DNA from: a virus
Length of the DNA stretch: 64,000 nt
IMG/VR virus record: IMGVR_UViG_3300009103_000003
Span: 117,200-181,199 of that record
Reading direction: 5' to 3' (one strand)
How positions within the stretch are numbered: the first letter of the stretch is position 1; every line of letters starts with the position of its first letter. The position numbers were made by a program, and so were the translations under genes. The notes beneath the pieces were generated by a model. It did not search any database. It was not told where the DNA came from and was given only the letters and a program-made list of their open reading frames with translations. This document shows, piece by piece, positions 1 to 64,000 of the stretch.

Positions 1-927
1 TTGACCAACTAGCGAGCCAAATAGCGAGCCTACATCCATCCTTAAGACGGGCATACCCCAATCATGTCCGATGCACTTTGAGACAAGGCTTTTACCTGTT
101 CCTGGGATTCCTACAATAAGAACTCCGCGTGGGTTAGGTAGTCCGTACTCTCGTGCTTCTTCACTGAACGAGCCGCCCCGTTGGTGCAGCCACTTCTTCA
201 GATTCTCAAGCCCCCCAACAGAGTTCATGTCTCTGTCAACATCGTAGAACTGGAGCACCCCACTCTTTCGGATGATGTGCTTTTTCTCCTCAATGATTAT
301 TTGGGGGTCGAGCATGCTCGCATGGGCTAGAGACTTCGCAAAGACGTTTTCGGCTTCAGCCAATGTTAGTCCGAGTGCTGCGTTTGACCCAATGTCCACC
401 ATGTTGTTTCTAGCGTCCTCTTGCAAGGTTGCCGTGGCTGCACAGTCGGCCATCAAAAGATGTGCTGTCCCGTTTAGCTCTTGAATACTTGGTAGATCAA
501 AATCAACTACTGCAATAAGCTTCTCTAACCGAGGCGGGATCTCAAGCTCAGAGTCAACAATAACGATGTTGATTCCTGGGCCTAGATTAGAAAGGGTATC
601 TCTCAGCTTACGCTGAACCAAATACTCTGGTCCGGTGTTAAGAAAATTAGCAAAGTCTCGTAATAGGAATACGCCGGATTCTCTATACCCCTGGATATAA
701 TCCAGAACATCTAGAGGTCCGTCGAGTTCTGAAAGAACATTTTCACCGCAACGGCAACCTTCAGTGATTGACCAAACATGTAATTTGGAATTCAACCCCT
801 GCTTGTTGTTCCGTCTCTCGATTATTCCTGATAAGCACTGCTCTACCCGACCTTCTTCGTAGGAAACTACAAAGATGGCCGGGTAGGCAGCACGAATCAG
901 AAGGTCGAGTTCTTCGACCGACCTCAT
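1..927 (-). CDS. AAA+ ATPase, C-terminus cut by the window edge
   Basis: An open reading frame of 309 residues starts at an ATG (925-927) directly after the ParB-like stop codon and runs off the left edge. Residues 273-280 are a Walker A motif (GIPGTGKS), followed by a stretch ending DVGSLFGSLVGQ. This order resembles the AAA+ core of the Ycf46-like family, whose N-terminal half, as here, lacks an obvious catalytic motif. Walker B and the arginine finger would lie beyond the window. It probably forms an ATP-driven remodelling ring; its substrate is unknown. Stop-to-start contact with the ParB-like gene suggests coupled translation and a shared function, perhaps in genome maintenance. The AAA+ call is firm, the subfamily tentative. 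Confidence 0.85.
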   Translation of the reverse strand, partial: MRSVEELDLLIRAAYPAIFVVSYEEGRVEQCLSGIIERRNNKQGLNSKLHVWSITEGCRCGENVLSELDGPLDVLDYIQGYRESGVFLLRDFANFLNTGPEYLVQRKLRDTLSNLGPGINIVIVDSELEIPPRLEKLIAVVDFDLPSIQELNGTAHLLMADCAATATLQEDARNNMVDIGSNAALGLTLAEAENVFAKSLAHASMLDPQIIIEEKKHIIRKSGVLQFYDVDRDMNSVGGLENLKKWLHQRGGSFSEEAREYGLPNPRGVLIVGIPGTGKSLVSKCIGHDWGMPVLRMDVGSLFGSLVGQ

Positions 928-1848
928 TTATTCGCCTACTCGAATCTTCTTTCGACGCTTTTTCTTCACGGGTGCTGGGGCTTCTTCCTCAACGACCACA
1001 CCATCGGCCTCGTCAACTCGATACAACATATCTTCCGTATCTAGCTCACAAAAGTACCAACGGATTACTTGGGCCAAGGAACGACGATGTTCTTCATCAA
1101 CACCGTCAGCATCAGCGGTCGCCAAGAGAGTACGAAGTTCTTCAACTTCTCGCTTAGACCTGTAGGTCTTTGCTCGCTTCCGCTGCTCGGTTGCAGGGAT
1201 TCCCTTGTCTTCCGTAGTCAAGATCTGCTCAAGAATCTCTGTCTGCTTAGCAACATCAGGAGTTCCATCTTCCTTCAATACCCGTGACAGCTTCTTAGCC
1301 TGGGTAAGTCGGATGTTCCCGTGTCGCAGAGCTTCAAAAGCCTCCTTGCACAAACCTCGGTAGGTCGAGGTCATGACACTTACCTGAGGCTGTGAAACAG
1401 ATAGCATAGCTGCCACCTCTTCCTGATGCCCAACTCGATCAACGAGCTTGGCAATCGCCTCACACTGGTCTGCGTGATTCAGCGAACTTCGCTGCATATT
1501 TTCACTCAGGTTTAGCGCGAGAGCCTCTTCCAAGGACCCGGTAAATACCGAGCACTGGATTTGGTCATAGAATTTACTTGTATCCTCGTTCGCCTCCTTT
1601 AGAGCAGCACGCTCCTCAGAAATAGCTTGATAACGACGATAACCTGCGAGCAGAACCAGCCTCTCAGCCCCATCCTCGTCCTTATATACTCGGACGATGG
1701 GCGGGTTCAGAAGGCCGTCCCGCTTAATAGAGTCGCGTAGCTCTGCGACCTCGAATGCATTAGCCTTCCGACAATTCTGGAAGCCGTCTGCGTTTCTCTC
1801 AATGTCGTCAAAATTAAACTTCTTCAGACGTAGTTGACGCTGCGTCAT
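928..1848 (-). CDS. ParB-like DNA-binding protein
   Basis: This 306-residue protein has the ParB layout. An N-terminal ParB/Srx-type domain covers about residues 30-120, with the LLAGYRRYQA stretch typical of the nucleotide-binding pocket and then LSENMQRSSL. A helix-turn-helix segment follows (EEVAAMLSVSQPQVSVM), and the C-terminus is highly basic. ParB proteins bind centromere-like DNA sites and may hydrolyse CTP; phage members serve in partition or gene control. No ParA-type Walker ATPase is adjacent; the neighbouring ATPase is AAA+. The upstream region (1997-2111) carries inverted repeats that could be its own operator or a parS-like site. That link is inference from position. Confidence 0.85.
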   Translation of the reverse strand: MTQRQLRLKKFNFDDIERNADGFQNCRKANAFEVAELRDSIKRDGLLNPPIVRVYKDEDGAERLVLLAGYRRYQAISEERAALKEANEDTSKFYDQIQCSVFTGSLEEALALNLSENMQRSSLNHADQCEAIAKLVDRVGHQEEVAAMLSVSQPQVSVMTSTYRGLCKEAFEALRHGNIRLTQAKKLSRVLKEDGTPDVAKQTEILEQILTTEDKGIPATEQRKRAKTYRSKREVEELRTLLATADADGVDEEHRRSLAQVIRWYFCELDTEDMLYRVDEADGVVVEEEAPAPVKKKRRKKIRVGE

Positions 1849-1996
1849 TAGTTTCTCCTTACTTCGATCTCAGTGATTGTATTATTAAGTTGATATTACT
1901 ACGGGATAATACCGCAATAGCCGAGCAATAGTAATAATCCTCTAGTTTTACCTTTTGTAGCAATATCCACCCAAAGGTCTCAGCAAACATGCTTTT

Positions 1997-2036
1997 TGAC
2001 AACATACTTATTGTCAATGACAAGTCCTGCCTGTCA
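1997..2036. promoter_or_regulatory. Paired operator-like inverted repeats upstream of the ParB-like gene
   Basis: A 20-bp inverted repeat, TGACAACATACTTATTGTCA, lies at 1997-2016. A variant with half-sites TGACAA and CTGTCA, one base shorter, starts exactly 21 bp further on (2018-2036). The 21-bp phasing puts both on the same face of the helix. The surrounding 1849-2118 gap shows no convincing gene. The same motif recurs at 2092 and at 3222-3334. Confidence 0.7.
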
Positions 2037-2091
2037 ACTGAAAACATAGTGTTTACCTATATTTAGAGGATGTTTTCCGCTCGGCGGTAGG

Positions 2092-2111
2092 TGACAACAG
2101 AGTTATTGTCA
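2092..2111. promoter_or_regulatory. Operator-like inverted repeat
   Basis: TGACAACAGAGTTATTGTCA differs from the 1997-2016 site in only three central bases. It lies directly after the stop codon of the 2119-3189 gene and upstream of the ParB-like gene, where a dimeric DNA-binding protein could control or mark the DNA. Confidence 0.7.
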
Positions 2112-2118
2112 CCCATCC

Positions 2119-3189
2119 TTACTCATCTCCTTTTGTATAGATTGCTCTTCTCCTCCTACCCTGCGCCTTTACTGATGTAGATCCATCAATGAAAGGTTTT
2201 AATGCCGCAGGGTCCCCAACAACCGTTACAGAACCATCTGGTAGCAGTTGTATCTTAATCCCTGGTAGCTCTAACCAGATTTGGTCAGAGACTGCCGTCA
2301 ACTTTTGTAGACTGGGATAGTACTGCTTCAGGTTCTGAAGCTCTGTTCCCAGAGCCATTAAGGTTGAGGGTCTGGCAGTAGTAGCAATCTCTCCAGAGTC
2401 TCTTCTATGCTTGTGAATAGCTTCTCTCTCTAACCTGTCAAAGTCTGTCCTTCTTAGGGTGTCCATTTCAGTTGTTAGAGTCGTAAACCACTCATTCGCT
2501 TCTATATAGGCTGTCTTTCTACCAGCCTCTAACTTTAATCTTCCAAGCATCTTCCCTAGGATTACTCTTTCTTCTCCTATGGATACCAGCCTCTCCCTTG
2601 AATTGGAGAATGCTGTTAGGGCTTCCTGTAGTTTTTCATTTGAGTCAACAGGGTCCCCTGATGCTGAACAATACTTTTCTCTTAGCAGTGCAATACCGTT
2701 GGATGTTTCCTGAACGGTTGCTCTAGCTTCTTGGATACCACCTATGAGTGAAGTTACATCTACTTCATCTTTCTCAAGTAACCCACCAAGACTGGCTATA
2801 CGACTTCTAAAGGTAGTCAGAAACTCTCTAGTAAACTTAAATGTATGTAAGCAGCTTTTAGGGTTTCTGGCTAACTTGTCTAGCGCATATTGTTTACCTG
2901 TTACGAAGGGTGGTGTACTTCGGTATGTTTTACATCCCTTCAGAAGGGTAGCTGTTTCAGCATCCATTATTCTAAAAGGCATATAGATATGTACCCAGGC
3001 TTCGTTGTCCTCTTTCCAAAGGTATACGTGCCCACGTTCAATTGGTGTTAAATCTTGCTCATCCCAGGGAGCACCATCTACAGGGTCTATGAAATCATTT
3101 CTAGACCAGCGACTGGTATTTGAGGTAGGATGGCAAACCACTTGGATGTGAGGTTCAGCCCGGATGTTCAAAAGCTCATGTGCTGCCAT
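2119..3189 (-). CDS. Hypothetical protein, 356 residues
   Basis: The start at 3189 has a strong ribosome binding site (AAGGAGG, 4 bases of spacing) and is preferred over an in-frame ATG at 3231 that lies inside an operator-like repeat. The N-terminal 110 residues are rich in aromatic residues. The middle (about 130-250) is predicted helical and charged, probably coiled coil. A C-terminal part near 295-330 could form a small beta domain, and the tail is very basic (GRRRRAIYTK). I do not recognise the family. It lies between the ParB-like gene and the 273-residue gene, with operator-like repeats on both sides, so it may share their regulation. Confidence 0.75.
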   Translation of the reverse strand: MAAHELLNIRAEPHIQVVCHPTSNTSRWSRNDFIDPVDGAPWDEQDLTPIERGHVYLWKEDNEAWVHIYMPFRIMDAETATLLKGCKTYRSTPPFVTGKQYALDKLARNPKSCLHTFKFTREFLTTFRSRIASLGGLLEKDEVDVTSLIGGIQEARATVQETSNGIALLREKYCSASGDPVDSNEKLQEALTAFSNSRERLVSIGEERVILGKMLGRLKLEAGRKTAYIEANEWFTTLTTEMDTLRRTDFDRLEREAIHKHRRDSGEIATTARPSTLMALGTELQNLKQYYPSLQKLTAVSDQIWLELPGIKIQLLPDGSVTVVGDPAALKPFIDGSTSVKAQGRRRRAIYTKGDE

Positions 3190-3221
3190 TAAACCTCCTT
3201 CGGGGAATAAGTGTGTTAGGG

Positions 3222-3241
3222 TGACAGACATTTGGTTGTCA
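3222..3241. promoter_or_regulatory. Operator-like inverted repeat upstream of the 356-residue gene
   Basis: TGACAG-N8-TTGTCA, the same half-sites and 8-base spacer as at 1997 and 2092, sits 33 bases before the 3189 start and just downstream of a promoter-like octamer at 3247. A bound protein here would block transcription. Confidence 0.65.
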
Positions 3242-3246
3242 ACACA

Positions 3247-3254
3247 CTTATACC
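3247..3254 (-). promoter_or_regulatory. GGTATAAG promoter-like element
   Basis: CTTATACC on the plus strand (GGTATAAG in the direction of the gene), 58 bases upstream of the 3189 start. One of a family of such octamers upstream of genes across the window. Confidence 0.55.
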
Positions 3255-3293
3255 AGATATCTGCTGTAAGTAGCCGTTAAACCTGGATTTCTG

Positions 3294-3334
3294 TGACAGC
3301 TTTGGGGTTGTCACTGACAACCACCCACTTGTCA
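3294..3334. promoter_or_regulatory. Two tandem operator-like inverted repeats
   Basis: TGACAG-N8-TTGTCA at 3294-3313 is followed by TGACAA-N8-TTGTCA at 3315-3334, a 21-bp step, the same phasing as at 1997/2018. They lie in the 213-base gap upstream of the 356-residue gene, which otherwise shows no gene. Confidence 0.7.
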
Positions 3335-3402
3335 TTAATGATAAAAAACAGAGTAGGGTGGGGACGCGACAAAAGTCACGCCCCCACCACTAACATAGAA
3401 TA

Positions 3403-4224
3403 TTACTGACCTTCAACCACATTGTTGCTTGGGGTCTTGGAATGCTTCGGTGCAGCGGCCTTCACGGCATACTGACGAACCTTCTTAAACCTGAACCCAT
3501 GCTCCCTCATCAAAGAGGTCTGTGCAGTTGACAGAGCAGATGTAATGGCTACCTGACTACTCTCGCTGTCCCAGGCACCCTCAACGCACTTGGCGTAGGT
3601 GGGCTGAACAAACTGAGCGATGTATTCAGGAACATCAACAACCAATTTCAGGCCCCGCTTTTCCGCGAGGTCGGAAAGATAGAATGGAACACCCATCAGG
3701 CCCAACGCCTTTGTGGTGGTCTCATCCATCACCCCCTCCTCCACAGAGAGGCCGGTGCCGCTTGCAACCAAGTCCTTCAGGGCTTCGAAGTTGTGAGGCT
3801 TCTCTTTGGCGTCTCGGTACTTGATAGCACACGAAAGAAACGCACAGATGAACTCCTCACGGGCTCGGGCCTTTTCAGCCTTGGTAGGCTTCTTGGAACC
3901 ACGCTTCCACCCACCCCTGGTGATGAAGTTCAACGCGGCAGAGCCGTCGAAGTAACCATCGCAGGACAGAGTGAACCCGAACTTGCATTGCCAAGTCCGC
4001 TTCCCATCGCTGTACTCTGGAACACCTGAGTAGTAAACCGCCTTGGTATCGGGGTCCACCACACGGAGCATCCGCGTGACAACGTTATTATAAGTAATAG
4101 TAATAACATCTGGTGCCCGCTCCGGGTCAATCAGATTCAGCATAGCTTGCCCCATACCGGGAAGCTTCCATTTGGACTTGTTTGGGCCAGTCTTCTGACC
4201 TTGGTTGTTATCGTTGGTAGCCAT
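3403..4224 (-). CDS. Hypothetical protein, 273 residues, downstream of the E1-like gene
   Basis: The protein begins with a polar, low-complexity stretch (about residues 1-18), followed by a region rich in beta-strand formers (DVITITYNNVVTRMLRVV), a Trp/Cys-containing segment near 75-105, a helical middle and a basic C-terminal tail. I see no catalytic motif and do not recognise the family. The start has an AGAGGAG-type ribosome site 8 bases upstream. It follows the E1-like gene with a 31-base gap that holds a perfect AT-rich palindrome, so it may be the last gene of the conjugation operon. A role as substrate or partner is only inference from position. Confidence 0.75.
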   Translation of the reverse strand: MATNDNNQGQKTGPNKSKWKLPGMGQAMLNLIDPERAPDVITITYNNVVTRMLRVVDPDTKAVYYSGVPEYSDGKRTWQCKFGFTLSCDGYFDGSAALNFITRGGWKRGSKKPTKAEKARAREEFICAFLSCAIKYRDAKEKPHNFEALKDLVASGTGLSVEEGVMDETTTKALGLMGVPFYLSDLAEKRGLKLVVDVPEYIAQFVQPTYAKCVEGAWDSESSQVAITSALSTAQTSLMREHGFRFKKVRQYAVKAAAPKHSKTPSNNVVEGQ

Positions 4225-4234
4225 AACACATCTC

Positions 4235-4253
4235 CTCTTATAAAATTTTTATA
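4235..4253. other. AT-rich palindrome between E1-like gene and next gene
   Basis: CTTATAAAATTTTTATAAG is a perfect 9-bp inverted repeat around a single base, just upstream of the ribosome site of the 4224 start. It could be a promoter, an RNA processing site or a weak terminator; the sequence does not decide. Confidence 0.5.
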
Positions 4254-4255
4254 AG

Positions 4256-4921
4256 CTAGCTCGCAGAATTGCGATTTAAGTGGAAGTTGAGGAAGTCTAC
4301 ATCCACTGAATAATTTATCTCATCACCGATAATACTTTTGGCAACGAGAGCACAAATAATACTTGAAATGCCATATGCGCAGAAAATTGTGCTTTTTTCT
4401 GTGCACGGTAGCTGCACCGCTTCTTCGTCAGGAAACAGACTTTGGTCGTAGTAGGAAACGCTGTTTGCATTTGATTTGTCTACATAGAAGACAGATCCTT
4501 CACGCGCTCCCATACGACCGTCCAGGAAATACTTTGCTCCGCTGCTTACAAGAAAGCTTGACCAGATATCTGAGCGAGCAGACATATTGTCCACTGCTGA
4601 GATTACATAGTCTTCTTGGAAGGTTTCACCCCCCTCGAACTTCCTGTCTTCAGCGATGATTTCCGCACCGGTTCCTTCCGATAGCCGTTGCTGCAAGGCT
4701 TCACATTTCTTATACCCAATTTCGGTCACGAAATAGCCTTGATTGGCTACGTTGTGAGACTCGACATCGTCAAAGTCATAGATGCGTATCTTTCGAATAC
4801 CCATCTTGCACAAGGCTTCAGCAACATGGGACCCAATAGCCCCTGCGCCAACAATAGCTACAGAGCGGTTCTGTACGATTTCGTCTGGGATAATTCCGGA
4901 CTGGCGTGTGGTATCAATCAT
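4256..4921 (-). CDS. E1/ThiF-like ubiquitin-activating enzyme
   Basis: The 221-residue protein is a compact E1/ThiF/MoeB-fold enzyme, expected to adenylate the C-terminal glycine of the nearby ubiquitin-like protein with ATP. A Rossmann nucleotide-binding loop, GAGAIG, is at residues 25-30. The family signature follows at 48-61, with acidic residues D49, D51 and D52, then N57 and Q61. The Mg-site aspartate is D111 in the AVDN context. Candidate thioester cysteines are C173 (LPCTEK) and C181. ThiF-type CxxC zinc pairs are not seen. Its start overlaps the stop of the JAB gene by four bases (ATGA), so the two are translationally coupled. Minimal E1s of this length are known in bacterial ubiquitin-like operons. 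Assignment is strong; the catalytic cysteine choice is tentative. Confidence 0.92.
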   Translation of the reverse strand: MIDTTRQSGIIPDEIVQNRSVAIVGAGAIGSHVAEALCKMGIRKIRIYDFDDVESHNVANQGYFVTEIGYKKCEALQQRLSEGTGAEIIAEDRKFEGGETFQEDYVISAVDNMSARSDIWSSFLVSSGAKYFLDGRMGAREGSVFYVDKSNANSVSYYDQSLFPDEEAVQLPCTEKSTIFCAYGISSIICALVAKSIIGDEINYSVDVDFLNFHLNRNSAS

Positions 4922-5937
4922 ACTGCCACCCCAACCGGCTCATCTTCATCCTCGTCGTCTTCTCCAAACTCTGCTGCTAGGATTTTCTGGACTTCATCGT
5001 CCTGTTCTTCGTCGTCCTTTTTGCTTCCGACGTCGTAGTACAGTCCAGACAACTCATCCAAAATTTCCTCTGTGCTCATTTCTTTTGCGTACCACTTAGA
5101 GTGATATTCAATGACCTCTGTAAGATCTACGATGTTTTCTTCGTAGAGTTCTGCCAGAAGCTCTAGTTCATCGGGCAACCGCAGAGACTCTTTTACGTAC
5201 TCAACATTCGCGATCAAGTCATCTTCGTCCGAAGCGCTTTCGCTTTTGTCGTCTCCAGCTTCTTTGCTTTGATGACCGCCGTCCCAGCCGATGTAGTCGT
5301 CGTCCCAGTGGCCGAAGAAGCTCTGGTGGCCGTTTACTTTTCCCGTGTATGAACCGGTAGTGTACTTTCTTGTGTGTTTGACAACATTTAGTTGCGTAGG
5401 CGCGGGTCGAGAGACGTGGTCTTCAACCATCTCCTTTGCCCAGCCGTCCTCCAAGATGCTTACCTGATCAACAGACCATCCACACTTTTCAAAGGAAAAC
5501 CTGAACGGGTTGTACATATCTACCCGGACATTGAGGTCTCTCTTTTTGTTGGAGATTACGCTAATACAGACCTTATCAAAATTGAATTCTTCAATTTGTT
5601 TCTCGTCTGTTCCGGAATGACCGGTATCCATATTTACATGGGAGTGCCACCATACACAGATTTGGTCTGAACTTATCCCCTGGTCCCTAAGCTCCAAAGA
5701 CACATCTGCATAAGAGTCCATATCGAAGACAGTACTGCCCCCAGTGCACTCTTGGTCTGGAACATAGAATTCTAGAACATAGAAAGGCTCTTTAATGCCC
5801 CACTCATTTCGTTGAGCATCTGTGGCAATAATACCAATTGCTGATATCTCAATTGGGCACTCATCAGTCAATGCTGTCATTTGTTGATATGCTTTTTGTG
5901 TAAATCGGACGGTTGGCTTTGTTAGAACTTTAGTCAT
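4918..5937 (-). CDS. JAMM/JAB-domain isopeptidase (deubiquitinase-like)
   Basis: The 339-residue protein has a complete JAMM zinc-metalloprotease site: E30 in the PIEISAIG strand, then HSH at 98-100, S108 and D111, with the exact HxH-x7-S-x2-D spacing. Such enzymes cut isopeptide bonds or trim the tail of a ubiquitin-like precursor, which fits the two residues after GG in the 7153-7662 product. After the catalytic domain (about 1-150) comes a Gly/Tyr/Trp-rich linker (about 185-235) and a very acidic C-terminus. The start at 5937 has AGGAGG five bases upstream and overlaps the E2-like stop by eight bases; an in-frame ATG at 5982 lacks a ribosome site. It is an unusually long family member because of the acidic tail. 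Confidence 0.93.
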   Translation of the reverse strand: MTKVLTKPTVRFTQKAYQQMTALTDECPIEISAIGIIATDAQRNEWGIKEPFYVLEFYVPDQECTGGSTVFDMDSYADVSLELRDQGISSDQICVWWHSHVNMDTGHSGTDEKQIEEFNFDKVCISVISNKKRDLNVRVDMYNPFRFSFEKCGWSVDQVSILEDGWAKEMVEDHVSRPAPTQLNVVKHTRKYTTGSYTGKVNGHQSFFGHWDDDYIGWDGGHQSKEAGDDKSESASDEDDLIANVEYVKESLRLPDELELLAELYEENIVDLTEVIEYHSKWYAKEMSTEEILDELSGLYYDVGSKKDDEEQDDEVQKILAAEFGEDDEDEDEPVGVAV

Positions 5938-7039
5938 TAGTTCCTCCTGGATTGGTTTGTTGTTGAGCGAAACGGGCTGCATACTCGTTTCTTGAGATGC
6001 AGGGTGTTCCGTTTATTCCTCTATATGATGCTGGCGGGTTTATCGGATGAACGTGATGAACCATGCAGCAGCTATGGCAGTGACCACAGCCGCTAAGGTC
6101 TTCTTGTTCTTGGATAGTTCCGCATTCGTTGCATCTAGGACACTCACAATCCGCCATGATGTGGTTCCCTGACTCACATACAGCGTTGTCCCATCTGTTT
6201 GGGCACCACGCAGATAAGTGTACGTACGGGTTCTCTCTATTATAATGTTGTAGAAAGTCCGTGAGCGTTTCGATTACTTTAGCGATATCCTTAACACCCA
6301 TATCTTGTATTAGGGTGGGTTGGATATTGCCTAGGCATGCTGCACCATGCTCGTTTAGATGTGGGTGCGGATAGTTTCTCCTGTTACCCTCATCCGGGTT
6401 AACGCTTTTGCAGTATACAGTGACTCGGTTTCCTCGAACGGGGTCACCGTTGTAAGTTACAGAGCAATCAAATTTACCAAAGTTGTGTGGGAGAACAGAT
6501 CCGAAACCATCTTTTATGAAGATATCGTTAGTTCTCCAAGTTAGTTTTTGCTCATCTGCACTGATTGTGGAGAACTTGATTGGGACACGCGTATCGATGA
6601 GACCCTCAATGAAACGAATCATCAACGCTCTTTTTTCGAAACCATCCTCTGTGTAGATTTCTCCGTTCAACTCCAAGCGCCTTTTTATCTGCGCAATAGC
6701 TCGCTCACACCTTTCCGCTCGGTCTCTTGCCTGAGAAGACTTTGAACTTCGGTCCATAAGCTTTTGTCTGGCAGCACGCGTTCTCGCTCTGGCACGGTCG
6801 TACTCTGCCTCCTTGGCAGCAAGGCGTTGCTGGGCTCGGGTATAGATAGCCGACCTAGCAGAGACCTTATTGTTGTGCATTCGTTCTGCGGCACGCTCTC
6901 TTTCTAGCGCGGCAGACAATTTTATAAGCTCTTTTGAAGCAAGACTTTCTGAGTCGGTGATGATGGTCTGAAGTTGTTTGGCAATCAGAGCGTCGTCACC
7001 ATTAAAAGTTAGTTCGTAGTTTTTTGCTGTTGATGCCAT
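5930..7039 (-). CDS. E2-like conjugating enzyme with coiled coil and C-terminal cysteine cluster
   Basis: The 369-residue protein has three parts. Residues 30-125 are Ala/Arg/Glu-rich and predicted as a long coiled coil. Residues 135-290 match bacterial E2 (UBC-fold) proteins: beta-rich sequence, then PHPHLNEHGAACLGN (224-238), in which C235 is the likely thioester cysteine after the conserved HPH, and a terminal helix with a WCP motif. Residues 298-329 form a cluster C298, C300, C303, C306, C318, C321, C324, C325, H328, H329 that would bind one or two zinc ions, reminiscent of RING or zinc-ribbon E3 modules. It should carry the activated ubiquitin-like protein and pass it to a target; the zinc module may supply E3-like targeting, which is inference. 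The start at 7039 was chosen for its GGAG site. Confidence 0.88.
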   Translation of the reverse strand: MASTAKNYELTFNGDDALIAKQLQTIITDSESLASKELIKLSAALERERAAERMHNNKVSARSAIYTRAQQRLAAKEAEYDRARARTRAARQKLMDRSSKSSQARDRAERCERAIAQIKRRLELNGEIYTEDGFEKRALMIRFIEGLIDTRVPIKFSTISADEQKLTWRTNDIFIKDGFGSVLPHNFGKFDCSVTYNGDPVRGNRVTVYCKSVNPDEGNRRNYPHPHLNEHGAACLGNIQPTLIQDMGVKDIAKVIETLTDFLQHYNRENPYVHLSAWCPNRWDNAVCESGNHIMADCECPRCNECGTIQEQEDLSGCGHCHSCCMVHHVHPINPPASYRGINGTPCISRNEYAARFAQQQTNPGGTND

Positions 7040-7050
7040 AGTTTCTCCAC

Positions 7051-7087
7051 AAAAAAATAGCGGATGCCCCCCGAAGGGGACACCCGC
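7051..7087 (-). terminator. Intrinsic terminator/attenuator between the ubiquitin-like and E2-like genes
   Basis: On the minus strand a GC-rich stem-loop (7060-7087, GCGGGTG/CATCCGC outer arms with a CCCC/GGGG inner stem) is followed at once by seven T (7051-7057) and then the E2-like ribosome site. Reading past it is needed to express E2, JAB and E1 from an upstream promoter, so it would keep the ubiquitin-like protein in excess over the enzymes. Confidence 0.75.
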
Positions 7088-7097
7088 CACTTTTATT

Positions 7098-7129
7098 ACT
7101 CGTTATATTATTGGTCAGGTATAACGAGT
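7098..7129. other. Inverted repeat after the ubiquitin-like gene
   Basis: ACTCGTTATA (7098-7107) pairs perfectly with TATAACGAGT (7120-7129) around a 12-base loop, directly after the stop region of the ubiquitin-like gene and before the terminator. It may stabilise the mRNA 3' end or be an operator. Confidence 0.55.
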
Positions 7130-7152
7130 TTGGGTCAGGAGACTAGTAACGA

Positions 7153-7662
7153 CTACTGTCGTCCACCAGCAACCTTGTTACCAACCCAAATCTCATGCGG
7201 CCCTTCACCGAGAACGGTGCTGTTCGGGTCCGTAATGTCTGCGGTTTGGCCAGGGCCAACTCGTCGCTTGAAGGTGAGGCTGCGAATATCCCAGCCGCCC
7301 TCTTGCGTATTTAGCGTACTCACGATGTCTCCAAGAGTGGAGTCAGTGCGAACTTCAAGGCAACGGTCAGACTTACCATTTCGGATAAGCGTAACAACAC
7401 ACATGTCAGCGGCGCTGACTGTGCTTGTGGACGGGGCGGCGAAGGAGATGTTTCCTCCTCCGTTAACACCACCAGAACCATTAGTTCCGTTGCTGTTCGT
7501 TGCTGATTCAAGTCGGCTTTGCGCCTCGTTTACAGCAGACTGGAGCGCCTGCAAGCGGTCGAGGTTGCTTCGACTGTAGTCTGTTCCCATGTTGGCAACG
7601 AAAGAATCTCGTGCTGAGGTTGCTGACCCCAACGTTTCGTTCAAGTAATCAATGTTTTGCAT
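7153..7662 (-). CDS. Ubiquitin-like modifier precursor with C-terminal GG-RQ
   Basis: The 169-residue product has a helical N-terminal part (1-55), a Gly/Asn/Ser-rich linker (about 56-72), and a C-terminal domain (86-167) with the strand-strand-helix-strand order of a beta-grasp fold: CVVTLIR, RCLEVRTD, STLGDIVSTL, then further strands. It ends VAGGRQ, so a diglycine (166-167) is followed by two residues. Ubiquitin-like proteins must be trimmed to an exposed GG before E1 activation, and a JAMM protease is two genes downstream. The domain itself is divergent; the call rests on the GG tail, the fold-like pattern and the E1, E2 and JAB neighbours. The ribosome site AAGGAG lies about 11 bases upstream. 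Confidence 0.85.
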   Translation of the reverse strand: MQNIDYLNETLGSATSARDSFVANMGTDYSRSNLDRLQALQSAVNEAQSRLESATNSNGTNGSGGVNGGGNISFAAPSTSTVSAADMCVVTLIRNGKSDRCLEVRTDSTLGDIVSTLNTQEGGWDIRSLTFKRRVGPGQTADITDPNSTVLGEGPHEIWVGNKVAGGRQ

Positions 7663-7677
7663 AACTAGTTAGTCTCC

Positions 7678-8037
7678 TTAGACTAGATCCCAACGGAAAC
7701 CGTTGAAAATCTTTTGTAGCTTACCCGTTATTTCTTCCATGCTTTCTGCATTGAGGGTAACTACTGATGAATCATCAAAATCTACACGAATTGCTCGTGG
7801 TACATTAGACATGTCTGGCGTTTGGCTTTTGCCGATATCGCCTGCTGTAGCGTAAACGCTATACTCTATAAATGTCACATTATCGTTCTCGAAGGATGGT
7901 CTCCGTCCCACATAGCAGGTCAAATCCCAGCCCTTGTGTGACGCTGTTTTAACCTTCTTTCGGTTCTCCAAAACTTTAGATATTAGCGCATAATAATCTT
8001 CACGCCCAGTTTCCGGAGTGTCAGTTCTCTCAACCAT
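7678..8037 (-). CDS. Hypothetical 119-residue protein, first gene of the conjugation operon
   Basis: An alpha/beta protein with alternating strands (GWDLTCYVGRR, VTFIEYSVYA, AIRVDFDDSSVVTL) and helices at both ends. No catalytic motif is seen and the family is not recognised. Its stop codon overlaps the ribosome site of the ubiquitin-like gene, so the two are co-transcribed and probably coupled. It may be a conjugation substrate, adaptor or regulator; this is inference from position only. Confidence 0.75.
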   Translation of the reverse strand: MVERTDTPETGREDYYALISKVLENRKKVKTASHKGWDLTCYVGRRPSFENDNVTFIEYSVYATAGDIGKSQTPDMSNVPRAIRVDFDDSSVVTLNAESMEEITGKLQKIFNGFRWDLV

Positions 8038-8058
8038 TGATCCTCTTTTTCTGCTCGG

Positions 8059-8679
8059 CTATCGCTTCTGAGAGGGGTGGTCCTTAAATAAAACCGAATA
8101 TTTTCTTTTTAGGAATCGAATATGTTTTTTGACGCTATTTGAATACCTCGCCGGTCGAGTACATTTCCTACACTGGGAATCGGTACCACACTTGTCGAGG
8201 CATTTATTTTGGACATACTTCCAGCCTTGCCCGCCGTTGTAGCAGGCAAACACTTTGGTACCACGACACTGCCTATAATTTTTCCGAAATAATGAGATTA
8301 AGAGAAGAGACGCTTTCATATTATTCTCTACGACAAGCATGTCCTTCTCACAGTCATTAAATCCGAAAACCTTTTTTAGTCGTTTTCTGTGGATGCGGCA
8401 GTTAACCTGCATCAGCCCATAATCACCGGTGTGGCTAATAGCCCGATCAGTGAGACCGGACTCAACCATCCCAATACCGATAATTTCGTATGCGTCATAC
8501 TCGCCAGGAATAAGCGGGAGAACCCTCTTGATCTGAGAGATATGTCTTTCGCTCAGAGACTTTGGGGGATTCCTTCCGGAACCACTGTACTTGGCCTTTT
8601 TTACTTGGGCCATAGAAATACTTAAACAAGCAGCGCTCATAAAACCGAACGCAAAAAGTGTTAGTAAAGTTCTCCTCAT
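8059..8679 (-). CDS. Secreted lytic transglycosylase (SLT domain)
   Basis: Residues 1-24 form a signal peptide ending SMA. The mature part has the SLT/lysozyme-like fold: catalytic glutamate E73 in the MVESGLTD motif, GDYGLMQVN at 85-93, and ACYNGG further on, all diagnostic of Slt70-type transglycosylases that cleave peptidoglycan in the periplasm. A Cys-rich segment (CLDKCGTDSQCRKC) near residue 160 is additional to the core and could form disulfides. Phages use such enzymes at entry or lysis; the signal peptide favours an exported, late-acting role or a modified-periplasm role. It lies 21 bases upstream of the 119-residue gene. Confidence 0.9.
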   Translation of the reverse strand: MRRTLLTLFAFGFMSAACLSISMAQVKKAKYSGSGRNPPKSLSERHISQIKRVLPLIPGEYDAYEIIGIGMVESGLTDRAISHTGDYGLMQVNCRIHRKRLKKVFGFNDCEKDMLVVENNMKASLLLISLFRKNYRQCRGTKVFACYNGGQGWKYVQNKCLDKCGTDSQCRKCTRPARYSNSVKKHIRFLKRKYSVLFKDHPSQKR

Positions 8680-9181
8680 TATACTCTCCTGGTTACGTTT
8701 CCGTTGCCCCCAGCAGTCCGCACAGACAAGCTATTGCTTCTTGCTGTATCCCAACAAGAAACTTTCCATTCGGTGCGAAGCTACAGGATTCAAGGCCCTG
8801 TTTTGGCGGGCCAGCCTAGTCAAGCATTTCTCAGAAACAATGGTGAAACCAACTTTGGATTTACACTGAAACCTACTTACTCTTAGAGCGGTCTTTTCCC
8901 GACTGTCAGCGTATCTTTCCCACGAATGGGACTGGCTACGCGCAGACAATGAAGCTTCTTTAACATCCGATCATAAGATGAACCTAGGGCCTGACAGGTG
9001 TGCCCCTGTTGTTTGAATTGCCACCTACCTAGGATGGCAGCGTAAAAACAACTTTGGTGACAGTGACCTCGGTTTCCGTGTCATCATGAAAGGAACTAAC
9101 GTAAATTAGCCTTCATCAGTGTTATTATACCTTAGTAATTCTGTAATTTGCACTACATCCGGCGAACGCACACTCCTTGTG
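8680..9181. other. About 500 bases without a convincing gene
   Basis: No reading frame here has both a good start site and protein-like composition. On the minus strand a promoter-like GGTATAATA (near 9122-9130) could start a transcript of over 400 bases before the transglycosylase gene. Several short GC-rich complementary stretches (for example near 8800-8812 and 8990-9010) hint at RNA structure. It may be a long leader or a small RNA gene; I recognise no known RNA family. Confidence 0.35.
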
Positions 9182-9610
9182 TTAGGGCCTCGTAAACCTG
9201 AGTCCGCCGATAAGTATGGACTTTTTTATAGACATAGAGGCTTTCTTAGACATAGCAGCCAACGCCTTTCGGTCCCACTCAGGAGTCACCTCGTCTTTTA
9301 CAGGTGAGAGCGGCTCCCTATAGTCAGCTACCATTTCCTCGCCCGGAGCGATATCTTTAGTGGCATAGGCAATAAGTTTTTTGCCGGATTTCCGTAAACC
9401 CACATTGGCCACAGGTGAGTGGTTGAAGTAATCCCCCAGAAGGGTTTGGTGATAGTCCTTATAAACATCACCCGTGGGCTTACCGCTCTTTCTTATTAAG
9501 GCAACGCCGAGGACTTCCCCAGCCTTGTGGCCGCGCACACTGAAGCTCCCGGTCCCATCGATGGGGGACCGCTTGTGCTTTATCCGACCGTTTTCAACAT
9601 GAGATAACAT
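9182..9610 (-). CDS. SET-domain protein (probable lysine methyltransferase)
   Basis: The 142-residue protein has the short form of the SET fold. Residues 20-40 give the GTGSFSVRGHKAGEVLGV strands, FNHS (62-65) matches the N-H-S pseudoknot motif that binds S-adenosylmethionine, and ATKDIAPGEEMVADY (83-97) is the conserved C-terminal motif with the catalytic tyrosine Y97. SET enzymes methylate lysines on proteins such as ribosomal proteins or histones. No pre- or post-SET zinc domain is present. The ATG at 9610 follows GGTGG; a GTG nine bases earlier is the alternative. The target is unknown. The short length suggests a free-standing enzyme like those of some bacteria and giant viruses. Confidence 0.8.
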   Translation of the reverse strand: MLSHVENGRIKHKRSPIDGTGSFSVRGHKAGEVLGVALIRKSGKPTGDVYKDYHQTLLGDYFNHSPVANVGLRKSGKKLIAYATKDIAPGEEMVADYREPLSPVKDEVTPEWDRKALAAMSKKASMSIKKSILIGGLRFTRP

Positions 9611-9659
9611 ACTGTCCACCAGTATAACTGATAATACAAAAAATGGTCCAGCTAAAGAG

Positions 9660-9974
9660 CTAACCTTTCTTGTCAGTCTTCTTACTACGTTTTTCTGTAA
9701 ATATCGAGTTTATCGTTTGGTGGAGCAATAAACCAAAAACTTGGATGGACTTATGTTCCATCTCGGCTTCTGAGAAGAAGTTAATAGCTTCAACTACTTC
9801 GTGCCATAAGGTTTCCCACGCCATGGTGTTGCTTAGGGATGCATCGATGGTGATCGTTAGATCAACCCCATCGAAGATCCCATAAGCATCAAAATCGTCC
9901 AGCAGTCCCTTTTTCCGTAGTACTTTAAGAGTGTGTCCACCAATTGAGATTGCTTTCGGAAGTTGCCTTTTCAC
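9660..9974 (-). CDS. Small zincin-like protein with HEVVE motif
   Basis: The 104-residue protein contains WHEVVEAIN (57-65) and a further histidine H74 on the following helix. The HExxE...H arrangement occurs in a family of small phage proteins usually annotated as putative metallopeptidases. The preceding beta-rich part (LTITIDASL) fits that family. Whether it is an active protease is unclear because the second metal ligand is E rather than H. Confidence 0.6.
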   Translation of the reverse strand: MKRQLPKAISIGGHTLKVLRKKGLLDDFDAYGIFDGVDLTITIDASLSNTMAWETLWHEVVEAINFFSEAEMEHKSIQVFGLLLHQTINSIFTEKRSKKTDKKG

Positions 9975-9983
9975 GGTGGGCTC

Positions 9984-10211
9984 CTATTCGTCAGAGGCAG
10001 CGTCGCCTTCAGTTGCGTCAGACTTACCTACGTCCCCAGCGGTGCTTCCGGCGTCTGGTTGACTCGCAGCGGAGTCATCATCATCTCCGGAAAGCTTAGC
10101 AATGCTTTCTGGTGTATCGATAACACCGAAGAACATTCCTGCTCCCGCACCGGCCCCGGCAATCAGGCCGAGAAGGGCGGCTACACTCAAAATTTTCAAG
10201 AGCTTTTTCAT
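9984..10211 (-). CDS. Small membrane or exported protein with acidic tail
   Basis: MKKLLKIL then a Leu/Ala/Gly-rich hydrophobic segment (about 9-30) forms a signal anchor, followed by an Asp/Ser/Ala-rich acidic tail of about 40 residues. There is no lipobox cysteine. The family is not recognised. The start has a GGAGG-type site upstream (near 10216-10221). Confidence 0.65.
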   Translation of the reverse strand: MKKLLKILSVAALLGLIAGAGAGAGMFFGVIDTPESIAKLSGDDDDSAASQPDAGSTAGDVGKSDATEGDAASDE

Positions 10212-10231
10212 TTTGTTTCCTCCAGATTAAG

Positions 10232-10501
10232 CTACTCAAGCTGGCGCAAGCCGTTATGGCATTCCGCATATGCGTTGGCCAGAGAGATGAGCTTAACCCC
10301 CCTAGCTTCTTTGTAGTAGCCCGTGTCCAGAGTACACAAATGCTTGTGTACCTGTTCCGCTGCGTAGTACAGCTTTTCTAGGTTGGGAATATCATAAGCT
10401 CTCGGGAATAGTCCAGCTTTATCAAGCACTTGCGCGAACTCTGAAAATTTTTTTAATTCTTCTTTAGATTCTTGTGTATCTTTATTTACTTCATTACTCA
10501 T
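10232..10501 (-). CDS. Hypothetical protein, 89 residues
   Basis: A helical, charged protein (Leu/Lys/Glu-rich) with two Cys and several His (VHKHLCTLDTGYYKEA) but no clear metal motif. Its start overlaps the stop of the Api92-like gene by eight bases, so the two are probably coupled. Confidence 0.65.
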   Translation of the reverse strand: MSNEVNKDTQESKEELKKFSEFAQVLDKAGLFPRAYDIPNLEKLYYAAEQVHKHLCTLDTGYYKEARGVKLISLANAYAECHNGLRQLE

Positions 10502-11042
10502 TATCGTCCTCCATTTGCTCTAGGTAATCTACTCGCTCTGCACAGAAGTCAAATTCATCCGGCTTACCCTCTTTGCAGTCGTGCATTCCCCCATCTTTCC
10601 AAGTCATCGCCCCAGCGAACCAGCACCCGTATTCAACAAATTCGAGGCAGAACTCTAGGTCTGGGTTGTCCTCCGAAACTTTGTGGAGCCACGCCACTGG
10701 CGGACTCCACGCGCTCATGAAGCTCACGGTCCACGTTTTATCTTCTGGGGTTAGGTCGCAATAACTGAGGTCTTCGTTCGGGATATCCCACTTGGTTCCC
10801 CAGTTATGGACCTTCCAATAGTACCAAGCCTTATCCAGGGTAGGCTCTTTATCAGTCCCAATACTTCTTCGAATTTCGTGCAGAAAGCAGTCTTCGCTTT
10901 CGTTTAATTGCTGAACCTTTGATTCGGGCATTGGGTAGTGCGCTGACAACAGCCCATCACCCTCTTTTATCTTAGAAACAAAAAGGGCCAGCTTGTCGGC
11001 TGGCCCAGATATCTCGATATTATTTTCACACCAGTTTGGCAT
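10494..11042 (-). CDS. Api92-like/YubB ferredoxin-fold domain protein
   Basis: The N-terminus MPNWCENNIEISG is the hallmark of a family found on phages and plasmids (Api92-like, formerly DUF1281). The 182-residue length and the Trp-rich middle (NWGTKWDIP, FMSAWSPPVAWL) agree with that family, which is thought to adopt a ferredoxin-like fold. Its function is unknown. The ATG follows GGAG by 5 bases. Confidence 0.75.
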   Translation of the reverse strand: MPNWCENNIEISGPADKLALFVSKIKEGDGLLSAHYPMPESKVQQLNESEDCFLHEIRRSIGTDKEPTLDKAWYYWKVHNWGTKWDIPNEDLSYCDLTPEDKTWTVSFMSAWSPPVAWLHKVSEDNPDLEFCLEFVEYGCWFAGAMTWKDGGMHDCKEGKPDEFDFCAERVDYLEQMEDDNE

Positions 11043-11051
11043 GGATTCTCC

Positions 11052-11285
11052 TTAATCAGTATCTTCGTATCCCCCCCAGACACCCATGGTGCCCGAAGAC
11101 AAATCGAAGACATCAATATGTCTGTTCCTAGCGTTCTCTGGGGCCTGGTTTCTTTCCCTATAGACCTCTTCTATTAGGGACCGGGCCTGCTGCAAGGACA
11201 TGGTGAATGTAGAAATACTTGGGCTTGTATTCCGCACTTCGCGGAGCATACAACCAAGCTCGTCGTTACTTATTTGGTAGGTCAT
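11052..11285 (-). CDS. Hypothetical protein, 77 residues
   Basis: Mostly helical sequence with a Gly/Trp-rich acidic end (GVWGGYEDTD). No recognised motif. The start lies within the 3' end of the gene at 11266-11490, a 20-base overlap typical of this block. Confidence 0.6.
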   Translation of the reverse strand: MTYQISNDELGCMLREVRNTSPSISTFTMSLQQARSLIEEVYRERNQAPENARNRHIDVFDLSSGTMGVWGGYEDTD

Positions 11286-11490
11286 TGAAGTCCACGCTCA
11301 TTAGGGTTATTTGATTTTCGATGTCTGTAATAGTGATACCACGATTACTAACAGAAACAGAAATTCTTCTGTTATTAACGACTTTTTCGTTTGGTAACAC
11401 ATCAATACGATTTGTATCGTGCGCCTCCCCACTTTCTCCGAGGTACACTGTTAGTGGCTTGTCCTCGTAAACAGAATTATTGTCTCTCAT
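11266..11490 (-). CDS. Hypothetical protein, 74 residues
   Basis: Beta-strand-rich sequence (RRISVSVSNRGITITDIENQITLMSV) suggests a small beta-sandwich or barrel. No family recognised. Confidence 0.6.
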   Translation of the reverse strand: MRDNNSVYEDKPLTVYLGESGEAHDTNRIDVLPNEKVVNNRRISVSVSNRGITITDIENQITLMSVDFNDLPNK

Positions 11491-11505
11491 CGTCTAACCC
11501 CTAAG

Positions 11506-12120
11506 TTAGTTATGTAAATCTACAGCAACCAGATACTGGTGTTCTGGGCTTTCCTCACAACGGTGCATTGTATCCTGCACTCGCGTTCCGTAAATAACGG
11601 CATCGAAAAAATAGGACTCGAAGCAGTACCTTCCACTCAGAGACTGACCTATCTTTATAAGATAGAAGCCCAACATACCAAACCCCATAGGGCCATCGTC
11701 TTCGGGCAATTTATCCAAGTCTTTGAGTGCGGAGAACTTCTCCCCAAACTCCTTGTTACTTTCGCTGATTCGTTCAGCAGCACCTTTTTTGTCGTGGACT
11801 TCCAGGCCCCACAGATTCCTGACATCCGCCTCGGTGATCGTTCGGCCAAAGACCTTATCAACGTTTTCTGTGAATTCCCTGTTCTGCGATTCGGCCACAC
11901 GAGCAAGGGATTTCCTGAATTGCTCAGGGTCTTCTGAGAACTGTAATACGTTTTTATCGGTTCCGTCTTCATTCAAACCGAACAGCCCCTTCCAGCGCCC
12001 TCCGACTGAGTACCAGTCCCAGACTTGTCCGTCTCCGTAGGGCTCTATGGCTGCTTCCGCCATCTCTACTGCTTCTTCTTTGCTGTCCGCTTCAACAGCT
12101 ATTAAGTGTAATACATGCAT
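11506..12120 (-). CDS. Hypothetical phage protein with WYSVGGRW motif
   Basis: The 204-residue protein opens with MHVLHLIAVEADSKEEAVEM and has DWYSVGGRWKGLF near residue 36, a motif I associate with a widespread but uncharacterised phage family. The rest is mixed helix and strand with no catalytic signature. It overlaps the 12120-12377 gene by one base at the start/stop junction. Confidence 0.65.
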   Translation of the reverse strand: MHVLHLIAVEADSKEEAVEMAEAAIEPYGDGQVWDWYSVGGRWKGLFGLNEDGTDKNVLQFSEDPEQFRKSLARVAESQNREFTENVDKVFGRTITEADVRNLWGLEVHDKKGAAERISESNKEFGEKFSALKDLDKLPEDDGPMGFGMLGFYLIKIGQSLSGRYCFESYFFDAVIYGTRVQDTMHRCEESPEHQYLVAVDLHN

Positions 12121-12377
12121 TAGTCTTCCTCCTCGTCTTCGAGTATAATAACGTCTACTGGGTTGTGTGTTTCAATCCAGACTTTGGCCCCACAACCCAG
12201 GGGTTTGTCCGGTCGATATATTACTTTGGCCACCTCTCGACCATCTTGGTCAAATAGGATAGCTTCATGTCCGTAAACGTTTTGTTTATAAGTTTTTACG
12301 GTAAGAACAGGATCTCGGAGATCCTTCTTGGCATTCTTTTTAATCACGTGCTGGTTAACGTGTATTATAGTCTTCAT
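12120..12377 (-). CDS. Hypothetical protein, 85 residues
   Basis: A small alpha/beta protein with an acidic C-terminus (VIILEDEEED). It is the first gene of the minus-strand run down to 9984 and faces the plus-strand gene at 12425 across 47 bases that hold TATTATAG-like promoter sequence. No function recognised. Confidence 0.6.
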   Translation of the reverse strand: MKTIIHVNQHVIKKNAKKDLRDPVLTVKTYKQNVYGHEAILFDQDGREVAKVIYRPDKPLGCGAKVWIETHNPVDVIILEDEEED

Positions 12378-12424
12378 TCCACGCCCCGGCCTTCTGCTGT
12401 AGCATACGCGTGAGAGGTATCACG

Positions 12425-13294
12425 ATGTTTGAGTTACTCAATAAATATCTAATTAGAAAATCGCACGTCAAGCTGGCCGCGTTTGGTGATGACCAATTTA
12501 AGAAGGGTCCAAAGGATTCTGCTGCACACGCTTTAGAGAGATTAATGCAGAGGGGAAACTCCTCTAATCCTTCTGATGTGGCCAAGCAGGTAAAGGATCT
12601 CATCCAAAGATTGGGTGCCCGACCCGAATCCATCCGACTTACGGGTGCAGACGGTAAGATCTATTCCTCAAGCGCAAAAAATGTGAGCAAGCTCCCCAAC
12701 CAGATTGGCCTCAGGTTCCCTGGTCAGGATGGGTATGTCGTCCTGGAGAACAGGCGTGCTGCCGGGTTACCACCAAACTACACATTCAATACCGTTAGGA
12801 CGAAGGAGATGGGCCTTCGGCAAGGCACTGTTGCGATGGGGTGGAACAAGTTTAGAAATATGCTTGTCCCAGAAACCAAGGACACGACCCCAAAACCGAG
12901 GTCAGAGGCCTGGAGGACCGCACAACCCGAAAGAATCCAACGAGACTTTGGGTACAGGGCTCAAGGAAAGAAGGCTAAGCTTACCAAGGCAATGCAGCCC
13001 AAGTTTGAAGAAGCCCTTAAAGCTGTAGCTGAGACCAAGAAAAATTTACCTGCTGAACGGGCAGCGCTGGGGCTTCCAGAACTAGCTGGAGAGCCCCTAA
13101 CGCACAAACCCGGCCCAGTCCCCACAATTGCGGGCATGTCTAAGAATCGGGCACGTAAGTTTACCCGAGCAGCTTTAGCACTCGCCTCCAAAGGGAAGCT
13201 TAAGCTTGGATTTATTAATGCGCTTCGCCAATCACATCTTCAAGACGCTCTGGCTTTCCATTTGGGCCGAACGATATTCTCCACCCGTCAGTGA
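12425..13294 (+). CDS. Hypothetical protein with virion-like N-terminal motif
   Basis: A lone plus-strand gene (289 residues from the ATG at 12425, which has AGAGG eight bases upstream) in a minus-strand region. The N-terminus MFELLNKYLIRKSHVKLAA resembles the first residues of genes in the virion block near 62 kb (for example MNSLEKYAAK...EKLAA at 61937). The rest is Lys/Arg/Pro-rich and poorly conserved-looking, as in structural or DNA-packaged proteins. Its last 80 bases run opposite the 3' end of the 13215-13562 gene. Injection into the host with the virion is a possible role, by analogy only. Confidence 0.65.
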   Translation: MFELLNKYLIRKSHVKLAAFGDDQFKKGPKDSAAHALERLMQRGNSSNPSDVAKQVKDLIQRLGARPESIRLTGADGKIYSSSAKNVSKLPNQIGLRFPGQDGYVVLENRRAAGLPPNYTFNTVRTKEMGLRQGTVAMGWNKFRNMLVPETKDTTPKPRSEAWRTAQPERIQRDFGYRAQGKKAKLTKAMQPKFEEALKAVAETKKNLPAERAALGLPELAGEPLTHKPGPVPTIAGMSKNRARKFTRAALALASKGKLKLGFINALRQSHLQDALAFHLGRTIFSTRQ

Positions 13295-13562
13295 GACACG
13301 TGAAGTAGATACCGTCCCAACACATCTCTAAGCGCTCTCCCTTCTTAGGCCCTTCTAGCATTGCGAAGGTCCAAGTTCCTGGGGGAAAGTGTGTAGCAGT
13401 GTCGGTTGACCATGTACCTAGACCGAGCTTTTCGCCATCATTTCCGGCTAGCGGCTCGAATAAAAACGTTTCAAAGCAATACTCTGCTTGCTCCAATACT
13501 AACCAATTATCCTCATCAATTGTTGCTGAGAAGTTGGCTACTAATTTGCCATTTTTTTCCAT
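13215..13562 (-). CDS. Hypothetical protein, 115 residues
   Basis: The start MEKNGKLV has a strong AAGGAGG site. The protein is beta- and Trp-rich (GTWSTDTATHFPPGTWTF, GIYFTCLTDGWRISFG), suggesting a beta-barrel. It overlaps the end of the plus-strand gene by 80 bases, tail to tail. No family recognised. Confidence 0.65.
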   Translation of the reverse strand: MEKNGKLVANFSATIDEDNWLVLEQAEYCFETFLFEPLAGNDGEKLGLGTWSTDTATHFPPGTWTFAMLEGPKKGERLEMCWDGIYFTCLTDGWRISFGPNGKPERLEDVIGEAH

Positions 13563-13583
13563 AAGTAACCTCCTTGTTATGTA

Positions 13584-14093
<510 letters not shown>

Positions 14094-14101
14094 AACAACT
14101 C

Positions 14102-14569
14102 CTATTTGTTCGTGATGTCCTTTCGGATATCCGGATTCGATAAGTCTATAAATTTAATGTCCCCACAAAGAACTTTCGGGGTCCATTGCTTCTCCAGCTT
14201 TTCACTAAAAAAGCAGAGAGTCATACTTCTTCCCCGTTCTTCTAACAGGCGGAAGACGCCCAAAAGGGCTTGGTCGTTTGAGAGGATGGTAATCTCTTTA
14301 TCCTCAGAGAGAGCGGCCATAGCCGAGATCTCTGCTGTAAAGGCGTCTGCCTGGGTTGTTACGTCATACACATGTAGGTTGTAACCCAGGTCCTCTAAAC
14401 GCTTTAAAAATTTACTTTGGTTTACATTCTTTGGATCAGCCTTCGTAAAGGCCTCCACGGTCTCACTGTTTGTCTTTTCTTTTAAGACGGTAAGCAGCTT
14501 TTCGTAATTTATCGTGACGTTTAGATCACGAATTGCGAAGTATAATCTGCTTAAATCAATACAAATCAT
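14102..14569 (-). CDS. NYN/PIN-like ribonuclease
   Basis: The 155-residue protein fits the NYN (LabA-like) branch of the PIN nuclease fold. It starts with MICIDLSRLYFAIRDL (first acidic residue D5 in the IDxSxLY context), has DAFTAEISAMAALSEDKEITILSND with further acids near 75-100, and a closing strand in which a Gly precedes SMTLCFFS. NYN domains cut RNA with metal ions held by such acids. It is next to tRNA-Arg and a few kb from other RNA enzymes, so a role in tRNA or mRNA turnover is plausible but unproven. Confidence 0.7.
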   Translation of the reverse strand: MICIDLSRLYFAIRDLNVTINYEKLLTVLKEKTNSETVEAFTKADPKNVNQSKFLKRLEDLGYNLHVYDVTTQADAFTAEISAMAALSEDKEITILSNDQALLGVFRLLEERGRSMTLCFFSEKLEKQWTPKVLCGDIKFIDLSNPDIRKDITNK

Positions 14570-14638
14570 TTCTTATCCCCTGGAGTCAGTTAAGTCCCAT
14601 TGTTCTATAATACACACGTAATAAATTTACCCTGAGAC

Positions 14639-14660
14639 CCCAGCCCAACCAGAGGCTGGG
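14639..14660 (-). terminator. Stem-loop between genes, terminator-like
   Basis: CCCAGCC/GGCTGGG with an 8-base loop in the 130-base gap below the 14700-15014 gene. There is no immediate T-run, so termination would be weak. Confidence 0.35.
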
Positions 14661-14699
14661 CCGGGGACAGGGTTATTTATTAGGGATGATAATACAGGA

Positions 14700-15014
14700 T
14701 CATTTGCTCGGCACCATAGTTGTTGTGGAAAAACCATTTCCTTCCATAGTCACCGAATAACCCACACTGCTTTTTTCAAGCGCCATCACCCTTGAGAAGA
14801 CTTCTTTAACTGATTGAGTTACAAGAATTTCTCTTCCGTTGGACAACAACACCTTGGCCAAATCAGCTTTTTCTTCCCAGCAGCAAACAGGACCTCCCAT
14901 AGAGAAGTCTTCTGCAACCGCCTGATTTGGTTCGGAAATTAGAACAATGTCATCTGCTCGAACCAGGGTGAGGACCCATTCCTCGTCATCGTAGGCCGTG
15001 AGTTCAATGAACAT
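14700..15014 (-). CDS. Hypothetical protein with FlbD-like C-terminal pattern
   Basis: The 104-residue protein begins MFIELTAYDDEEWVL and contains VLLSNGREILVTQSVKEVF, a strand-turn-strand-helix pattern seen in the small FlbD family. Such proteins occur in phages with unknown function. The ribosome site is GGAGGAG. Resemblance is weak. Confidence 0.55.
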   Translation of the reverse strand: MFIELTAYDDEEWVLTLVRADDIVLISEPNQAVAEDFSMGGPVCCWEEKADLAKVLLSNGREILVTQSVKEVFSRVMALEKSSVGYSVTMEGNGFSTTTMVPSK

Positions 15015-15139
15015 GTGATGTCTCCTCCATTAATGTAGGTGAGACTATGCTCACTACAATCCTGCTCAGAGCAATACATAACCCTGTGCCTTCCCATATT
15101 ACCAACCATTAGCGGCTTTTCGCAAAGAATACAACGCAT
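14939..15139 (-). CDS. Small zinc-finger-like protein, 66 residues
   Basis: MRCILCEKPLM has a CxxC pair, followed by CSEQDC, giving four Cys that could bind zinc. The ATG at 15139 has AAGGAGG six bases upstream. The 3' end overlaps the next gene by 76 bases in another frame, long for this genome, so the C-terminal part is less certain. Confidence 0.55.
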   Translation of the reverse strand: MRCILCEKPLMVGNMGRHRVMYCSEQDCSEHSLTYINGGDITCSLNSRPTMTRNGSSPWFEQMTLF

Positions 15140-15179
15140 CCGATCCTCCTTAGTTTGTGGGGTGTTTCCCATCAAAGTT

Positions 15180-15187
15180 CTTATACC
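15180..15187 (-). promoter_or_regulatory. GGTATAAG promoter-like element
   Basis: CTTATACC on the plus strand, 41 bases upstream of the 15139 start. The context TGGGTATAAGAA matches the element at 42660. Confidence 0.5.
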
Positions 15188-15213
15188 CAGGAGGCGGGTG
15201 CATATTGCGCTTG

Positions 15214-15624
15214 TTATATGAGCGGCTCCCAACGAGAAATCATTTTGTCGATTGCCTCTTTAGGGACTCCATGAATGGAGCCAAAGTCGTTTTGGCACTC
15301 AATGACGTATAGAGCATATCCATACTTTTTGGCGAGCACAAAATAAGGCTCTGCTTCCCATCTCATAGAGAAGGTGTTGTGCACCGCGAGTGGTGTCCTC
15401 TTGTTTGCCATCGCGCTTTCCAGGTTGTTTCTACACTCCTCGTGTGCCTCCGGAAGAAGCGCTGGGTTGAATATGTAAGCCCCTGACTTCTCAAAGAAAT
15501 CATCTGCTGCAAACATATCCATCTTGCTCTCAACCAGCCTCTTGGCCACAGTGGTCTTTCCACTCCCAGGCAAGCCCCGGATCAGAAAAAGACATCCTTT
15601 ATGTTGTTGGCTGCTTTCTGCCAT
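15214..15624 (-). CDS. P-loop kinase of the N4BP2/polynucleotide-kinase type
   Basis: Walker A GLPGSGKT lies at residues 17-24, with ADDFFEKSGAYIFNP after it and AHEECRNNLESAM, then VHNTFSMRWEAEPY. This is the pattern of AAA_33 kinases related to the 5'-hydroxyl polynucleotide kinase domain of NEDD4-binding protein 2. They phosphorylate nucleic-acid 5' ends or small molecules. It overlaps the deaminase gene by 43 bases. Together with the tRNAs and the NYN-like gene nearby it may serve RNA repair; that is inference. Confidence 0.75.
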   Translation of the reverse strand: MAESSQQHKGCLFLIRGLPGSGKTTVAKRLVESKMDMFAADDFFEKSGAYIFNPALLPEAHEECRNNLESAMANKRTPLAVHNTFSMRWEAEPYFVLAKKYGYALYVIECQNDFGSIHGVPKEAIDKMISRWEPLI

Positions 15625-16004
15625 GTGTTCTCCTCTCTAATATCCAATAATTCCCAGTTGCCATGCCAGTTAGTGAATCTAACCTCGGATATTCTTTTGT
15701 TGGCTATCTTCTTTGCGCATAGGCAACAGGGTTTTGCCATAGTGAATGTTCCATCTTTCAGGAACCTTATTATCTCTAAAGTGTCACCCGGCTCAGAAAA
15801 CCGGAGAACGTTCATTTCGGCGTGCATGGCGTAGGAGGCATGCCCATCCATATATAGCCGCCCACAGTTGGGGTGGGTCTTGCTTGAGTTAACACCAATA
15901 CGTACGACTTTGCCACGCCGCTTAAGGATTGCGGCTATGTGGTATCGTTGCTTATTGGATAGGGCTCGCTTAGCAGCGAGATAGTACACCTTTTGACACA
16001 GCAA
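15582..16004 (-). CDS. Cytidine/deoxycytidylate deaminase-like protein
   Basis: The zinc deaminase signature is complete: HAEMNV with H61 and E63, and PCCLC with C93 and C96. The 140-residue length is typical of free-standing CMP/dCMP or tRNA-type deaminases. Substrate cannot be told from motifs; phage members usually make dUMP from dCMP. The start is uncertain: a TTG at 16004 sits very close to the AGGAGG site, and a GTG at 15989 is the alternative. The leader joins directly to the tRNA cluster. Confidence 0.8.
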   Translation of the reverse strand: MLCQKVYYLAAKRALSNKQRYHIAAILKRRGKVVRIGVNSSKTHPNCGRLYMDGHASYAMHAEMNVLRFSEPGDTLEIIRFLKDGTFTMAKPCCLCAKKIANKRISEVRFTNWHGNWELLDIREENTWQKAANNIKDVFF

Positions 16005-16021
16005 CCTCCTAAGAAAATAGT

Positions 16022-16097
16022 TGGTGGGCCCCCTGGGATTCGAACCCAGGACCTACCGGTTATGAGCCGGGGGCTCTAACCACTGAGCTAGAGGCCC
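16022..16097 (-). tRNA. tRNA with CAT anticodon (elongator Met, or Ile if lysidine-modified)
   Basis: Cloverleaf on the minus strand with acceptor GGGCCTC/GGGGCCC, anticodon loop CTCATAA, T-loop TTCGAAT and encoded CCA. A paired first base excludes an initiator tRNA. Whether the C of CAT is converted to lysidine cannot be seen. Confidence 0.93.
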
Positions 16098-16107
16098 ATA
16101 CAAGAAT

Positions 16108-16193
16108 TGGTGGGGCTGGAGGGACTCGAACCCTCAATCCCATAGGGCGTCAGATTTTAAGTCTGATGCGTATACCAGTTCCGCCACAACCCC
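16108..16193 (-). tRNA. tRNA-Leu (anticodon TAA)
   Basis: An 86-base class II tRNA on the minus strand, with anticodon stem TCAGA/TCTGA, loop CTTAAAA, a long variable arm and an encoded CCA. It lies 10 bases from the CAT tRNA and was probably transcribed with it. Confidence 0.95.
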
Positions 16194-16202
16194 AAAATCG
16201 TA

Positions 16203-16517
16203 CTAGTTAATGTACCGTTTATCTAAGGGAGTTGGAGCCTCTTCTATGATGACCCCCGTATCTTTCAGCACGTCCTTCAAAAAGTTGATGCGCTGCTCAT
16301 GACACCTAAGGCATTCTAGTGCGTCCATAAGAAGGTGTGAGATTAGGGGGTACTCGCTCTGGAATGTCGTGGCTTCCTTAAACAGGTTCAAGACAAACTC
16401 GGAAGTACCGTCTTCCTCATTCTCGTTTTCTATTGTTCTTACAAAGTCCATAAATCCGGGCAAGACTTCTTCTATCAGCTTTCTGATATCCTCTGGTGTT
16501 TTACTATCCTGAGTCAT
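16203..16517 (-). CDS. Hypothetical protein, 104 residues
   Basis: A helical, acidic protein between two tRNA genes. No motif recognised. It lies in the same transcription unit as the tRNAs. Confidence 0.6.
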   Translation of the reverse strand: MTQDSKTPEDIRKLIEEVLPGFMDFVRTIENENEEDGTSEFVLNLFKEATTFQSEYPLISHLLMDALECLRCHEQRINFLKDVLKDTGVIIEEAPTPLDKRYIN

Positions 16518-16536
16518 AAGTGACCCCTCTCCTTGT

Positions 16537-16631
16537 TGGTAGGCCCGGTGGGATTTGAACCCACGACCTTGTGCTTATCAGACACTACACCGGGTATAAG
16601 CCGGTTGCTCTAACCACTGAGCTACGAGCCT
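16537..16631 (-). tRNA. tRNA-Ile (anticodon TAT) with an extra stem-loop in the variable region
   Basis: Minus strand: acceptor AGGCTCG/CGGGCCT, D-arm GCTC/GAGC, anticodon stem ACCGG/CCGGT with loop CTTATAC, T-arm GTGGG/CCCAC, discriminator A, encoded CCA. The variable region is 24 bases instead of about 5 and folds as GTGT-CTGATAA-GCAC. Isoleucine tRNAs are class I and normally lack such an arm. The 7-base loop CTGATAA itself looks like an anticodon loop (GAT, also Ile). A functional tRNA is likely, but the arm is odd. Confidence 0.8.
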
Positions 16632-16638
16632 AGGTTGG

Positions 16639-16743
16639 CTACAATAAGGTTATTAGTTTTAAAATTACTGCTAATACAGCAGCAAATAAGAATATTGGCA
16701 CCCGCGATTTCAGGTGCTCTCGCATATCAAATTTTTGTGTCAT
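16639..16743 (-). CDS. Small membrane peptide, 34 residues
   Basis: MTQKFDMREHLKSR followed by a single hydrophobic segment (VPIFLFAAVLAVILKLITLL without internal charge except one Lys). It starts 19 bases after a GGTATAAG element. No strong ribosome site, so confidence is moderate. Confidence 0.45.
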   Translation of the reverse strand: MTQKFDMREHLKSRVPIFLFAAVLAVILKLITLL

Positions 16744-16761
16744 GGCTAACTGTTCAGACCT

Positions 16762-16769
16762 CTTATACC
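16762..16769 (-). promoter_or_regulatory. GGTATAAG promoter-like element
   Basis: CTTATACC on the plus strand, upstream of the small membrane peptide and the tRNA cluster on the minus strand. Confidence 0.5.
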
Positions 16770-16795
16770 CGCACAAGTGTTTATTTTGCGGTGGG

Positions 16796-17008
16796 TTACC
16801 ATGGCACGATTGCGACCGTTCCACCAGCGTACGGGGAGCGTAGCTCAACTGGATCTGAGTTACTAGCGAAAGCATCTTCGAGGTAATCACCCTCAAGACC
16901 AAAAATTCGAGATGTTCCGGGGTCCCTATATATTTCTACCCGCACGGTCTCCCCGGTATCGGGATCGTCTACGTAAACATCTTTCACATATTCTGCTTGT
17001 CTACTCAT
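16796..17008 (-). CDS. Hypothetical protein, 70 residues
   Basis: A small acidic protein (DDPDTGETVRVEIYRDPGTS). The start follows GAAGGA and overlaps the stop of the 17001-17363 gene by eight bases. No family recognised. Confidence 0.6.
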   Translation of the reverse strand: MSRQAEYVKDVYVDDPDTGETVRVEIYRDPGTSRIFGLEGDYLEDAFASNSDPVELRSPYAGGTVAIVPW

Positions 17009-17363
17009 CGTCCTTCTCTTTAGGCCCTTCTCTTTTTAGCGTTTCATGTTCGTGACGCAGTGCGTCTCTAGCCTCATCTTTCCTTGGTCCATCAAAAATA
17101 ACCTCTAATGCCATAGAGGAGAGCATGTGGAGATAGCAACCACAATTTTCTGTGCAGGGGAAGTTTTCGGTCTCCAGGCTTTTCTTGCAGTTGCTATCAA
17201 ACTCTCCCCGGTATTTGGTGGCCATGTTTATGGAGGACATCGCAATGATAAGGTCATACGCGTCTCCCTCTGAAAGACTGATCTTATCAGGCATGCTCTC
17301 TGTTTCAACCTTCCTTGTTGGGAAGGGTATTATTGTTGCCGTTTTATCTCCGTCATCATCCAT
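17001..17363 (-). CDS. Hypothetical protein, 120 residues
   Basis: Contains a Cys-rich centre (NCKKSLETENFPCTENCGCYLH) in which five Cys could bind a metal or form disulfides. Charged, helical ends. Not recognised. Confidence 0.6.
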   Translation of the reverse strand: MDDDGDKTATIIPFPTRKVETESMPDKISLSEGDAYDLIIAMSSINMATKYRGEFDSNCKKSLETENFPCTENCGCYLHMLSSMALEVIFDGPRKDEARDALRHEHETLKREGPKEKDDE

Positions 17364-17657
17364 ATTTTACCCCATATCGTTGGAGACACCTACTGCATCA
17401 TATCCCTCAACGAGGGTAGGGTCGTAGTACCCAGAGCGCAACGTATTATCCGTAATATTGGTATACAAAGAAGTACACAGTGATACTTGGTAAGTGTTGT
17501 TACATATTGGGTTTTATGGAGCCTGTATATCTAACGCGGCCAATCCAGCCCTCTCGTAGATATCGGGCCTTTCCTGGTATAAGCTATTTAGAACCCCCCT
17601 ACTGTCCATTCCTACATACCTTGTTAATTCTTTTAGTAGCCAAACAGGAGGCTCATA
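17364..17657. other. Divergent intergenic region
   Basis: About 290 bases between a minus- and a plus-strand gene. It contains a GGTATAAG element at 17576-17583 for the plus-strand gene and AT-rich stretches near 17450-17510. No gene or RNA family seen. Confidence 0.5.
17576..17583 (+). promoter_or_regulatory. GGTATAAG promoter-like element
   Basis: TGGTATAAGC on the plus strand, about 75 bases upstream of the 17658 start. It shows that the motif follows gene direction. Confidence 0.55.
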
Positions 17658-18134
17658 ATGAACTACAATCTAACGACAGTGTCCGAGACTCTTTTCGGAA
17701 AATTCTTGAGTTGTGCATTGATGGCAGATCCGGAACGGATTTCCGATCATGACATGACCAAACTAAATTTTACTCTTTCTTTGGACGGGAAAAGCTTGGA
17801 CTTCCAAGCAGTATTCTCTGCCTTTGAGAATCAGATTAACAATGGCAAACCACTTGCCGCCCCATCCCCGGATTACTCCCTGGGAGACATTATCTCTACG
17901 CTGGAACAGGCAAGAGATGAGGCTAGACGAGTAGACTCGATGGTTGAGAGCAGCGTGGGCGATGTGATTTCAGCAGCGTCTTCCGTGGCTGCGGATTGCG
18001 CATCAGACTACGCGAGCGAGCGAGTTTCGGAGGACGCATGGGAGCACTCTCCTGGAGACAACGTTAATTACGAGGTCTCTAATAACCTAGAGTCTGCTTT
18101 AGATATGCTCAACACGCTTAACGGACGCGGGTAA
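17658..18134 (+). CDS. Hypothetical protein, 158 residues
   Basis: Strong AGGAGG site. The middle (about 75-135) is Ala/Ser/Asp-rich and helical (DVISAASSVAADCASDYASE), like an extended or coiled structure. No motif. A terminator hairpin follows. Confidence 0.65.
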   Translation: MNYNLTTVSETLFGKFLSCALMADPERISDHDMTKLNFTLSLDGKSLDFQAVFSAFENQINNGKPLAAPSPDYSLGDIISTLEQARDEARRVDSMVESSVGDVISAASSVAADCASDYASERVSEDAWEHSPGDNVNYEVSNNLESALDMLNTLNGRG

Positions 18135-18152
18135 AAACATGTGGCTAAGTGA

Positions 18153-18177
18153 GACCCCCTGGAAAATCCAGGGGGTC
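18153..18177. terminator. Bidirectional stem-loop between convergent genes
   Basis: GACCCCCTGG pairs with CCAGGGGGTC around a 5-base loop, between the 17658 gene and the reductase gene. T-runs are short, so strength is uncertain. Confidence 0.6.
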
Positions 18178-18184
18178 CACTTGG

Positions 18185-20200
18185 TTACTCACCAATTTTT
18201 ATCTCGCACTTGTCGCCATCACAGAATTTATCAGTCACCTCATGAATCGAGGCGGTGAAATCGATTGGCGTAATCCCTTTGGAGAGCTTCTCGTATTCCT
18301 TCTCTGTGATTTCTATATATGGGGCTTGAACATATCCGTGGTCTGAGTCATTCAGAGGAAGGAGAGATACAGACTTCAGCCTTGTCTCATACACCTCTAG
18401 ACAAGTCTTGATATCTTTATGCTCCCCGTTCTGGAATGAAACAGTTATGCTGACTTGGTTGTCTGCCCAATGCTTTTGCAGGTCTCCCGCGTTAGCGAAC
18501 TGTTCCCAGATTGAGACATCCCTTTTCCCTTTTGAGAAGTGCTTCTCTTTCACAGGGAAACTAACCACCGATGTGTCTTGAGCATACGTATCGTCTTCAA
18601 CCACATAGCCAGCCTCTCTGGCAGCGGACACAAGAGGAGACGTATTGGCAACACGGATGTTTCGGATATAAAACTCGGAATGGGGGTAGTGAATGCCAGG
18701 GGTAGAACCACACAACAAGCTGACAGTCCCGCTGGGCTTGACGCTAGTCATTTTGACTGATCGTGGGATACACAACCAGTCACTATAGGTCCTGTCCAGT
18801 TCACGAATGTACTCGTATCCCTCGTCACACCATCGAAGGTATTCTCTTCGGCCCAGCTTGTTGATTGCTTGGACAATCCCAGACTGAGAACAACCTATGC
18901 GACGATTCCTCATCATCACGGCGTTTGTCCTTTGGTCATGGGTGGTGATTAGCGTAACACTCTTGGCATATAGGTAAGCGAACTTAAGAGTCCTGATGTA
19001 GTCTTCTAGGTCCTCGTGGTGCGCAGGAAACGTTTCTACGAGACAGCATAACTCAAAACTTTCGAGTGACTGTTCAGAGCATGGGTTGGACCCCATTACC
19101 CGCATGTCGTAACGACCGCGTTCCCCGTTCATTCGACGGTAGTGTTGCATATTGTCTAGCCAGATCACACCGGGCTCGCCATTAACAGCAATGCTTTCGG
19201 CAACTCCCGAGTAGTCCATACCGACAGTACCAAAGACACTGTTGTTGGAGGCCCACCTGTGACTCCTAAGCTTTTCCTCATCCTGCTTCAGGGTGATGAA
19301 ATCTAGGTCGTCTGGGTCACCAAACATAATTTCAGCAGTCCTCCGGATACCGCCAGAGACAACGCACTTGCCAACTAAGTTGAAGATATCAACGATAATA
19401 GCTGACGTGATCTTATAAGACTCCCCATCCTTGGGCATCAGAAGCTCAGTTAGCTCATCAACTAAATCTATTAGTGGCTGGGGACCAGAGGCAACCCCAC
19501 CAAACCCATTTATCTTAGCGCCCCGCTTTCTTACCTGGGAGTAGTCAGGGTTAGCTGGGTATGCAGTTGAAGGAGGGTTACCGGCTCTCCCCACGAAACT
19601 GTTGAGAACATCTCGGACAAGCTCTACCCACCCCTCACGGCTGTCCTTAACCACGTAAGGCTCAGTGCTCATTTTAGGAACTTCGATTTTCACTTTTCCA
19701 GCGCCACGGGTGTCCCCACCAACGCCTACCCCCAACATGCTCATATCCATCAGGAATGTGAAGGGTGCCGCGAAGTCTACGTCGATTTCCTCGGTAGACA
19801 CGAATGCGCAGTTATTCAGGGCAGCGCCACCTTTATCGAAAATCATTTCTGTGCCCATGGCCCATAAGCCGCGTCCCGGAGGGAGCCACTTAAAGTCCCA
19901 CATGCGAGTGAACATTTCTTGAGCACTCTTTTGGGCCTTCTTTTCTTTCCAAGGAAGGCGCAGTTGGCGACAATGAATTTTTTGTATGTTGAAGGCTCCC
20001 TCAACAACTCTTTTACAAGTTTCCCACCATTCCTCTGTTGTTCCATCCTCTTTTGGTCGGGCGTAGGTTCTTTTATACGTGAAGTACCCCAAGGGCCCCC
20101 ACAAGGGCTGCTCCCCCTCGAACTTTTGTGTGAAAGCCGCACTCAATGAAAAGGTGCGTACTTTTCGTCCTTCTGATGAAGAAACTTGGTCTAATATCAT
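18185..20200 (-). CDS. nrdJ: Adenosylcobalamin-dependent (class II) ribonucleotide reductase
   Basis: The 671-residue protein matches the monomeric class II enzyme that reduces ribonucleoside triphosphates with a B12 radical. Visible features: NNCAF with redox cysteine C131, the NPCSEQSLE loop with thiyl-radical cysteine C374 and E376, partner cysteines C385/C386, the SLLCGSTPGIHYPHSE region, and a C-terminal CDGDKC pair (C660, C665) that re-reduces the site. Length is somewhat short of the Lactobacillus enzyme but all catalytic parts are present. The ATG at 20200 follows AAGGAGG by 7 bases. It needs no small subunit and no oxygen, but needs host or scavenged cobalamin. A divergent promoter pair lies upstream. 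Confidence 0.95.
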   Translation of the reverse strand: MILDQVSSSEGRKVRTFSLSAAFTQKFEGEQPLWGPLGYFTYKRTYARPKEDGTTEEWWETCKRVVEGAFNIQKIHCRQLRLPWKEKKAQKSAQEMFTRMWDFKWLPPGRGLWAMGTEMIFDKGGAALNNCAFVSTEEIDVDFAAPFTFLMDMSMLGVGVGGDTRGAGKVKIEVPKMSTEPYVVKDSREGWVELVRDVLNSFVGRAGNPPSTAYPANPDYSQVRKRGAKINGFGGVASGPQPLIDLVDELTELLMPKDGESYKITSAIIVDIFNLVGKCVVSGGIRRTAEIMFGDPDDLDFITLKQDEEKLRSHRWASNNSVFGTVGMDYSGVAESIAVNGEPGVIWLDNMQHYRRMNGERGRYDMRVMGSNPCSEQSLESFELCCLVETFPAHHEDLEDYIRTLKFAYLYAKSVTLITTHDQRTNAVMMRNRRIGCSQSGIVQAINKLGRREYLRWCDEGYEYIRELDRTYSDWLCIPRSVKMTSVKPSGTVSLLCGSTPGIHYPHSEFYIRNIRVANTSPLVSAAREAGYVVEDDTYAQDTSVVSFPVKEKHFSKGKRDVSIWEQFANAGDLQKHWADNQVSITVSFQNGEHKDIKTCLEVYETRLKSVSLLPLNDSDHGYVQAPYIEITEKEYEKLSKGITPIDFTASIHEVTDKFCDGDKCEIKIGE

Positions 20201-20332
20201 CAGCAAACCTCCTTAGTTAACTGTCGCTAATTACTCTTTATAAGATAAAAATTTGAATTCCTTTACCGCCTCAACCCGAACACTTTTCTGTGTCTTACTA
20301 GGGAGATATGCTCATAAATCTCATTCAACATC

Positions 20333-20340
20333 CTTATACC
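20333..20340 (-). promoter_or_regulatory. GGTATAAG promoter-like element for the reductase gene
   Basis: CTTATACC on the plus strand, 133 bases before the reductase start. It is one half of a divergent pair with 20371-20378. Confidence 0.55.
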
Positions 20341-20370
20341 CGACATGGCCGCAGTTTTGTGGGCGAGATT

Positions 20371-20378
20371 GGTATAAG
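20371..20378 (+). promoter_or_regulatory. GGTATAAG promoter-like element for the 20444 gene
   Basis: TTGGTATAAGC on the plus strand, 66 bases before the 20444 start and 38 bases from the opposite-facing copy. Confidence 0.6.
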
Positions 20379-20443
20379 CAAGTTGAGTCCCCATTACATC
20401 CTAAATAAATCATCCGCGCAAACATACACTGAGGAGAGCTATT

Positions 20444-21046
20444 ATGGGAGCATCATTCCCATCACTGAGAAAATTTTTGTCAACTCCTGGAGGCTTCCTC
20501 TCCAGAAATTTTGTTAATACACTCTGTGTATTCCATACACCATTTATGGCAAGAAGACTTTATGCAAGTTCTTTGTCGTTAATGTCTCAGCAAGGTTTTA
20601 AGCTTAACCTGCCAGAACAGATGATACGGTCATACATCACGCCAGCCCCGTTCTATGGTAATTCGCTAACCCCGCTAGGCTATGCCCCATCTCCCCAAGC
20701 ACCTTCTGGGATTGCTATTACCGATGACATTGGGGGGAGCTTCCATGCGGGGTACGCCTTGCCCTACGGCTCTACAGAGACAAATCGCTGGAACAACGAT
20801 TCAGCTTATCGGATGGGGCGTAGCGTTATTGCAAATGCGAGAATCAGATGCGAACGTGAATACGACGTTTTAGAACAGACATTTGGAAGGGTCTTCGACC
20901 TCCTTGCCTCTAGCGAGTATGATATGACTGATGTGAACGCTGTTTTGCCCCTGTTGGACACAAGTCCAAATGATCCGGGGCCATACAGCCAAATTGAAGA
21001 ATTATGGAGTACCCGTGCGCTGAGGCCTACAGACATTAAACGGTAA
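20444..21046 (+). CDS. Hypothetical protein, 200 residues
   Basis: GAGGAG ribosome site. The N-terminus is hydrophobic and basic (RKFLSTPGGFLSRNFV), then Pro/Gly/Tyr-rich sequence (SYITPAPFYGNSLTPLGYAP) and a helical C-terminus with a Ser/Asp-rich end. Composition is like a minor structural protein. Not recognised. Confidence 0.65.
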   Translation: MGASFPSLRKFLSTPGGFLSRNFVNTLCVFHTPFMARRLYASSLSLMSQQGFKLNLPEQMIRSYITPAPFYGNSLTPLGYAPSPQAPSGIAITDDIGGSFHAGYALPYGSTETNRWNNDSAYRMGRSVIANARIRCEREYDVLEQTFGRVFDLLASSEYDMTDVNAVLPLLDTSPNDPGPYSQIEELWSTRALRPTDIKR

Positions 21047-21054
21047 GCAGAGAA

Positions 21055-21080
21055 GGCTCCCCAGGGTATCCTGGGGGGCT
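21055..21080 (+). terminator. Stem-loop terminator candidate
   Basis: CCCCAGG/CCTGGGG with GTAT loop and further outer pairs, directly after the 20444 gene. The following bases are pyrimidine-rich rather than a clean T-run. Confidence 0.5.
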
Positions 21081-21198
21081 ACTCTCCGTAAATTATTACC
21101 TATAATGTGTATTCGTAGACGACTACCACCTCCCGAAGGCCAGCACAGATCTAAATTTAGAACCATTATACGGAGGTAGTATTTTTACGGAGGCGAAT

Positions 21199-22683
21199 TT
21201 GAGCGAGGTTACGATACCAGAAGATTGGGAGCGGCTTGAGAAGGAGCACGGGGACCGCCTTCTAGCGCAGCTTCAGAAACGCGACTGGAAAAGGCTCCAC
21301 TCTCGGTACGGGGAGCGGTTTGGGTTTTCTTACGAGGAGTTTGTTAAGTGGGGTAAATGGGTTGTGTCTTCTCGGAAAGGCACGGAGGAGGCGAAGCCAG
21401 AGGAAGAAAAACCAGAGAAGGTAGAGCTAAAGCAGTTTATAACCGATAAGCGGGTCTGGTACGACGAAGAGGCAGACGTGTACACCACCTACCTCCCAGG
21501 GGAACCACATGCTTTAGCCATCCCAGGGTCTATCCACAGAGAGATATGCCGCGCCTATAGCAACTACGACTCTAACCCTGCCTCGGTAAACGAGCTTTCT
21601 AGAACATTCAAATTACCCAGGAACACCCTAACAAAGTACCTCCGGGTGCATGGCATTACTCATGATAGAGAGCCATTTACCCCTGAGGAGATCATGTCTA
21701 GGTCGGAAGACGACTTAGCGGAGGAAGCACTACAGATTAGGCGAGCCGCTATTTATAGGCGTATCGAGGGTGATCGATGGAAGGAAGTAAGAAAGGACGC
21801 AGCCCAATGGCGTAACTTCGATGACACCCTGTTTAGGGAATTCCTCTCTCTTATGTCGGATAGGCCCGACACACCCCCAACCAGACTAGACCTAAAGCCA
21901 ACAAAAAGACCTTACGCAGCCGTGATAGGGCTTAGCGACTTCCACTGGGGCAAGTACTCAGACGCAGGTGAAAACTGGGAGCAGTTTGATCGGGAAATCG
22001 CTGCTAAGAGGCTCTTTGATTGCACAGAAGAGGTTCTGTCCAGAATGGCCCAGTTTGGTGCACCAGAGAAGTTATATGTCCCCGTTGGGAGCGACTTCTT
22101 CCAAATAGACAATCAGCAAGGGACGACCACCAGAGGAACTGTCCAAGACATGGACGGGACTCCAGCAGAAATCTTAGTTTCTGGTTGTGAGTTCATGGTT
22201 AGCTGGGTGAATCGTCTTAGGCAGGTTTGCCCGGTTGAGTTGGTGCTTATGAGCGGCAACCACGACCGCCATTCCGGCTTAGCGCTGCTTCTTTACTTGG
22301 ATGCGTATTACCGAACCTCAATTGATGTGACAGTAAACAGGACCAGGACACCCCGTGTATACACAAGGTATGGGGAGAACTTGATTGGTTTTGTTCACGG
22401 GGATAAGGTCGGGAAAACGAAGGACCTTGCCGGGTTAATGGCAAGAGAAGCTAAAGAAGACTGGTCGGCTAATCATAGAACTATCTATACAGGCCACTTA
22501 CATTATGAGAAAACGGAGACAGATGTTTCTTATGGAGTTACAAGAAGACAGCTACCCAGCCTGTCCGGACCAGACAGGTGGCACGCTGCTTCCGGGTATG
22601 TTGGGGCTCCCAAGTCTCTCCCGGTTTATTTACATGATAAAGACAAAGGCCTTGTTGCGGTTATCCACGGGCCAGCAGACTAA
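21199..22683 (+). CDS. Two-domain calcineurin-like phosphoesterase with N-terminal DNA-binding-like part
   Basis: The 494-residue protein starts with TTG (GGAGG six bases upstream). Residues 1-75 are charged and helical, residues 115-155 look like a helix-turn-helix (SVNELSRTFKLPRNTLTKYL), and residues 235-485 form a metallophosphoesterase: GLSDFHWGK, GSDFFQ, GNHDRH and GHLH supply the di-metal ligands. Phage enzymes of this type are often annotated as DNA repair exonuclease-like, and the HTH suggests nucleic-acid targeting. Substrate not determinable here. It is followed closely by the 22693 gene. Confidence 0.85.
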   Translation: MSEVTIPEDWERLEKEHGDRLLAQLQKRDWKRLHSRYGERFGFSYEEFVKWGKWVVSSRKGTEEAKPEEEKPEKVELKQFITDKRVWYDEEADVYTTYLPGEPHALAIPGSIHREICRAYSNYDSNPASVNELSRTFKLPRNTLTKYLRVHGITHDREPFTPEEIMSRSEDDLAEEALQIRRAAIYRRIEGDRWKEVRKDAAQWRNFDDTLFREFLSLMSDRPDTPPTRLDLKPTKRPYAAVIGLSDFHWGKYSDAGENWEQFDREIAAKRLFDCTEEVLSRMAQFGAPEKLYVPVGSDFFQIDNQQGTTTRGTVQDMDGTPAEILVSGCEFMVSWVNRLRQVCPVELVLMSGNHDRHSGLALLLYLDAYYRTSIDVTVNRTRTPRVYTRYGENLIGFVHGDKVGKTKDLAGLMAREAKEDWSANHRTIYTGHLHYEKTETDVSYGVTRRQLPSLSGPDRWHAASGYVGAPKSLPVYLHDKDKGLVAVIHGPAD

Positions 22684-22692
22684 GAGGGATGC

Positions 22693-23214
22693 ATGGAAGA
22701 TTTCGAAAAGGTATTACCTGTAATAGCCAAGTCAGGGCCCGCAGACGACAAGCATGAAAGTAAGTGTGAAAGATGTGGCGTTGGGTGCCACGCTACTGTC
22801 AACATTAACGGTCACGATGTGGTTGTTGAGGGCTTACACTGCAAGTTCCTCGAAGACACCGGAGAAGGCCCACTGGAGGACCTTGGACGAGGGCGATTTC
22901 AGTGCTCAGTATATGAGGACCGGATGGAAGTAGCCCCTTGGTGCGGGCACACAGACTACGCTAAAGACAGAGGCTGGCTTAGGAAGGGGTGCCCATATGT
23001 CTCCGAGGACTTTAGTGGGGGCAAGGAGAGGTTACCTCCTAATAGGTACGATAACTTGTGGCCCCATATCCTTAAAGAGGTATTAGCAACCGAGTGGCAT
23101 GAGCACACATCCCATACCAGTTTCGTAGCCACACAGCTTTCAAAGAGGGAGCCGGGTGATTGGCAGGTCTCTCCTGGGAGCACAGAAGGAACCGTTGTTT
23201 TTGATAAGCTGTAG
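22693..23214 (+). CDS. Cysteine-rich protein, 173 residues, possible metal/Fe-S binding
   Basis: Contains CERCGVGC, HCKFLE, FQCSVYEDR, WCG and GCPYV. The order of Cys resembles YkgJ-like CxnCC cluster proteins but the match is partial. C-terminal 60 residues lack Cys and are His/Trp-containing. It is followed by a terminator. Confidence 0.6.
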   Translation: MEDFEKVLPVIAKSGPADDKHESKCERCGVGCHATVNINGHDVVVEGLHCKFLEDTGEGPLEDLGRGRFQCSVYEDRMEVAPWCGHTDYAKDRGWLRKGCPYVSEDFSGGKERLPPNRYDNLWPHILKEVLATEWHEHTSHTSFVATQLSKREPGDWQVSPGSTEGTVVFDKL

Positions 23215-23219
23215 GTAAA

Positions 23220-23245
23220 AAAGTGTGCCCCGTAGGACACACTTT
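23220..23245. terminator. Bidirectional terminator
   Basis: AAAGTGTG/CACACTTT with a 10-base loop lies between convergent genes. On the minus strand it is followed by a run of T, so it is a good terminator for the 23250 gene. Confidence 0.7.
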
Positions 23246-23249
23246 AATC

Positions 23250-24062
23250 TCAAGCGCTTTGCTTGAGGATTTCTAGACCTGCACGATTCGGTATGACCAC
23301 TTCCTGCCAGTATTGTCTGGCGTCGAACAGTTGGTTTTTCATATCGATGTGTGCCCGGATCTCTTCCGGAATGTTGTCATTATCCGGAATTGTAATCTTT
23401 GCGTCTGGCGCGAAGAGCGATGTCATATCTTTAGCGTCTATGTCCTCGTACCCCGCCAACCAACGAGTGATAGCTTTGTACTTAGGCGAACAGATTCGGT
23501 AGTTCATCAACGTAATACACGGGTCCACAGACCAGTAGATATCTGAATTTGACTCCGGATCGAATACAGCAACACGGGTGATTGCTTCTGGTGGGATGTC
23601 ACCAAGGTGGCAGCAGTTACCCAGGTGCTCTACTGAGTGTTCCCATAGATGTGCGAAAAGCAGCGGCGCGTTATCTCTATAGAAAGTTGTTCGCGCTTTC
23701 ATACGTTCGGCACCATCGGGTAGCTCATTCGCATCCCTAAGGTCATCGAAGAAGTGCCCCATGTCATCATCGTCCGGAGGCACTTCATTTCTGCTGGCTT
23801 GCTCTAAGAAGTCTTCATCCGGGAGGAGGTAGTCTTCGTCAAGCAGGTCAGTATCAATTTCAACGATACCCCATTTCTCACCGTTTTCTGCCGCGCAGTT
23901 GGCAAAGTATCCAGCGTATGCAACCGATAGGTAGACGCGGTCACCCGCAGAATCGACTGAGTGCTCCCAGTTACCTTTAGAGCCAGTGCTGTCCTTGGTT
24001 TTTAATCCTTCCGCCATCGATAGGCGGGCAACTTTTTCTGAAGTTCCGTGGTAGAGCTTCAT
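23250..24062 (-). CDS. ADP-ribosyltransferase-fold-like protein
   Basis: The 270-residue product begins MKLYHGTSEKVARLSMAEGL and continues to DRVYLSVAYAGYFA. A YHGTS strand, then a helix ending in a Gly-Leu and a VYLS strand, is the start of the ADP-ribosyltransferase/PARP-like fold, where the His and Tyr bind NAD. The third catalytic position (often Glu) is not obvious in the long acidic second half. It could modify host proteins or nucleic acids, or be a divergent non-enzymatic member. Its ATG overlaps the preceding stop by four bases (ATGA), which decides this start. Confidence 0.6.
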   Translation of the reverse strand: MKLYHGTSEKVARLSMAEGLKTKDSTGSKGNWEHSVDSAGDRVYLSVAYAGYFANCAAENGEKWGIVEIDTDLLDEDYLLPDEDFLEQASRNEVPPDDDDMGHFFDDLRDANELPDGAERMKARTTFYRDNAPLLFAHLWEHSVEHLGNCCHLGDIPPEAITRVAVFDPESNSDIYWSVDPCITLMNYRICSPKYKAITRWLAGYEDIDAKDMTSLFAPDAKITIPDNDNIPEEIRAHIDMKNQLFDARQYWQEVVIPNRAGLEILKQSA

Positions 24063-24478
24063 GTGGCTGACCCGCCCGCAATCCTTCGCCAACCGAATTG
24101 CGTCTTTTCGAGCCTCGACAAGTCGTGCCAATCACCCTCACCGTCAACAATGGCCTCGATGACCTTGTCAGAGATGTCTTTGTAGGCGTGTTCGGCGTAG
24201 GCGTACAGGTTTTCCTTGGTACTGGGGCACCACTTGTTTGCGTCCGCGTAGTCACCAGCAATCACGATTCTGTCGCCAGCCCATGTTCCGATGATCGGGT
24301 GCTCACTTCTTAGGTCCCCTCCACCACGTCCGTTGCCATCTGCTAGTAGAACGGCTAGACCAGTCATCGCTGACTGCCCGTCATTACCAAACTCCATTAG
24401 CTTTAAACCTGATCCAAACTTGTGGGGACACAGGTATTCCTCTTTATCAATATTAGTGATTTTATAGTATTGTCCCAT
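24059..24478 (-). CDS. Conserved hypothetical MGQYYKI-type protein
   Basis: The N-terminus MGQYYKITNIDKEEYLCPH and the following FGSGLKLMEFG are typical of a widespread, uncharacterised bacterial and phage family of about 130-150 residues. The ATG at 24478 has AAGGAG upstream. Overlaps on both sides indicate an operon with the ADP-ribosyltransferase-like gene. Confidence 0.75.
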   Translation of the reverse strand: MGQYYKITNIDKEEYLCPHKFGSGLKLMEFGNDGQSAMTGLAVLLADGNGRGGGDLRSEHPIIGTWAGDRIVIAGDYADANKWCPSTKENLYAYAEHAYKDISDKVIEAIVDGEGDWHDLSRLEKTQFGWRRIAGGSAT

Positions 24479-24684
24479 CACGTCTCCTTTGTCTGGCACA
24501 GCCCTTCTTCAATAAGCCGTACCGCCATTCTTCCGTAGTGGCCTTGTAGATTCCAAGCCATTCCGGAGTTAATCAATTCTTGAAAGAAACTAATTTCCTC
24601 CTCTTGAGACATCTCGTCAGCCTCATAGGACATGATCTTGTTGACCAAACTAGCTTCTTTGTTTTTATTACAGACTTCGTCCAT
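24478..24684 (-). CDS. Hypothetical protein, 68 residues
   Basis: Acidic helical protein (SYEADEMSQEEEISFFQEL). It heads this minus-strand run. No recognised family. Confidence 0.6.
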   Translation of the reverse strand: MDEVCNKNKEASLVNKIMSYEADEMSQEEEISFFQELINSGMAWNLQGHYGRMAVRLIEEGLCQTKET

Positions 24685-24725
24685 TACCTACTCCTTAGGT
24701 AAACTTGTATACGAGGTGTCGCCCA

Positions 24726-25013
24726 ATGACTAAGAACTCTTTGATATTCTTTGTGGATTTCCCCGTAGGGGGTGCCACATGGAAAATTCAGTGCAGTGTC
24801 ACTAACTTTGGTGACGAAGGAATTCTCTTGCCTGAGGAGGACATAGATGTAGTCAGGATTATGAACGCCCAGCATAACGGAGTTAGGCTAGATGAAAGTT
24901 CCTGGAAGGCCCTATTAGAGGATAACAACCTATTGGGCAGCTTTTGCGAGAAAATGCTTTCTACGCTGTCTTTTGTGCAGTGGACTCTTTCTGGTCCAAT
25001 GGCAGAGGCGTAG
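24726..25013 (+). CDS. Hypothetical protein, 95 residues, lone plus-strand gene
   Basis: MTKNSLIFFVDFPVGG then an alpha/beta sequence with sensible composition. It is isolated among minus-strand genes. The ribosome site is modest (GAGGTG, about 9 bases upstream). Not recognised. Confidence 0.5.
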   Translation: MTKNSLIFFVDFPVGGATWKIQCSVTNFGDEGILLPEEDIDVVRIMNAQHNGVRLDESSWKALLEDNNLLGSFCEKMLSTLSFVQWTLSGPMAEA

Positions 25014-25066
25014 TGTCAAATATGAAGGACTGCTCATAGTCCGGATATTGTTGGCACATCTCTTTT

Positions 25067-25273
25067 TTATCTAGAGGGTTCACCGACGCCTCTGAAATTG
25101 TAGTCCCCGGATTTGATTGCGGCAACATCCGCATCACGGGCTTTTCTATAATCATCACGCTTCTCTTCTTTGCTTTTACAGTCCATGCAGATAAGTAATT
25201 CAGAATACATGGACATAATATGACAATTGGTCTTTGTGTAGCAGCGTTGACAGCTACCGTTCCATTCTCTCAT
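25067..25273 (-). CDS. Small zinc-binding phage protein, 68 residues
   Basis: CQRCYTKTNCHIMSMY with LICMDCK further on gives two Cys pairs and a His, the pattern of a small phage family that I have seen as conserved hypothetical protein. Strong AGGAG site. Function unknown. Confidence 0.7.
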   Translation of the reverse strand: MREWNGSCQRCYTKTNCHIMSMYSELLICMDCKSKEEKRDDYRKARDADVAAIKSGDYNFRGVGEPSR

Positions 25274-25382
25274 TGTTTCTCCTAAAGGGGCGAGAAACCC
25301 AGCGCCAGAAAGCGTTTAGTTTATCGCATAGCCAGAGTATGGCATCTCGTCGTTCTTCATAAGTTTTTCTATCTAAGTACAT
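25254..25382 (-). CDS. Small basic protein, 42 residues
   Basis: Reads MYLDRKTYEERRDAILW to FRRNNERMER, with Arg/Trp-rich sequence. It fills the gap between two genes and overlaps the 25273 start by 20 bases. The ribosome site is weak. Confidence 0.45.
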   Translation of the reverse strand: MYLDRKTYEERRDAILWLCDKLNAFWRWVSRPFRRNNERMER

Positions 25383-25383
25383 T

Positions 25384-25587
25384 CTATTCCCAGCTTGCCT
25401 TAAAGGTTTCTGTTTGCTGCAAGGCCGTACGGACAGCAGACATCTCCGCAGAGAAGTTTAGGGGGTGGCCATGGTCATCGGTAATACCTGAGCTATTTCG
25501 GACCATATATTCATTAACTATGTACAGTAATGTTTTCACTGCCATCTCCAACTTTTTGATTTCTGCTTGGTAGTCATCCTCATTCAT
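25384..25587 (-). CDS. Hypothetical protein, 67 residues
   Basis: MNEDDYQAEIKKLEMAVKT is a helical start with a GGGGG ribosome site, overlapping the stop of the 25580-25879 gene. Not recognised. Confidence 0.6.
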   Translation of the reverse strand: MNEDDYQAEIKKLEMAVKTLLYIVNEYMVRNSSGITDDHGHPLNFSAEMSAVRTALQQTETFKASWE

Positions 25588-25879
25588 TTGACGCCCCCTT
25601 ACGAGTTTTGTGTCTATACCTAGCATTTTTATTAGAGCAATCTCTAGAGCAATATTTACTATTCTCCCTGGAGAATGCCCCCTTGCCATCAAAACCCTTA
25701 TCACACATATGCCATGCACAAATATCGGTGTTGGGGACAGGTCGTTCGACCATAGGGGGGCGTTGCTCACAGTTTAGGTACCAACATTTTTCAAGTTTTA
25801 TTGGATACCTAGGTGATGGTATGTGGTTGGGGCAGACCCACTCATCCAAGTTTAGCCAGCGGGATTTTTCGCGTCCCAT
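25580..25879 (-). CDS. Small zinc-finger protein, 99 residues
   Basis: Seven Cys and several His in groups (WVCPNH, CWYLNCEQR, ICAWHMCDKGF, YCSRDCSNKNARYRH) suggest one or two zinc sites; the last group resembles a treble-clef end. Function unknown, possibly nucleic-acid binding given the basic tail. Confidence 0.65.
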   Translation of the reverse strand: MGREKSRWLNLDEWVCPNHIPSPRYPIKLEKCWYLNCEQRPPMVERPVPNTDICAWHMCDKGFDGKGAFSRENSKYCSRDCSNKNARYRHKTRKGASNE

Positions 25880-25919
25880 TCTATCTCCAAGTTATTAGCG
25901 TTTATCTAACCGGGGGTTG

Positions 25920-26414
25920 TTACTCCTCGGCTTGCTCTCGTAGTTTAGTGAATATTTTGCAGACCTTACTGTAGGCCCGCATCATTTCTCTAAGTTTAGG
26001 TTTATCTCTCGCGTAAAGCAGCCCGTTCATGTCTATACGCGCAATAGGAGTCCCATCACTGTCGGTTGCCATTTCGTAGTAATAGTACCCTCCAGATGGG
26101 TGGCTAGGGTTAAGCACCCCAGTACCAAAAGTACAGCCATGTCCGTATTCACCACCAGCACCGTTGTAGGCGATGAATCTGCAACCGGCTACGCCCATCT
26201 CTCCAAGCTCGTCGTACCAACCATAGTTGGCCTCGTATTCCTCTATAATAAGAGCACCGTGTTCGAAGGATACCTCGTCAGCCCAGAAATCTCCGGAGGA
26301 GGTGTCTCCCAGAGCGTCTGGCCAGCTTTGGTATGTTTTAGGCTCTAGGTGCTCTTTAGCGATTAGATAATCGTCAGGATGAATCTGAATCCTCAAGTAG
26401 CAGCGGTCACCCAC
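25920..26414 (-). CDS. Hypothetical protein, 164 residues
   Basis: MGDRCYLRIQIHPDDY start, aromatic and Gly-rich middle (NYGWYDELGEMG, GGYYYYEMAT). The opening resembles a recurring phage family of unknown function. Overlaps the following gene by eight bases. Confidence 0.65.
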   Translation of the reverse strand: MGDRCYLRIQIHPDDYLIAKEHLEPKTYQSWPDALGDTSSGDFWADEVSFEHGALIIEEYEANYGWYDELGEMGVAGCRFIAYNGAGGEYGHGCTFGTGVLNPSHPSGGYYYYEMATDSDGTPIARIDMNGLLYARDKPKLREMMRAYSKVCKIFTKLREQAEE

Positions 26415-26649
26415 GGGCCACCATCATCATAGGTGATGCCCATGGACATGCAGGACACCCAAAGTAGGTACCTTTTCCTGCGCCACCCTTCAAGAGTTCT
26501 TGCTCAACATCTACGGTGATTTCCATCACCTCTTTACATCCGCAATGAGGACATCCCTCCTTACGAAGCTCTTCCGGTGCCTCTTTAGCAGTAGGCACTC
26601 CTACAGGGTTGCTGTCTACAAACCCGTAGTCTCTAATGTTATCGGTCAT
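26407..26649 (-). CDS. Zinc-ribbon protein, 80 residues
   Basis: CPHCGCKE and CPACPW at residues about 33 and 66 form a two-knuckle zinc ribbon. Starts and stops overlap both neighbours. Confidence 0.65.
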   Translation of the reverse strand: MTDNIRDYGFVDSNPVGVPTAKEAPEELRKEGCPHCGCKEVMEITVDVEQELLKGGAGKGTYFGCPACPWASPMMMVARG

Positions 26650-27064
26650 TTTTTCCTCCGAATTGTTTGTCTACTTTTCTAAGCCAGTCCCAGTCAATGG
26701 CGTCACAGATCTCGCTACAACGACTTCTACCAAACAAGGTAAGCTCGTGACCTTCTTCTGTAGCGGCATCTAGGACCATGCGAACAGCGCCGACAGCTTC
26801 ACGCTCAACGTGAGCGAGGTGCTCACCCATATCCGACTTGGCATCATCTACTCCCACGGCGTAAGCCTCGTGGATGACGTACTCAAGCATTCTATGGATG
26901 CCCTCAATGGGCTCACCCGAAGCGGTTACTTCGTTGTGTAGTATCTCCTCGAAGTCCTCTAGGTAGGGGTACTTCTCGTAGATTTTGTCGTACAGTGCGG
27001 CCAGGGGAGTATCCCCTGTTACATAGTCAGGCGGGTCTTGGTCGTTTGGTGATCTAGTCATCAT
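26639..27064 (-). CDS. Hypothetical protein, 141 residues
   Basis: Acidic, His-containing helical protein. Two adjacent ATG codons (27064 and 27061) overlap the end of the upstream gene; the first is used here. Not recognised. Confidence 0.6.
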   Translation of the reverse strand: MMTRSPNDQDPPDYVTGDTPLAALYDKIYEKYPYLEDFEEILHNEVTASGEPIEGIHRMLEYVIHEAYAVGVDDAKSDMGEHLAHVEREAVGAVRMVLDAATEEGHELTLFGRSRCSEICDAIDWDWLRKVDKQFGGKNDR

Positions 27065-27251
27065 CAAACCCGACTATTTTGTAGCCCTTGCCTTCTATAA
27101 ACTCGATGGCTTCTTGCTCTATAGCGTCACCAATCATGTTTGCATCATAATCTTTATCTGTGCTGTCCGGGTGGTTGTCTACCCACCCAAGAGACTCCGC
27201 GAACTCCAGGGTCTCCCCGAAGCATTCATAGTTATATATTTTCTCTGTCAT
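27054..27251 (-). CDS. Hypothetical protein, 65 residues
   Basis: MTEKIYNYECFGETLEFAES; acidic, ends GFDDD. AAAGGATG ribosome site. Not recognised. Confidence 0.6.
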   Translation of the reverse strand: MTEKIYNYECFGETLEFAESLGWVDNHPDSTDKDYDANMIGDAIEQEAIEFIEGKGYKIVGFDDD

Positions 27252-27457
27252 ACACTCATCCTTTCGTTCGTTACTTCTGACTGATACCAGCGGAGTTCCG
27301 CCCGGTTTATCCACTGGCTCTTGCATTCCACACAAGAGCATCGCTCATACGCCTCCGTCATAGGAGGCTCTTCATCGTTGCCTAGCCCCTCGCTCTCGAT
27401 ATTATCGCTAGCGCAGACCGGGCATCTCTTAGGGATTACGGTGTCCTCAAACATCAT
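27248..27457 (-). CDS. Zinc-ribbon protein, 69 residues
   Basis: CPVCASDN and CSCVECKSQW give a two-pair zinc ribbon. The start uses the ATGATG inside the 3' end of the upstream gene. Confidence 0.65.
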   Translation of the reverse strand: MMFEDTVIPKRCPVCASDNIESEGLGNDEEPPMTEAYERCSCVECKSQWINRAELRWYQSEVTNERMSV

Positions 27458-27671
27458 CCATCTCCTCCAGGAACTCGTCATCAAAATCAGAAGCAAATTC
27501 TTCTTCTTCCTCGGCTCTTCGTTCCATGTAGTTAACAAGCTCCTCTACCCGCTCGTGCGCTTCGTGGCTCGGGGAAAGGAGTGTTTCGATAAAATCGCTG
27601 AGCACGCTGACCGTTGTCCGGTCAGTCCACCCCATCCTCATTTGATATTTTAAGACTGTCTCATACATCAT
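27447..27671 (-). CDS. Hypothetical protein, 74 residues
   Basis: Helical and very acidic C-terminus (RRAEEEEEFASDFDDEFLEE). The junctions at both ends use the same overlapping codons (Asp-Asp-Val-stop over ATGATG), showing tight coupling. Confidence 0.6.
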   Translation of the reverse strand: MMYETVLKYQMRMGWTDRTTVSVLSDFIETLLSPSHEAHERVEELVNYMERRAEEEEEFASDFDDEFLEEMDDV

Positions 27672-27855
27672 CCACCTCATAGGTATCGCAAAGACCAAAG
27701 GCTTCTGTGCAACCCTCACGTTCTATGTCATCAAGCCTCGCCCTAGCTCTTGCAAGTAGTGCGGGCATATTTTCTTTATTGAAGATGGCTTCTTCGTCAG
27801 CCTCGGTTTCGATACTGAACGCCATGTCCATCATGTGGTTATATTTAATCGCCAT
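27661..27855 (-). CDS. Hypothetical protein, 64 residues
   Basis: Small acidic helical protein. Overlaps on both sides. Not recognised. Confidence 0.55.
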   Translation of the reverse strand: MAIKYNHMMDMAFSIETEADEEAIFNKENMPALLARARARLDDIEREGCTEAFGLCDTYEVDDV

Positions 27856-28045
27856 CTTCGTCCCCCGACTTCAGGCTTAAGCCATCCATAGCCCCAAGGG
27901 TTTCGATGACCTCCCAACCGCTTTTACACATGTGGGATTCAATATGTTTTCTATTGTTAGTTAGGAACTCTTCTGCTTCTGATTCGGTCACATCAAACAT
28001 GTCGAGCACGTCCTGTGCCACGAATGCACATGTCGCCTTAACCAT
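27845..28045 (-). CDS. Hypothetical protein, 66 residues
   Basis: MVKATCAFVAQDVLDMFDV and HMCKSGWEVIETL suggest a compact helical fold seen in some phage hypothetical proteins. Function unknown. Confidence 0.6.
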   Translation of the reverse strand: MVKATCAFVAQDVLDMFDVTESEAEEFLTNNRKHIESHMCKSGWEVIETLGAMDGLSLKSGDEDGD

Positions 28046-28283
28046 TTTCGGCCTCCGTTTTCCAGTGACTAAACGCGTCTTCTATCTCTTCTTTGGTGGG
28101 GACTCCGCGACCATCATCATGCCAGGGCTCTCCCTCATTTAGGCAGAACCCCTTTTCATCATAGAGGTCATAAAAGCGATCCCCGTCACTTTCGGGGTCA
28201 TCCCCCTGCCAGCACAGGTCTACCTCTACCTTCCGTCCATGTATCACGTACTTCGCAACACATTGATTATGTAGACCCCCCAT
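28038..28283 (-). CDS. Hypothetical protein, 81 residues
   Basis: Alpha/beta, acidic, Trp-containing. Overlaps the next gene by one base (start/stop contact). Not recognised. Confidence 0.6.
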   Translation of the reverse strand: MGGLHNQCVAKYVIHGRKVEVDLCWQGDDPESDGDRFYDLYDEKGFCLNEGEPWHDDGRGVPTKEEIEDAFSHWKTEAENG

Positions 28284-28705
28284 CAGTATTCACACGAGGT
28301 GCTCATCGGATCACCAAGGCCGTTCAGGGTTTCACATACCCACCTGTTTAGGTCGTAATGTTCGATTGCTTCGGGCGTGACCACCGCTGCTGTGCCCACT
28401 ACATATCTATACTTCTCAGCACCAACTTCCATAAACGTTATGGACCATCCATCAGCGATGTGGGGCTGCATTTCTTTGAAGATGTCTAGGTCGTGATGTT
28501 CACCCGTATCTTCGTCCTCTACCCAGCAGGGGATGCTCCCGCAATCGCTGTTAGGACCAAAAAGAAACCCGTATAGTCTACCGTGTTCCTCTGTTTCATG
28601 AGTGATGACCTCCGCTTCAGGAATTGTCTCAGCCCACCGGAGGAACACCGCCTCGTCTTTAACTTTCACGTAGCTCGTTCGAGCCGTTGCATAATAATTG
28701 GCCAT
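28283..28705 (-). CDS. Hypothetical protein, 140 residues
   Basis: MANYYATARTSYVKVKDEA start with GAGGAG site; TSYVKVKD then acidic alternating strands is a recurring phage pattern. Ends with a Cys and EY. Function unknown. Confidence 0.65.
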   Translation of the reverse strand: MANYYATARTSYVKVKDEAVFLRWAETIPEAEVITHETEEHGRLYGFLFGPNSDCGSIPCWVEDEDTGEHHDLDIFKEMQPHIADGWSITFMEVGAEKYRYVVGTAAVVTPEAIEHYDLNRWVCETLNGLGDPMSTSCEY

Positions 28706-28761
28706 GTGGCATCTCCTCAAAAGAAGGTGTCCGGTCTTACACCCCGGACACCTATTAGTAG

Positions 28762-29142
28762 TTATTCTTCTTTTAGTTTCTTGAGACCGAAACAGTATTG
28801 GCACCCACCCGGATGACCGGGCGGCTGAATCTCGCGATCACACATACATAACCATAGATATTCGTTAACTAGGGTTTCTAGCCAACAGAATTCTATGGCG
28901 TCTTTGTAGGCTTCCTCAGCAGTTCTGTAGGGCCCAACTTTTTCCTTAACAATATATGAGTCTTGATAATCACAGCCATCCTTGAAAACCGCGTAGAACC
29001 ATTCCGCAGAAACTTGTGTTACACGGAACTTGAATGACGCAACACAAGCCCCAACCCCATCGCCTACAATGACCTCCCCTCCCCGAAGTGGGTCAGGGTA
29101 TGAGTCTATCCAATTAAACCACAGGGGAAGTTGGCTACTCAT
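28762..29142 (-). CDS. Hypothetical protein, 126 residues, Cys-containing C-terminus
   Basis: The C-terminal third has WLCMCDREIQPPGHPGGCQYCFG, a possible zinc finger. The start at 29142 is chosen because it follows the upstream stop closely. Confidence 0.6.
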   Translation of the reverse strand: MSSQLPLWFNWIDSYPDPLRGGEVIVGDGVGACVASFKFRVTQVSAEWFYAVFKDGCDYQDSYIVKEKVGPYRTAEEAYKDAIEFCWLETLVNEYLWLCMCDREIQPPGHPGGCQYCFGLKKLKEE

Positions 29143-29152
29143 CGTCGTCTCA

Positions 29153-29515
29153 TTACTTTTGCCCCACAACCTTTACTGGTTGACCGTGTCGGTCCATCAC
29201 AGTGAAAAATGAGTGGGCGGCAGCAACGCTATCGAGCAGGTAAGTCCGCAGGTCCCAATCCCAACATTCTGGTCTGTCCCTAGCGGGTACCCACACCACA
29301 ACGGGCGTGTAGTCCACAAACCTAGGACTCTCAATATCCCCACCAGAGTACGTCTCAATCTCACAGTCAGGAAAGGAGTCCTGGCAAGCCTCCTTACTGT
29401 GATAGACATCGAAAGACGTTAGTTGACCCTCGGGAAGATTCCCATCCACTAACGCTGGTTGGTAGTACTCTCCGTATACCTCATATAGTTTTGGTGTATT
29501 GTCTGTGTATGACAT
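29153..29515 (-). CDS. Hypothetical protein, 120 residues
   Basis: Acidic, aromatic protein (KLYEVYGEYYQPALVDG). No motif. Begins right after the structured gap at 29516-29663. Confidence 0.6.
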   Translation of the reverse strand: MSYTDNTPKLYEVYGEYYQPALVDGNLPEGQLTSFDVYHSKEACQDSFPDCEIETYSGGDIESPRFVDYTPVVVWVPARDRPECWDWDLRTYLLDSVAAAHSFFTVMDRHGQPVKVVGQK

Positions 29516-29592
29516 TTATTTTCTTTCCTTCGGTGCGCTGGGACCGCACCCTTTAGATCCCCGGTGCGCCTCCGCACCGTGTCCAGCATCAC

Positions 29593-29628
29593 AAAAAAGA
29601 AAGGCCGGATGGGTTCCCCCACCCGGCC
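29593..29628 (-). terminator. Intrinsic terminator in the 29516-29663 gap
   Basis: On the minus strand a GGCCGGGTGGG/CCCATCCGGCC stem with a short loop is followed by a T-rich run (29593-29599). Further GC-rich repeats of GGTGCG type (29530-29580) lie between it and the next gene, so the gap may also hold a short structured leader. Confidence 0.7.
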
Positions 29629-29663
29629 CTCCGGTTAATGTACTTATGTATTCTTGGTAGAGG

Positions 29664-29945
29664 CTACCGCTTCTTAATTCCCCAAGCTTCAGGGCAAGAC
29701 CAGAGCCAATCACTATCTGCCCACTCGGCCCATTGACTAGTTACCGGTGGCCTGGGCTCAGACTCTACATATTCTAGTAGGTATTCCGCATATGATTTGA
29801 GGACAGGCTTCCCTTCAAAGTTAAAGTAGTCCTCACCAACATGCTCACATTCAGCGTAAGCCTCTTTGAATGCCTTTACTTTTTCGGGAGCTAACCACGT
29901 AGAACTCCTGTTTGTTTGCTTAGCTATTAATCTTTCTATAGGCAT
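29664..29945 (-). CDS. Hypothetical protein, 93 residues
   Basis: A helical protein ending in a Trp-rich stretch (SQWAEWADSDWLWSCPEAW). No function recognised. Follows the methyltransferase-like gene by 10 bases. Confidence 0.6.
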   Translation of the reverse strand: MPIERLIAKQTNRSSTWLAPEKVKAFKEAYAECEHVGEDYFNFEGKPVLKSYAEYLLEYVESEPRPPVTSQWAEWADSDWLWSCPEAWGIKKR

Positions 29946-29955
29946 TAGAACCTCC

Positions 29956-31302
29956 TTATTTACCCGCTTTAGCGGTAAGCTCCAAATGGAGCCCGTCTTC
30001 TATACGGGCATCTTCTTCACTATTAATCAACCTGAGTTCCCACTCAGGAGTATACACAATATTGCCCCACCCAGAGTACATTGGCTGTATGTCTAATGGC
30101 GCACCGAACTGTCTACCAGCCGAGCTAATCCAAAGTGGATTACGTTCGGTGCCCTCCTTGAAAGCTTCGTCATACTCAATACGCCTAGACTCGTTACCAG
30201 ACTCTGAGGCTACTCGAAGTCCTGAACGGTTATGCCGTATATCTTTGTATGTACCACGAGTTTCATGAGCACGCCAAGCTATAACTGTTTCCGGGGGGAT
30301 ATCGAACAGATTTCCAACGGTTTTCGATGGGAGGCCGTGGGCAGCACTTAGTGCAAAATTGCGTAGAGCGCTCTGGCTTTCCCTGCCTGGGATGGCTTCA
30401 AAACACATGAGGCTGGGCGAGTAAGTAAAGAGGTACTGCTCATAGACTTGAAGCTCGTGCAGCTTCGCAACTATGAAGTTCCCGCAGACAAATGGTGTAC
30501 CGTTACTATGATTGGATTTGCTGTGGTAGCAAAGCGCCATAACAGGTACGACCCCAAGCCCATGCTCCAGTAAGAGGACATTCAGACAACTTCGGAAAGC
30601 ATCCATTCTAATCAGCCCGGTACCGAGCGGTGTAAGCTTCCCATTCTTTACAGCGCTACGTAACCAATTGTCTGATTCATCATACCAGCCTGGGCCGTTT
30701 GCGTGGCTTAGCAAGCGCTTTCGTGCTCGCCCAATACACACTTTCGGGTCAAACATCTTTCCACGCATAAGGAGTTGATCTCCTGCTGAGTGACCAAACT
30801 TCTTACCCGCCTTCATAAGGTCCTTACGAATCTTTCTGGGGATGTTTGGGTGTAGGTGTTTATTCAGCTTAGCCGGGGCTTCTCGACCCTTCATCATGGT
30901 GATCCCCAAACACATAGGATATGTGCCAGCACCTAAAATTACTTTTCTGGCTGTATCTATGTTTTCGAGGGTTATTCCATTACAAAAATCTAGATGGGCT
31001 CCGTTATAGTCAACACAGCCTGCCCACTCCCCAGCTTCACCAGCCAGGGTGGTAATTCCTGGGTACAGTTCGCCACAGAAGTTTGCATATTCTGGATCTA
31101 GGTCTACTGCGGTGATTGTCTCAGGCTTAAACCCAAGCGCTTTTAGGGTGGAAACATCCCCACCCTCACCTGCCAAGACATAGGCACCTCGGTATTGGAC
31201 ATCCAGCGCTGTCATAACCATGCCAGCGTTGAGCCAAAGTCTCGCCCGAGCAACCTTCTTACCTGGGCTGTCGCCCTTGTAAGTGCTGTGTGTTCCGCTC
31301 AT
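29956..31302 (-). CDS. Methyltransferase-like protein, 448 residues
   Basis: Residues 40-115 have the Rossmann pattern of S-adenosylmethionine enzymes: YVLAGEGGDVSTLKALG as glycine loop, ITAVDLDPEYANFC with the acidic end of strand two, and GAHLDFCNG where a D/N-P-P-Y motif would sit in amino methyltransferases. No classic NPPY or PC motif follows, so target (base, RNA or protein) is unclear. The region 320-350 could contain a helix-turn-helix (TVGNLFDIPPETVIAWRA). The C-terminal 100 residues are unrecognised. Confidence 0.6.
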   Translation of the reverse strand: MSGTHSTYKGDSPGKKVARARLWLNAGMVMTALDVQYRGAYVLAGEGGDVSTLKALGFKPETITAVDLDPEYANFCGELYPGITTLAGEAGEWAGCVDYNGAHLDFCNGITLENIDTARKVILGAGTYPMCLGITMMKGREAPAKLNKHLHPNIPRKIRKDLMKAGKKFGHSAGDQLLMRGKMFDPKVCIGRARKRLLSHANGPGWYDESDNWLRSAVKNGKLTPLGTGLIRMDAFRSCLNVLLLEHGLGVVPVMALCYHSKSNHSNGTPFVCGNFIVAKLHELQVYEQYLFTYSPSLMCFEAIPGRESQSALRNFALSAAHGLPSKTVGNLFDIPPETVIAWRAHETRGTYKDIRHNRSGLRVASESGNESRRIEYDEAFKEGTERNPLWISSAGRQFGAPLDIQPMYSGWGNIVYTPEWELRLINSEEDARIEDGLHLELTAKAGK

Positions 31303-31311
31303 TGCGCCCCC

Positions 31312-31656
31312 CTAGTAATCTTCTGGCAGAAGAATCGTGGTTGCACTGCGGTCCCATTCAGTGATTACCCAGAATTTTAGAGGCTCTTCCCCACTTTCCC
31401 AGTTGTACACAGAAAGCAACCTATTGCCGTTTTCTAGAGCGTGGTCATTTGTTTTAGAGTCTTCCGGGCAGCAATCTCCCCAGTCACCGCTTTGGTGTCG
31501 AATGAGTGCCAATTGAATAACCTCATCTGCGTTAATATCTTCGATTTCTTTTATTCGACTTATAAAGTTGCTCGTTGCAACCACTTGTCCCAAACAAAAT
31601 TTGGGCTCACCTAAATCCGCTATTAGCGGGTAATAACCGTTAATAATTGTTTCCAT
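31312..31656 (-). CDS. Hypothetical protein, 114 residues
   Basis: Mixed alpha/beta with a DWGDCCPEDSK segment. Some phage proteins with HQSGDWGD-type motifs are known but uncharacterised. Confidence 0.65.
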   Translation of the reverse strand: METIINGYYPLIADLGEPKFCLGQVVATSNFISRIKEIEDINADEVIQLALIRHQSGDWGDCCPEDSKTNDHALENGNRLLSVYNWESGEEPLKFWVITEWDRSATTILLPEDY

Positions 31657-31668
31657 ACTATCCTCTTA

Positions 31669-32400
31669 TCAATACCACGTGTACATCCCGTGCCCACGCT
31701 CACCCCAGAAGCGACACCAGTTGGCCGCATCCCTTATGATTTTAAGCTCCTCTTTAATTTCCGCAGTTACCTGCTCACAATTTGCTTCGTAGTGGTCCGC
31801 TGCTTTATCTAGCGAAACCCCTAGTTCATACAATTCATCTGCATTCCTATCCGCATAACAATCTTCATCAAAACCCATCTCATGGAGACAAGCCATGTTG
31901 GCAATCTCCTTGCCCCGGAAACTTTCTGCGCCGGTAAAAATCCCGGTCACGGTGGCAATCCCATCAGAGGACACCAATTGAGGCACATAGAATCCTTTTC
32001 TGTCCTCCAAGAACTGCTCTATTGTTGGGAATAGCTCCCTAAGCTTCTCTGACTCCCCGTACTGCTTTTTGGCGTACTCCGTAGCAATATCGTCATAACC
32101 AACTCTAGGAGCCCCAAGGGTCTCCATAGGGCTTGTCACATTAGGTTCTCGCACACTTTCCCAATGACTTCGTTTCTTATCTAGTTCTTTGAAAATATCC
32201 GTTTTTCTAAACGCATCATCCACCGGGTTGGGGAAAATATGCGTTGAGACCTCAGGGTTTTCTTGCAATGCTTTATCAGCGTATTTTGCCCACTCCTCTG
32301 TGATCTCACTGTTTACCTTTTTCAGATGAGCTTCCGCGAATTTCACAGAAGCATCCATACCGGCGTTCACTTTGTCTCTCACACACCAATCCAGACCCAT
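31669..32400 (-). CDS. Hypothetical protein, 243 residues (MGLDWCV type)
   Basis: Begins MGLDWCVRDKVNAG, like a phage/bacterial conserved hypothetical family starting MGLDW. Mostly helical, charged. First gene of the minus-strand block; a promoter-like element lies 37 bases upstream. Confidence 0.65.
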   Translation of the reverse strand: MGLDWCVRDKVNAGMDASVKFAEAHLKKVNSEITEEWAKYADKALQENPEVSTHIFPNPVDDAFRKTDIFKELDKKRSHWESVREPNVTSPMETLGAPRVGYDDIATEYAKKQYGESEKLRELFPTIEQFLEDRKGFYVPQLVSSDGIATVTGIFTGAESFRGKEIANMACLHEMGFDEDCYADRNADELYELGVSLDKAADHYEANCEQVTAEIKEELKIIRDAANWCRFWGERGHGMYTWY

Positions 32401-32436
32401 AGTTATCCTCCTTTAAGAGATAGGGTTATCACTTTA

Positions 32437-32444
32437 CTTATACT
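32437..32444 (-). promoter_or_regulatory. Promoter-like element, one-base variant
   Basis: CTTATACT on the plus strand (AGTATAAG toward the 32400 start), 37 bases upstream. It sits at the switch point between minus- and plus-strand blocks. Confidence 0.45.
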
Positions 32445-32523
32445 GAAATATGGTTAATGTTTGCTGTAATGTTTGATATGTTATATACACATCACAGTAA
32501 AGTGCTTGTTAATAGGTAAATAT

Positions 32524-33051
32524 ATGCTTGAAAAAGAACGCGGGCCTTTTGTACACACCTGGACCGGGAGACGGTTCTACCTCACAGACCCAAAACCAGA
32601 AGAAGTTTTTATTGAAGATATCGCCCATGCACTGTCTTTACAGTGTAGGTTTAACGGGCACATTGACGAGCACTACTCGGTGGCCGAGCATAGCGTTATG
32701 GTTTCTAATATAGTTGAACAAGAAACAAATGACGCGCAGCTAGCTTTGGCTGGGCTTCTTCATGACGCCGCTGAGGCATACCTGGGGGACGTAGTCAGTC
32801 CTCTTAAGAAATTATTACCCACTTATAAAGATTTTGAGAAGTCTGTAGAGAGTTGTATTGCCTCTAGATTTTCCCTTATCTACCCGTTTCCTGAGGCCAT
32901 CCATGATGCGGATCGAACTGCCTTGGAGCAGGAATTTAAGTTTCTTTCCCCGTTTGTGCAGGAGCCTGACTATCCGTTTTGTCCCCTTTTGCCCAAAACC
33001 GCAGAGAAAGAGTTTCTGGCGCGGTACAACTTATTGATGGGGAGGGGATAA
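32524..33051 (+). CDS. HD-domain phosphohydrolase
   Basis: The 175-residue protein has HYSVAEHS (H56), LLHDAAEAYLGDVVSP with the HD pair at 80-81, and HDAD near 127-130, the metal-ligand set of HD hydrolases related to YfbR 5'-nucleotidases. It would dephosphorylate nucleotides, perhaps pairing with the deaminase and reductase in precursor supply. The start at 32524 lacks a strong ribosome site. It opens the plus-strand block and its stop overlaps the next ATG (TAATG). Confidence 0.85.
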   Translation: MLEKERGPFVHTWTGRRFYLTDPKPEEVFIEDIAHALSLQCRFNGHIDEHYSVAEHSVMVSNIVEQETNDAQLALAGLLHDAAEAYLGDVVSPLKKLLPTYKDFEKSVESCIASRFSLIYPFPEAIHDADRTALEQEFKFLSPFVQEPDYPFCPLLPKTAEKEFLARYNLLMGRG

Positions 33052-33311
33052 TGGTACGGGCCGGTGAGCAGTGGAATCTGTGGGATTTCGTGGGGAGGGC
33101 GACTTCCAAGGAGACGGAAGCCCGGAATAAGATGGGGCCTTTTCGACTATCGGTTGACGATAACGTGATACCGAGACATATGGATTGCGGTAATTATGAC
33201 GCCTGTTTATCATACGCGTCTAAACATCGTTGGCCATCCTTTGGTTGTGATGGCTGTAGAAGAACACAGCATGGACGCTTTGTGGATGAAGTCCGTAGGA
33301 GAGATAAATGA
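33051..33311 (+). CDS. Small zinc-finger-like protein, 86 residues
   Basis: DCGNYDACLSYA and FGCDGCRR supply four Cys spaced like a phage zinc-binding family. The ATG overlaps the HD stop (TAATG) and its TGA overlaps the amidase ATG. Function unknown. Confidence 0.65.
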   Translation: MVRAGEQWNLWDFVGRATSKETEARNKMGPFRLSVDDNVIPRHMDCGNYDACLSYASKHRWPSFGCDGCRRTQHGRFVDEVRRRDK

Positions 33312-34156
33312 CAGCCGATGAATATAACGCTAGGAGCATGTCTAAACTGGGGTGGACCAGGGAACACCTTGGGCTAGAAGACACTGCAACTCTTACAGAG
33401 ATCTCGGACGCGGTTAGAGATTTTCAGAAAGAGCAGGAGTTAGTTGTTGATGGCAAGTGTGGCCCGAATACGTGGAGAAGACTCCAAACCCAGGCAGAGT
33501 TTATTGCACATGAGCGCTATCCGGACGCTGAAGGGTTTATCACTGTCGGGGGTATTCTTAAGCCTGTCCCATTTAAGAGTATCCCGTGCACACCCGACTC
33601 AGCATACTCGCTAATTGGCGGGGGCCACTCTACCCGAAGAAAGGCACCAACCTCTGTTGTGTGGCATTGGGACGCAGCCCTTAGCGCAGAGTCTTGTTAT
33701 AAGATTCTCAAAAAGCGCGGTATATCTTGTCATGGTAGTATTGATAATGACGGGACACTCCTCCAACATCTTGATTTCCATGACCATGTAGGGTGGCACG
33801 CTGGGCATCGTAAGGTGAACAAGGTGTCCCTTGGTTTCGAGATTTCCGACGCGGTTTATATGAAGTACCAGAAGTATTACGAAAAACGTTGGGGACCACG
33901 CCCTGTATGGACAGCTAAGGTGCATGACAGCACTCCTACCTTCCTAGGATTGTACGAATCTCAAATTCAGACTTGTATAGCTTTAAGTAATTTCATATAT
34001 AACGAATTCGGTATTCCATTGGTGCACCCAAACTCAAACACTGTTATTGATGAGCCTGAAAATTTTGAGGGGCACCTAGCACACTTCCATATCACCAAAA
34101 GAAAGTGGGATGTGGCTGGATTTCCCTTTGACCGAGTTATGGAGGAGGCACGCTAA
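33308..34156 (+). CDS. Endolysin: N-acetylmuramoyl-L-alanine amidase with peptidoglycan-binding domain
   Basis: Residues 15-65 form a PG_binding_1 domain (AVRDFQKEQELVVDGKCGPN). Residues 113-270 are an Amidase_2/PGRP-type domain: VVWHWDAA with H120, HGSIDNDGTLLQHLDFHDHVGWHAG, and HFHITKRKWDVAG with H261 and D268. It cleaves the bond between MurNAc and L-Ala in peptidoglycan. No signal peptide, so it would need a holin or other route to the wall. Modular endolysins with an N-terminal binding domain are typical of large phages of Gram-negative hosts. Confidence 0.9.
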   Translation: MTADEYNARSMSKLGWTREHLGLEDTATLTEISDAVRDFQKEQELVVDGKCGPNTWRRLQTQAEFIAHERYPDAEGFITVGGILKPVPFKSIPCTPDSAYSLIGGGHSTRRKAPTSVVWHWDAALSAESCYKILKKRGISCHGSIDNDGTLLQHLDFHDHVGWHAGHRKVNKVSLGFEISDAVYMKYQKYYEKRWGPRPVWTAKVHDSTPTFLGLYESQIQTCIALSNFIYNEFGIPLVHPNSNTVIDEPENFEGHLAHFHITKRKWDVAGFPFDRVMEEAR

Positions 34157-34882
34157 ATGTCATCAAGTAAGAAGCCGGATTTAAGTAAAATAAAGAAGAA
34201 GATCTCGGGAGAAGAACCCGAGCCACCCCCTCCCGTAGAGGAGCCAGAGGCCCCAAGGATTCGTCCGGAAACAATGCAGCAGATGCACGCGTACGCCAAG
34301 GACGTGGAAGCCATGCGCAAGGAGGACGAGGAGATTGCTGCGGAGCAGCACCGCGTAGAGCTTGAGGAATTACCAGAAGCGGTAAAAGAGGAAGCCGCCA
34401 AGTATCAAGCCGAGTCCATCTATTATAGAGGCACCCCAACAGACAACCCCGAAATTAGGGCGGCTATTGAGGAGCACTGTACTGGGATGGATTTCTCTGA
34501 TCTCGTCCTAACGGGGCGTGTATCACAGCATGTACCCATATTAGAGGACAAGCTTGTTGTCAGATATCGGTCCCTTCTCGCTTCGGAGAACTTTTGGATT
34601 GAGCGTCGCGCAGAAGGTGAGGCGGCGACTGACTGGGGGCTGCGAAGCTGGATGGGCTATGCGCGTCTTGTGTTGTCCGTCGATTCTATTAACGGTAATG
34701 CCTTCCCCCCATACGAGGTGAAGGAGGGAGAGATTGACAGCGATGCTTTTAATGATCGCTTCAAGAAGGTCATGAATATGGGGGAGAAGCTTGTTGAGCT
34801 TCTCCTTATCCACCTTCATTGGTTCAATGATCGCGTTGATCGTTTGTATACCGATGATTTTGAGAAACTAAAAAATGGGTAG
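34157..34882 (+). CDS. Probable tail assembly chaperone, short form (241 residues)
   Basis: Begins with a Lys/Pro-rich, disordered 30 residues, then a helical acidic domain. The last codons run over an A-AAA-AAT slippery stretch and stop 8 bases later. The reading frame just behind (minus one) stays open for 116 codons with no start codon of its own near the junction, which is the classic layout of a phage tail chaperone gene pair. The family is not recognisable from sequence alone, so the name rests on this layout and on the virion-block position. Confidence 0.6.
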   Translation: MSSSKKPDLSKIKKKISGEEPEPPPPVEEPEAPRIRPETMQQMHAYAKDVEAMRKEDEEIAAEQHRVELEELPEAVKEEAAKYQAESIYYRGTPTDNPEIRAAIEEHCTGMDFSDLVLTGRVSQHVPILEDKLVVRYRSLLASENFWIERRAEGEAATDWGLRSWMGYARLVLSVDSINGNAFPPYEVKEGEIDSDAFNDRFKKVMNMGEKLVELLLIHLHWFNDRVDRLYTDDFEKLKNG

Positions 34883-35226
34883 AGTCTCCTATAGGCTGGG
34901 CACGTGCCAATTTGTTTTACGACAAAGTGGTTGCTCCACCCCGTCCTGGCAGCTTGCAGGAGGCTCTTTGCATATTGGTCCAACGATACCGGCAGGAGCA
35001 AGGTTTTTACCTTTCGTTGGCGCAACTGCATACGCAGGGCTCAAAAGAACAACAGGAAATGTTTGATGCGTATAAACGGGCAGCATATCCGTATATCGAG
35101 GCAACCGGAAGAAGCCATCGAGATCGTACAGCAGAGATTTTGGAGAGGGCGTTTGTGCAGGGGCCCTTTGTTATTAAGAATCTGTCTGACAAAGAAAAGT
35201 ATGAGGTAAAAGAAGATGACCAATGA
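34157..35226 (+). CDS. Tail assembly chaperone, frameshifted long form (about 356 residues)
   Basis: A minus-one slip at 34870-34876 joins the 34157 frame (240 residues) to TGG GTA GAG and on through ANLFYDKVV to VKEDDQ, ending at 35226. The second part is Arg/Glu-rich and helical and lacks an ATG or ribosome site at its beginning; the only early internal start is a TTG at 34912. In lambda-like phages the long form recruits tail protein to the tape measure. A sequencing error that split one gene is the alternative. Confidence 0.55.
34870..34876 (+). other. Slippery heptamer A-AAA-AAT
   Basis: Six A and a T, in phase for simultaneous slippage of two tRNAs by minus one. The zero-frame stop TAG follows at 34880-34882. 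A downstream GC-rich region (34897-34905) might add structure. Confidence 0.55.
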
Positions 35227-35578
35227 GATAAACAGCGGAATACTTATTATTGGGGTTAGCTCCACGGTTCTGTTTGACGGAGAAACATCCACAACAGAAC
35301 TTATACTGCTCAATTTAGCTACCGGAGTTGATTTTTCTTTGCCGGTTTCTGATGAGCAAGCTGGCCATGTGATGGCCCACTTAGAACCCATGATCCCGGA
35401 AGACGAGTCGGCTGGTCCCGCCCCAGAGGAGGCGCAGCCGTCTAACATTTCAGCGTTGGCGGGCCTTGTGGACCAACAAAGTGCGGAAGCATTTGCCAGG
35501 AAGATTGGTGTTGGCATGGGAGGTGCGGATGGCTCGGGCAATCCACCACAAGAAGCTGACGAGACACCGCAATTTTAA
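35216..35578 (+). CDS. Hypothetical protein, 120 residues
   Basis: Beta-rich start (GILIIGVSSTVLFDGETSTTELILL) with a Pro/Glu/Gly-rich tail. Overlaps the long-form chaperone stop by 11 bases. Likely virion-associated from position only. Confidence 0.65.
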   Translation: MTNEINSGILIIGVSSTVLFDGETSTTELILLNLATGVDFSLPVSDEQAGHVMAHLEPMIPEDESAGPAPEEAQPSNISALAGLVDQQSAEAFARKIGVGMGGADGSGNPPQEADETPQF

Positions 35579-36134
35579 TAAATACTGGGTATGCGCATCA
35601 TGTGGTCAACCAAGACGAAAAAAATCCCCCCAAACAAAGGCTTGCAAGCAATGCAGGTCCACGCTTCCCCCGCGAGTCCGGTTAACGACTCGGAGAGGGG
35701 AGGGGGACATAGCTCACCAGGACTCGAAGCGTTCAAAAGAGCTAATGAAGGCAGCGAACATTGTCCGCGAGGGTCTTCGGTTCGGGCACGGGAAATTCCC
35801 GCCAGCATTTCCGTCCAGAGAGATACTGGACTCCATAAAAGATTATTCACCAAACCCAAGAAGCAGGTTGTGGCTTTGTCAGGTATTCCTCGATGGGATC
35901 ACCTACAAGGGCACTTTAGAACAGGAGATCTGTTTGTTGAGTGTCGTAGAGGAGGTAGCAGAAGCTATGCTGTCTGAAAAAAAGATGATGCAAATTCGTA
36001 TATCGTCCGATTTACATAAATGGTTAAAACTCCATGCCGCAAAGCATGACACAACCATGACGGATATTATTATTCAATACTTAGAGTACCTCAGACGGAA
36101 GTCTAGCAAGACCGTAAAGGTGGAGCAGATATGA
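35529..36134 (+). CDS. Zinc ribbon plus ribbon-helix-helix protein, 201 residues
   Basis: Starts with GGGAGG upstream. N-terminus has CASCGQPRRKKS and CKQCRS, a zinc ribbon on a very basic segment. The C-terminal 50 residues (MQIRISSDLHKWLKLHAAK then a second helix) match the Arc/MetJ ribbon-helix-helix fold, a DNA-binding dimer module. Such a fusion suggests a transcription regulator embedded in the virion block, possibly controlling late genes. It overlaps neighbours at both ends. Confidence 0.65.
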   Translation: MARAIHHKKLTRHRNFNKYWVCASCGQPRRKKSPQTKACKQCRSTLPPRVRLTTRRGEGDIAHQDSKRSKELMKAANIVREGLRFGHGKFPPAFPSREILDSIKDYSPNPRSRLWLCQVFLDGITYKGTLEQEICLLSVVEEVAEAMLSEKKMMQIRISSDLHKWLKLHAAKHDTTMTDIIIQYLEYLRRKSSKTVKVEQI

Positions 36135-36691
36135 AGGACGGCTCAGCAGAGGACAGGTCAGCATCGTTGATGCTCTCAGTGGAGGAGATAGACACACCGC
36201 CTACTGTTGAGGGGATACTCTCTGTAATGAAGCGGGTCCTATCCAAGCCCTATGTCCAATCAATTATCCTAAGGACTGGGAGACCTATAGAGATCTCCTG
36301 GTACAAGGCCATTTCGGATTCCTTGCGTATCGGTGAGCCCGAGGACTCCGCAGATGTTGTTTTGGCCCGGATTGACCTCGAAGAGTTTTCCACATCCAAA
36401 TCACCCAAAGAAACTCTCTTGGAAGCACTTATGGCTTTGTCACATAGACAACTATTTTCGAGTCATTTGTTTGTGGGCTCCGTGCCTTTCTTCCGAGACT
36501 GGGTGGGCATCCCGTCTGTGCTCCCCCTGAATCAGGTAGACACTTTGGACGACCAGAAGGCCTATAATTTTATTGGGCTCAATCTTATTGAAGTTGAATC
36601 TCTAGCCGAAGACGTAGTTGTCCTTCTTGGGGCTGGGGCAAAAAACGCAACAATGACAGAGGTCAGCTTTGGCCTAAAAATCGTCACATAG
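36131..36691 (+). CDS. Hypothetical protein, 186 residues
   Basis: Alpha/beta protein with long helical stretches; no motif seen. ATGA-type overlap with the preceding gene. Probably part of the tail or baseplate cluster by position. Confidence 0.65.
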   Translation: MKDGSAEDRSASLMLSVEEIDTPPTVEGILSVMKRVLSKPYVQSIILRTGRPIEISWYKAISDSLRIGEPEDSADVVLARIDLEEFSTSKSPKETLLEALMALSHRQLFSSHLFVGSVPFFRDWVGIPSVLPLNQVDTLDDQKAYNFIGLNLIEVESLAEDVVVLLGAGAKNATMTEVSFGLKIVT

Positions 36692-36701
36692 GAGATATGA
36701 C

Positions 36702-37175
36702 ATGGCTAGAAAAAAACAAGCACAGAAAAGTAAACCAGCAGTTTCGCTAGAGAAGCTTCAACTCGAAATGAAGGAGACCTTATCCGCCTTAGGTGGGTGC
36801 ATTGAGGTTGTTACCGCATCCAGCAGAAACGGGGATGTCCGTTTTCTTTGTCGTGTTCACGATGACGATTACTGGCTAAAGGTTCTGGCAGACTTTCTTG
36901 AGAACGAGGGGAGTTGGTACTCCTTTGTTGGTAAGAAATACTTTATGAGTAAAGGGAAGCTTGTTTTTGGCTGGGTCTTGATTTTTGAGTCGGAAGAAAT
37001 TGACCGGTCTATCCAAGAAATTCGCAAGCTCCTCCTCTCTATTCACACGAACCTTCGACCTAGCGCAGAACTGGCTCCCGGCGATGAGCCTGGGATGATC
37101 GAAGTGCCCCTTCCTTTTGTAGAGGGCTCTGGGTATGAGGACGAAATGCAGCAGCGGGTCCGCCCCACTAGATAA
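36702..37175 (+). CDS. Hypothetical protein, 157 residues
   Basis: Lys-rich N-terminus, then mixed alpha/beta sequence (VRFLCRVHDDDYWLKVLADF). Ends basic. Not recognised. Confidence 0.65.
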   Translation: MARKKQAQKSKPAVSLEKLQLEMKETLSALGGCIEVVTASSRNGDVRFLCRVHDDDYWLKVLADFLENEGSWYSFVGKKYFMSKGKLVFGWVLIFESEEIDRSIQEIRKLLLSIHTNLRPSAELAPGDEPGMIEVPLPFVEGSGYEDEMQQRVRPTR

Positions 37176-37187
37176 CGGTGTAATACG

Positions 37188-37829
37188 ATGCCTATTGTTG
37201 ATCCTAAATCAGTTCTTGCAGACTATGTTTTACAAGTAAGTGTTCACCATAGACCAAAGTCTATGAACCTACTTGGCTCTTTTCATATTTGGAAGAAGAG
37301 CGCTTGGTTTGGAAATGCTGATGAACTCCTAAAGTTTTGCTCGGAAGGGGGCTGCAAAGGGACCTTCAGTGATACGTTCACTCTTCCCGAGAGCGCCTTG
37401 GAAGCAATAGGCGAGGACAACATTGACGACCCCAGCAAGTGGCCTGCTCAGTACCAACGAGCGTATGATAATTGGTTCGTTTCCCCCGTCCTTTGCCCGA
37501 TCTGTGGCAATGTCGCTATCCGAGAGGAGTTGCCCGATACGTATGGGTTCAATATGCCAACGGCCCGAATCGCTACTAGGATGGCCGAGTTCTTTACGGT
37601 GTTACAGGGCTCTGCCGATGTGTATCTTGTTCGCACAAAAGAAGACCATGTCTTTCAGAAAGCGCGTTCAATGATAGGCGAAGCGGGGTTTAATTTTGAC
37701 AAGTACAAGAAAACGCTAGAGCTAGGGAGAGACAGGGACTGTGTCTTCTACTCACTGAAGAGTATTATCGGTGATACTGCAAGCGGTGGTGATTTAGCCC
37801 TGCGCTTTAAGGCTCTCTTGGAGGCATAG
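37188..37829 (+). CDS. Hypothetical protein with zinc site, 213 residues
   Basis: CPICGNVAIREELPDTYGF at about residue 102 pairs with an earlier GGCKGTF to suggest a zinc knuckle. The rest is helical. Not recognised; the neighbourhood suggests a virion or assembly role. Confidence 0.65.
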   Translation: MPIVDPKSVLADYVLQVSVHHRPKSMNLLGSFHIWKKSAWFGNADELLKFCSEGGCKGTFSDTFTLPESALEAIGEDNIDDPSKWPAQYQRAYDNWFVSPVLCPICGNVAIREELPDTYGFNMPTARIATRMAEFFTVLQGSADVYLVRTKEDHVFQKARSMIGEAGFNFDKYKKTLELGRDRDCVFYSLKSIIGDTASGGDLALRFKALLEA

Positions 37830-37830
37830 C

Positions 37831-38169
37831 ATGAAGATTGAGGAAGTACTGGCCAAAATTACGGTTTTACAACACAGAATTGAGGTATATCGAGAGTTAG
37901 GGGCTTGCTTAGAGGAGTTTCTGCCTAATGATACGGGTGAGGACCCGGAACCATTAGAAGTTACTGACACTAGTTGTATAACCCCAAGAGTTACTTATGA
38001 GGCCATAGAGTTTGTCCTCAACGAGGTTAATAAGTTAAAGGTTTCTGAAGAGGAAGCACTAAAGGCGTTGAACGCCATGGAGACTAAAGATGGAAAATCC
38101 AAACCCGCAGCAAAACGCACAAGAAAACCCCCAGCAAAGTCAAAGCGCACAACAAAACCAAAGCGGTAA
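37831..38169 (+). CDS. Hypothetical protein with Lys/Pro-rich tail, 112 residues
   Basis: Helical N-terminal 85 residues, then a tail of repeated Lys, Pro, Ala and Arg (PAAKRTRKPPAKSK), like a histone-H1-type nucleic-acid-binding tail. The last 80 bases overlap the next gene in another frame. Confidence 0.6.
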   Translation: MKIEEVLAKITVLQHRIEVYRELGACLEEFLPNDTGEDPEPLEVTDTSCITPRVTYEAIEFVLNEVNKLKVSEEEALKALNAMETKDGKSKPAAKRTRKPPAKSKRTTKPKR

Positions 38170-38527
38170 TGGCGCAGCGCCAGCACCTCCGCTCCCTCCG
38201 GAGTTCGTTGGACTACCTCCCGCAACCGAGGTTGAGGGCGGCGCTCTGAATCCCGAGCAGAGACTGCAAGTGGCTGAGCGGTATATTGCGGAGCTTTTAA
38301 AGGGTTACCAGATGGCTGGTAACGCAATTAACCGTCTGGAGACAAATTGCTTTGCTCTTGTGAAGATCATTTTAGACAATGATGTGTCCACTTGGGATGG
38401 TTTTGTTCGAGCACAGAAGGATCTTCAGGGATATGAAGACCTGCTTGTTTACTGGGGAATCAAAGAAGTTCCGGTGCCTGACGGTGCTGAAGACGCCGAA
38501 AAAGATAATTCGGACACTTCGTCATAG
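38090..38527 (+). CDS. Hypothetical protein with Gln/Pro-rich N-terminus, 145 residues
   Basis: Residues 1-30 are Gln/Asn/Pro-rich and share DNA with the basic tail of the preceding gene. The rest is helical with an acidic end. Not recognised. Confidence 0.6.
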   Translation: MENPNPQQNAQENPQQSQSAQQNQSGNGAAPAPPLPPEFVGLPPATEVEGGALNPEQRLQVAERYIAELLKGYQMAGNAINRLETNCFALVKIILDNDVSTWDGFVRAQKDLQGYEDLLVYWGIKEVPVPDGAEDAEKDNSDTSS

Positions 38528-38602
38528 GTCTGAGTTTATATATAATCAATTCAGACCCGAGGCTATTATGCCTCCTTTAGCGATATGTTATAAGAGGTAC
38601 GT

Positions 38603-38887
38603 ATGGCCGCTGATGCCGACAACTGGGTGCAGATAATCACAATATTTATTACCGTAGTTGGTACGATAGTACCGGCTATCTGGTTTTTATCCACACGGAT
38701 TCAGGCATTAGCCGGTGAAGTCAGTATCAATACTACGCGTATAGAAGAGAAGCTGAACAGCATGCAGGAGATGCACTCCCTACATAGGGAGATGCTGAAA
38801 GAAGCCATTGCTGAGCAAGAGAACTTCCGTGAACGATTAGCTATCGCTGAGGTCCAAGTCAAAGACTTGAGGGCAAAGATCTCCTAA
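38603..38887 (+). CDS. Membrane protein with coiled coil, 94 residues (possible holin or spanin-like)
   Basis: An N-terminal membrane segment (about residues 9-32) is followed by a charged coiled coil (about 38-92). Such small proteins in phage late blocks are often holins or inner-membrane spanin subunits. Sequence does not tell which. The endolysin is 4.4 kb upstream. Confidence 0.65.
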   Translation: MAADADNWVQIITIFITVVGTIVPAIWFLSTRIQALAGEVSINTTRIEEKLNSMQEMHSLHREMLKEAIAEQENFRERLAIAEVQVKDLRAKIS

Positions 38888-38909
38888 CAACTTTTTTGCG
38901 TCTTCCTCG

Positions 38910-38949
38910 CTCCTACCAGTAGTTGCTAAAACTATAGGTAGGAGTTTTT
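38910..38949 (+). promoter_or_regulatory. RNA hairpin covering the ribosome site of the 38951 gene
   Basis: CTCCTACC pairs with GGTAGGAG, with an inner TAGTT/AACTA helix, then TTTTT. The only ribosome site for the ATG at 38951 (TAGGAG) is inside the 3' arm, so the hairpin would either terminate transcription or hide the site. A related element lies at 40209. Confidence 0.6.
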
Positions 38950-38950
38950 C

Positions 38951-39190
38951 ATGACGGAGTACCGCAAACTTAGGAAATATTCAGGACGGTTTTCCGGAGT
39001 GGATGTTTGCCACCCAAAAATAGGTCAACTAGTAGAAGTTGTAGAGGGTGACTTTGTCGGAGATACTTTTGAGGTGACTGACTTACGCGGTCACCTGTAT
39101 AATTTGGCGTACCGTGTCTATGTGAAAACCCCTGACGGTATTCCCACGTGGTATTGGCCGTGGAATCTAAAGTTTGCAGAAAATGACTAG
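38951..39190 (+). CDS. Hypothetical protein, 79 residues
   Basis: Beta-rich protein (VVEGDFVGDTFEVTDLRG, NLAYRVYVKTPDG) like a small barrel. Its stop overlaps the patatin ATG by eight bases. Not recognised. Confidence 0.65.
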   Translation: MTEYRKLRKYSGRFSGVDVCHPKIGQLVEVVEGDFVGDTFEVTDLRGHLYNLAYRVYVKTPDGIPTWYWPWNLKFAEND

Positions 39191-40154
39191 ACCTTGTTGC
39201 TTAGTTCTAAGTGGTGCTGGAGGGAGGCTTCCTTATCTATACGCGATAGCGAATGAGATAAAGAAGGCACTACAAGAAAGAGACATTGAGGTTGCTGCTT
39301 ATGCGGGTGACTCGGCAGGAGCCCTTGTTGGCGCTTGGCTTGCTTCTGATGTTGAGTTTGACGAGCTAACCATTTTTAGTGAGGCGGATAACCTTTCTCG
39401 TCACGCTCGGATTGGTGGGAGCATATGTCGAGTAATAAGCCACGTGTATTACATGCTCAAGGATGGTGGGATAATTAGCTCCCCCAAGCTATACAAGCAT
39501 GCCATAAGCAAACCCAATTTTTTCCCAAAACCAATCAAAGCTCCCTGCTACATTAACGCTTACTCGTTAACGCAAGGGAAAGAGGTTGTTTGCAATCTCC
39601 AAGATCTTTCACCCGAAGCGTGGCGAAAGTTTGCTTTAGGAAGCTGTTGTATCCCAGGCGTGTTTACACCATTTCCTTTTGATGAGGCCGATTACCCAGA
39701 CTACGTTAAGGATGGCATGCCGTTGGAGCATCGTTTCGACGTAGACCTTCTCGTTGATGGTGGTGTTTCGTCGTACTTCCCCGCAGATTTTGTTTTAGCT
39801 GTCCCTGAACTGGAGAAGCGAAACCCATTGGTGATTGGTGTTATTTTGGATAATCCAACACCTGGGCATAACCATTCTGTTAAGAAAGAGCCTTTCCATA
39901 AAATAGTTGTTCGTGGGTGTATGGCCGCTATAAAGGCAAACATTCACGAAGACATTGAGGACGTGCGCTCAGCCGGGTTAGACTTAGAAATCGTATATGC
40001 CCCGACTCCAGATAAATGGTCTGACTACGCGACACAATTTTACTACACGGAATCTGAGGCGTTTGATTTTTACAAAGCTGGCGTTAAATCTGCTGTAAAT
40101 TTATTGCCTGATCTTATGAAGCGTGTAGAGGCAAAAATTATTTTGGGCGATTGA
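39183..40154 (+). CDS. Patatin-like phospholipase
   Basis: The 323-residue protein has all patatin marks: the oxyanion loop LSGAGGRLPYLY near 9-20, the nucleophile GDSAG at 42-46 (S44), and the DGG dyad aspartate D192. Patatins hydrolyse acyl chains of phospholipids, as in bacterial toxins and type VI effectors. Here it sits in the virion block just before the fibre-like gene, so it may act on the host membrane at entry or lysis, or remodel membrane during infection. No signal peptide. The ATG overlaps the preceding stop, which fixes the start. Confidence 0.9.
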   Translation: MTRPCCLVLSGAGGRLPYLYAIANEIKKALQERDIEVAAYAGDSAGALVGAWLASDVEFDELTIFSEADNLSRHARIGGSICRVISHVYYMLKDGGIISSPKLYKHAISKPNFFPKPIKAPCYINAYSLTQGKEVVCNLQDLSPEAWRKFALGSCCIPGVFTPFPFDEADYPDYVKDGMPLEHRFDVDLLVDGGVSSYFPADFVLAVPELEKRNPLVIGVILDNPTPGHNHSVKKEPFHKIVVRGCMAAIKANIHEDIEDVRSAGLDLEIVYAPTPDKWSDYATQFYYTESEAFDFYKAGVKSAVNLLPDLMKRVEAKIILGD

Positions 40155-40208
40155 GCGCCCTAACCTTAAAAGCGCGGTAATAAATTTATAGGACTTCTTC
40201 CTCGTCGT

Positions 40209-40234
40209 TACTTGTAGCTGTAAAACTATAAGTA
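40209..40234 (+). other. RNA hairpin related to the 38910 element
   Basis: TACTT pairs with AAGTA and TAG with CTA inside. It shares TCTTCCTCG upstream and the core AAAACTATA with 38910, while both stem sides have changed together (compensatory changes). It lies in the 212-base gap before the fibre-like gene, 132 bases from the start codon. A further weak inverted repeat (GTTCTAA/TTAGAAC) is near 40259-40290. Confidence 0.5.
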
Positions 40235-40366
40235 GGAATTCTCGTAGTGGGAACGTCAAGGTTCTAATTAATTAGAGCCTAGTTAGAACACTGATGCCCT
40301 CATGGTGAGGGGCCCTCTACGTGAATACTGTTAGTGACGCTAACAATACCGATGAGGAGGTAAATT

Positions 40367-41755
40367 ATGTCACATAAATTGAGAGTATTAAGGGAACAAA
40401 TCGAGCAGGCGGCTCGGAACAAGGAGCACGAAGGTGGGCTAGATCTAGTCAACCAGACTGAACTTGGTTCCGTAAAGTCTACGCTGGAAGCGGCTGTCGC
40501 TGAAGAGGCTAAAAAGCGCGGAGCGATGGACACTAAGATCCGAAAGGATTTTAAGGCTGCTGACGCTAAGATTACAGAGGCTTTTGGAGCCGCTGATGCA
40601 TCGCTTACTGAAAAGCTCGAAGAGCTTAGCGCGTCAATGGTGGAGCGGTTCGCGGGACTACAAGTTTCGTGGGTCGAATCTGTAGACGGTGCTTACAAGT
40701 ACGCTAGTGAGGCACCTGCCCCGCAGACCGGTGATCGTTTCATCGTCAAGCCACTTGGAGACTCACCAGCACAGCCTGAAGACCCCTTCAATGGTTACGC
40801 TGGGTACATCGCTCAGAAAACTGAGGGTGGTTGGGACTTGCAAGAGCAGCCAGAAGGGAACTGTGTCTACAATGACGCTTCCAATCTGGTCCAGTTAAGT
40901 ACTGGTGATCCGGCTACTGGCTTCGTTGACGTTGCCAAGTTTGTTGGTGAAGAGCTTGCTACTGATGCTGAGCTTAAAGCTGCGGTTGACTCCGCGAGAA
41001 AGGATGCTGCAACAGCTACTGCTGCTGTCGCTTCTGATCTTGAGGATGCGGAAGAGACGTTGCGTGCTGAGGCGGTGGCTGAGTTTGCTGCGGTGCGTAC
41101 TGAATCCAAAGAGGCCGATGCGGAACTTGGAAGGCAGATTGCGACAAATGCGAATCAGATCAATAAGAAGGTCGATGCCCATATCAAGAACTCCGGTAAG
41201 CTGAATGCGCAGCAGGATGCAAATATCCAGTTGAACAGTGACCGCACTCTTTCCAATAAGGGCAAGATTGAGAGTAATTACCAACAGGTGACCTCGCAGG
41301 CCGATAAGGACAGAGCGTTCAGTATGAGCATGGACAAAACGATCTTGAAGATCATGGATCGCAGGATTCATGAACTTGAGGACGCTTTGTACAGTTGGGA
41401 AACCATCTCTGGTGACGAGAAGTATGAATGTGACTTTGGCAGAAGTGAGCGACATAACTTTGTTATGCAGCCGCTATCCGCTGACGTTGTGTTCCGACTT
41501 CCCGATGAAGGTCGCTTCCATCGTGATAGAGACTACACCAAGGACCCTACAGTGGAGCGTTGCGAGCCTACGGGAAGATGTGATCTTGAGGGCAGTCAGA
41601 TTATTCTGAAGCTCACCAAGACTAATGGCTACTCTGTTACTGTTTCTGGTGGCAATATTGCCATTGACGGTAACACTGATGGGTACACGTTAGACCTTGA
41701 TGATGCCTGCGTTACCTTCATCCATGCTGGTGCAATGGGTTGGATCATGAAGTAA
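40367..41755 (+). CDS. Fibre-like virion protein, 462 residues
   Basis: Strong GAGGAGG site. Residues 30-95 and 205-330 are Ala/Glu/Lys-rich heptad-like coiled coil; residues 100-200 and 355-462 are beta-rich with a Gly-rich end (GNIAIDGNTDGYTLDL). This coil-beta alternation is typical of trimeric tail or neck fibres. The C-terminal beta domain would be the receptor- or carbohydrate-binding tip. No enzymatic motif. A strong terminator follows. Confidence 0.7.
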   Translation: MSHKLRVLREQIEQAARNKEHEGGLDLVNQTELGSVKSTLEAAVAEEAKKRGAMDTKIRKDFKAADAKITEAFGAADASLTEKLEELSASMVERFAGLQVSWVESVDGAYKYASEAPAPQTGDRFIVKPLGDSPAQPEDPFNGYAGYIAQKTEGGWDLQEQPEGNCVYNDASNLVQLSTGDPATGFVDVAKFVGEELATDAELKAAVDSARKDAATATAAVASDLEDAEETLRAEAVAEFAAVRTESKEADAELGRQIATNANQINKKVDAHIKNSGKLNAQQDANIQLNSDRTLSNKGKIESNYQQVTSQADKDRAFSMSMDKTILKIMDRRIHELEDALYSWETISGDEKYECDFGRSERHNFVMQPLSADVVFRLPDEGRFHRDRDYTKDPTVERCEPTGRCDLEGSQIILKLTKTNGYSVTVSGGNIAIDGNTDGYTLDLDDACVTFIHAGAMGWIMK

Positions 41756-41783
41756 TATAACCAAGTAATAGTTCTACTATTCG

Positions 41784-41817
41784 GGGCGGGGTGGCTTATG
41801 CTGCCCCGTCCTTTTTT
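41784..41817 (+). terminator. Intrinsic terminator of the plus-strand block
   Basis: A 12-bp GC-rich stem with TTAT loop (41784-41811) followed by TTTTTT. It ends the 32.5-41.8 kb block. Confidence 0.85.
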
Positions 41818-41826
41818 GTGCTAGGT

Positions 41827-41853
41827 AAAAAAAGCCGGGGGATTGCTCCCCCG
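41827..41853 (-). terminator. Intrinsic terminator of the minus-strand block
   Basis: CGGGGGA/TCCCCCG stem with a 4-base loop; on the minus strand it is followed by seven T (41827-41833). It faces the plus terminator back to back. Confidence 0.85.
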
Positions 41854-41905
41854 ACTTCCGACAAACGGCGTTCTTTATAAGCAGCATGACCTGCTCACCG
41901 CTCGT

Positions 41906-42025
41906 CTACATGCAGAACATCAACACGGTGAACACATACAGACCCACCATGATAAAGCATGCCCCGCCAAGCTCCTGCCAGAATGTTTTAGGGTCCTCTC
42001 GGTAAAGCTCCAGTAGCTCTTTCAT
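41906..42025 (-). CDS. Small membrane protein, 39 residues
   Basis: MKELLELYREDPKTFW followed by a hydrophobic segment (CFIMVGLYVFTVLMFCM). GAGGTG ribosome site overlaps the upstream stop. Two Cys and several Met in the membrane part. Function unknown; the size is holin-like. Confidence 0.6.
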   Translation of the reverse strand: MKELLELYREDPKTFWQELGGACFIMVGLYVFTVLMFCM

Positions 42026-42027
42026 AG

Positions 42028-42618
42028 CTACACCTCGTGGTGGTCAGCAACCACTCGCCATTCAGACCAGTAGCTGTTGATTACCTCAGCGCGACTCCGA
42101 ATCTCATTAGCATCCCACTCCAAGGCTTCCTTGTTCCCACCAGCGAGGTTGGAAACGAAGCGGTGAGTCGTCAGCGGAGACTGGGGACCGGCGAAGGCGA
42201 GAACGGCGACGATGACATGGGTAACCCCGTCACACTGCATTGCAGCATTCTCAGGGGCTAACACATCCACCTCCGGGTCAGCCGCGTAGGCATCCCAGGT
42301 GTAGACGATAGCTGCAACACCATCCGCATCAGCCGCATGGGCGCGGTGAAGATAGCAGTTAACCTCACCGCGATGTTCACGGACAACGAAGTGCTCGACC
42401 GGTTGACCTTCCACCCGACCAACACCGGCGGACACCATGCTGACAGCGGCCTCGGGGAGTTGCACAAAGTGTTGCCCCTCAACACGGTCACCAGAAGTGT
42501 CGTGTGACTGAAGGGCCTCATCAACCACAGCGAGAAAGTCGCCTTGGTTCATGACACGAGTGCCGATTACGTTATTACCAAAAGCAGAACAAATAGAACT
42601 GATTCCAAACTTAGTCAT
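42028..42618 (-). CDS. Hypothetical protein, 196 residues (weak DUF3228-like pattern)
   Basis: Start has CTAGGAGGG upstream. The layout (GDFLAVVDEALQS..., VEGQPVEHFVVREHRGEV, PLTTHRFVSNLAGG, YWSEWRVV) loosely follows the uncharacterised DUF3228 family, including the closing helix-strand end. Match is weak. No catalytic motif. Confidence 0.6.
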   Translation of the reverse strand: MTKFGISSICSAFGNNVIGTRVMNQGDFLAVVDEALQSHDTSGDRVEGQHFVQLPEAAVSMVSAGVGRVEGQPVEHFVVREHRGEVNCYLHRAHAADADGVAAIVYTWDAYAADPEVDVLAPENAAMQCDGVTHVIVAVLAFAGPQSPLTTHRFVSNLAGGNKEALEWDANEIRSRAEVINSYWSEWRVVADHHEV

Positions 42619-42659
42619 AGTTTCCCTCCTAGGAAAGTAAGTGTGCTTCTTGCACAACT

Positions 42660-42667
42660 CTTATACC
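42660..42667 (-). promoter_or_regulatory. GGTATAAG promoter-like element
   Basis: CTTATACC on the plus strand, 42 bases upstream of the 42618 start, with the same TGGGTATAAGA context as 15180. Confidence 0.55.
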
Positions 42668-42677
42668 CAGGGTGTTA

Positions 42678-42884
42678 CTACTTTTTGCAGGGCTTGTCAG
42701 GGCGGTCTTTGTCCCAACCAAGTTCTTTCCAGGCTCTCAGTAAAGCCCGACAGAGAAGGACAATGAAGGCATTCTTATCCGTGAAGATGTTTAGTTCTCT
42801 GAGACTTGCTTTGCGCATCCATGCCTTGACTTCTTTTTCGGTAATAATTTCTTCTGGCACTGGGCCTGTGTCTGGACGGCGCAT
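42678..42884 (-). CDS. Hypothetical protein, 68 residues
   Basis: Basic helical protein (KAWMRKASLRELNIFTDK). Not recognised. Confidence 0.6.
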   Translation of the reverse strand: MRRPDTGPVPEEIITEKEVKAWMRKASLRELNIFTDKNAFIVLLCRALLRAWKELGWDKDRPDKPCKK

Positions 42885-42911
42885 TTTTGGTCCTTATGGT
42901 TTACTATCCTT

Positions 42912-44090
42912 CTACCAGCACTCATCGTTAAAGATTGTGGCTAAGTCATCTTCCATGTCTGCTGAAGATCCAAGGTAGTAGATATCTCCACCCGTGTCAT
43001 CAGCGATATTATCAAATTGACTGGTGTATGTCGGTGTAATAAATCCAAAGAATGTTATATCTTCAGATACCAGTTCATTCGCTACATCTGTTTCGGTTAG
43101 CTCTGGGGACACGTAGCTTTGCGCTGCCTCGTCTGTAAATAGGACTACGTATTTCCTGGTGTCACCCCCGCGCCACGAGAGCCCAAGGTCACCATTAGAT
43201 GCTGTATACAGCGCGTCGTAGCTTGCCTCAGCGCCCCCGCCAGTCGTGGTCATTGTCGCTAGTGTGGTCACGAATGTGGCGGCGTCAGTGAAGTCTAGCA
43301 GGACTTCCACTGCGTCTGTTCCGGGTGTATGAGGTATACCAACTACAGCGAATTGGAATTCGGGCACCCCGGTGAAGGATGCAGCGAATAGTTGCGCCGC
43401 ATTTGCTACGCTTGCGAAGTGCGTACCCATCGAACCGGACCTGTCTATTACGAAAACTATATCTACTTCCTCGCCCTCATTTAGGTCCTCGTCAATAAAC
43501 CCATCACAGTCGTTGTCTTTCTCGTCACATATTTCCTCTGTAGGAAGCTGCTCATTCGCACATACCTCCTCACCTTGCGAGCAAACCCAAACACCCGCAT
43601 GACACTCAGTGTTTGGTGCGAGAAGATCGTCTAGGTCTCCTGTGTAACATGTTTCGGTAATAGCTATCCCGTCGTCAACGAGACCGTTGCAGTCGTCATC
43701 TAACCCGTTGCAGGTCTCCTCAAATCCCCCGATGGCCCCCACGCAGGCAATACCACCATTGGTACACATGTATACACCACTAGAGCATTCCCCAATGTCC
43801 ACACCACAGCTTTGCCCATCGTCCTCGTCTAGAACGTAGTCGTCTACTGTCCCATTGCAGTCATTATCGAGGCCGTCACAATATTCATCATCGGGCAGAA
43901 CCTCATTATTACAGCTAATAATTTGTTCATTTTCGCATATGGGGTACCCGGACTTACATTCGCCTACGTTTTCTGTCTCTGGTGGGCCGGTATAACAGGG
44001 TTGGTGGCAGCGCAGACTATGGAGGGTATACTCCTCCTGACAGCCTGCCGAGACCAGTAATATTCCAACTATTACTAAAACTCTCCCCAT
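42912..44090 (-). CDS. Lipoprotein with MopE-type repeats and von Willebrand A domain
   Basis: A lipoprotein signal peptide ends at LVSAGC (C17). Residues 18-205 are Cys/Asp-rich with three CxxxDxDC repeats (71-84, 127-140, 188-201), the metal-binding motif seen in MopE-like proteins that abound in Myxococcota. Residues 210-390 form a vWA domain with a full MIDAS motif DRSGSMG (216-222). Such proteins are cell-surface or periplasmic, hold Ca and bind ligands. In a phage it may alter the infected cell surface, or have been acquired from the host. The remaining signal is typical of a bacterial, not phage, protein. Confidence 0.85.
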   Translation of the reverse strand: MGRVLVIVGILLVSAGCQEEYTLHSLRCHQPCYTGPPETENVGECKSGYPICENEQIISCNNEVLPDDEYCDGLDNDCNGTVDDYVLDEDDGQSCGVDIGECSSGVYMCTNGGIACVGAIGGFEETCNGLDDDCNGLVDDGIAITETCYTGDLDDLLAPNTECHAGVWVCSQGEEVCANEQLPTEEICDEKDNDCDGFIDEDLNEGEEVDIVFVIDRSGSMGTHFASVANAAQLFAASFTGVPEFQFAVVGIPHTPGTDAVEVLLDFTDAATFVTTLATMTTTGGGAEASYDALYTASNGDLGLSWRGGDTRKYVVLFTDEAAQSYVSPELTETDVANELVSEDITFFGFITPTYTSQFDNIADDTGGDIYYLGSSADMEDDLATIFNDECW

Positions 44091-44158
44091 ACTCTAAATG
44101 ATATAGCAAGTAATAAGTCATGAAGAAGATCAGTAATAAATAAAAAAATAGAAAGGGA

Positions 44159-44180
44159 GGCCAGCACAAAAGTGCTGACC
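44159..44180 (-). terminator. Terminator candidate
   Basis: CAGCAC/GTGCTG with an AAAA loop; on the minus strand a T-rich run follows about eight bases later (44142-44149). It lies in the gap between the phosphatase and the lipoprotein gene. Confidence 0.5.
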
Positions 44181-44222
44181 CCCCTTGGGGTGCCCGGACG
44201 GGCGTTAGGCGGGGAGGGGAGG

Positions 44223-44996
44223 TTAGTCCGCTAGGATGGGAGGGCAGTACTCCTTGCCCGCTGGGACTGTGACGAATTCCCTCTGAGAAAGTAGCGAGCC
44301 TCGAATAATGGCCGCGCACAGGTTACCCCCGTGAACACAGCCAAGATCAATTCCCGTTGCGTGCTCAAAGTACTCAGGACCATCCTTCAACCAGGGCTGG
44401 TGGCCGAAGTACACATGGCCAAATCGACCATCATACTTTTCACACCAGAACTTGTCTCCAGATTGCTCCTGTCCGAAAGGAATCATCACACCCTCGTCAT
44501 TAATATAACGGATATACATGCTTCGTAGTACCCGCTTCTTATTCTTCCCGACGAGGTCACTTGGGTCTTCAGGAAGCTCCGCGACGGTAGGGGTTATCCC
44601 ACCATGCACCACAACAATCCCAAGTTCAGGCCGAACCGCATAGGGTACAACCTTATCCCGAAGCCAGTCACGGAGTTCGAGGTCAGCGTGCTCCATGATC
44701 TTGGCAAGCTCATCCGACCCCTTCATCTCCATAGCCTTCACCGCGTCACCGGCTTCAGCCTTCTTCCAGAACCTGAAGTTCTTGTTCTCGTGGTTGCCCT
44801 CCACGATTGTGACCTTTAGGTCTTCCGATAGCTGTCTGACGTATCGAAGAGTTTGAACACTGTGAGGGCCTTTATCAACGAGGTCTCCCACGAAGATGAT
44901 CTCCTCCACTGTGTCTGTCTTCCTGCGGACTTCCGGCAAAAGAGCAGCAAGCTCCTCCAGACATCCATGAACATCACCAATAATAACTGTTGCCAT
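44223..44996 (-). CDS. PPP-family phosphoesterase
   Basis: Contains GDVHGC (7-12), GDLVDKGP (37-44), GNHE (67-70), HGG and GHQPW, the complete metal-ligand set of the PPP family, which includes protein serine/threonine phosphatases and ApaH/PrpE-type nucleoside polyphosphatases. The 257-residue length and phage context resemble the lambda protein phosphatase group. Substrate cannot be told apart here. Confidence 0.9.
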   Translation of the reverse strand: MATVIIGDVHGCLEELAALLPEVRRKTDTVEEIIFVGDLVDKGPHSVQTLRYVRQLSEDLKVTIVEGNHENKNFRFWKKAEAGDAVKAMEMKGSDELAKIMEHADLELRDWLRDKVVPYAVRPELGIVVVHGGITPTVAELPEDPSDLVGKNKKRVLRSMYIRYINDEGVMIPFGQEQSGDKFWCEKYDGRFGHVYFGHQPWLKDGPEYFEHATGIDLGCVHGGNLCAAIIRGSLLSQREFVTVPAGKEYCPPILAD

Positions 44997-44998
44997 AA

Positions 44999-45493
44999 CT
45001 AACTCCTTCTACCCATGTAATACATGAATATAGATTGACTCGACTGTGTCGAGGCGGTTTTGATTTGTGTGGTCAGATGTCCACGGTTTGTGAAAAGGGT
45101 GAATAGCCAAGTACTGATAGTGAACTCGGCCTTTCGCTCCCTGAGAGCCCTTACGGGCAGAATAGATAGTTCTTTATGCTCCCCAGGCCACGCAACTATG
45201 GGGAGGTCGTAGTCACAGAGTCTTTCGTTTTTGTCGTACCACCCAACTTTTGTTTGCTTGTGAGAGCCATGCCCAAAGGCAATAGGTCTAGAACCAATGA
45301 GATCCCCAAGGTCAGACGATGGTTGGGCTGGGGAACCCAGAAAAAGTTTCTGGGACCGTGGAGAATAACTAGGGACTAACCAGAGATGCTGACACTTATT
45401 GGTTCTCATTGAGAACGTAATGTCATTATTTTCCTGTTCGGACACATAGAAGTACTTCAACACTTCGTCAGACTCAAAGCAGTAGGTTGGCAT
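44999..45493 (-). CDS. Hypothetical protein, 164 residues
   Basis: MPTYCFESDEVLKYFYVSEQ start with a weak ribosome site. Beta-rich middle with a GHGSHK segment. Ends basic and Ser-rich. Not recognised. Confidence 0.55.
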   Translation of the reverse strand: MPTYCFESDEVLKYFYVSEQENNDITFSMRTNKCQHLWLVPSYSPRSQKLFLGSPAQPSSDLGDLIGSRPIAFGHGSHKQTKVGWYDKNERLCDYDLPIVAWPGEHKELSILPVRALRERKAEFTISTWLFTLFTNRGHLTTQIKTASTQSSQSIFMYYMGRRS

Positions 45494-45522
45494 GTGTCTT
45501 TTCCCGGTAATAGAATAAACAA

Positions 45523-45577
45523 GTGGGGGGAGGTACTCGGGGGGACTCGCGTCCCCGATTCCGAATACCTCCCCCAC
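45523..45577 (-). terminator. Large GC-rich stem-loop, terminator-like
   Basis: GTGGGGGGAGGTA pairs with TACCTCCCCCAC, with an inner CGGGGGGA/TCCCCG helix, between the 45600 and 44999 genes. T-rich sequence follows on the minus strand. Confidence 0.6.
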
Positions 45578-45599
45578 GTGGCCCCCCATAGGGCCGGTA

Positions 45600-46055
45600 C
45601 TACCGCCTTGCGAAAGTGCGGTTTGTGCGGCTTCCGCACGCAACGCTCAGCAGGTCGTTGTCCTCTCGCCTAATCCAATCGAACGAAGAGCGGATGTCCG
45701 CAGCTTCGATTGGATCAAGACGACGACCGCTGTGAACCCAGTCACGGAGAAGACGACGCTTGTCGTAGTCGTCGTCCATCGCTTCAATGCGGTCCACGAG
45801 AAGACGGGAAGACGAACGTCCCGCCAGAGCATCCATAAGACCCTCAAAAGAGGGCTTCAGGTTGGCAGCTTCTGCTTGCCGCTCCCGGATTTCCTGGAGG
45901 AGCGCCTCACGACGAGCCGCATCGCGCTTGGCCTGGAGACGACGAGCCTCGGGACCACCCGCTTTTTCATCCAGGACAGAGATACCAACAGCAGCGGCCA
46001 AGAAGGCCAGGAATCCACCAGCGATTGCAAGATTTTCTTTAGTCTCGGTTTTCAT
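45600..46055 (-). CDS. Membrane-anchored helical protein, 151 residues
   Basis: An N-terminal membrane segment (about 9-28) then an Arg/Ala/Glu-rich coiled coil (about 35-75) and a helical C-terminus. Not recognised; layout is like phage inner-membrane lysis accessory proteins. Confidence 0.65.
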   Translation of the reverse strand: MKTETKENLAIAGGFLAFLAAAVGISVLDEKAGGPEARRLQAKRDAARREALLQEIRERQAEAANLKPSFEGLMDALAGRSSSRLLVDRIEAMDDDYDKRRLLRDWVHSGRRLDPIEAADIRSSFDWIRREDNDLLSVACGSRTNRTFARR

Positions 46056-46113
46056 AACAGTCCCCTTAAAGGAAATAGGTTTTTCGGAAGGAGGTAATCC
46101 TCCCTTCACTATT

Positions 46114-46121
46114 CTTATCCC
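46114..46121 (-). promoter_or_regulatory. Promoter-like element, variant GGGATAAG
   Basis: CTTATCCC on the plus strand, 58 bases upstream of the 46055 start; followed by the same ATAAGAA pattern as perfect copies. Confidence 0.45.
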
Positions 46122-46184
46122 TAAAAAGAGTCCCTGTTTTGCACGTAAAAAAGAGGGCAATCCTTGCCCTTCTTTCTTGTGGGA

Positions 46185-46487
46185 TTAGAGACTCCCCGTT
46201 TTGGCAATCTCTTTTCTTTCCTCTTTCGTTAGCCAAGAACCCTTCTCCCTTCGGCGGCGCTCAGACTTTATGAAGGTTTGTAAATAGTCCACCATCTCAA
46301 ATAGGGCTCTTGGATTTAGCTCCAGCCCTTCCTCAAAAGGAGCATCACTCATTCTCCCATCTGGCTTTGCATCCGCTAGCAATTGGGACCAGACAAAGTA
46401 GAGGACTTCTTCTAACGCGAAGATTTCTCCGTCCTTGAGATTCATGAATTTGTGATACTTATGTTTGTGTATTTCGGGGTTGTACAT
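46185..46487 (-). CDS. Hypothetical protein, 100 residues
   Basis: MYNPEIHKHKYHKFMNLKDG with AGGAGG site. His-rich start, helical body, basic C-terminus. Not recognised. Confidence 0.65.
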   Translation of the reverse strand: MYNPEIHKHKYHKFMNLKDGEIFALEEVLYFVWSQLLADAKPDGRMSDAPFEEGLELNPRALFEMVDYLQTFIKSERRRREKGSWLTKEERKEIAKTGSL

Positions 46488-46527
46488 TGTTCCTCCTTGT
46501 GGGTGCCAAAGGCTCCCCAGCACAGTT

Positions 46528-46535
46528 CTTATCTC
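46528..46535 (-). promoter_or_regulatory. Promoter-like element, variant GAGATAAG
   Basis: CTTATCTC on the plus strand, 40 bases upstream of the 46487 start. Confidence 0.4.
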
Positions 46536-46636
46536 AAAAAAGATTAGGACTATTGCGGGTAAAAAAAGGGAGCACTTGGCCCCCTTTTCCGCCCCACTTA
46601 TGCGAGGGACTCGCGTCTCGTAATCCACATCGACGC

Positions 46637-46858
46637 TTAGCCGTTCTCGTAGTCTTCGTATCCTTCATGGAGTCCTTCGATGTACCCCTCTCGAAAATTC
46701 GCATCGCTTAGCAATAGGAGGAATATTGAGATTCCCCCCACCGCCGATACAGAAAGCCTCAGCCCCAATTCCGGAGTGGGGAAGAAAGCAAAAACAATTA
46801 ACGAGATAAAGGCCACAACGTGCAGACTCACTAGGAATCCAAAAGTATTAATGTTCAT
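46637..46858 (-). CDS. Membrane protein, 73 residues
   Basis: Two hydrophobic segments (about 5-27 and 33-51) with an acidic C-terminal tail (GYIEGLHEGYEDYENG). GGAGG site. Could be a holin-class protein; not recognised. Confidence 0.65.
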   Translation of the reverse strand: MNINTFGFLVSLHVVAFISLIVFAFFPTPELGLRLSVSAVGGISIFLLLLSDANFREGYIEGLHEGYEDYENG

Positions 46859-46877
46859 GATAAACACCTCCATAATA

Positions 46878-46885
46878 CTTATTCC
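46878..46885 (-). promoter_or_regulatory. Promoter-like element, variant GGAATAAG
   Basis: CTTATTCC on the plus strand, 20 bases upstream of the 46858 start. Its close spacing makes it less certain than the others. Confidence 0.35.
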
Positions 46886-46962
46886 AAAAAGTAAGGGCGA
46901 CTCTGCGTTAACAGAGCCGCCCCATTAGGAAGCTTCTAATCCGACAATATTTGGGAAGGGGG

Positions 46963-47403
46963 TTAATGCACCATCGGGTTTAGAAGCCACATTGCATTAC
47001 GGAGGAAGAAGTCTTTATCCGATTCCTCATCTGAGGGGGTAACGGCTTCTAGCTCCTCTATATTCTGATCGGAATCAGAATAAACAATATCTTGAAGCTC
47101 TGCGTCTGTAAGCGTCCCCTTCCGCGCAAACAAGCAAGGCTCAAATAAAGTAAGAAGCGACTCTTCTTCGGTATCACCCATTATAGGCACGAGGAATTTC
47201 TTTTTTGGGCTATCAACTCCGTAAAAGAGAACTCTGTCCTCATGGGCGAACATAAGGTACGTCGTGTAACTATCGGGGCTCTCGTACTCCTTGTAGCCGT
47301 ATTTTACTGCTGAGGAGAAGGTATACCTCATAAAAGGCGCAACTGAAGCCAGTGTGTAGTCTTCGATGTCGTTTAGCGTGTTTTTTACATCAGGGTCCCG
47401 CAT
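46963..47403 (-). CDS. Hypothetical protein, 146 residues
   Basis: Alpha/beta with a Tyr/Phe-rich N-terminal half and an acidic C-terminal half (EELEAVTPSDEESDKDF). Not recognised. Confidence 0.65.
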   Translation of the reverse strand: MRDPDVKNTLNDIEDYTLASVAPFMRYTFSSAVKYGYKEYESPDSYTTYLMFAHEDRVLFYGVDSPKKKFLVPIMGDTEEESLLTLFEPCLFARKGTLTDAELQDIVYSDSDQNIEELEAVTPSDEESDKDFFLRNAMWLLNPMVH

Positions 47404-47465
47404 AAGCACTGCCTCCTATTACTAGTTTATTAGACAGTTCGATGGGGACGAAGACCTGCCAAATG

Positions 47466-47639
47466 TTATTTTTGCCCAATAGTACTTTTGAGGAAGGGGG
47501 TGCCCTTTTTCATGCAAGTCTTCTCCCTCTCCTTTTCTTTTTTCCATACCTCACCGGTAGTGGCGTCTTCCCCATAGAGAGCTATGAGGTAATCGAGGTA
47601 CTCAAATTTTCCACCAAAGTTTTTTAGCTTCTCAGTCAT
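47466..47639 (-). CDS. Small basic protein, 57 residues
   Basis: Reads MTEKLKNFGGKFEYLDYL to KSTIGQK, with a Lys/Glu-rich centre. Its ATG overlaps the stop of the next upstream gene. No family recognised. Confidence 0.55.
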   Translation of the reverse strand: MTEKLKNFGGKFEYLDYLIALYGEDATTGEVWKKEKEREKTCMKKGTPFLKSTIGQK

Positions 47640-48147
47640 CATTAGTTGTCTCCGCTGGTTTCATTATTTTTAATAGTTCTAGTTGTCTAGGTGACTTAAC
47701 CTGAAAGTCTGTCCCAAGCCGCACCCCGTGCCTGTGCTTCAGCATCATCCTGGCAGTATTCCAGTGAACGGGGCCATCCTCATCGGTTGGGTATTCATGC
47801 CCCAGGTGCTCGTATAGGTTTTTCCACCCGCTATTTGACTTGTCTACGTTCTCGTCTTCGTAGCGCCATGCTTCACCGAATTCACCTTCGTATTTCGCAT
47901 CAGCTAGAAAGATATTGTCTTTGTTCACCAGGGTGGTCCACCAATCATCGTGTGTATCCAAAGAGCTTCTAGTGCTGACGACATAGACCGCGTATCCATC
48001 CTCCAGCGCTTTCTCTATGGAGCCTGTTGAGGAGAACTTAGCCTTCCTTCCGTCCCCGGTTTCGATCTCTGCCATCACTGGTAGCCCTATCTTTGGGTAC
48101 CAAGATCGGAATATCTCTGATGTGGTCAGTACTGCGATTTTTTCCAT
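47632..48147 (-). CDS. Hypothetical protein, 171 residues
   Basis: MEKIAVLTTSEIFRSWYPK with CGGAGG upstream. Trp/Asp-rich middle and a basic, helical C-terminus. A Rossmann-like start (KIAVLTTSE) is possible but no nucleotide loop is seen. Confidence 0.65.
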   Translation of the reverse strand: MEKIAVLTTSEIFRSWYPKIGLPVMAEIETGDGRKAKFSSTGSIEKALEDGYAVYVVSTRSSLDTHDDWWTTLVNKDNIFLADAKYEGEFGEAWRYEDENVDKSNSGWKNLYEHLGHEYPTDEDGPVHWNTARMMLKHRHGVRLGTDFQVKSPRQLELLKIMKPAETTNDD

Positions 48148-48330
48148 TGTCGTTCCTCCGTTGTCATTAAGTATATCTTGCCCACCCGTTATGTCACAAA
48201 AATAGGGTTCAAGCACCTATTGGGCGAAAAAATAAAGAAGCCCAAAAAATTAATTATTACCGTATTCCTCTTACATTTATTACCGATGTAATGTGTGTAT
48301 TAGGAAGGGCTCCAAAGAGAGTTCATAGGG

Positions 48331-48639
48331 ATGACAGGAATATGGAAACGAGGAGAAGAGCCTCCAAATTTGTTTGAACGAGGAACCAGAGTTCGCTTTC
48401 TGAAAGAGATCCAAGTCGGCCAACCATTTGGCGACTTTGGCGACCTTGTCAGCTTGCGGATATTAGCAGGCGCTACCGGAACCATCTTGAGCGTATTCCC
48501 AAAGGTGTATGTATCAATCGATCCTAGTGACGCCAACCCATATGACATTGAGAAGATTGAGGTCCATAGAAGCGCTCTGAGCGACGGAATGGCACCTCTT
48601 AGAGACGACGGAAAGGCAGACCTGAAGTTGGTGACTTAA
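48331..48639 (+). CDS. Hypothetical small barrel-like protein, 102 residues
   Basis: ERGTRVRFLKEIQVG, ILAGATGTILSVFPKVYVSI is a KOW/SH3-like strand pattern. Plus-strand pair with the next gene. Weak ribosome site. Not recognised. Confidence 0.55.
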   Translation: MTGIWKRGEEPPNLFERGTRVRFLKEIQVGQPFGDFGDLVSLRILAGATGTILSVFPKVYVSIDPSDANPYDIEKIEVHRSALSDGMAPLRDDGKADLKLVT

Positions 48640-48640
48640 T

Positions 48641-48985
48641 ATGTTTAGTAATAGTGGTAAGACTCATTGTGAGAAGCGTGGAATTGACTTACGCATACCA
48701 CTCCTTCATGTGCTTAATTTATTTGACGGGGTATTAACTCTTTACTTTCTTCGTTGGGGCGTCGAGGAGTTGAACCCTTTGATGGCCCATGCGTACGCCG
48801 TAAGCCCACACCTATTTTTAATAGTCAAGGTTGTTGTTGTATCTGCCTGTTTAGGCTTTCTGGACAAGAACCTCAGCAAATCAAAGAGGTGGGTCATTAC
48901 CGCCATATTGGGTGTGTACACCGCAGTAATCTGTTGGCATATTTGCGGTATGCTTATGTTGTGGGATGGGTGGCACCCAGGGTAA
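48641..48985 (+). CDS. Membrane protein with DUF5658-like pattern, 114 residues
   Basis: Three hydrophobic segments and the motif LNLFDGVLTLYFLRWGVEEL followed by NPLM match the DUF5658 small membrane family of unknown function. It begins one base after the preceding stop. Confidence 0.7.
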   Translation: MFSNSGKTHCEKRGIDLRIPLLHVLNLFDGVLTLYFLRWGVEELNPLMAHAYAVSPHLFLIVKVVVVSACLGFLDKNLSKSKRWVITAILGVYTAVICWHICGMLMLWDGWHPG

Positions 48986-49036
48986 AATGAGAAATAAAAC
49001 CCCTAGGCACAGCCCACCCCACAACAGGCAAAGTGA

Positions 49037-49456
49037 CTAAGTTATCTTTCGGACAACTCGGGTCACATTTTTATGTTTAACGCGGTAAGACTTATCGGTT
49101 TCCCAAAGAGGCTCCGTAACAAAGATGCCGCGCTTAATGTCTGTAATTATTCTTGTATGCTCCCCGCCATTTTCTTTCCAGAATGACACTATGTCGCCCA
49201 CTTCAGCATCCTTGAGGTCGCCCACAGGTTTCCCTGTGTACTTATCGTAGATCGTGTCGTAACCACCTTTCTCTAGAGTCATAAGAGTTCTCCAGAGAAT
49301 TTTCTTGAGCCAGTCCTTGAACTTGGGGGTATTCCACTTTTTTAGTTTATTGACCGCCATGAAGCCTTCTTCAAAGTCCTCATCTAGTTCTATTTCTATT
49401 ACACACTTATTTTCATTGTCGATGACATCAGTAATAGTCATCGTCCACTTATCCAT
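49037..49456 (-). CDS. Hypothetical protein, 139 residues
   Basis: AAAGGAGG site. Acidic first half, basic second half with a small beta domain (DAEVGDIVSFWKENGGEH, RVKHKNVTRVV). Not recognised. Confidence 0.6.
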   Translation of the reverse strand: MDKWTMTITDVIDNENKCVIEIELDEDFEEGFMAVNKLKKWNTPKFKDWLKKILWRTLMTLEKGGYDTIYDKYTGKPVGDLKDAEVGDIVSFWKENGGEHTRIITDIKRGIFVTEPLWETDKSYRVKHKNVTRVVRKIT

Positions 49457-49547
49457 CGATAGGTCCTCCTTTAGATAAGAAGAAACAGACGACATAGAAG
49501 ACCTCCCCGTCAGGGTGTGTTCAGACGTGTGTTTCTTCAAGATTAGC

Positions 49548-49600
49548 GGGGCTCCCCATAGTCGAAACTATATTGTTTCTTATTTACTATGGGGAGCCCC
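49548..49600. terminator. Long perfect hairpin, possible terminator
   Basis: GGGGCTCCCCATAG pairs with CTATGGGGAGCCCC; a small GAAAC/GTTTC hairpin is in the loop. It could end the structured RNA on the minus strand before the 49456 gene, but no T-run follows directly. Confidence 0.5.
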
Positions 49601-49917
49601 TCCCAGTTGAGGAAAGGCCGTAACCTGTCCGCCTAAGGAAAGCAGGCGTTTCGGGTAATCAGCCCAACAGGGCGGAAAGCTAACCCCCTCTGGGTATATA
49701 CGCAGCAATTTCGAGGTTGGCGTTTCAGCCTGTATCCCCGGCCCTGCAAATCACTACAAGGGCCACTACATCGTCCGTAGACGAGAGCTATTGCTGCGTA
49801 TTCTTTGTCAGTATGTATGCTGTGAATAGGGACCGCATGGGGGGAGAGGGCTAGGCCCGATGCCTAATCTACCCCTCTCCCCCCTGCGGGAGCGCAACCC
49901 TGGAAAGGCCAATAACC
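49548..49917 (-). ncRNA. Candidate structured RNA next to the Ro60 gene (Y-RNA-like by position)
   Basis: This 370-base gap contains no gene but four clear stem-loops: 49548-49561 with 49587-49600 (14 bp, perfect); TCCGCC/GGCGGA around 49628-49675 with smaller hairpins inside; ATACGCAGCAAT at 49698-49709 with ATTGCTGCGTAT at 49790-49801 (12 bp), closing a 104-base domain that holds two inner hairpins (GGCCCT/AGGGCC and TCGTC/GACGA); and 49833-49889 (12 bp plus 5 bp). Bacterial Ro60 proteins are often encoded beside the Y RNA they bind, and these have a long closing stem. No sequence match to a known Y RNA is claimed, and the transcribed strand is not proven. Confidence 0.55.
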
Positions 49918-49927
49918 TCAATTGGCC
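49907..49927 (-). terminator. Short hairpin over the Ro60 stop codon
   Basis: GGCCAAT/ATTGGCC with a 7-base loop spans the stop codon of the Ro60 gene, marking the mRNA 3' end. Confidence 0.45.
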
Positions 49928-51546
49928 TGAGAGTGGTCCTCAATCATGTGGACCCAGTGGTCCTGATGAGCACTCTCCCCCGCGAATGTCGCAATGACAT
50001 CAAACACGGAGTCTGAGAAGCCACCTACGTTGAGGACATCTTCACCCGTGGGCACTTGCGTGCTTCCGTACGGGGCGATGTCCACGCAAACGAGGCGTGC
50101 TTCAGGGTTGCGGCTCTTATACCGCTCCCACTCCTGCGCAGTGGTCGTACCGCTATTGTAATAGCTGTACCTCTCATTGTTGAACCAACTCTCGTTGTCC
50201 GAAACAATGACCACCAGACGACCCTCATGTCCCTCATCATTGAGGTGTCTGAGGGCGCAGGAGATATCAGTACCACCGCCACCAAAGTTCGCGAGGGTCT
50301 GTGCATTTGACATCACAGAGTCGCGAGGATTGAGGCGTGCTTGGTGGACCTGCGTATCGAACGGGACGACCGTGCAGCCGTCTTGGTTCTTGCGCAGGAA
50401 CGCCGAAGCAACGAGCGCCGCAACATCGACGCAGCGCGTCGTAGTTGTGGAGCCCTCGCGGTACCCAGTCACTGGACTGCCCATGGAGCCGGAAGTATCC
50501 ACGAGAACGGCCATATTACCAGTAATGGTAGGCACGTTTTCGATAGCCACTTCCATGGCATCCTGGAGAGCGCTCTTGATGACAGTAGGAACATCATCAT
50601 TCACGTTCTGAAAGGCAGTCAACAACTGGTACGGGAAGCAGCGGGACCTGCGCACACTCTCCGGGTCTCGAAGCATCGTCGCCAATTCCTTGGCAGCGAA
50701 CTCTCCGATGGGCCCGGAAAATACACCGTGCTTTGCGAACGAGTTGAGGTTCATTCGCAAAGCGGTCCAACCGCTATTCATGGCAATCACGCGCCACTCA
50801 TCCTCGGACAGGTCGTGCTTCGTGAGCAGCCTGTGCGGAAGACTCTGGAGCATGCCATCAGTCACAGGACCGTTGCCATCGCAGGAGCGGATGTACTCCT
50901 GACTAACACCAACTGGCAGTGCTTCAATGTCGAAGGGCTTACCAATGAGGTGGGCAAACATTGCCTCCTGAGCCTCCTTTGGGAACCCCCCGACCGCCAC
51001 CGGCTTGGGGCGGACCATCTTGATGATGTCACCGAGACTCGGATTGTTTCCGATACTCGCGATGAGAAGCTGCCTGGGTGTCTTGGACTGGAGCCACTTC
51101 TGCATCTCCCGCTTGGGGCGATGGCCGAAGCTCTTGCGACCAACAGCACCAGAGCGGATCACCTGCGCGAAGTTGCGGAGCATCTTCCCGTTCGTGATGA
51201 CACGGGGGAAGGTAGCCGCGAACAGGGCCGTGTCCTTGATGGACAGGATGGCCAGCAGCAACGCTGGCATATCCTTCATGTGACCCTTCTCACGAGCGTA
51301 GACCGCGCACTGTGCGATGAACACAGGGTCTACGCCTTCGCAAAGCTCAACGACCTTCTCCAACTGCGTCTTGGCAGTAGCGTAGAAGGTCTTGTTGAGA
51401 GTTCCAGTACAAACGTACTGGGCCAGCGCCCCAGTATTACTGAGGGCATATGCAGCACCGCCCGCTTCGTTAACCGTGTCGGTTGCAGGGGCAGCGGTGC
51501 CACGAGAAGTGGCAGAGGTCTGAGTGTTAAAGAGTTCGGGGTTCAT
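49918..51546 (-). CDS. rsr: Ro60/Rsr-like TROVE RNA-binding protein
   Basis: The 542-residue protein has the TROVE domain from about residue 35 to 335: NKTFYATAKTQLEKVVELC, AVYAREKGHMKDMPALLL, RSGAVGRKSFGHRPKREM, and MNSGWTALRMNLNSFAKHG. A vWA domain follows with a MIDAS motif DTSGSMG at 350-356. This order and length match vertebrate Ro60 and bacterial Rsr, a ring that binds misfolded small RNAs and Y RNA and, in bacteria, helps exonucleases in RNA turnover. The ATG at 51546 follows GGAGG. It is flanked on both sides by structured non-coding DNA, and a nucleotidyltransferase is 1.5 kb upstream. Confidence 0.95.
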   Translation of the reverse strand: MNPELFNTQTSATSRGTAAPATDTVNEAGGAAYALSNTGALAQYVCTGTLNKTFYATAKTQLEKVVELCEGVDPVFIAQCAVYAREKGHMKDMPALLLAILSIKDTALFAATFPRVITNGKMLRNFAQVIRSGAVGRKSFGHRPKREMQKWLQSKTPRQLLIASIGNNPSLGDIIKMVRPKPVAVGGFPKEAQEAMFAHLIGKPFDIEALPVGVSQEYIRSCDGNGPVTDGMLQSLPHRLLTKHDLSEDEWRVIAMNSGWTALRMNLNSFAKHGVFSGPIGEFAAKELATMLRDPESVRRSRCFPYQLLTAFQNVNDDVPTVIKSALQDAMEVAIENVPTITGNMAVLVDTSGSMGSPVTGYREGSTTTTRCVDVAALVASAFLRKNQDGCTVVPFDTQVHQARLNPRDSVMSNAQTLANFGGGGTDISCALRHLNDEGHEGRLVVIVSDNESWFNNERYSYYNSGTTTAQEWERYKSRNPEARLVCVDIAPYGSTQVPTGEDVLNVGGFSDSVFDVIATFAGESAHQDHWVHMIEDHSQAN

Positions 51547-51957
51547 GGCGAGTCCTCCTTCAAGGTTTGACAAAAGATTCAAAAGTGTAAGAGGGAAAAA
51601 TGGAAACACTGACAAGTTGTTACTAGAGAGATAATGAGCAACCATTTCTATATGGTTGCTCTGTTGTGCTTTATGTACTCCCTAGCGGCATTCAGTATCA
51701 CCAAAAAAGTTCCGACAAGTTAAACGAAGTAGTCAAACTCATAAATTAATATGAGCTACATGATTATGGAATGTAGACCACTTCAGCATTCGGAACCGGA
51801 AAGAACATCCTTTGTCACCAAAGGACATTAAAAGAAACTCTTAATTAGCAAGGTGTTAACCAAGATACTAATGTTCGATGTAATCCTAGTCGGCATCTAA
51901 CTAAGAGCTTCCAATAATCTTATAGCAGAAAACGTTGTATATTTTGCACTACTATAA
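51547..51957. other. 410-base gap upstream of Ro60 with hairpins
   Basis: No reading frame looks real. Two clear hairpins are present: GAGCAACCAT/ATGGTTGCTC (51636-51661) and TCCTTTG/CAAAGGA (51808-51825). The region is A/T-rich and probably carries the Ro60 promoter and a long leader or a small RNA. Confidence 0.45.
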
Positions 51958-52152
51958 TTATGGATGCAATACCCACGCAGTAATAAATCCTATAACTATT
52001 CCGGTCAATAAGATCCCACTGGCAGATAACCCAACTATAAACCCGGACCTCCAGGCTTTATGTACTTCGCATTGGGAGTCTTCGCCATCCTGCCCCTGCT
52101 GGCAGGTATTGGCGCGAGAGCACCCACCGGGCCAACAGAGACGGTGACTCAT
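51958..52152 (-). CDS. Cys-containing membrane protein, 64 residues
   Basis: Four Cys in the first 30 residues (LCWPGGCSRANTCQQG...SQCEV), then a Gly/Ile/Leu-rich membrane segment (about 38-60). ATGA overlap with the preceding gene. Not recognised. Confidence 0.6.
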   Translation of the reverse strand: MSHRLCWPGGCSRANTCQQGQDGEDSQCEVHKAWRSGFIVGLSASGILLTGIVIGFITAWVLHP

Positions 52153-52445
52153 AGTTCTGGGTAGAACCCTTTCGGCCAGGGTGTTGGCCCTGCGCTGATA
52201 TCCCGGACAGCCTGAGTGAGCATTTTAATCTCATCTTTTGAGGCATTTGTTTTATCAGCAGCAGCCATAATGGAGAGGTACAGGATGTCTCCATTAGGGT
52301 TATTTTTAATAATAGCTCTTACGAACTCGATTAGGAATTCCGGTCGGGGTAACGGTATTTCGTTCGATCCACCAGCGGCTCTCTTCGCCAACTGTTCATT
52401 GCGCTGCAACATCCCGCCCCGATAGACAGTGACTTCTTCTTCCAT
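52149..52445 (-). CDS. Hypothetical protein, 98 residues
   Basis: MEEEVTVYRGGMLQ with GAGGAG site, then helical. Overlaps the 3' end of the 52331-52630 gene by 115 bases in another frame. Not recognised. Confidence 0.6.
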   Translation of the reverse strand: MEEEVTVYRGGMLQRNEQLAKRAAGGSNEIPLPRPEFLIEFVRAIIKNNPNGDILYLSIMAAADKTNASKDEIKMLTQAVRDISAGPTPWPKGFYPEL

Positions 52446-52630
52446 TGTTTCTCCTCTTCGGTTTCTGCATTCAGAACCAGTCCGCACCAGTGGCGGCTTT
52501 CCTTAAAGATAAGAGAAGGACACGGACCCTTTTGAGGTCCGTGCCTCTCCACGCCCATAGGACATAAGACCTTCCAGCAGCAGTATCCACTGCCAATGCA
52601 AGGGCTAGCCACTATTGGTAGGCGTTCCAT
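52331..52630 (-). CDS. Cysteine-motif protein, 99 residues
   Basis: PCIGSGYCCWKVLC and SIGAGCCSAMNSWR match a phage family with CxGSGYCC...IGAGCC that probably binds a metal cluster. The start overlaps the upstream stop (TAATG). The C-terminal IGAGCC motif lies inside the overlap with the next gene, which supports both frames being real. Confidence 0.65.
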   Translation of the reverse strand: MERLPIVASPCIGSGYCCWKVLCPMGVERHGPQKGPCPSLIFKESRHWCGLVLNAETEEEKQWKKKSLSIGAGCCSAMNSWRREPLVDRTKYRYPDRNS

Positions 52631-52728
52631 TATAGTATCTCGTTGGTATCTAATGAGAACCAAACAAACACTACAATCATCCCGATAATAAATATCAAGG
52701 ATTCACAGGTTTTTGTATTAGCTAACAT
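52630..52728 (-). CDS. Small membrane peptide, 32 residues
   Basis: MLANTKTCESLIFIIGM then hydrophobic to SLDTNEIL. AGGAGG site inside the end of the upstream gene; stop overlaps the next ATG. Confidence 0.55.
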   Translation of the reverse strand: MLANTKTCESLIFIIGMIVVFVWFSLDTNEIL

Positions 52729-52729
52729 A

Positions 52730-52939
52730 TTAGCCTCCTTCATCAAAAAAAGAGGAGCAGCCATCATCACTGACTGCTCCCCCTTTATGTTTGGCCTTTC
52801 GGCTCTTCCCTTTCTTCACATCGTAGTCTCGATTGTGATGAGAGCCAGCATGACCCCCCGTTCGGAGGACCATTTGGCGGGCGATAAGACTACGCTTCTT
52901 CCGGACCACCTTGTTCAGTTTTCTTTTGTACCTGGACAT
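52730..52939 (-). CDS. Small highly basic protein, 69 residues
   Basis: About one third Lys/Arg (MSRYKRKLNKVVRKKRSLIA), Gly/His-rich middle and an acidic end. Likely nucleic-acid binding. Strong GGGAGG site. Confidence 0.65.
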   Translation of the reverse strand: MSRYKRKLNKVVRKKRSLIARQMVLRTGGHAGSHHNRDYDVKKGKSRKAKHKGGAVSDDGCSSFFDEGG

Positions 52940-53045
52940 GATCCTCCCTTCCTTTCTTGTTTAGAAATTTACCAAGTGGGACACCAAACACAATGATTAG
53001 TGCGAGTGTCCAGAGCATGTACTTACTAATGACATAGATTTCCAT
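52890..53045 (-). CDS. Small membrane protein, 51 residues
   Basis: MEIYVISKYMLWTLALIIVF forms one membrane segment, followed by a Lys/Gln-rich tail overlapping the start of the 52730-52939 gene. GAGGTG site. Confidence 0.55.
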   Translation of the reverse strand: MEIYVISKYMLWTLALIIVFGVPLGKFLNKKGREDHVQVQKKTEQGGPEEA

Positions 53046-53047
53046 GT

Positions 53048-53842
53048 TCACCTCTTCTCCATTGTGGGTTTAAGCCAGATGTCTCCACCAAAAATTTCGA
53101 ACAGAAGCCTTTGATGCACCATGCCACCGAACAGGGTGCCTGCGGCATGTTGCGTACTGTACTTGAACATCTTATGGAGTTCTTCGCGCTTCCGCTCAAT
53201 ACTGACGGTGTGCAACAGGTTGGACACATAGTTTGGTGCTCTGGTACCAACACCTGTCCCATCCCGCTCAGGGTTATCGATATCCTCAGGAAACAGGTTG
53301 AATCTGAGCATCGCTAGAAGCTCATCATCCATCTGAAGACCCTTCGTAATGTAGAATCTAAGGGCTCGGATAATACGAAGTGGATCCTCCCTGATCCTCT
53401 TAGAAGAGTTCCCGACACACTTGATCAGGCCCTTCTCCAAGTCCTTGCGCCCACCGAATGGATCAATGACCTCAGCGTCATACCCAACCAAACTCGCCCA
53501 CCCATCTAGATTCACTGAACGAGCAATAGCATTCATTGTGAAGTCACGACGAGCCAAGTCATCTTCCAGTGTCCCTGGCTCAACACTGTCAGGATGCCGT
53601 CCATCGCTATATGCCCCATCCTTTCGGGCCAGGACAACATCCATGACCTCGTTGTTAACAATGCCTCGAATGGTGAAGAATTCAGGTGTCACAAGGAACA
53701 CCTTGTCCATTACATCGTTGCTCCACCGAAGAAGCTCTTCCCACCCACCGTCGCATACAGCAACAAAGTCCCGGTCCTTGTTTTCAAGGCCGAGAACCTC
53801 ATCGCGGATGCTTCCGCCCACTTCAAATAGTTGTACAGTCAT
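53048..53842 (-). CDS. tRNA nucleotidyltransferase/poly(A) polymerase-like protein (short)
   Basis: The head domain of class II nucleotidyltransferases is complete: VGGSIRD (8-14), DRDFV with the catalytic acids D23 and D25, a third acid D69 in VMDVVLAR, RRDFTMNAIA (98-107), and RIREDPLRIIRALRF (149-163). The 264-residue protein lacks the long tail of CCA-adding enzymes. It could add CCA (the tRNAs here already encode it), repair cut tRNA ends, or add poly(A). The start at 53842 has GGAGG upstream and overlaps the JAMM-like gene by 20 bases. Confidence 0.85.
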   Translation of the reverse strand: MTVQLFEVGGSIRDEVLGLENKDRDFVAVCDGGWEELLRWSNDVMDKVFLVTPEFFTIRGIVNNEVMDVVLARKDGAYSDGRHPDSVEPGTLEDDLARRDFTMNAIARSVNLDGWASLVGYDAEVIDPFGGRKDLEKGLIKCVGNSSKRIREDPLRIIRALRFYITKGLQMDDELLAMLRFNLFPEDIDNPERDGTGVGTRAPNYVSNLLHTVSIERKREELHKMFKYSTQHAAGTLFGGMVHQRLLFEIFGGDIWLKPTMEKR

Positions 53843-54158
53843 ACTTTCCTCCTTCGATATCGAGTACAAACTTCTCAACCGCCTGAACCTCGTCCTGGTC
53901 GATCAATCCGCAGTGCATGTTTACGTGCGAGTGCCACCAAAGCGACACGGCCTTCTTGGAGTTGATGTCTGCAACAGTCTGGTCCATATCAGCCCCAGCG
54001 TAGTGGTACCCACTGACTGCCCACCAACCACCACCACGGTAGTAGATCTTTGCACCACTGCTGTGCATGTTTTCACTTCCGTCGAGGATCAGAGGACGAT
54101 GCCCGAGAACATCGCGCATAACCTTGAAACTCGCTTGGACCTTTACTTGAGCCTTCAT
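53823..54158 (-). CDS. JAMM-like protein with altered metal site, 111 residues
   Basis: The stretch LWWHSHVNMHCGLIDQDE (about residues 73-90) matches the JAMM motif of the 4918-5937 protein almost residue for residue (WWHSHVNM shared), but the Ser of HxH-x7-S-x2-D is Ile here. The expected upstream Glu is not obvious, and the protein ends soon after the motif. It is either a small active variant, a ubiquitin-like binding relative, or a decaying copy. Good ribosome site (GGAGGAG), so it is expressed. Confidence 0.75.
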   Translation of the reverse strand: MKAQVKVQASFKVMRDVLGHRPLILDGSENMHSSGAKIYYRGGGWWAVSGYHYAGADMDQTVADINSKKAVSLWWHSHVNMHCGLIDQDEVQAVEKFVLDIEGGKYDCTTI

Positions 54159-54182
54159 AGTCTCCTCCTTTTTCCATCTTTT

Positions 54183-54818
54183 TTAGATAGTATGAAGCTT
54201 CGTCTCCGTAGCTCCGTTGATAAATCGAATACCCATCTCATCCACTGTCTGACCGCCAAACTCATGGATGTGCCCAAAGAAATGGGCCTTGATCTTATGA
54301 GTCTGATAGGTCAGCGCAGTGGTCAGTTCACTAACACCGCCCGTCTTCTTGTCTGGACATTCATCCAGTATTCCACCGGGCGGTGCATGGGTCACAAGGA
54401 TATCGGGGTCGCTCGCCATTGTTTCGGCTACGACTTTATCGAACCCATATTGCTCGCCGTTCCACTCCCCAGACAACCAGGGAACCTCACGGAAGCCAGC
54501 AAACTTGAGACCACCAACAGTCACACCTTTCGGGGTGATGGTGTAAGTGATTGCTCCGAAGATGTTAAGTATTAGCGCCAAATCGGCATAGTCGTGGTTT
54601 CCAGGCACAGAGATGAGCGGACGCCCATCAAGCCAATCAACCAAATACTTTGCCACGTCTGTGTCCAACAAAAGGTTGCGCTGGTAAGATCGCTCACCAG
54701 CTTTTCCTCTCGTCATGTTGGGAAAGAAGTCTCCCGTGTCCAACCACACGTCGAAATCTTTTTGCGAAAATAGATTGCTCCACACTCCGTGGAGGTCACT
54801 GCTGTGAAGAACCCTCAT
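54183..54818 (-). CDS. Calcineurin-like phosphoesterase, 211 residues
   Basis: SSDLHG, DTGDFF, GNHDY, THAPPGG and GHIHEFGG supply the full metal-ligand set of the metallophosphatase fold. Substrate unknown. A promoter-like octamer lies 35 bases upstream. Confidence 0.85.
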   Translation of the reverse strand: MRVLHSSDLHGVWSNLFSQKDFDVWLDTGDFFPNMTRGKAGERSYQRNLLLDTDVAKYLVDWLDGRPLISVPGNHDYADLALILNIFGAITYTITPKGVTVGGLKFAGFREVPWLSGEWNGEQYGFDKVVAETMASDPDILVTHAPPGGILDECPDKKTGGVSELTTALTYQTHKIKAHFFGHIHEFGGQTVDEMGIRFINGATETKLHTI

Positions 54819-54852
54819 TTAACACCTCCATGGTTATGTTTCCTTCATAAGT

Positions 54853-54860
54853 CTTATACC
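54853..54860 (-). promoter_or_regulatory. GGTATAAG promoter-like element
   Basis: CTTATACC on the plus strand, 35 bases before the 54818 start. Just upstream, TGTCAATATT is shared with the element at 56566, a possible second promoter box. Confidence 0.6.
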
Positions 54861-54953
54861 AATATTGACAATGCATTTCGCGTAATAAGCGTAGGCACTA
54901 AAAATAAATAGAAGGTTCTTCTACCTGACTTATTAGCGTGCGTATTATTAGTT

Positions 54954-55322
54954 ATGAGATGTTTAGCGCCACAAGTATTAGTCGTTTTATTAGTGGTTGG
55001 CTCAGCTTGCTGTACGCCGCCTAAACCCTTACCTAATGCTGTAAATGCAACCGCTTATGTTTGCCAATGGTCAAATATTGAAGTAACACAAGGGTTGTCA
55101 GTGGTCACCGATGGCGACCCCTCAAATAAGAGTGTGGAAGAATTATATAAAAAGGGAGCAGGGTTCCGGGTTAAGAGTGAGCGTACTATGGAGTGTCAGG
55201 CCATAGAACCGCCTGAGGAACTGAAGAAACTGAAGCCTGAAGTAATTAGTGCCCCACCGAAAAAGCGAAAGCCGAGGAGCCCTCCTGTGCAATATATCAA
55301 TCATAATATCGATGAGACATAA
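54954..55322 (+). CDS. Lipoprotein, 122 residues (possible outer-membrane spanin)
   Basis: Signal peptide with lipobox GSAC (C19 or C20), then a polar, Pro/Lys-rich chain. Small phage lipoproteins of this size can be the outer spanin subunit, but a matching inner subunit is not adjacent. No ribosome site is seen; TATTATTAG directly precedes the ATG, so the mRNA may be leaderless. Confidence 0.6.
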   Translation: MRCLAPQVLVVLLVVGSACCTPPKPLPNAVNATAYVCQWSNIEVTQGLSVVTDGDPSNKSVEELYKKGAGFRVKSERTMECQAIEPPEELKKLKPEVISAPPKKRKPRSPPVQYINHNIDET

Positions 55323-55513
55323 TGAGTAATTTTTGGCGAGCCACGGTTAACGACCTGGAAACACAGAAAGAACACACGTTCATAGTGCAATCCCCTTATG
55401 ATGAGGACCGCACCTTGGAAATCCTTGCCGAAGTTCATCCCGAATACGAGACAATCTCCCTTGAGGAGATCGAGAAGCCTGACTGGGTAAACAACTCTTG
55501 GTGTACTAAGTAA
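55322..55513 (+). CDS. Hypothetical protein, 63 residues
   Basis: Overlaps the lipoprotein stop (TAATG). Mixed alpha/beta. Followed by a strong terminator. Not recognised. Confidence 0.6.
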   Translation: MSNFWRATVNDLETQKEHTFIVQSPYDEDRTLEILAEVHPEYETISLEEIEKPDWVNNSWCTK

Positions 55514-55551
55514 AAAAGCGACGGATAGTATTTACTACCCGCCGCGCTTTT
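55514..55551. terminator. Bidirectional terminator
   Basis: AAAAGCG...CGCTTTT with TAGTA/TACTA inside, between convergent genes. Confidence 0.8.
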
Positions 55552-55570
55552 CCCCTCTCGGATGAGAGTT

Positions 55571-55897
55571 CTATCGGAAGGGGATTTCCTCCTTGACCTC
55601 AAAGTATGCGGGCGCATTCTCGGTCTTGGAGTTCCAACACAACCACCGGCCATCTGCCATTGCAGCACAGTGCACCGAAGCACCCCACTCATCACTGAGT
55701 TGGTTCTTCCGGCCTCGGCGGATTTCCCGCCAAGCGTCTGCTGCAATCACATAATGGTCAGGCAACTCGGGGTGAACGTCAACCTTCTTACAGTTGTCGA
55801 TCACATCCTCGATTGTGTCGTCATCACACATTCCGCCCCGAATAAAGCCTCTCGACTCTCCCAGGGACTTCTCAATCAAACTAGTCGTACTACTCAT
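55571..55897 (-). CDS. Hypothetical protein, 108 residues
   Basis: MSSTTSLIEKSLGESRGFIR with AAGGAG upstream. C-terminal half beta-rich, with a Trp/Cys segment (ADGRWLCWNSKTENA). Not recognised. Confidence 0.65.
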   Translation of the reverse strand: MSSTTSLIEKSLGESRGFIRGGMCDDDTIEDVIDNCKKVDVHPELPDHYVIAADAWREIRRGRKNQLSDEWGASVHCAAMADGRWLCWNSKTENAPAYFEVKEEIPFR

Positions 55898-55943
55898 TTG
55901 GTTCACACTCCTTCGGTGAGATTTAGATGTTCTTTCCATCATT

Positions 55944-55951
55944 CTTATCCC
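55944..55951 (-). promoter_or_regulatory. Promoter-like element, variant GGGATAAG
   Basis: CTTATCCC on the plus strand, 47 bases upstream of the 55897 start, same context as 46114. Confidence 0.45.
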
Positions 55952-56017
55952 AATAAGTAGTCGCTGATTTGCAGTATTACCGAGTTATATATTTTGCTAA
56001 TAATGTCTTTAAATTGG

Positions 56018-56344
56018 TTACGAGAACTTAAAGATTGTTACTTGTGGCGTGATGAGAGCTAGTCCATGGGTGAACCCCAGCTTCTCAGCTAAGTTCTCGG
56101 CCAGTCGGTCAAGAAGCAGGTGGTGGACATTTTTTTCCACGCTTATAAAGAATGAGCGATTAGAGATCGTCACACACAATTTCCCCATTGGGTCAATTGT
56201 GGTGTTTTCCGACCTACTACGTACACTCGCTGCCACATAGTATGATACTCGGTAAAGTATAATAAATCCCAGGGGGCCACCTGGGTACATAAGAGCCCAT
56301 GCCAAGAGGAGAGTTAGGGTTAGACAAAGTAATGCGTAAAACAT
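56018..56344 (-). CDS. Membrane protein, 108 residues
   Basis: One or two hydrophobic segments (about 1-32) and a helical C-terminal domain. The ATG overlaps the preceding stop (TAATG), which decides the start. Not recognised. Confidence 0.6.
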   Translation of the reverse strand: MFYALLCLTLTLLLAWALMYPGGPLGFIILYRVSYYVAASVRSRSENTTIDPMGKLCVTISNRSFFISVEKNVHHLLLDRLAENLAEKLGFTHGLALITPQVTIFKFS

Positions 56345-56484
56345 TACATTGAAATACGGATAGGGTTCCTTGATTTCCGAGTTGCCTCTTCTGCCCACGC
56401 AGCCGCCAGTTGCGATGCAACCTGAACAGCTACAGGAACAACGATGCCAAAGAAAACTACCTTACCTACTTCTTTCCAGTCCAT
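56344..56484 (-). CDS. Small membrane protein, 46 residues
   Basis: MDWKEVGKVVFFGIVVPVAV then Ala/Gln-rich helix and a basic end. TAAGGAG site. Coupled to the 56018-56344 gene; the pair is holin-like in size and layout. Confidence 0.6.
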   Translation of the reverse strand: MDWKEVGKVVFFGIVVPVAVQVASQLAAAWAEEATRKSRNPIRISM

Positions 56485-56565
56485 GAGGGACTCCTTACTT
56501 TAATGGTGGAGAACAATATCTCCACAGTTGAACAAAACGAGTTCCATGTATTAGAACTCATGGTG

Positions 56566-56573
56566 CTTATACC
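56566..56573 (-). promoter_or_regulatory. GGTATAAG promoter-like element
   Basis: CTTATACC on the plus strand, 82 bases before the 56484 start, preceded by TGTCAATATT as at 54853. Confidence 0.55.
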
Positions 56574-56611
56574 GGAATATTGACATATACTGCGATGGCG
56601 GGGAGTGCTGG

Positions 56612-57049
56612 ATGACTAATAAGAAAGACATACATAGGCTGGCTACCAAGGCTGGAATTCCTTGGGACGATGACCCCAAGTTCAAGCGCTGGTCTAAGCA
56701 GTTAACCGGCGAGACACACCTAGATAAAATGTCCCCCGCACAACTAACAGAGATGAAGAGTGCGATCATAAAGAGATCTAAGAAGAAAATAGCTAAGGCC
56801 CTAGGCCATGTAGAACATCGAGCAAAAGAGCGTTCCACGGTCTCAAATAAAGAGATCAACCAACTACGTAAATCTTTATTGAAGCTGCGACTACGCAGAG
56901 GAATGACCTATCATTACACATGGCCCGGACGTGGCCACGCCATTATCGGTGATGTAGGAGCTAAGGTGCCCAAGCACGTAGTCAAGACTATATACAAGCC
57001 GACAGACAATCCTCCAGGGAGAAGGTTGTCTGTGAAGCTTGCCGGGTAG
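56612..57049 (+). CDS. Hypothetical protein, 145 residues
   Basis: GGGGAG site. GIPWDDDPKFKRWSKQLTGE followed by LDKMSPAQLTEMKSAI resembles the short helical repeat of Mu gp16/GemA-like phage proteins. The C-terminus is basic. Weak match. Confidence 0.6.
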   Translation: MTNKKDIHRLATKAGIPWDDDPKFKRWSKQLTGETHLDKMSPAQLTEMKSAIIKRSKKKIAKALGHVEHRAKERSTVSNKEINQLRKSLLKLRLRRGMTYHYTWPGRGHAIIGDVGAKVPKHVVKTIYKPTDNPPGRRLSVKLAG

Positions 57050-57059
57050 GAGATAACGA

Positions 57060-60000
57060 ATGCCAATTACCAGTACTGAGGTCAGTAACATTATCCAATC
57101 CCAAGTTGGGATGTTCAGTGCCTCCGCAGCTTATGCTCACGCAGTTTCTGCCCAATACGGTTATCAAAGCCACGGCGGTATGGGAGTAAACGACCCACGC
57201 TCCGGGATGTACCAAGCCCAACAAGGATTACAGGCTGGAGCCATGGGCGGCATGTTAGCCAAAGCTCCCGGTATGGCTATGGGTGGTTTGGGCATGATGT
57301 CCATGTTTGGGATGGGGCCTCGCGCTTTGGACCCCTTCACCATGACCATGCACATGGGAGCACAAGGTTTCGCCCGACAAGGGCTGGCAGGTGCCATTGG
57401 TATGGGCGCAGCTACTTTCGGAACATACGCTGGCTTAGGTGCTATGGGTAATTGGGCCACAGGCCATATGGTTGGTGGTGCCCAAAATCGCGGAATGCTC
57501 AATTCCCAAATGGGACAAATGTTTCCCGGCATGAATGCACAAGGATTGGGGATGATGTCCCAACAGGTGGAATCCCAAGCCCGCATGGGTATGGGCAACC
57601 TCCGAGAAATCACATCAGTCATGCAACAAGGAGTTAGTAGCGGAGCAATCGACTCAAGCACGCTCTCAAGATTTTCCCAGTCCTTCAATAAACTAATGAG
57701 CAATGTTCGTCAGGTAGCAACCGTGATGAACACATCCCTACAACAAGCACAGTCAGCTATGCAGGCCGTTAGTGGTATGGGCATCTCATCAGACCAAGCA
57801 GCAGGGTTCCTAGGGACCATGAAAGGTATTGGGCAGGCTACCCATATCTCCCCACAACAAATGATGGGGGTAGCACAAGCAGGTGCCAACTTCGGACAAG
57901 CCGCTGGCATTGATATGGGCCAAGCAGCTACCGGAGCTATGGTTAGTGCAGGTGTCTATGGGTATACGGAACGTAATAAACTCATTAAAGGTATCACTGG
58001 TGCAGCGCAGGGTAGATATACACAAGCAGCCACGAGATTCCTAGGGTCTAGACGCGGTCAAACAGTTTTAGGGGCGATGATGACCTCTGGCGGCGAGTTT
58101 GACATGGATGCGGCGCGGCAAATTGCTAGTGGGACCATGAATTGGAAGGATATTAAGTCTGCATATGCGGCTAATATCACTGGTGCGTCTCAAAGGGACA
58201 TGCTTCGTGCTCGTGGGGGAGAGCTTGCGGGCCAATTCATTTCTGAGTTTGGGCCACAATCAATCTCCGGTGCGTTGGGATCGCTGCGGGACCAAAGTTC
58301 GAACCCGGAGTCATTGGCTCGGTCTCTTACGGGGCTCAATCGAAATGACCTCCGAGCCATGGACATGCTCGCGTCTAATACGGGACAGCTTCGATCCAAG
58401 ATGTTGGCCGAAGCACGAGCCGGTTTCCAAGAAGGCCAAGGCCGGATGGGAATTGGTGATGTCATGTCCAAAGCGATGGACACACTCACCAAACCAATCC
58501 GTGAGAAATTCCAAAAGCTTGGGGCCAACCTAACTCAATACACTCAAGAAGCACTCGAAGATGTAACGAACCAATTTGTTCGTGGTGGCAATATAGGCGG
58601 TAGCCCGCAAGGGATGCACCAAGCCGCGATGGACATTACTCGGTTTCACGCAACCGGTAACACCGAAGCGCTTCGAGATATGCAGATGCGCGGAGACTAC
58701 ATCGGAGGCTTTTCCGGTGCGTCAACCCAATGGGGCGGACAAGGCGCGGCTCGTGGTTGGGCCGGACAATTTGCAAGAGACTTCACCCCTATGGGGATGC
58801 AAATAGGTAACTTGTCAGCAGGCACTCAATTTGGCGAACTTCCAATGGGTGGGCTAGGACTATCCCAATTTCAACCAGGACAATCCGCATTTGCCTTCGG
58901 CTCTGCTGCTCGAATCTTCCCTGGTGGGAGAAATGCACTTGGTGCTGGCGGCGCGTTGATGAGCAACATTGGTCAACGCATAACTGGTGGCGGACCTCAT
59001 GGGTACACCGGTCTTTTTGGCGGACGAGGATCTGGCCCATTAGGCATGGGTGGTTTTGGTCCGATATCTGGAACGGGCCGATTAGCGGGTGGGTCCCTTC
59101 GTGTTGGCGGGTTTATGTCTCGCGGCCTGGGAGCAGTACTTGGTGGTTTGGGAACACCATTAATGGCTTACGATATGATTACCAACTCTGGCCCAGAGGC
59201 AATGCGTCAGTTTGGGATGGCAGGAATATCTGATGGAGCCATTACTGGTAATAATGCAAGACTGCTTGAGTCATTGACACAGTCTGGGATTTTGCCCGAA
59301 GACTCAATTCAAAGAATGAATGTTGGTGCCCAACAGAGTGGCGGGCTTGACGCTGCGGGAGCGGCGACGCTTGGGCTTACCCCAATTGGTGGAACCTTCC
59401 AACATGGGGAAGGCGGCATGGGCGGGTCACAAGGGTTTCTCACCAAGGGAGGGAGATCTGCGACCGAGAAGCTTTTGTCAAAAATGGGGGGAGACCACAG
59501 CACAATGATTTCCCGCCTAGGTGGTGACGCCAAAGTAAAGGCCGTCATAAGCAGACTTGCTGCTGAGCATAAAGATAATAAGAGTGACTACGAATTGATG
59601 AATGCCTTCATCAAAGAGACTGGAGCCACAAAAGAAGAGGCGTATATTCTTCTTGGGACACACAATAATGGTGCTGATGGTGGTGCGTTCAAAAACGAAC
59701 TTAAGCAGAAGTTTGACCTAACGCAGAAATATTCAGGAGACCCACAAGGCGCACGTCAACATTCTGTTGATGTAATCAAGAGGCGTGTAGGCCGATCCCT
59801 TGCTTGGCAGCTAGGGAATAAAGACATGTCCAAAAAGGAAAGAAAGGAACTCGCAAAGCAGCTTCTTGGTGAAAAGTCTGAAGCGTCCGGGCTGCTAGAA
59901 GACTTCGCTGGGGCTAACAACATGACTATGTATGAGGCGAGGAAAAAGCTTACAAGAGTTCAAGATGATGGTGTTCTGCTTGCGGGAGCGGATAAAGGTG

Positions 60001-61178
60001 GCAGTGGCCTGACAGACAGCGACAGTCATCGCTTTACTGATATGAAGCAAACCAAAATTGCCGCTCTTACCCAGACAGCTATGGAGAGTATGGGCCCGCA
60101 GTTTGGGTCAATTATTAGTGACGCACGAAAGAGGCTCCACACAGGAGAAAACAGGAATGAGGTCATCTCATCAGTGATGGCGCAAATGCCTGGACTTCAC
60201 CAACAATCCAGGGACATCGGAAAGCTGGGCAAGGGTGGTGTATCTCCCAAGGATGTAGTTGGTGCTTGGCTTGACGACACTGCTGGCTCATTTGGCGGCA
60301 AGACAGCGATTTCACAAGGTATCTCTATTACTGCTGAGCATGATGTAACTCGTTATGAAAATGTAAAGAACGAGATTCAACGTATTCGAAGGGGCCACAG
60401 AGATGAGTCTCCGACAGCACAACAAGGTCTCCGGATCTCTGCTATGCGAGGTGGCTACGCAAACCTAAATCAGTTCAGAGATATACATGAGAAATTCAAG
60501 AAAGGGCTCGGGACTGTCTCTGAAGATGGGAAGACCGTAACTACGGAAGACTTTGAAACTGGCGCGATGCAGGACTTTGCCAGAAGTCTTATGGGGGATA
60601 ACCGTGAATTAGCCACTAATATGCAGGGCGGGAGACTAGGAAAGCTCACTACTTCTTTAGCAAAGGGCGATTCTGCGGTTGAGCGAAGAATGACGCATGT
60701 AGCCGCCTCTGTGGATTATTACACCAAGCAATGGGAGAACAGTGATAAGTCCCCGCACAAGTTTTTAGCTAAAATCACTCACGATCCAAGCTTTAATAAG
60801 CTGACTAAGCGGGAGCAGGCTTATTTAGCAGGCACAGACAAGACAGGGCTCACTACTAGGCTTGAAGGGATGCTCCAAGACAGCGCTAGAGATATGTTAG
60901 TGGCCTCTGGACGCAAACCCACTAATTCTGAGGTCGAACAACTCGCTGATAAGCTTGTTAAGGGCTCTGAAACTTCGGGTGGGGACGGTTATGACTTCAA
61001 AGACTTGGTTACAGACCTGTCTTCGACCACTACGCCGATTCGACCGGGAACAAACAGGGGTGGCAGCGGTGCTGGGGCCCATGAATCAGTCCAAAATGTT
61101 GTTAGCGCTCTTGATGGGTTAGCCTCAAAACTCAACAGCTTCTCGGTTCCGGGCCAAAACATGTCGTATTCCCGATGA
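57060..61178 (+). CDS. Tape-measure-like giant virion protein, 1372 residues
   Basis: The longest gene in the window. Residues 1-180 are extremely rich in Met, Gly and Ala (MGGLGMMSMFGMGPRALDPF); the middle (180-800) continues Gly/Gln-rich with helical stretches; residues 800-1372 are charged and helical. Length, helical content and position at the head of a plus-strand virion run suggest a tape-measure or internal head/tail protein. No lysozyme or peptidase motif is visible. The Met/Gly bias is unusual for tape measures, which are normally Ala/Gln/Lys coiled coils, so an injected membrane-active protein is an alternative. Confidence 0.65.
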   Translation: MPITSTEVSNIIQSQVGMFSASAAYAHAVSAQYGYQSHGGMGVNDPRSGMYQAQQGLQAGAMGGMLAKAPGMAMGGLGMMSMFGMGPRALDPFTMTMHMGAQGFARQGLAGAIGMGAATFGTYAGLGAMGNWATGHMVGGAQNRGMLNSQMGQMFPGMNAQGLGMMSQQVESQARMGMGNLREITSVMQQGVSSGAIDSSTLSRFSQSFNKLMSNVRQVATVMNTSLQQAQSAMQAVSGMGISSDQAAGFLGTMKGIGQATHISPQQMMGVAQAGANFGQAAGIDMGQAATGAMVSAGVYGYTERNKLIKGITGAAQGRYTQAATRFLGSRRGQTVLGAMMTSGGEFDMDAARQIASGTMNWKDIKSAYAANITGASQRDMLRARGGELAGQFISEFGPQSISGALGSLRDQSSNPESLARSLTGLNRNDLRAMDMLASNTGQLRSKMLAEARAGFQEGQGRMGIGDVMSKAMDTLTKPIREKFQKLGANLTQYTQEALEDVTNQFVRGGNIGGSPQGMHQAAMDITRFHATGNTEALRDMQMRGDYIGGFSGASTQWGGQGAARGWAGQFARDFTPMGMQIGNLSAGTQFGELPMGGLGLSQFQPGQSAFAFGSAARIFPGGRNALGAGGALMSNIGQRITGGGPHGYTGLFGGRGSGPLGMGGFGPISGTGRLAGGSLRVGGFMSRGLGAVLGGLGTPLMAYDMITNSGPEAMRQFGMAGISDGAITGNNARLLESLTQSGILPEDSIQRMNVGAQQSGGLDAAGAATLGLTPIGGTFQHGEGGMGGSQGFLTKGGRSATEKLLSKMGGDHSTMISRLGGDAKVKAVISRLAAEHKDNKSDYELMNAFIKETGATKEEAYILLGTHNNGADGGAFKNELKQKFDLTQKYSGDPQGARQHSVDVIKRRVGRSLAWQLGNKDMSKKERKELAKQLLGEKSEASGLLEDFAGANNMTMYEARKKLTRVQDDGVLLAGADKGGSGLTDSDSHRFTDMKQTKIAALTQTAMESMGPQFGSIISDARKRLHTGENRNEVISSVMAQMPGLHQQSRDIGKLGKGGVSPKDVVGAWLDDTAGSFGGKTAISQGISITAEHDVTRYENVKNEIQRIRRGHRDESPTAQQGLRISAMRGGYANLNQFRDIHEKFKKGLGTVSEDGKTVTTEDFETGAMQDFARSLMGDNRELATNMQGGRLGKLTTSLAKGDSAVERRMTHVAASVDYYTKQWENSDKSPHKFLAKITHDPSFNKLTKREQAYLAGTDKTGLTTRLEGMLQDSARDMLVASGRKPTNSEVEQLADKLVKGSETSGGDGYDFKDLVTDLSSTTTPIRPGTNRGGSGAGAHESVQNVVSALDGLASKLNSFSVPGQNMSYSR

Positions 61179-61232
61179 GTACTCGAAATTATACATATTA
61201 CTTGATAATATCCCTGCGTAAGGAAGCAAACT

Positions 61233-61649
61233 ATGCCGATACCCTTTAATCCCATAACCGTATTTGGTCAGTACACCGGGGGTTCACCCAATCTGCCTCT
61301 CATGAAGGATAGCACCTTCATGCAGACACATGATTCTGGCCAAACCACTGAGTATTCGTCCATCGGGCCCCATATTAATGAGGTCTTTACAACCTACTCA
61401 TATAACCAAGCAACGCACCATATCCGCTTCCTCGCGTTTGTTTCTCCTGATATCCTCGTTGTGCACCAGTCCAAAGTGGCTGGTTTTTATCGTGTGGTGA
61501 GTGCCAACAGGAAGTTAGACCCCATTGCCAGGGATGTAAAAGATCAGATATTGAAAGATACAAACATGCGTATTACAAGCTCAACCACAAGTAAGGCTTT
61601 GCCAAGTGGGACCGCTTTGTTAACGTCCTCTGTATCAGGCGGGTATTAA
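61233..61649 (+). CDS. Hypothetical probable virion protein, 138 residues
   Basis: MPIPFNPITVFGQYTGGSPN; beta-rich with two Lys/Arg helices near the end and a Ser/Thr-rich tail. It follows the giant gene, so a tail or baseplate part is plausible. Confidence 0.65.
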   Translation: MPIPFNPITVFGQYTGGSPNLPLMKDSTFMQTHDSGQTTEYSSIGPHINEVFTTYSYNQATHHIRFLAFVSPDILVVHQSKVAGFYRVVSANRKLDPIARDVKDQILKDTNMRITSSTTSKALPSGTALLTSSVSGGY

Positions 61650-61650
61650 T

Positions 61651-61857
61651 ATGGACTTATTGGTCGCTACTAAAAAGAAGTATGAAGCTAAAATTGCTGA
61701 GGCAGAAGCTATTACTAGGTTATACATAACGAAGCCTGTAGCCGTGGCGGACCATAGTGAGATTCTATGTGAGATAGACAGATGGCTAGGGGTTCTTGCG
61801 GAGAGCAAAGATAGGCTGTCGGCCTTGAATGCGCTTTCTCTGCCAGAGGATGAGTAA
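61651..61857 (+). CDS. Coiled-coil protein, 68 residues
   Basis: Helical throughout (ATKKKYEAKIAEAEAITRLY). Stop overlaps the next ATG (TAATG). Confidence 0.6.
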   Translation: MDLLVATKKKYEAKIAEAEAITRLYITKPVAVADHSEILCEIDRWLGVLAESKDRLSALNALSLPEDE

Positions 61858-61919
61858 TGCATGCACTAGAAAAACACGCATCAAAAAAGAAGGCACTCGA
61901 AGCCGCACCCCCTAACTAA
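61857..61919 (+). CDS. Mini-ORF, 20 residues
   Basis: MHALEKHASKKKALEAAPPN is coupled to the preceding gene by TAATG. Its first ten residues match the start of the next gene (MNSLEKYAAK), as if a duplicated and truncated 5' end. It may be a leader peptide or a remnant. Confidence 0.4.
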   Translation: MHALEKHASKKKALEAAPPN

Positions 61920-61936
61920 ATAGGAAGAACATTATT

Positions 61937-62341
61937 ATGAACTCATTAGAGAAATACGCTGCTAAGCAGTTACTGATTGAAAAACTTGCCGCTGTTGGTG
62001 CGGGACTAGCTCTCATGAAAGGGATGGGCCGAGCCATTGGCGTAGGAGGCGGTCGCGGCGTTAAAGCGCTTGGCGCGGGCCTGAAAAACACTGCTGGGGG
62101 TGCAAAAGCAGGTTGGCGAGGTGTTGACTGGAAGAACCTGGCGAATAGGAGCGCCCCATTATTCCGTGCTGGAAATCGTGGTGGTCAATTCGCTCGTAGA
62201 GTCACAAAGGTTATGGCGTCTAAGCCCGTGTTGGCTGCTGGAAGTGCCGCTGCTGGCTGGGAAGGCAAGAAGGCTTGGGATAAGCACAAGGTAGGTCCTA
62301 GACTGAATGCCGCTGTTAAGGCGTTCAAAGGGGTTAAGTAG
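61937..62341 (+). CDS. Hypothetical basic protein, 134 residues
   Basis: MNSLEKYAAKQLLIEKLAAV then Gly/Ala/Lys/Arg-rich sequence (GRAIGVGGGRGVKALGAGLK) and a basic end. Composition fits a DNA-packaged or injected virion protein. Shares its N-terminal motif with neighbours. Confidence 0.6.
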   Translation: MNSLEKYAAKQLLIEKLAAVGAGLALMKGMGRAIGVGGGRGVKALGAGLKNTAGGAKAGWRGVDWKNLANRSAPLFRAGNRGGQFARRVTKVMASKPVLAAGSAAAGWEGKKAWDKHKVGPRLNAAVKAFKGVK

Positions 62342-62342
62342 A

Positions 62343-63329
62343 ATGGGATTATTATCACTAATAGGTGAGCCCATTACGAAGCTGGCGTCGTCTCCAAAGA
62401 GTTCCTCACGACCCGGTGCGCCCACTAACTTACCTGTTGGTGCTCGTGTGCCGAAGCACTTACTTACCAAGCTCAAGCCTGGGCAAAAGCAACCCGTGTT
62501 TGTCCCCATCACAGATCCAAATGATGGCCGCATCTTTTCGCACAAGGAAAGAGAGCTTCAACAATCCATACCTAAGCACCTGCGTGGCCCAAGCTGGAAA
62601 GATACTGAGCATCCCAAAGAGATGCCCGGAATGCCAGATGGCCCAATGTTAAAGCAGCCTAGTGACAAAAAGTACTGGAAGGGCGCTCCCCTTACACATC
62701 CTATGCCACCGGCTTGGCTTCGGAAACTGCATAAACAGGGCTCCGTAACATCCTCTAGTTTTCTTACTCCTGGGGCGAAGAAGCTTTTATTGAAAGAGGC
62801 TATGTATGGCGACCCAAGTGTGGGAGCAGCCCTAGAGAAAATGGCTCGCCAGATTACGGGAATGTCTTATGACCCGAACAATGCGAACATCCGAATGCTG
62901 AAGAAAACATACGGAGCGGACTGGAAGAAGGTTCTTGCACAGCGCAAGGGTGTTGATGTTGGGTCTATTGTCGAGAAAGGAATGCCAATACCTTCTGGTA
63001 TGCGGATAGCTAATACGCTTCCTGGACCCGGAGAGAAGATCGCGTCAACCCCAGCAAACCCTCTTGTTTTTGCGATGAGTCATGGCTCTGCAAAACCAAA
63101 CCCAAAGACAGGTAAGACGGAGTTGGTAAAGGGCCATTATTTGAACAAGAAGCCAGTAACGCCCTATGTTCCGCCTGCTGGTCACGCAGGGGGCTCAGCA
63201 TCTTATACGGGTCTGCTCGGGCAAGCCTCTAAGGGGGCCGCAAACAGAGCAACCCCGTTTGGGCCAAAGAACCCAGCACACGTGAGACCCAAAAGTATCC
63301 CAGCGCCCTCAGTTTTAGGGCCAAAATAG
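62343..63329 (+). CDS. Hypothetical virion-associated protein, 328 residues
   Basis: MGLLSLIGEPITKLASSPKS then Pro/Lys/Gly-rich, poorly ordered sequence (GARVPKHLLTKLKPGQKQPV). No catalytic motif. It begins one base after the preceding stop. Confidence 0.6.
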   Translation: MGLLSLIGEPITKLASSPKSSSRPGAPTNLPVGARVPKHLLTKLKPGQKQPVFVPITDPNDGRIFSHKERELQQSIPKHLRGPSWKDTEHPKEMPGMPDGPMLKQPSDKKYWKGAPLTHPMPPAWLRKLHKQGSVTSSSFLTPGAKKLLLKEAMYGDPSVGAALEKMARQITGMSYDPNNANIRMLKKTYGADWKKVLAQRKGVDVGSIVEKGMPIPSGMRIANTLPGPGEKIASTPANPLVFAMSHGSAKPNPKTGKTELVKGHYLNKKPVTPYVPPAGHAGGSASYTGLLGQASKGAANRATPFGPKNPAHVRPKSIPAPSVLGPK

Positions 63330-63344
63330 GGGTGAAGGTTAGTC

Positions 63345-64000
63345 ATGCCTATTGACCAACAAATATTAGCAGCTATGCGGGACGAGCTTGAGAAGATAGC
63401 TGTCGCGAAGATTGTGGATAGGTATGTCCAAGAAGTTGTAGAGAACTCCGACCTAGAGAAGGTAGCTTACTCTGCGGGAGGAATCGAAATCGGCAGGGGC
63501 AAAAGAAAGACTTTGCACGATATGGCTGCATCAGGGGACACACGCTTTAAGGTAAAAAGCCTGAGCAGCCCAAAGGCCCGCTTCGACGCGATTGCGAAAA
63601 AACATCGCACTCAACCTGCGCGGATGGCTGCGCGTGAAGCAGAATGGGCTAAGGCCAGGGCTGACTTGGCCAAGACCAAACCCCCTGGCGGAAAAGGTAT
63701 AACCTCCGCTCCTGGCGCGAAAGTAAAGCCCGTGACTAACGCGGCTGGAACTGGTGCAGCCGCAGTAAAACCGGTCGCCAAGCCTATGGGGACTGCGGTT
63801 AAGACTCCCCCAGCAGCACCACTCAAAGTAACTCCGAAGAAACCTGCGTTGGTCCCACCATTATCTAGTAGGACTGGAGCTAAACCTGCGTTGGTCCCAC
63901 CATTATCTAGTAGAACTGGAGCTAAACCTGCGTTGATACCACCAACAACTAGTAGAACTGGTGTTAAGCCCTCATTGGTCCCACCCAAAGGAACCACTAC
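63345..64000 (+). CDS. Repeat-containing protein, cut by the window edge
   Basis: MPIDQQILAAMRDELEKIAV start with LEK-I-A and LEK-V-A motifs, a basic middle, then Pro/Ala/Lys-rich sequence with tandem 14-residue repeats (AKPALVPPLSSRTG). It runs off the right edge. Looks like a long, flexible structural protein. Confidence 0.65.
   Translation, partial: MPIDQQILAAMRDELEKIAVAKIVDRYVQEVVENSDLEKVAYSAGGIEIGRGKRKTLHDMAASGDTRFKVKSLSSPKARFDAIAKKHRTQPARMAAREAEWAKARADLAKTKPPGGKGITSAPGAKVKPVTNAAGTGAAAVKPVAKPMGTAVKTPPAAPLKVTPKKPALVPPLSSRTGAKPALVPPLSSRTGAKPALIPPTTSRTGVKPSLVPPKGTT
63843..64000 (+). repeat. Tandem 42-bp repeats in the 63345 gene
   Basis: Units start at 63843, 63885, 63927 and 63969, each beginning CCTGCGTTGG or a close variant and coding for about PALVPPLSSRTGAK. 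Later copies drift (PTT for PLS, VKPS for AKPA), suggesting growth by slippage. Confidence 0.85.

Follow-up and report, generated by a model that had tools for sequence, protein, structure and literature searches.

Recent work has treated ubiquitin-like (Ubl) protein conjugation in bacteria as anti-phage defense, and the locus described here raises the question of what such machinery would do in the genome of a phage itself. The window (the whole stretch of 64,000 nucleotides that was analyzed) comes from the 181-kb record of a tailed phage and carries on its minus strand a cassette for a modifier, an E2-like enzyme, a JAMM protease, and an E1-like enzyme (Table 1). A reading of the sequence alone had already supposed a phage genome, and the record bears this out with terminase (E = 4.6e-72), tail sheath, head protease, and baseplate wedge genes, next to those for a DnaB-like helicase and a primase. 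Our preferred answer, to which we assign a probability of about 0.6, is that the cassette encodes an active, phage-own cycle of Ubl conjugation and deconjugation that is tied to DNA replication.

Table 1. Genes and predicted functional sites of the cassette and its surroundings (window coordinates).
Feature	Position	Strand	Evidence
AAA+ ATPase, 525 aa, runs past the window	1..927	-	L103:3550-5127, AAA 1.7e-28
ParB-like protein	928..1848	-	Pfam ParB_N 6.2e-6; PRTRC_parB 5.1e-12 but far under cut-off
Unknown protein, 370 aa	2119..3231	-	Pfam, PHROGs, NCBIfam, PADLOC scanned; 60% identity in L102
Unknown protein, 273 aa, after E1	3403..4224	-	Pfam, PHROGs, NCBIfam, PADLOC scanned
E1-like adenylating enzyme, 221 aa, single ThiF-type domain	4256..4921	-	Pfam ThiF 1.3e-22
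E1 Cys173, predicted thioester cysteine	4403..4405	-	Cys in 45/45 phage E1s
JAMM/JAB metalloprotease, 339 aa from ATG 5937	4918..5937	-	Family profile vs PDB
JAMM motif H98-x-H100 ... S108-x2-D111	5605..5646	-	JAB alignment
E2-like enzyme, 369 aa	5930..7039	-	Structure model, VIA-align
Cys-rich E2 C-terminal segment C288-C325	6065..6178	-	Kept in L102; low model confidence
E2 active-site signature H225-P-H227 ... C235, then L236-G237	6335..6367	-	Family alignment
Ubl modifier, 169 aa	7153..7662	-	AlphaFold2 model from phage-modifier alignment; Foldseek
Gly166-Gly167, then Arg-Gln and stop; predicted JAMM processing site	7162..7167	-	Alignment with L102
Unknown protein, 119 aa, first of run	7678..8037	-	54% identity in L102

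All six reading frames of the sequence-only reading are present on the minus strand where it had placed them, and so are the stop/start overlaps: JAMM and E1 frames share 4 nt (4918-4921), E2 and JAMM frames 53 nt if the JAMM frame begins at the listed 5982 or 8 nt if it begins at the internal ATG at 5937, which we favor because of a comparison with a 178-kb relative (L102). The residue numbers of the earlier reading likewise imply a JAMM start at 5937, and the C235 numbering of the E2-like enzyme fits ATG 7039, not GTG 7090. L102 has the same gene order with 54-87% protein identity to the window, and for the six genes measured between the two phages dN is 0.09-0.42 versus a dS of 1.4 to saturated; because the order is kept at this divergence and dN lies well apart from dS, the cassette is more than a product of chance. 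To call the operon complete was nevertheless a little strong, since its four parts are present but an E3 is not recognizable. Scans of the sequence yielded 9 promoter sites versus 10.8 expected and 14 terminators versus 8.6 expected (sd 3.0), and both sets were put aside. The 119-aa protein that opens the run had no significant family match in Pfam, PHROGs, NCBIfam, or PADLOC, and the 273-aa protein after E1 was rejected as a conserved cassette partner (hhalign E = 0.088 against the crAss gp75 family, which holds the same position).

The modifier is predicted by AlphaFold2 to consist of N-terminal helices (residues 2-57), a low-confidence linker, and a beta-grasp domain at about residues 87-162, with a pLDDT of only 72-86 across residues 91-160. 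Nearly all Foldseek matches of this model in the PDB are ubiquitin, SUMO, or Ubl domains (best E = 4.9e-4), so that the failure to fold as a beta-grasp, which the sequence-only reading had named as grounds for giving up its proposal, is not what the model predicts. By sequence, the same protein retrieved only unrelated PDB entries at E = 0.24 or worse, a single PHROGs match at E = 0.21 (E up to 1), and, like the JAMM protease, nothing from PADLOC at E up to 1. Its diglycine tail is present as proposed but not terminal: the C-terminus reads VAGG-RQ in the window and VAGG-NA in L102, with GG kept and the last two residues different, and trimming would therefore be needed. In the joint alignment, the GG of the window falls on SG, SGG, or AG of other phage modifiers, while in one phage group the modifiers end in KxDNA instead of GG. 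A regular expression for GG tails was rejected as a modifier finder, as such tails were not enriched around the cassette (28/911 vs 7/272 ORFs).

The E1-like enzyme is the part most easily recognized, with a ThiF stretch at residues 17-215 (Pfam) and matches of its family profile in the PDB to Uba1 (1.4e-15), Cap2 (6.8e-10), and BubCD (3.2e-8). Across 45 aligned E1s (the window and one sequence for each of 44 clusters at 70%), residues G25, G27, D49, D51, N57, K72, D111, R116, and C173 are identical throughout, in line with the motif set, GAGAIG and D111, that had been read from the window. By sequence, the protein is an adenylation domain with a candidate catalytic cysteine, the role of C173 being a prediction. 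Its best NCBIfam score belongs to ThiF (73.9 bits, below the model cut-off), which, together with its small, single-domain build, fits a sulfur carrier system in which modifier and E1 would produce a thiocarboxylate that is used in tRNA or cofactor chemistry, in the manner of ThiS, MoaD, or Urm1. We consider this very unlikely given the E2-like and JAMM partners, and neither a rhodanese nor a cysteine synthase or cofactor gene was found among the ten window genes scanned; excerpts of Iyer 2006 (PMC1779556) likewise argue against a sulfur carrier role for JAB-linked E1s.

The JAMM protease shows only a weak match to Pfam Prok-JAB on its own (E = 0.07) and none in PHROGs at E up to 1, while its family profile finds RPN11 in the PDB at E = 1.8e-8. 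Its motif had been described as intact. Among 73 aligned JABs (the window and 72 of 84 JAB stretches, after removal of duplicates, the window's own copies, and stretches below 70 aa), this holds for H98 (72/73) and for H100, S108, and D111 (71/73 each), but only 40/73 have E at the position of the putative catalytic Glu30, a scatter that may reflect misalignment or variation.

The E2-like enzyme is built of an N-terminal coiled coil, an E2 core at about residues 137-284, and a Cys-rich C-terminus. None of Pfam, PHROGs, NCBIfam, and PADLOC identified it as an E2: the matches were weak and on the coiled coil (two of them in PADLOC at E up to 1), PHROGs gave none at E up to 1, and its profile did not match PDB sequences. 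Its assignment rests on the comparison of predicted folds and on the family alignment. With VIA-align, 41 of 50 rows fall on the core of the model and are E2 enzymes at Z 5.4-6.0, outranked by seven rows that cover or span the coiled coil (Z 6.4-7.2), all of these being middling values by the tool's own note, and the best Foldseek E is 0.12. At this level the region around the putative catalytic cysteine resembles an E2 rather than an unrelated fold, the second outcome that would have spoken against the sequence-only reading. The HPH...C235 motif proposed there recurs among 32 window-type cores (the window and 31 of 34 profile-collected ORFs, duplicates and the window's own copies removed), where H227, C235, and G237 are each found in 31/32 and H225 in only 21/32, with Asn in 9/32. 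All ten cysteines of the tail (C288-C347) are kept in L102 although only 44/81 tail residues are identical, and the tail is possibly zinc-binding.

A phage-encoded Ubl conjugation set, with a modifier modeled as beta-grasp and an E2-like core, is thus supported, and among the known systems close to it is Bil (BilABCD), which has the same four kinds of protein. According to excerpts of PMC11354881, Bil is defined by a tandem Ubl in BilA, a CEHH E2 in BilB (Cys, then Glu at +6, His at +8, and His at +13), and a two-domain E1 in BilD with one inactive and one active adenylation domain. The window modifier has a single beta-grasp domain in its model, positions +6, +8, and +13 from C235 are P, L, and G with the histidines preceding the cysteine, and the 221-aa E1 has one adenylation domain; we therefore reject Bil membership, and the kinship to Bil that had been suggested is not supported. 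CBASS Cap2, 6A-MBL, and BubCD have E1 chemistry in common with the window E1, but Cap2 is an E1-E2 fusion (excerpts of PMC12355090) and the name and length of BubCD suggest a fusion as well, whereas the window has separate genes and its own modifier. Phage lambda tail-assembly proteins I and K do combine a Ub-like domain with a JAB protease (excerpts of Iyer 2006, PMC1779556), but the set described there holds no E1 or E2 and consists of tail genes away from replication genes, unlike the window.

The cassette might still be a captured or phage-borne defense that tags proteins of rival phages or mobile elements in a Bil-like superinfection exclusion, as Bil and CBASS are built from the same kinds of parts and the E1 matches 34 PADLOC models at E up to 1 over about residues 4-109, the best 25 of the 34 all named E1-E2. 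For the other three cassette proteins, PADLOC matches at E up to 1 are limited to the weak ones on the E2 coiled coil, and the proposal of a captured defense system was not borne out; it is quite unlikely in view of the missing Bil features and of a position near replication genes that is kept over deep divergence, unlike variable defense cargo.

An E1-seeded search revealed 84 phage loci in 44 E1 clusters, and counting by cluster is fairer since L019 and L020 nearly duplicate the window and some other loci are IMG copies of named phages (L094, for example, of crAss001). E1, JAMM, and E2 occur in one locus in 73/84 loci and 37/44 clusters, together with a recognizable modifier in 43/84 loci and 26/44 clusters; a contig scan with E1 gave a single marginal hit, with 36 matched residues, in a MAG contig. 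A JAMM gene is present in 80/84 loci, though none was found in a Xanthomonas phage locus. This prevalence would suit a counter-defense in which the phage proteins undo or poison the Ubl tagging of the host by Bil, Bub, or CBASS with the JAMM protease as its active part, a highly improbable function given that it would not need a modifier, E1, and E2 of its own with conserved active residues.

What looks like the same type of system occurs in two named phages: both crAss001 (gp79-gp76) and FpV4 of Flavobacterium (gp53-gp50) have the modifier-E2-JAMM-E1 order of the window, but with an E2 motif HSH..CxG instead of HPH...C and a modifier with a C-terminal extension after SG where the window has GG and then RQ. 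Direct profile matches between the modifiers are weak (with the crAss Ubl profile, E = 0.04 for the window and 0.011 for L102; in hhalign, 0.005 with a probability of 7%), and their kinship therefore rests on joint alignment and gene order. The type of E2 tracks the E1 tree, with 7 changes over all groups versus a shuffled mean of 27.8. Group I introns usually sit at highly conserved sites, and in three contigs they split the JAMM frame (L053, L083) or the E2 frame (L072) at the HSH active-site codons, between H and SH; an intron in such a position hints at a core gene, which again speaks against defense cargo.

Like the window, plasmid PRTRC loci (class 6d of Iyer 2006) encode modifier, E2-like enzyme, JAB, and E1-like enzyme each in a gene of its own, arranged in this order, with ParB nearby. 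The window could thus hold a plasmid-type, partition-linked PRTRC maintenance cassette that has come to reside in a phage: the order C-(F)-B-A-ThiF is the one found here, though without gene F, and E1 and ParB resemble PRTRC models, if far below their cut-offs (PRTRC_ThiF 67.8 bits vs 144.75; PRTRC_parB 45.1 vs 278.6). We regard this as unlikely, as ParB lies on the opposite side (downstream here, upstream in plasmids) and the E2-like enzyme and modifier reached only E = 0.11-0.12 and 0.31-0.36 against PRTRC B and C (hhalign with one template), at which sequence kinship of these two proteins is not detectable. The JAMM protease reached PRTRC A, again with one template, at 1.3e-5 with its family profile and at 0.028 with the window and L102 alone. 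NCBIfam models for PRTRC A, B, C, E, and F matched none of the other eight window genes at E up to 1. In excerpts of Iyer 2006 (PMC1779556), class 6d is assigned to plasmids, with Bacteroides and Bacillus also named in its table row, and its E2 lacks the classical His and has a conserved His after the Cys, whereas the window HPH precedes C235. With model cut-offs missed and His placement different, PRTRC membership was rejected. In a tree of the 45 phage E1s and nine plasmid E1s (six annotated as PRTRC, three as ThiF-family), a 100/100 branch separates the phage clusters from the plasmid sequences.

The genomic surroundings point to replication. Beyond the ParB-like and AAA+ genes of the window follows, outside it, a UvsX-like recombinase (8.5e-13); the neighbors are primase, helicase, UDG, exonuclease, RNR, and dUTPase in crAss001, a Sak4-like protein, primase, UDG, and exonuclease VIII in FpV4, and ligase and topoisomerase in PhiXhv-15. 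Among 142 flanking ORFs, DNA and nucleotide metabolism made up most of the 25 listed of 52 Pfam families, a tally without background control. A cassette that is widespread in phages and lies near replication genes where looked at speaks for a phage-own function.

From the parts, their active-site residues, the model folds, and the conservation of the unit, we infer the chemistry of every step of the phage-own cycle, and its target. The JAMM protease would trim the modifier after Gly167, and the E1-like enzyme would then adenylate it and probably carry it on Cys173. The E2-like enzyme would receive the modifier on Cys235 and link it to target proteins, perhaps with the help of the enzyme's Cys-rich, E3-like tail, and the JAMM protease may also take the modifier off again. 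Since distantly related phages have the cassette close to genes for replication, recombination, and partition, the likeliest targets would be phage or host proteins that act in replication or recombination.

A description of such a phage cassette was not found among titles and opening lines of abstracts of the openly licensed literature, preprints excluded. Term searches did not find ThiF, JAB, ubiquitin, or protease in Yutin 2021, gp76-78, ThiF, thiamine, or metalloprotease in Shkoporov 2018, or gp75-79 or ubiquitin in Bayfield 2023. More tentatively, the loci may represent a large unrecognized class of phage-own Ubl systems, old in several lineages including crAss-like gut phages, that regulates phage DNA replication, recombination, or segregation in a way comparable to ubiquitin and SUMO on eukaryotic replication factors. 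If so, viruses of many lineages, including cultivable crAss-like phages, would use Ubl chemistry for their own life cycle, and model organisms would be on offer for finding its targets. The present labels of the crAss001 and FpV4 genes, which are hypothetical, thiamine biosynthesis, or, for crAss001 gp77, metalloprotease (the last two labels both occur in crAss001), illustrate what is at stake, as human-gut virus genes currently called "thiamine biosynthesis protein" or "hypothetical" would then receive functional names.

The virus record to which the window belongs (181,199 bases, with the window at 117200-181199) is, by its gene content, that of a contractile-tailed phage, matching terminase large subunit (4.6e-72), tail sheath (5.8e-12), head maturation protease (5.2e-9) and, weakly, major head protein (1.1e-4). 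It also codes for baseplate wedge, primase, DnaB-like helicase, UvsX-like recombinase, ribonucleotide reductase (RNR), exonuclease, endolysin and four tRNAs. The minus-strand transcription order runs from a 119-aa gene without assigned family through modifier, E2, JAMM and E1 to two further genes without assigned family, ParB, an AAA+ ATPase and a UvsX-like recombinase. The sequence-only reading had claimed a complete ubiquitin-like conjugation operon here; its cassette coordinates and residues proved correct, with preferred start codons now placed at 7039 (E2) and 5937 (JAMM). Upstream of the cassette lies a SET-domain gene (lysine-methyltransferase-like family; Pfam 1.6e-6), which an ORF of the close relative L102 resembles by eye, and a 1372-aa protein of the window had no PHROGs match at E 0.001.

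Model confidences for the cassette proteins were moderate. The modifier model, built from a ten-sequence family alignment (A6; mean pLDDT 70, residues 91-160 at 72-86), has a predicted beta-beta-alpha-beta-beta-beta topology, and nearly all of the 50 Foldseek rows listed are ubiquitin, SUMO or ubiquitin-like domains (best E 4.9e-4; 12 rows at E <=0.001), with two PI3-kinase chains as exceptions; several rows are tubulin-cofactor complexes, in which the matched chain is presumably cofactor E, a protein with a ubiquitin-like domain. For E2, pLDDT is 84-96 at residues 141-210 and 231-270 and 62-75 at 211-230, which includes HPH, and the top two Foldseek rows are chain D of the Fts-Hook3-FHIP1B complex (E 0.12), presumably the UEV protein Fts, and the TSG101 UEV domain (E 0.24). 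When VIA-align was run on Foldseek's E2 candidates (50 rows), 41 rows fell on residues 136-285 and bear titles of E2 enzymes or E2-containing complexes (Z 5.4-6.0, rmsd 3.8-4.9 over 95-125 residues), while the remaining nine, among them the top seven (Z 6.4-7.2), fall on the coiled coil or, in the case of two THO-complex chains, extend over coiled coil and core at rmsd 66. It is the agreement of rows in kind that argues for an E2 fold, the Z values being middling by VIA-align's own note. The HP-to-CL spacing of the motif matches that of the eukaryotic E2 signature. The JAMM family profile matches RPN11 (1.8e-8), JAMM1 and CSN5, with a Glu column that is not uniform in the phage alignment; the E1 profile matches Uba1 (1.4e-15), UBA5 and ThiF and, more weakly, Cap2 (6.8e-10) and BubCD (3.2e-8).

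The close relative (contig L021/L102, 178,429 bases) has the window's gene order, with identities of 79% for modifier, 55% for E2, 64% for JAMM (297 aligned residues), 87% for E1, 84% for ParB and 54-64% for the three genes without assigned family. Across the six genes measured, dN of 0.09-0.42 against dS of 1.4 to saturated indicates purifying selection. The modifier ends VAGG-RQ in the window and VAGG-NA in the relative; a constant diglycine followed by two variable residues is as expected for a tail that would be cut off. All 10 cysteines of the E2 C-terminal tail are retained in the relative (whole tail 44/81 identical). Two further contigs (L001, L002), whose E2 is 100% identical to the window's, are probably the same phage.

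Three contigs with a crAss-type cassette carry a group I intron within it (Rfam RF00028, 66-70 bits, cut-off 50). Judged by reading frame, each of the three interruptions separates the first H of HSH (the metal or active-site motif) from its S: the two JAMM frames end ...LIH and restart SHNNM, and the E2 frame ends ...YMH and restarts SHICS. Since introns of group I tend to occupy strongly conserved codons in genes that matter, their position independently marks these JAMM and E2 residues as functional in phages. The L053 insert holds an oppositely oriented 244-aa ORF resembling, by eye, a LAGLIDADG nuclease.

A tblastn search with the window E1 found matches in 91 of 50,697 phage records (E 1e-3), among them, by name, 29 phages of Bacteroides (many of these called crAss), 29 of Flavobacterium and 13 uncultured ones; crAss001 shows the window's order in gp79 (beta-grasp-like N-terminus), gp78, gp77 ("metalloprotease") and gp76 ("ThiF"). 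Of the 106 E1 relatives confirmed in an IMG/VR scan, 80 were retained and joined with four named phages into 84 loci (44 E1 clusters at 70% identity). Because this set was collected via E1, its figures do not measure how frequent the cassette is among phages at large. JAMM is present in 80 loci (41 clusters), E1, JAMM and E2 together in 73 (37 clusters), and these three plus a profile-recognised modifier in 43 (26 clusters); in several of the loci that lack JAMM or E2, E1 lies at a contig edge. No profile reaches the window's own modifier, which is therefore missing from the 43; its assignment rests on predicted fold, alignment A6 and gene place. The order E2-JAMM-E1 occurs in 63 loci, and in 32 of these a crAss-type modifier precedes it; other orders are E1-JAMM-E2 (9), JAMM-E1-E2 (1), JAMM-E1 (7), E1 alone (3) and E2-E1 (1). 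The last is Xanthomonas phage PhiXhv-15, where JAMM was not found in the locus and a modifier-like protein with a GG end lies upstream. The Xanthomonas phage E2-like protein has 892 aa, with 15 Cys before the core and 20 after, and L024 has five consecutive E2-like genes upstream of JAMM and E1, one without the catalytic Cys in the alignment.

Coordinates of cassette genes and associated features
Feature	Locus	Position	Remark
Modifier	window	7153-7662 (-)
E2-like	window	5930-7039 (-)
JAMM	window	4918-5937 (-)
E1-like	window	4256-4921 (-)
SET-domain gene	window	9182-9619 (-)
SET-like ORF	L102	4414-4845
1372-aa protein	window	57060-61178 (+)
Group I intron	L053	3543-3802	JAMM frame
Group I intron	L083	4139-4351	JAMM frame
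Group I intron	L072	2213-2444	E2 frame
892-aa E2-like	L011	5310-7988
Five E2-like genes	L024	60-5369
Second-family modifier	L061	3192-3428
Second-family modifier	L056	3504-3737
Second-family modifier	L057	3289-3531
Second-family modifier	L077	503-736	others exist
Reverse transcriptase (RVT_1)	L031, L032, L041, L056, L057, L061, L067, L077, L081, L091, L092, L098		downstream of E1

The E2s fall into three types, the window type (34 ORFs), the crAss type (HSH..CxG; 37 ORFs) and a third (12 ORFs); hhalign values of 7.6e-4 and 1.9e-4 between the first and the other two, over short active-site stretches with a single template each, are suggestive of kinship. Members of a second modifier family either stand alone (about 77-80 aa) or carry an additional C-terminal domain, and their ubiquitin-like part ends K-x-D-N-A or similar without diglycine, an unusual tail for such a protein; L077 instead has GDGG-LN. 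In a tree of 54 E1s, 45 from phages split at 100/100 from nine plasmid ones (six annotated PRTRC, three cyanobacterial ThiF-family), Bil, Bub and Cap2 E1s not being included, and the window and its relative form their own deep branch. E2 type mirrors E1 descent, so the cassette genes mostly travel together.

The cassette adjoins ParB, AAA+ and UvsX-like genes in the window, lies between primase and uracil-DNA glycosylase (UDG) in crAss001 (exonuclease, RNR and dUTPase nearby) and between UDG and exonuclease VIII in FpV4, and is flanked by DNA ligase on one side and topoisomerase genes on the other in PhiXhv-15. Among the 25 listed of 52 Pfam families on 142 flanking ORFs of 38 representative loci (raw counts without a background set), the commonest were reverse transcriptase (7), DUF3799 nuclease (6), UDG (5) and Toprim_2 (5), then AAA_24 and LAGLIDADG (4 each) and RNR, ResIII, Helicase_C and DnaB_C (3 each). 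Any target of conjugation read from these neighbours would be a guess. The reverse transcriptase lies about 0.3-1.5 kb downstream of E1 in 12 contigs, chosen for a 370-460-aa ORF there or kinship (best E per contig 8e-19 to 8e-27; VYTRYADD or similar in 11/12). RVT_1 matches were absent from 8 other records tested, including the window's genome, and a scan of 8 of the 12 contigs with Rfam found no retron RNA.

The cassette was compared with known systems. Bil is defined by a tandem modifier, a CEHH E2 and a two-domain E1 (PMC11354881); the window has none of the three, and Bil membership was rejected. Class 6d, which we equate with the plasmid-borne PRTRC cassette since its components and the genera named for it match the compared plasmids, is described as having an E2 without the classical His (Iyer 2006, PMC1779556), whereas the window E2 has one. 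Profile comparisons gave E values of 4e-21 for E1, 2e-11 for ParB and 1e-5 for JAMM (0.03 once the wider family is left out), but 0.11 for E2 and about 0.3 for the modifier, both within the range of negative controls. Agreement thus covers gene order and two generic families, and PRTRC membership was rejected because E2 and modifier, the most diagnostic pair, fail to align. Ubiquitin-like and JAB proteins are already known from phage tail assembly, according to the same survey, in a set without E1 and E2 (Iyer 2006, PMC1779556). With the Bil features absent and the PRTRC E2 and modifier not aligning, we call the cassette, as predicted from sequences and models, a new, phage-carried variant of ubiquitin-like conjugation systems that would belong to neither.
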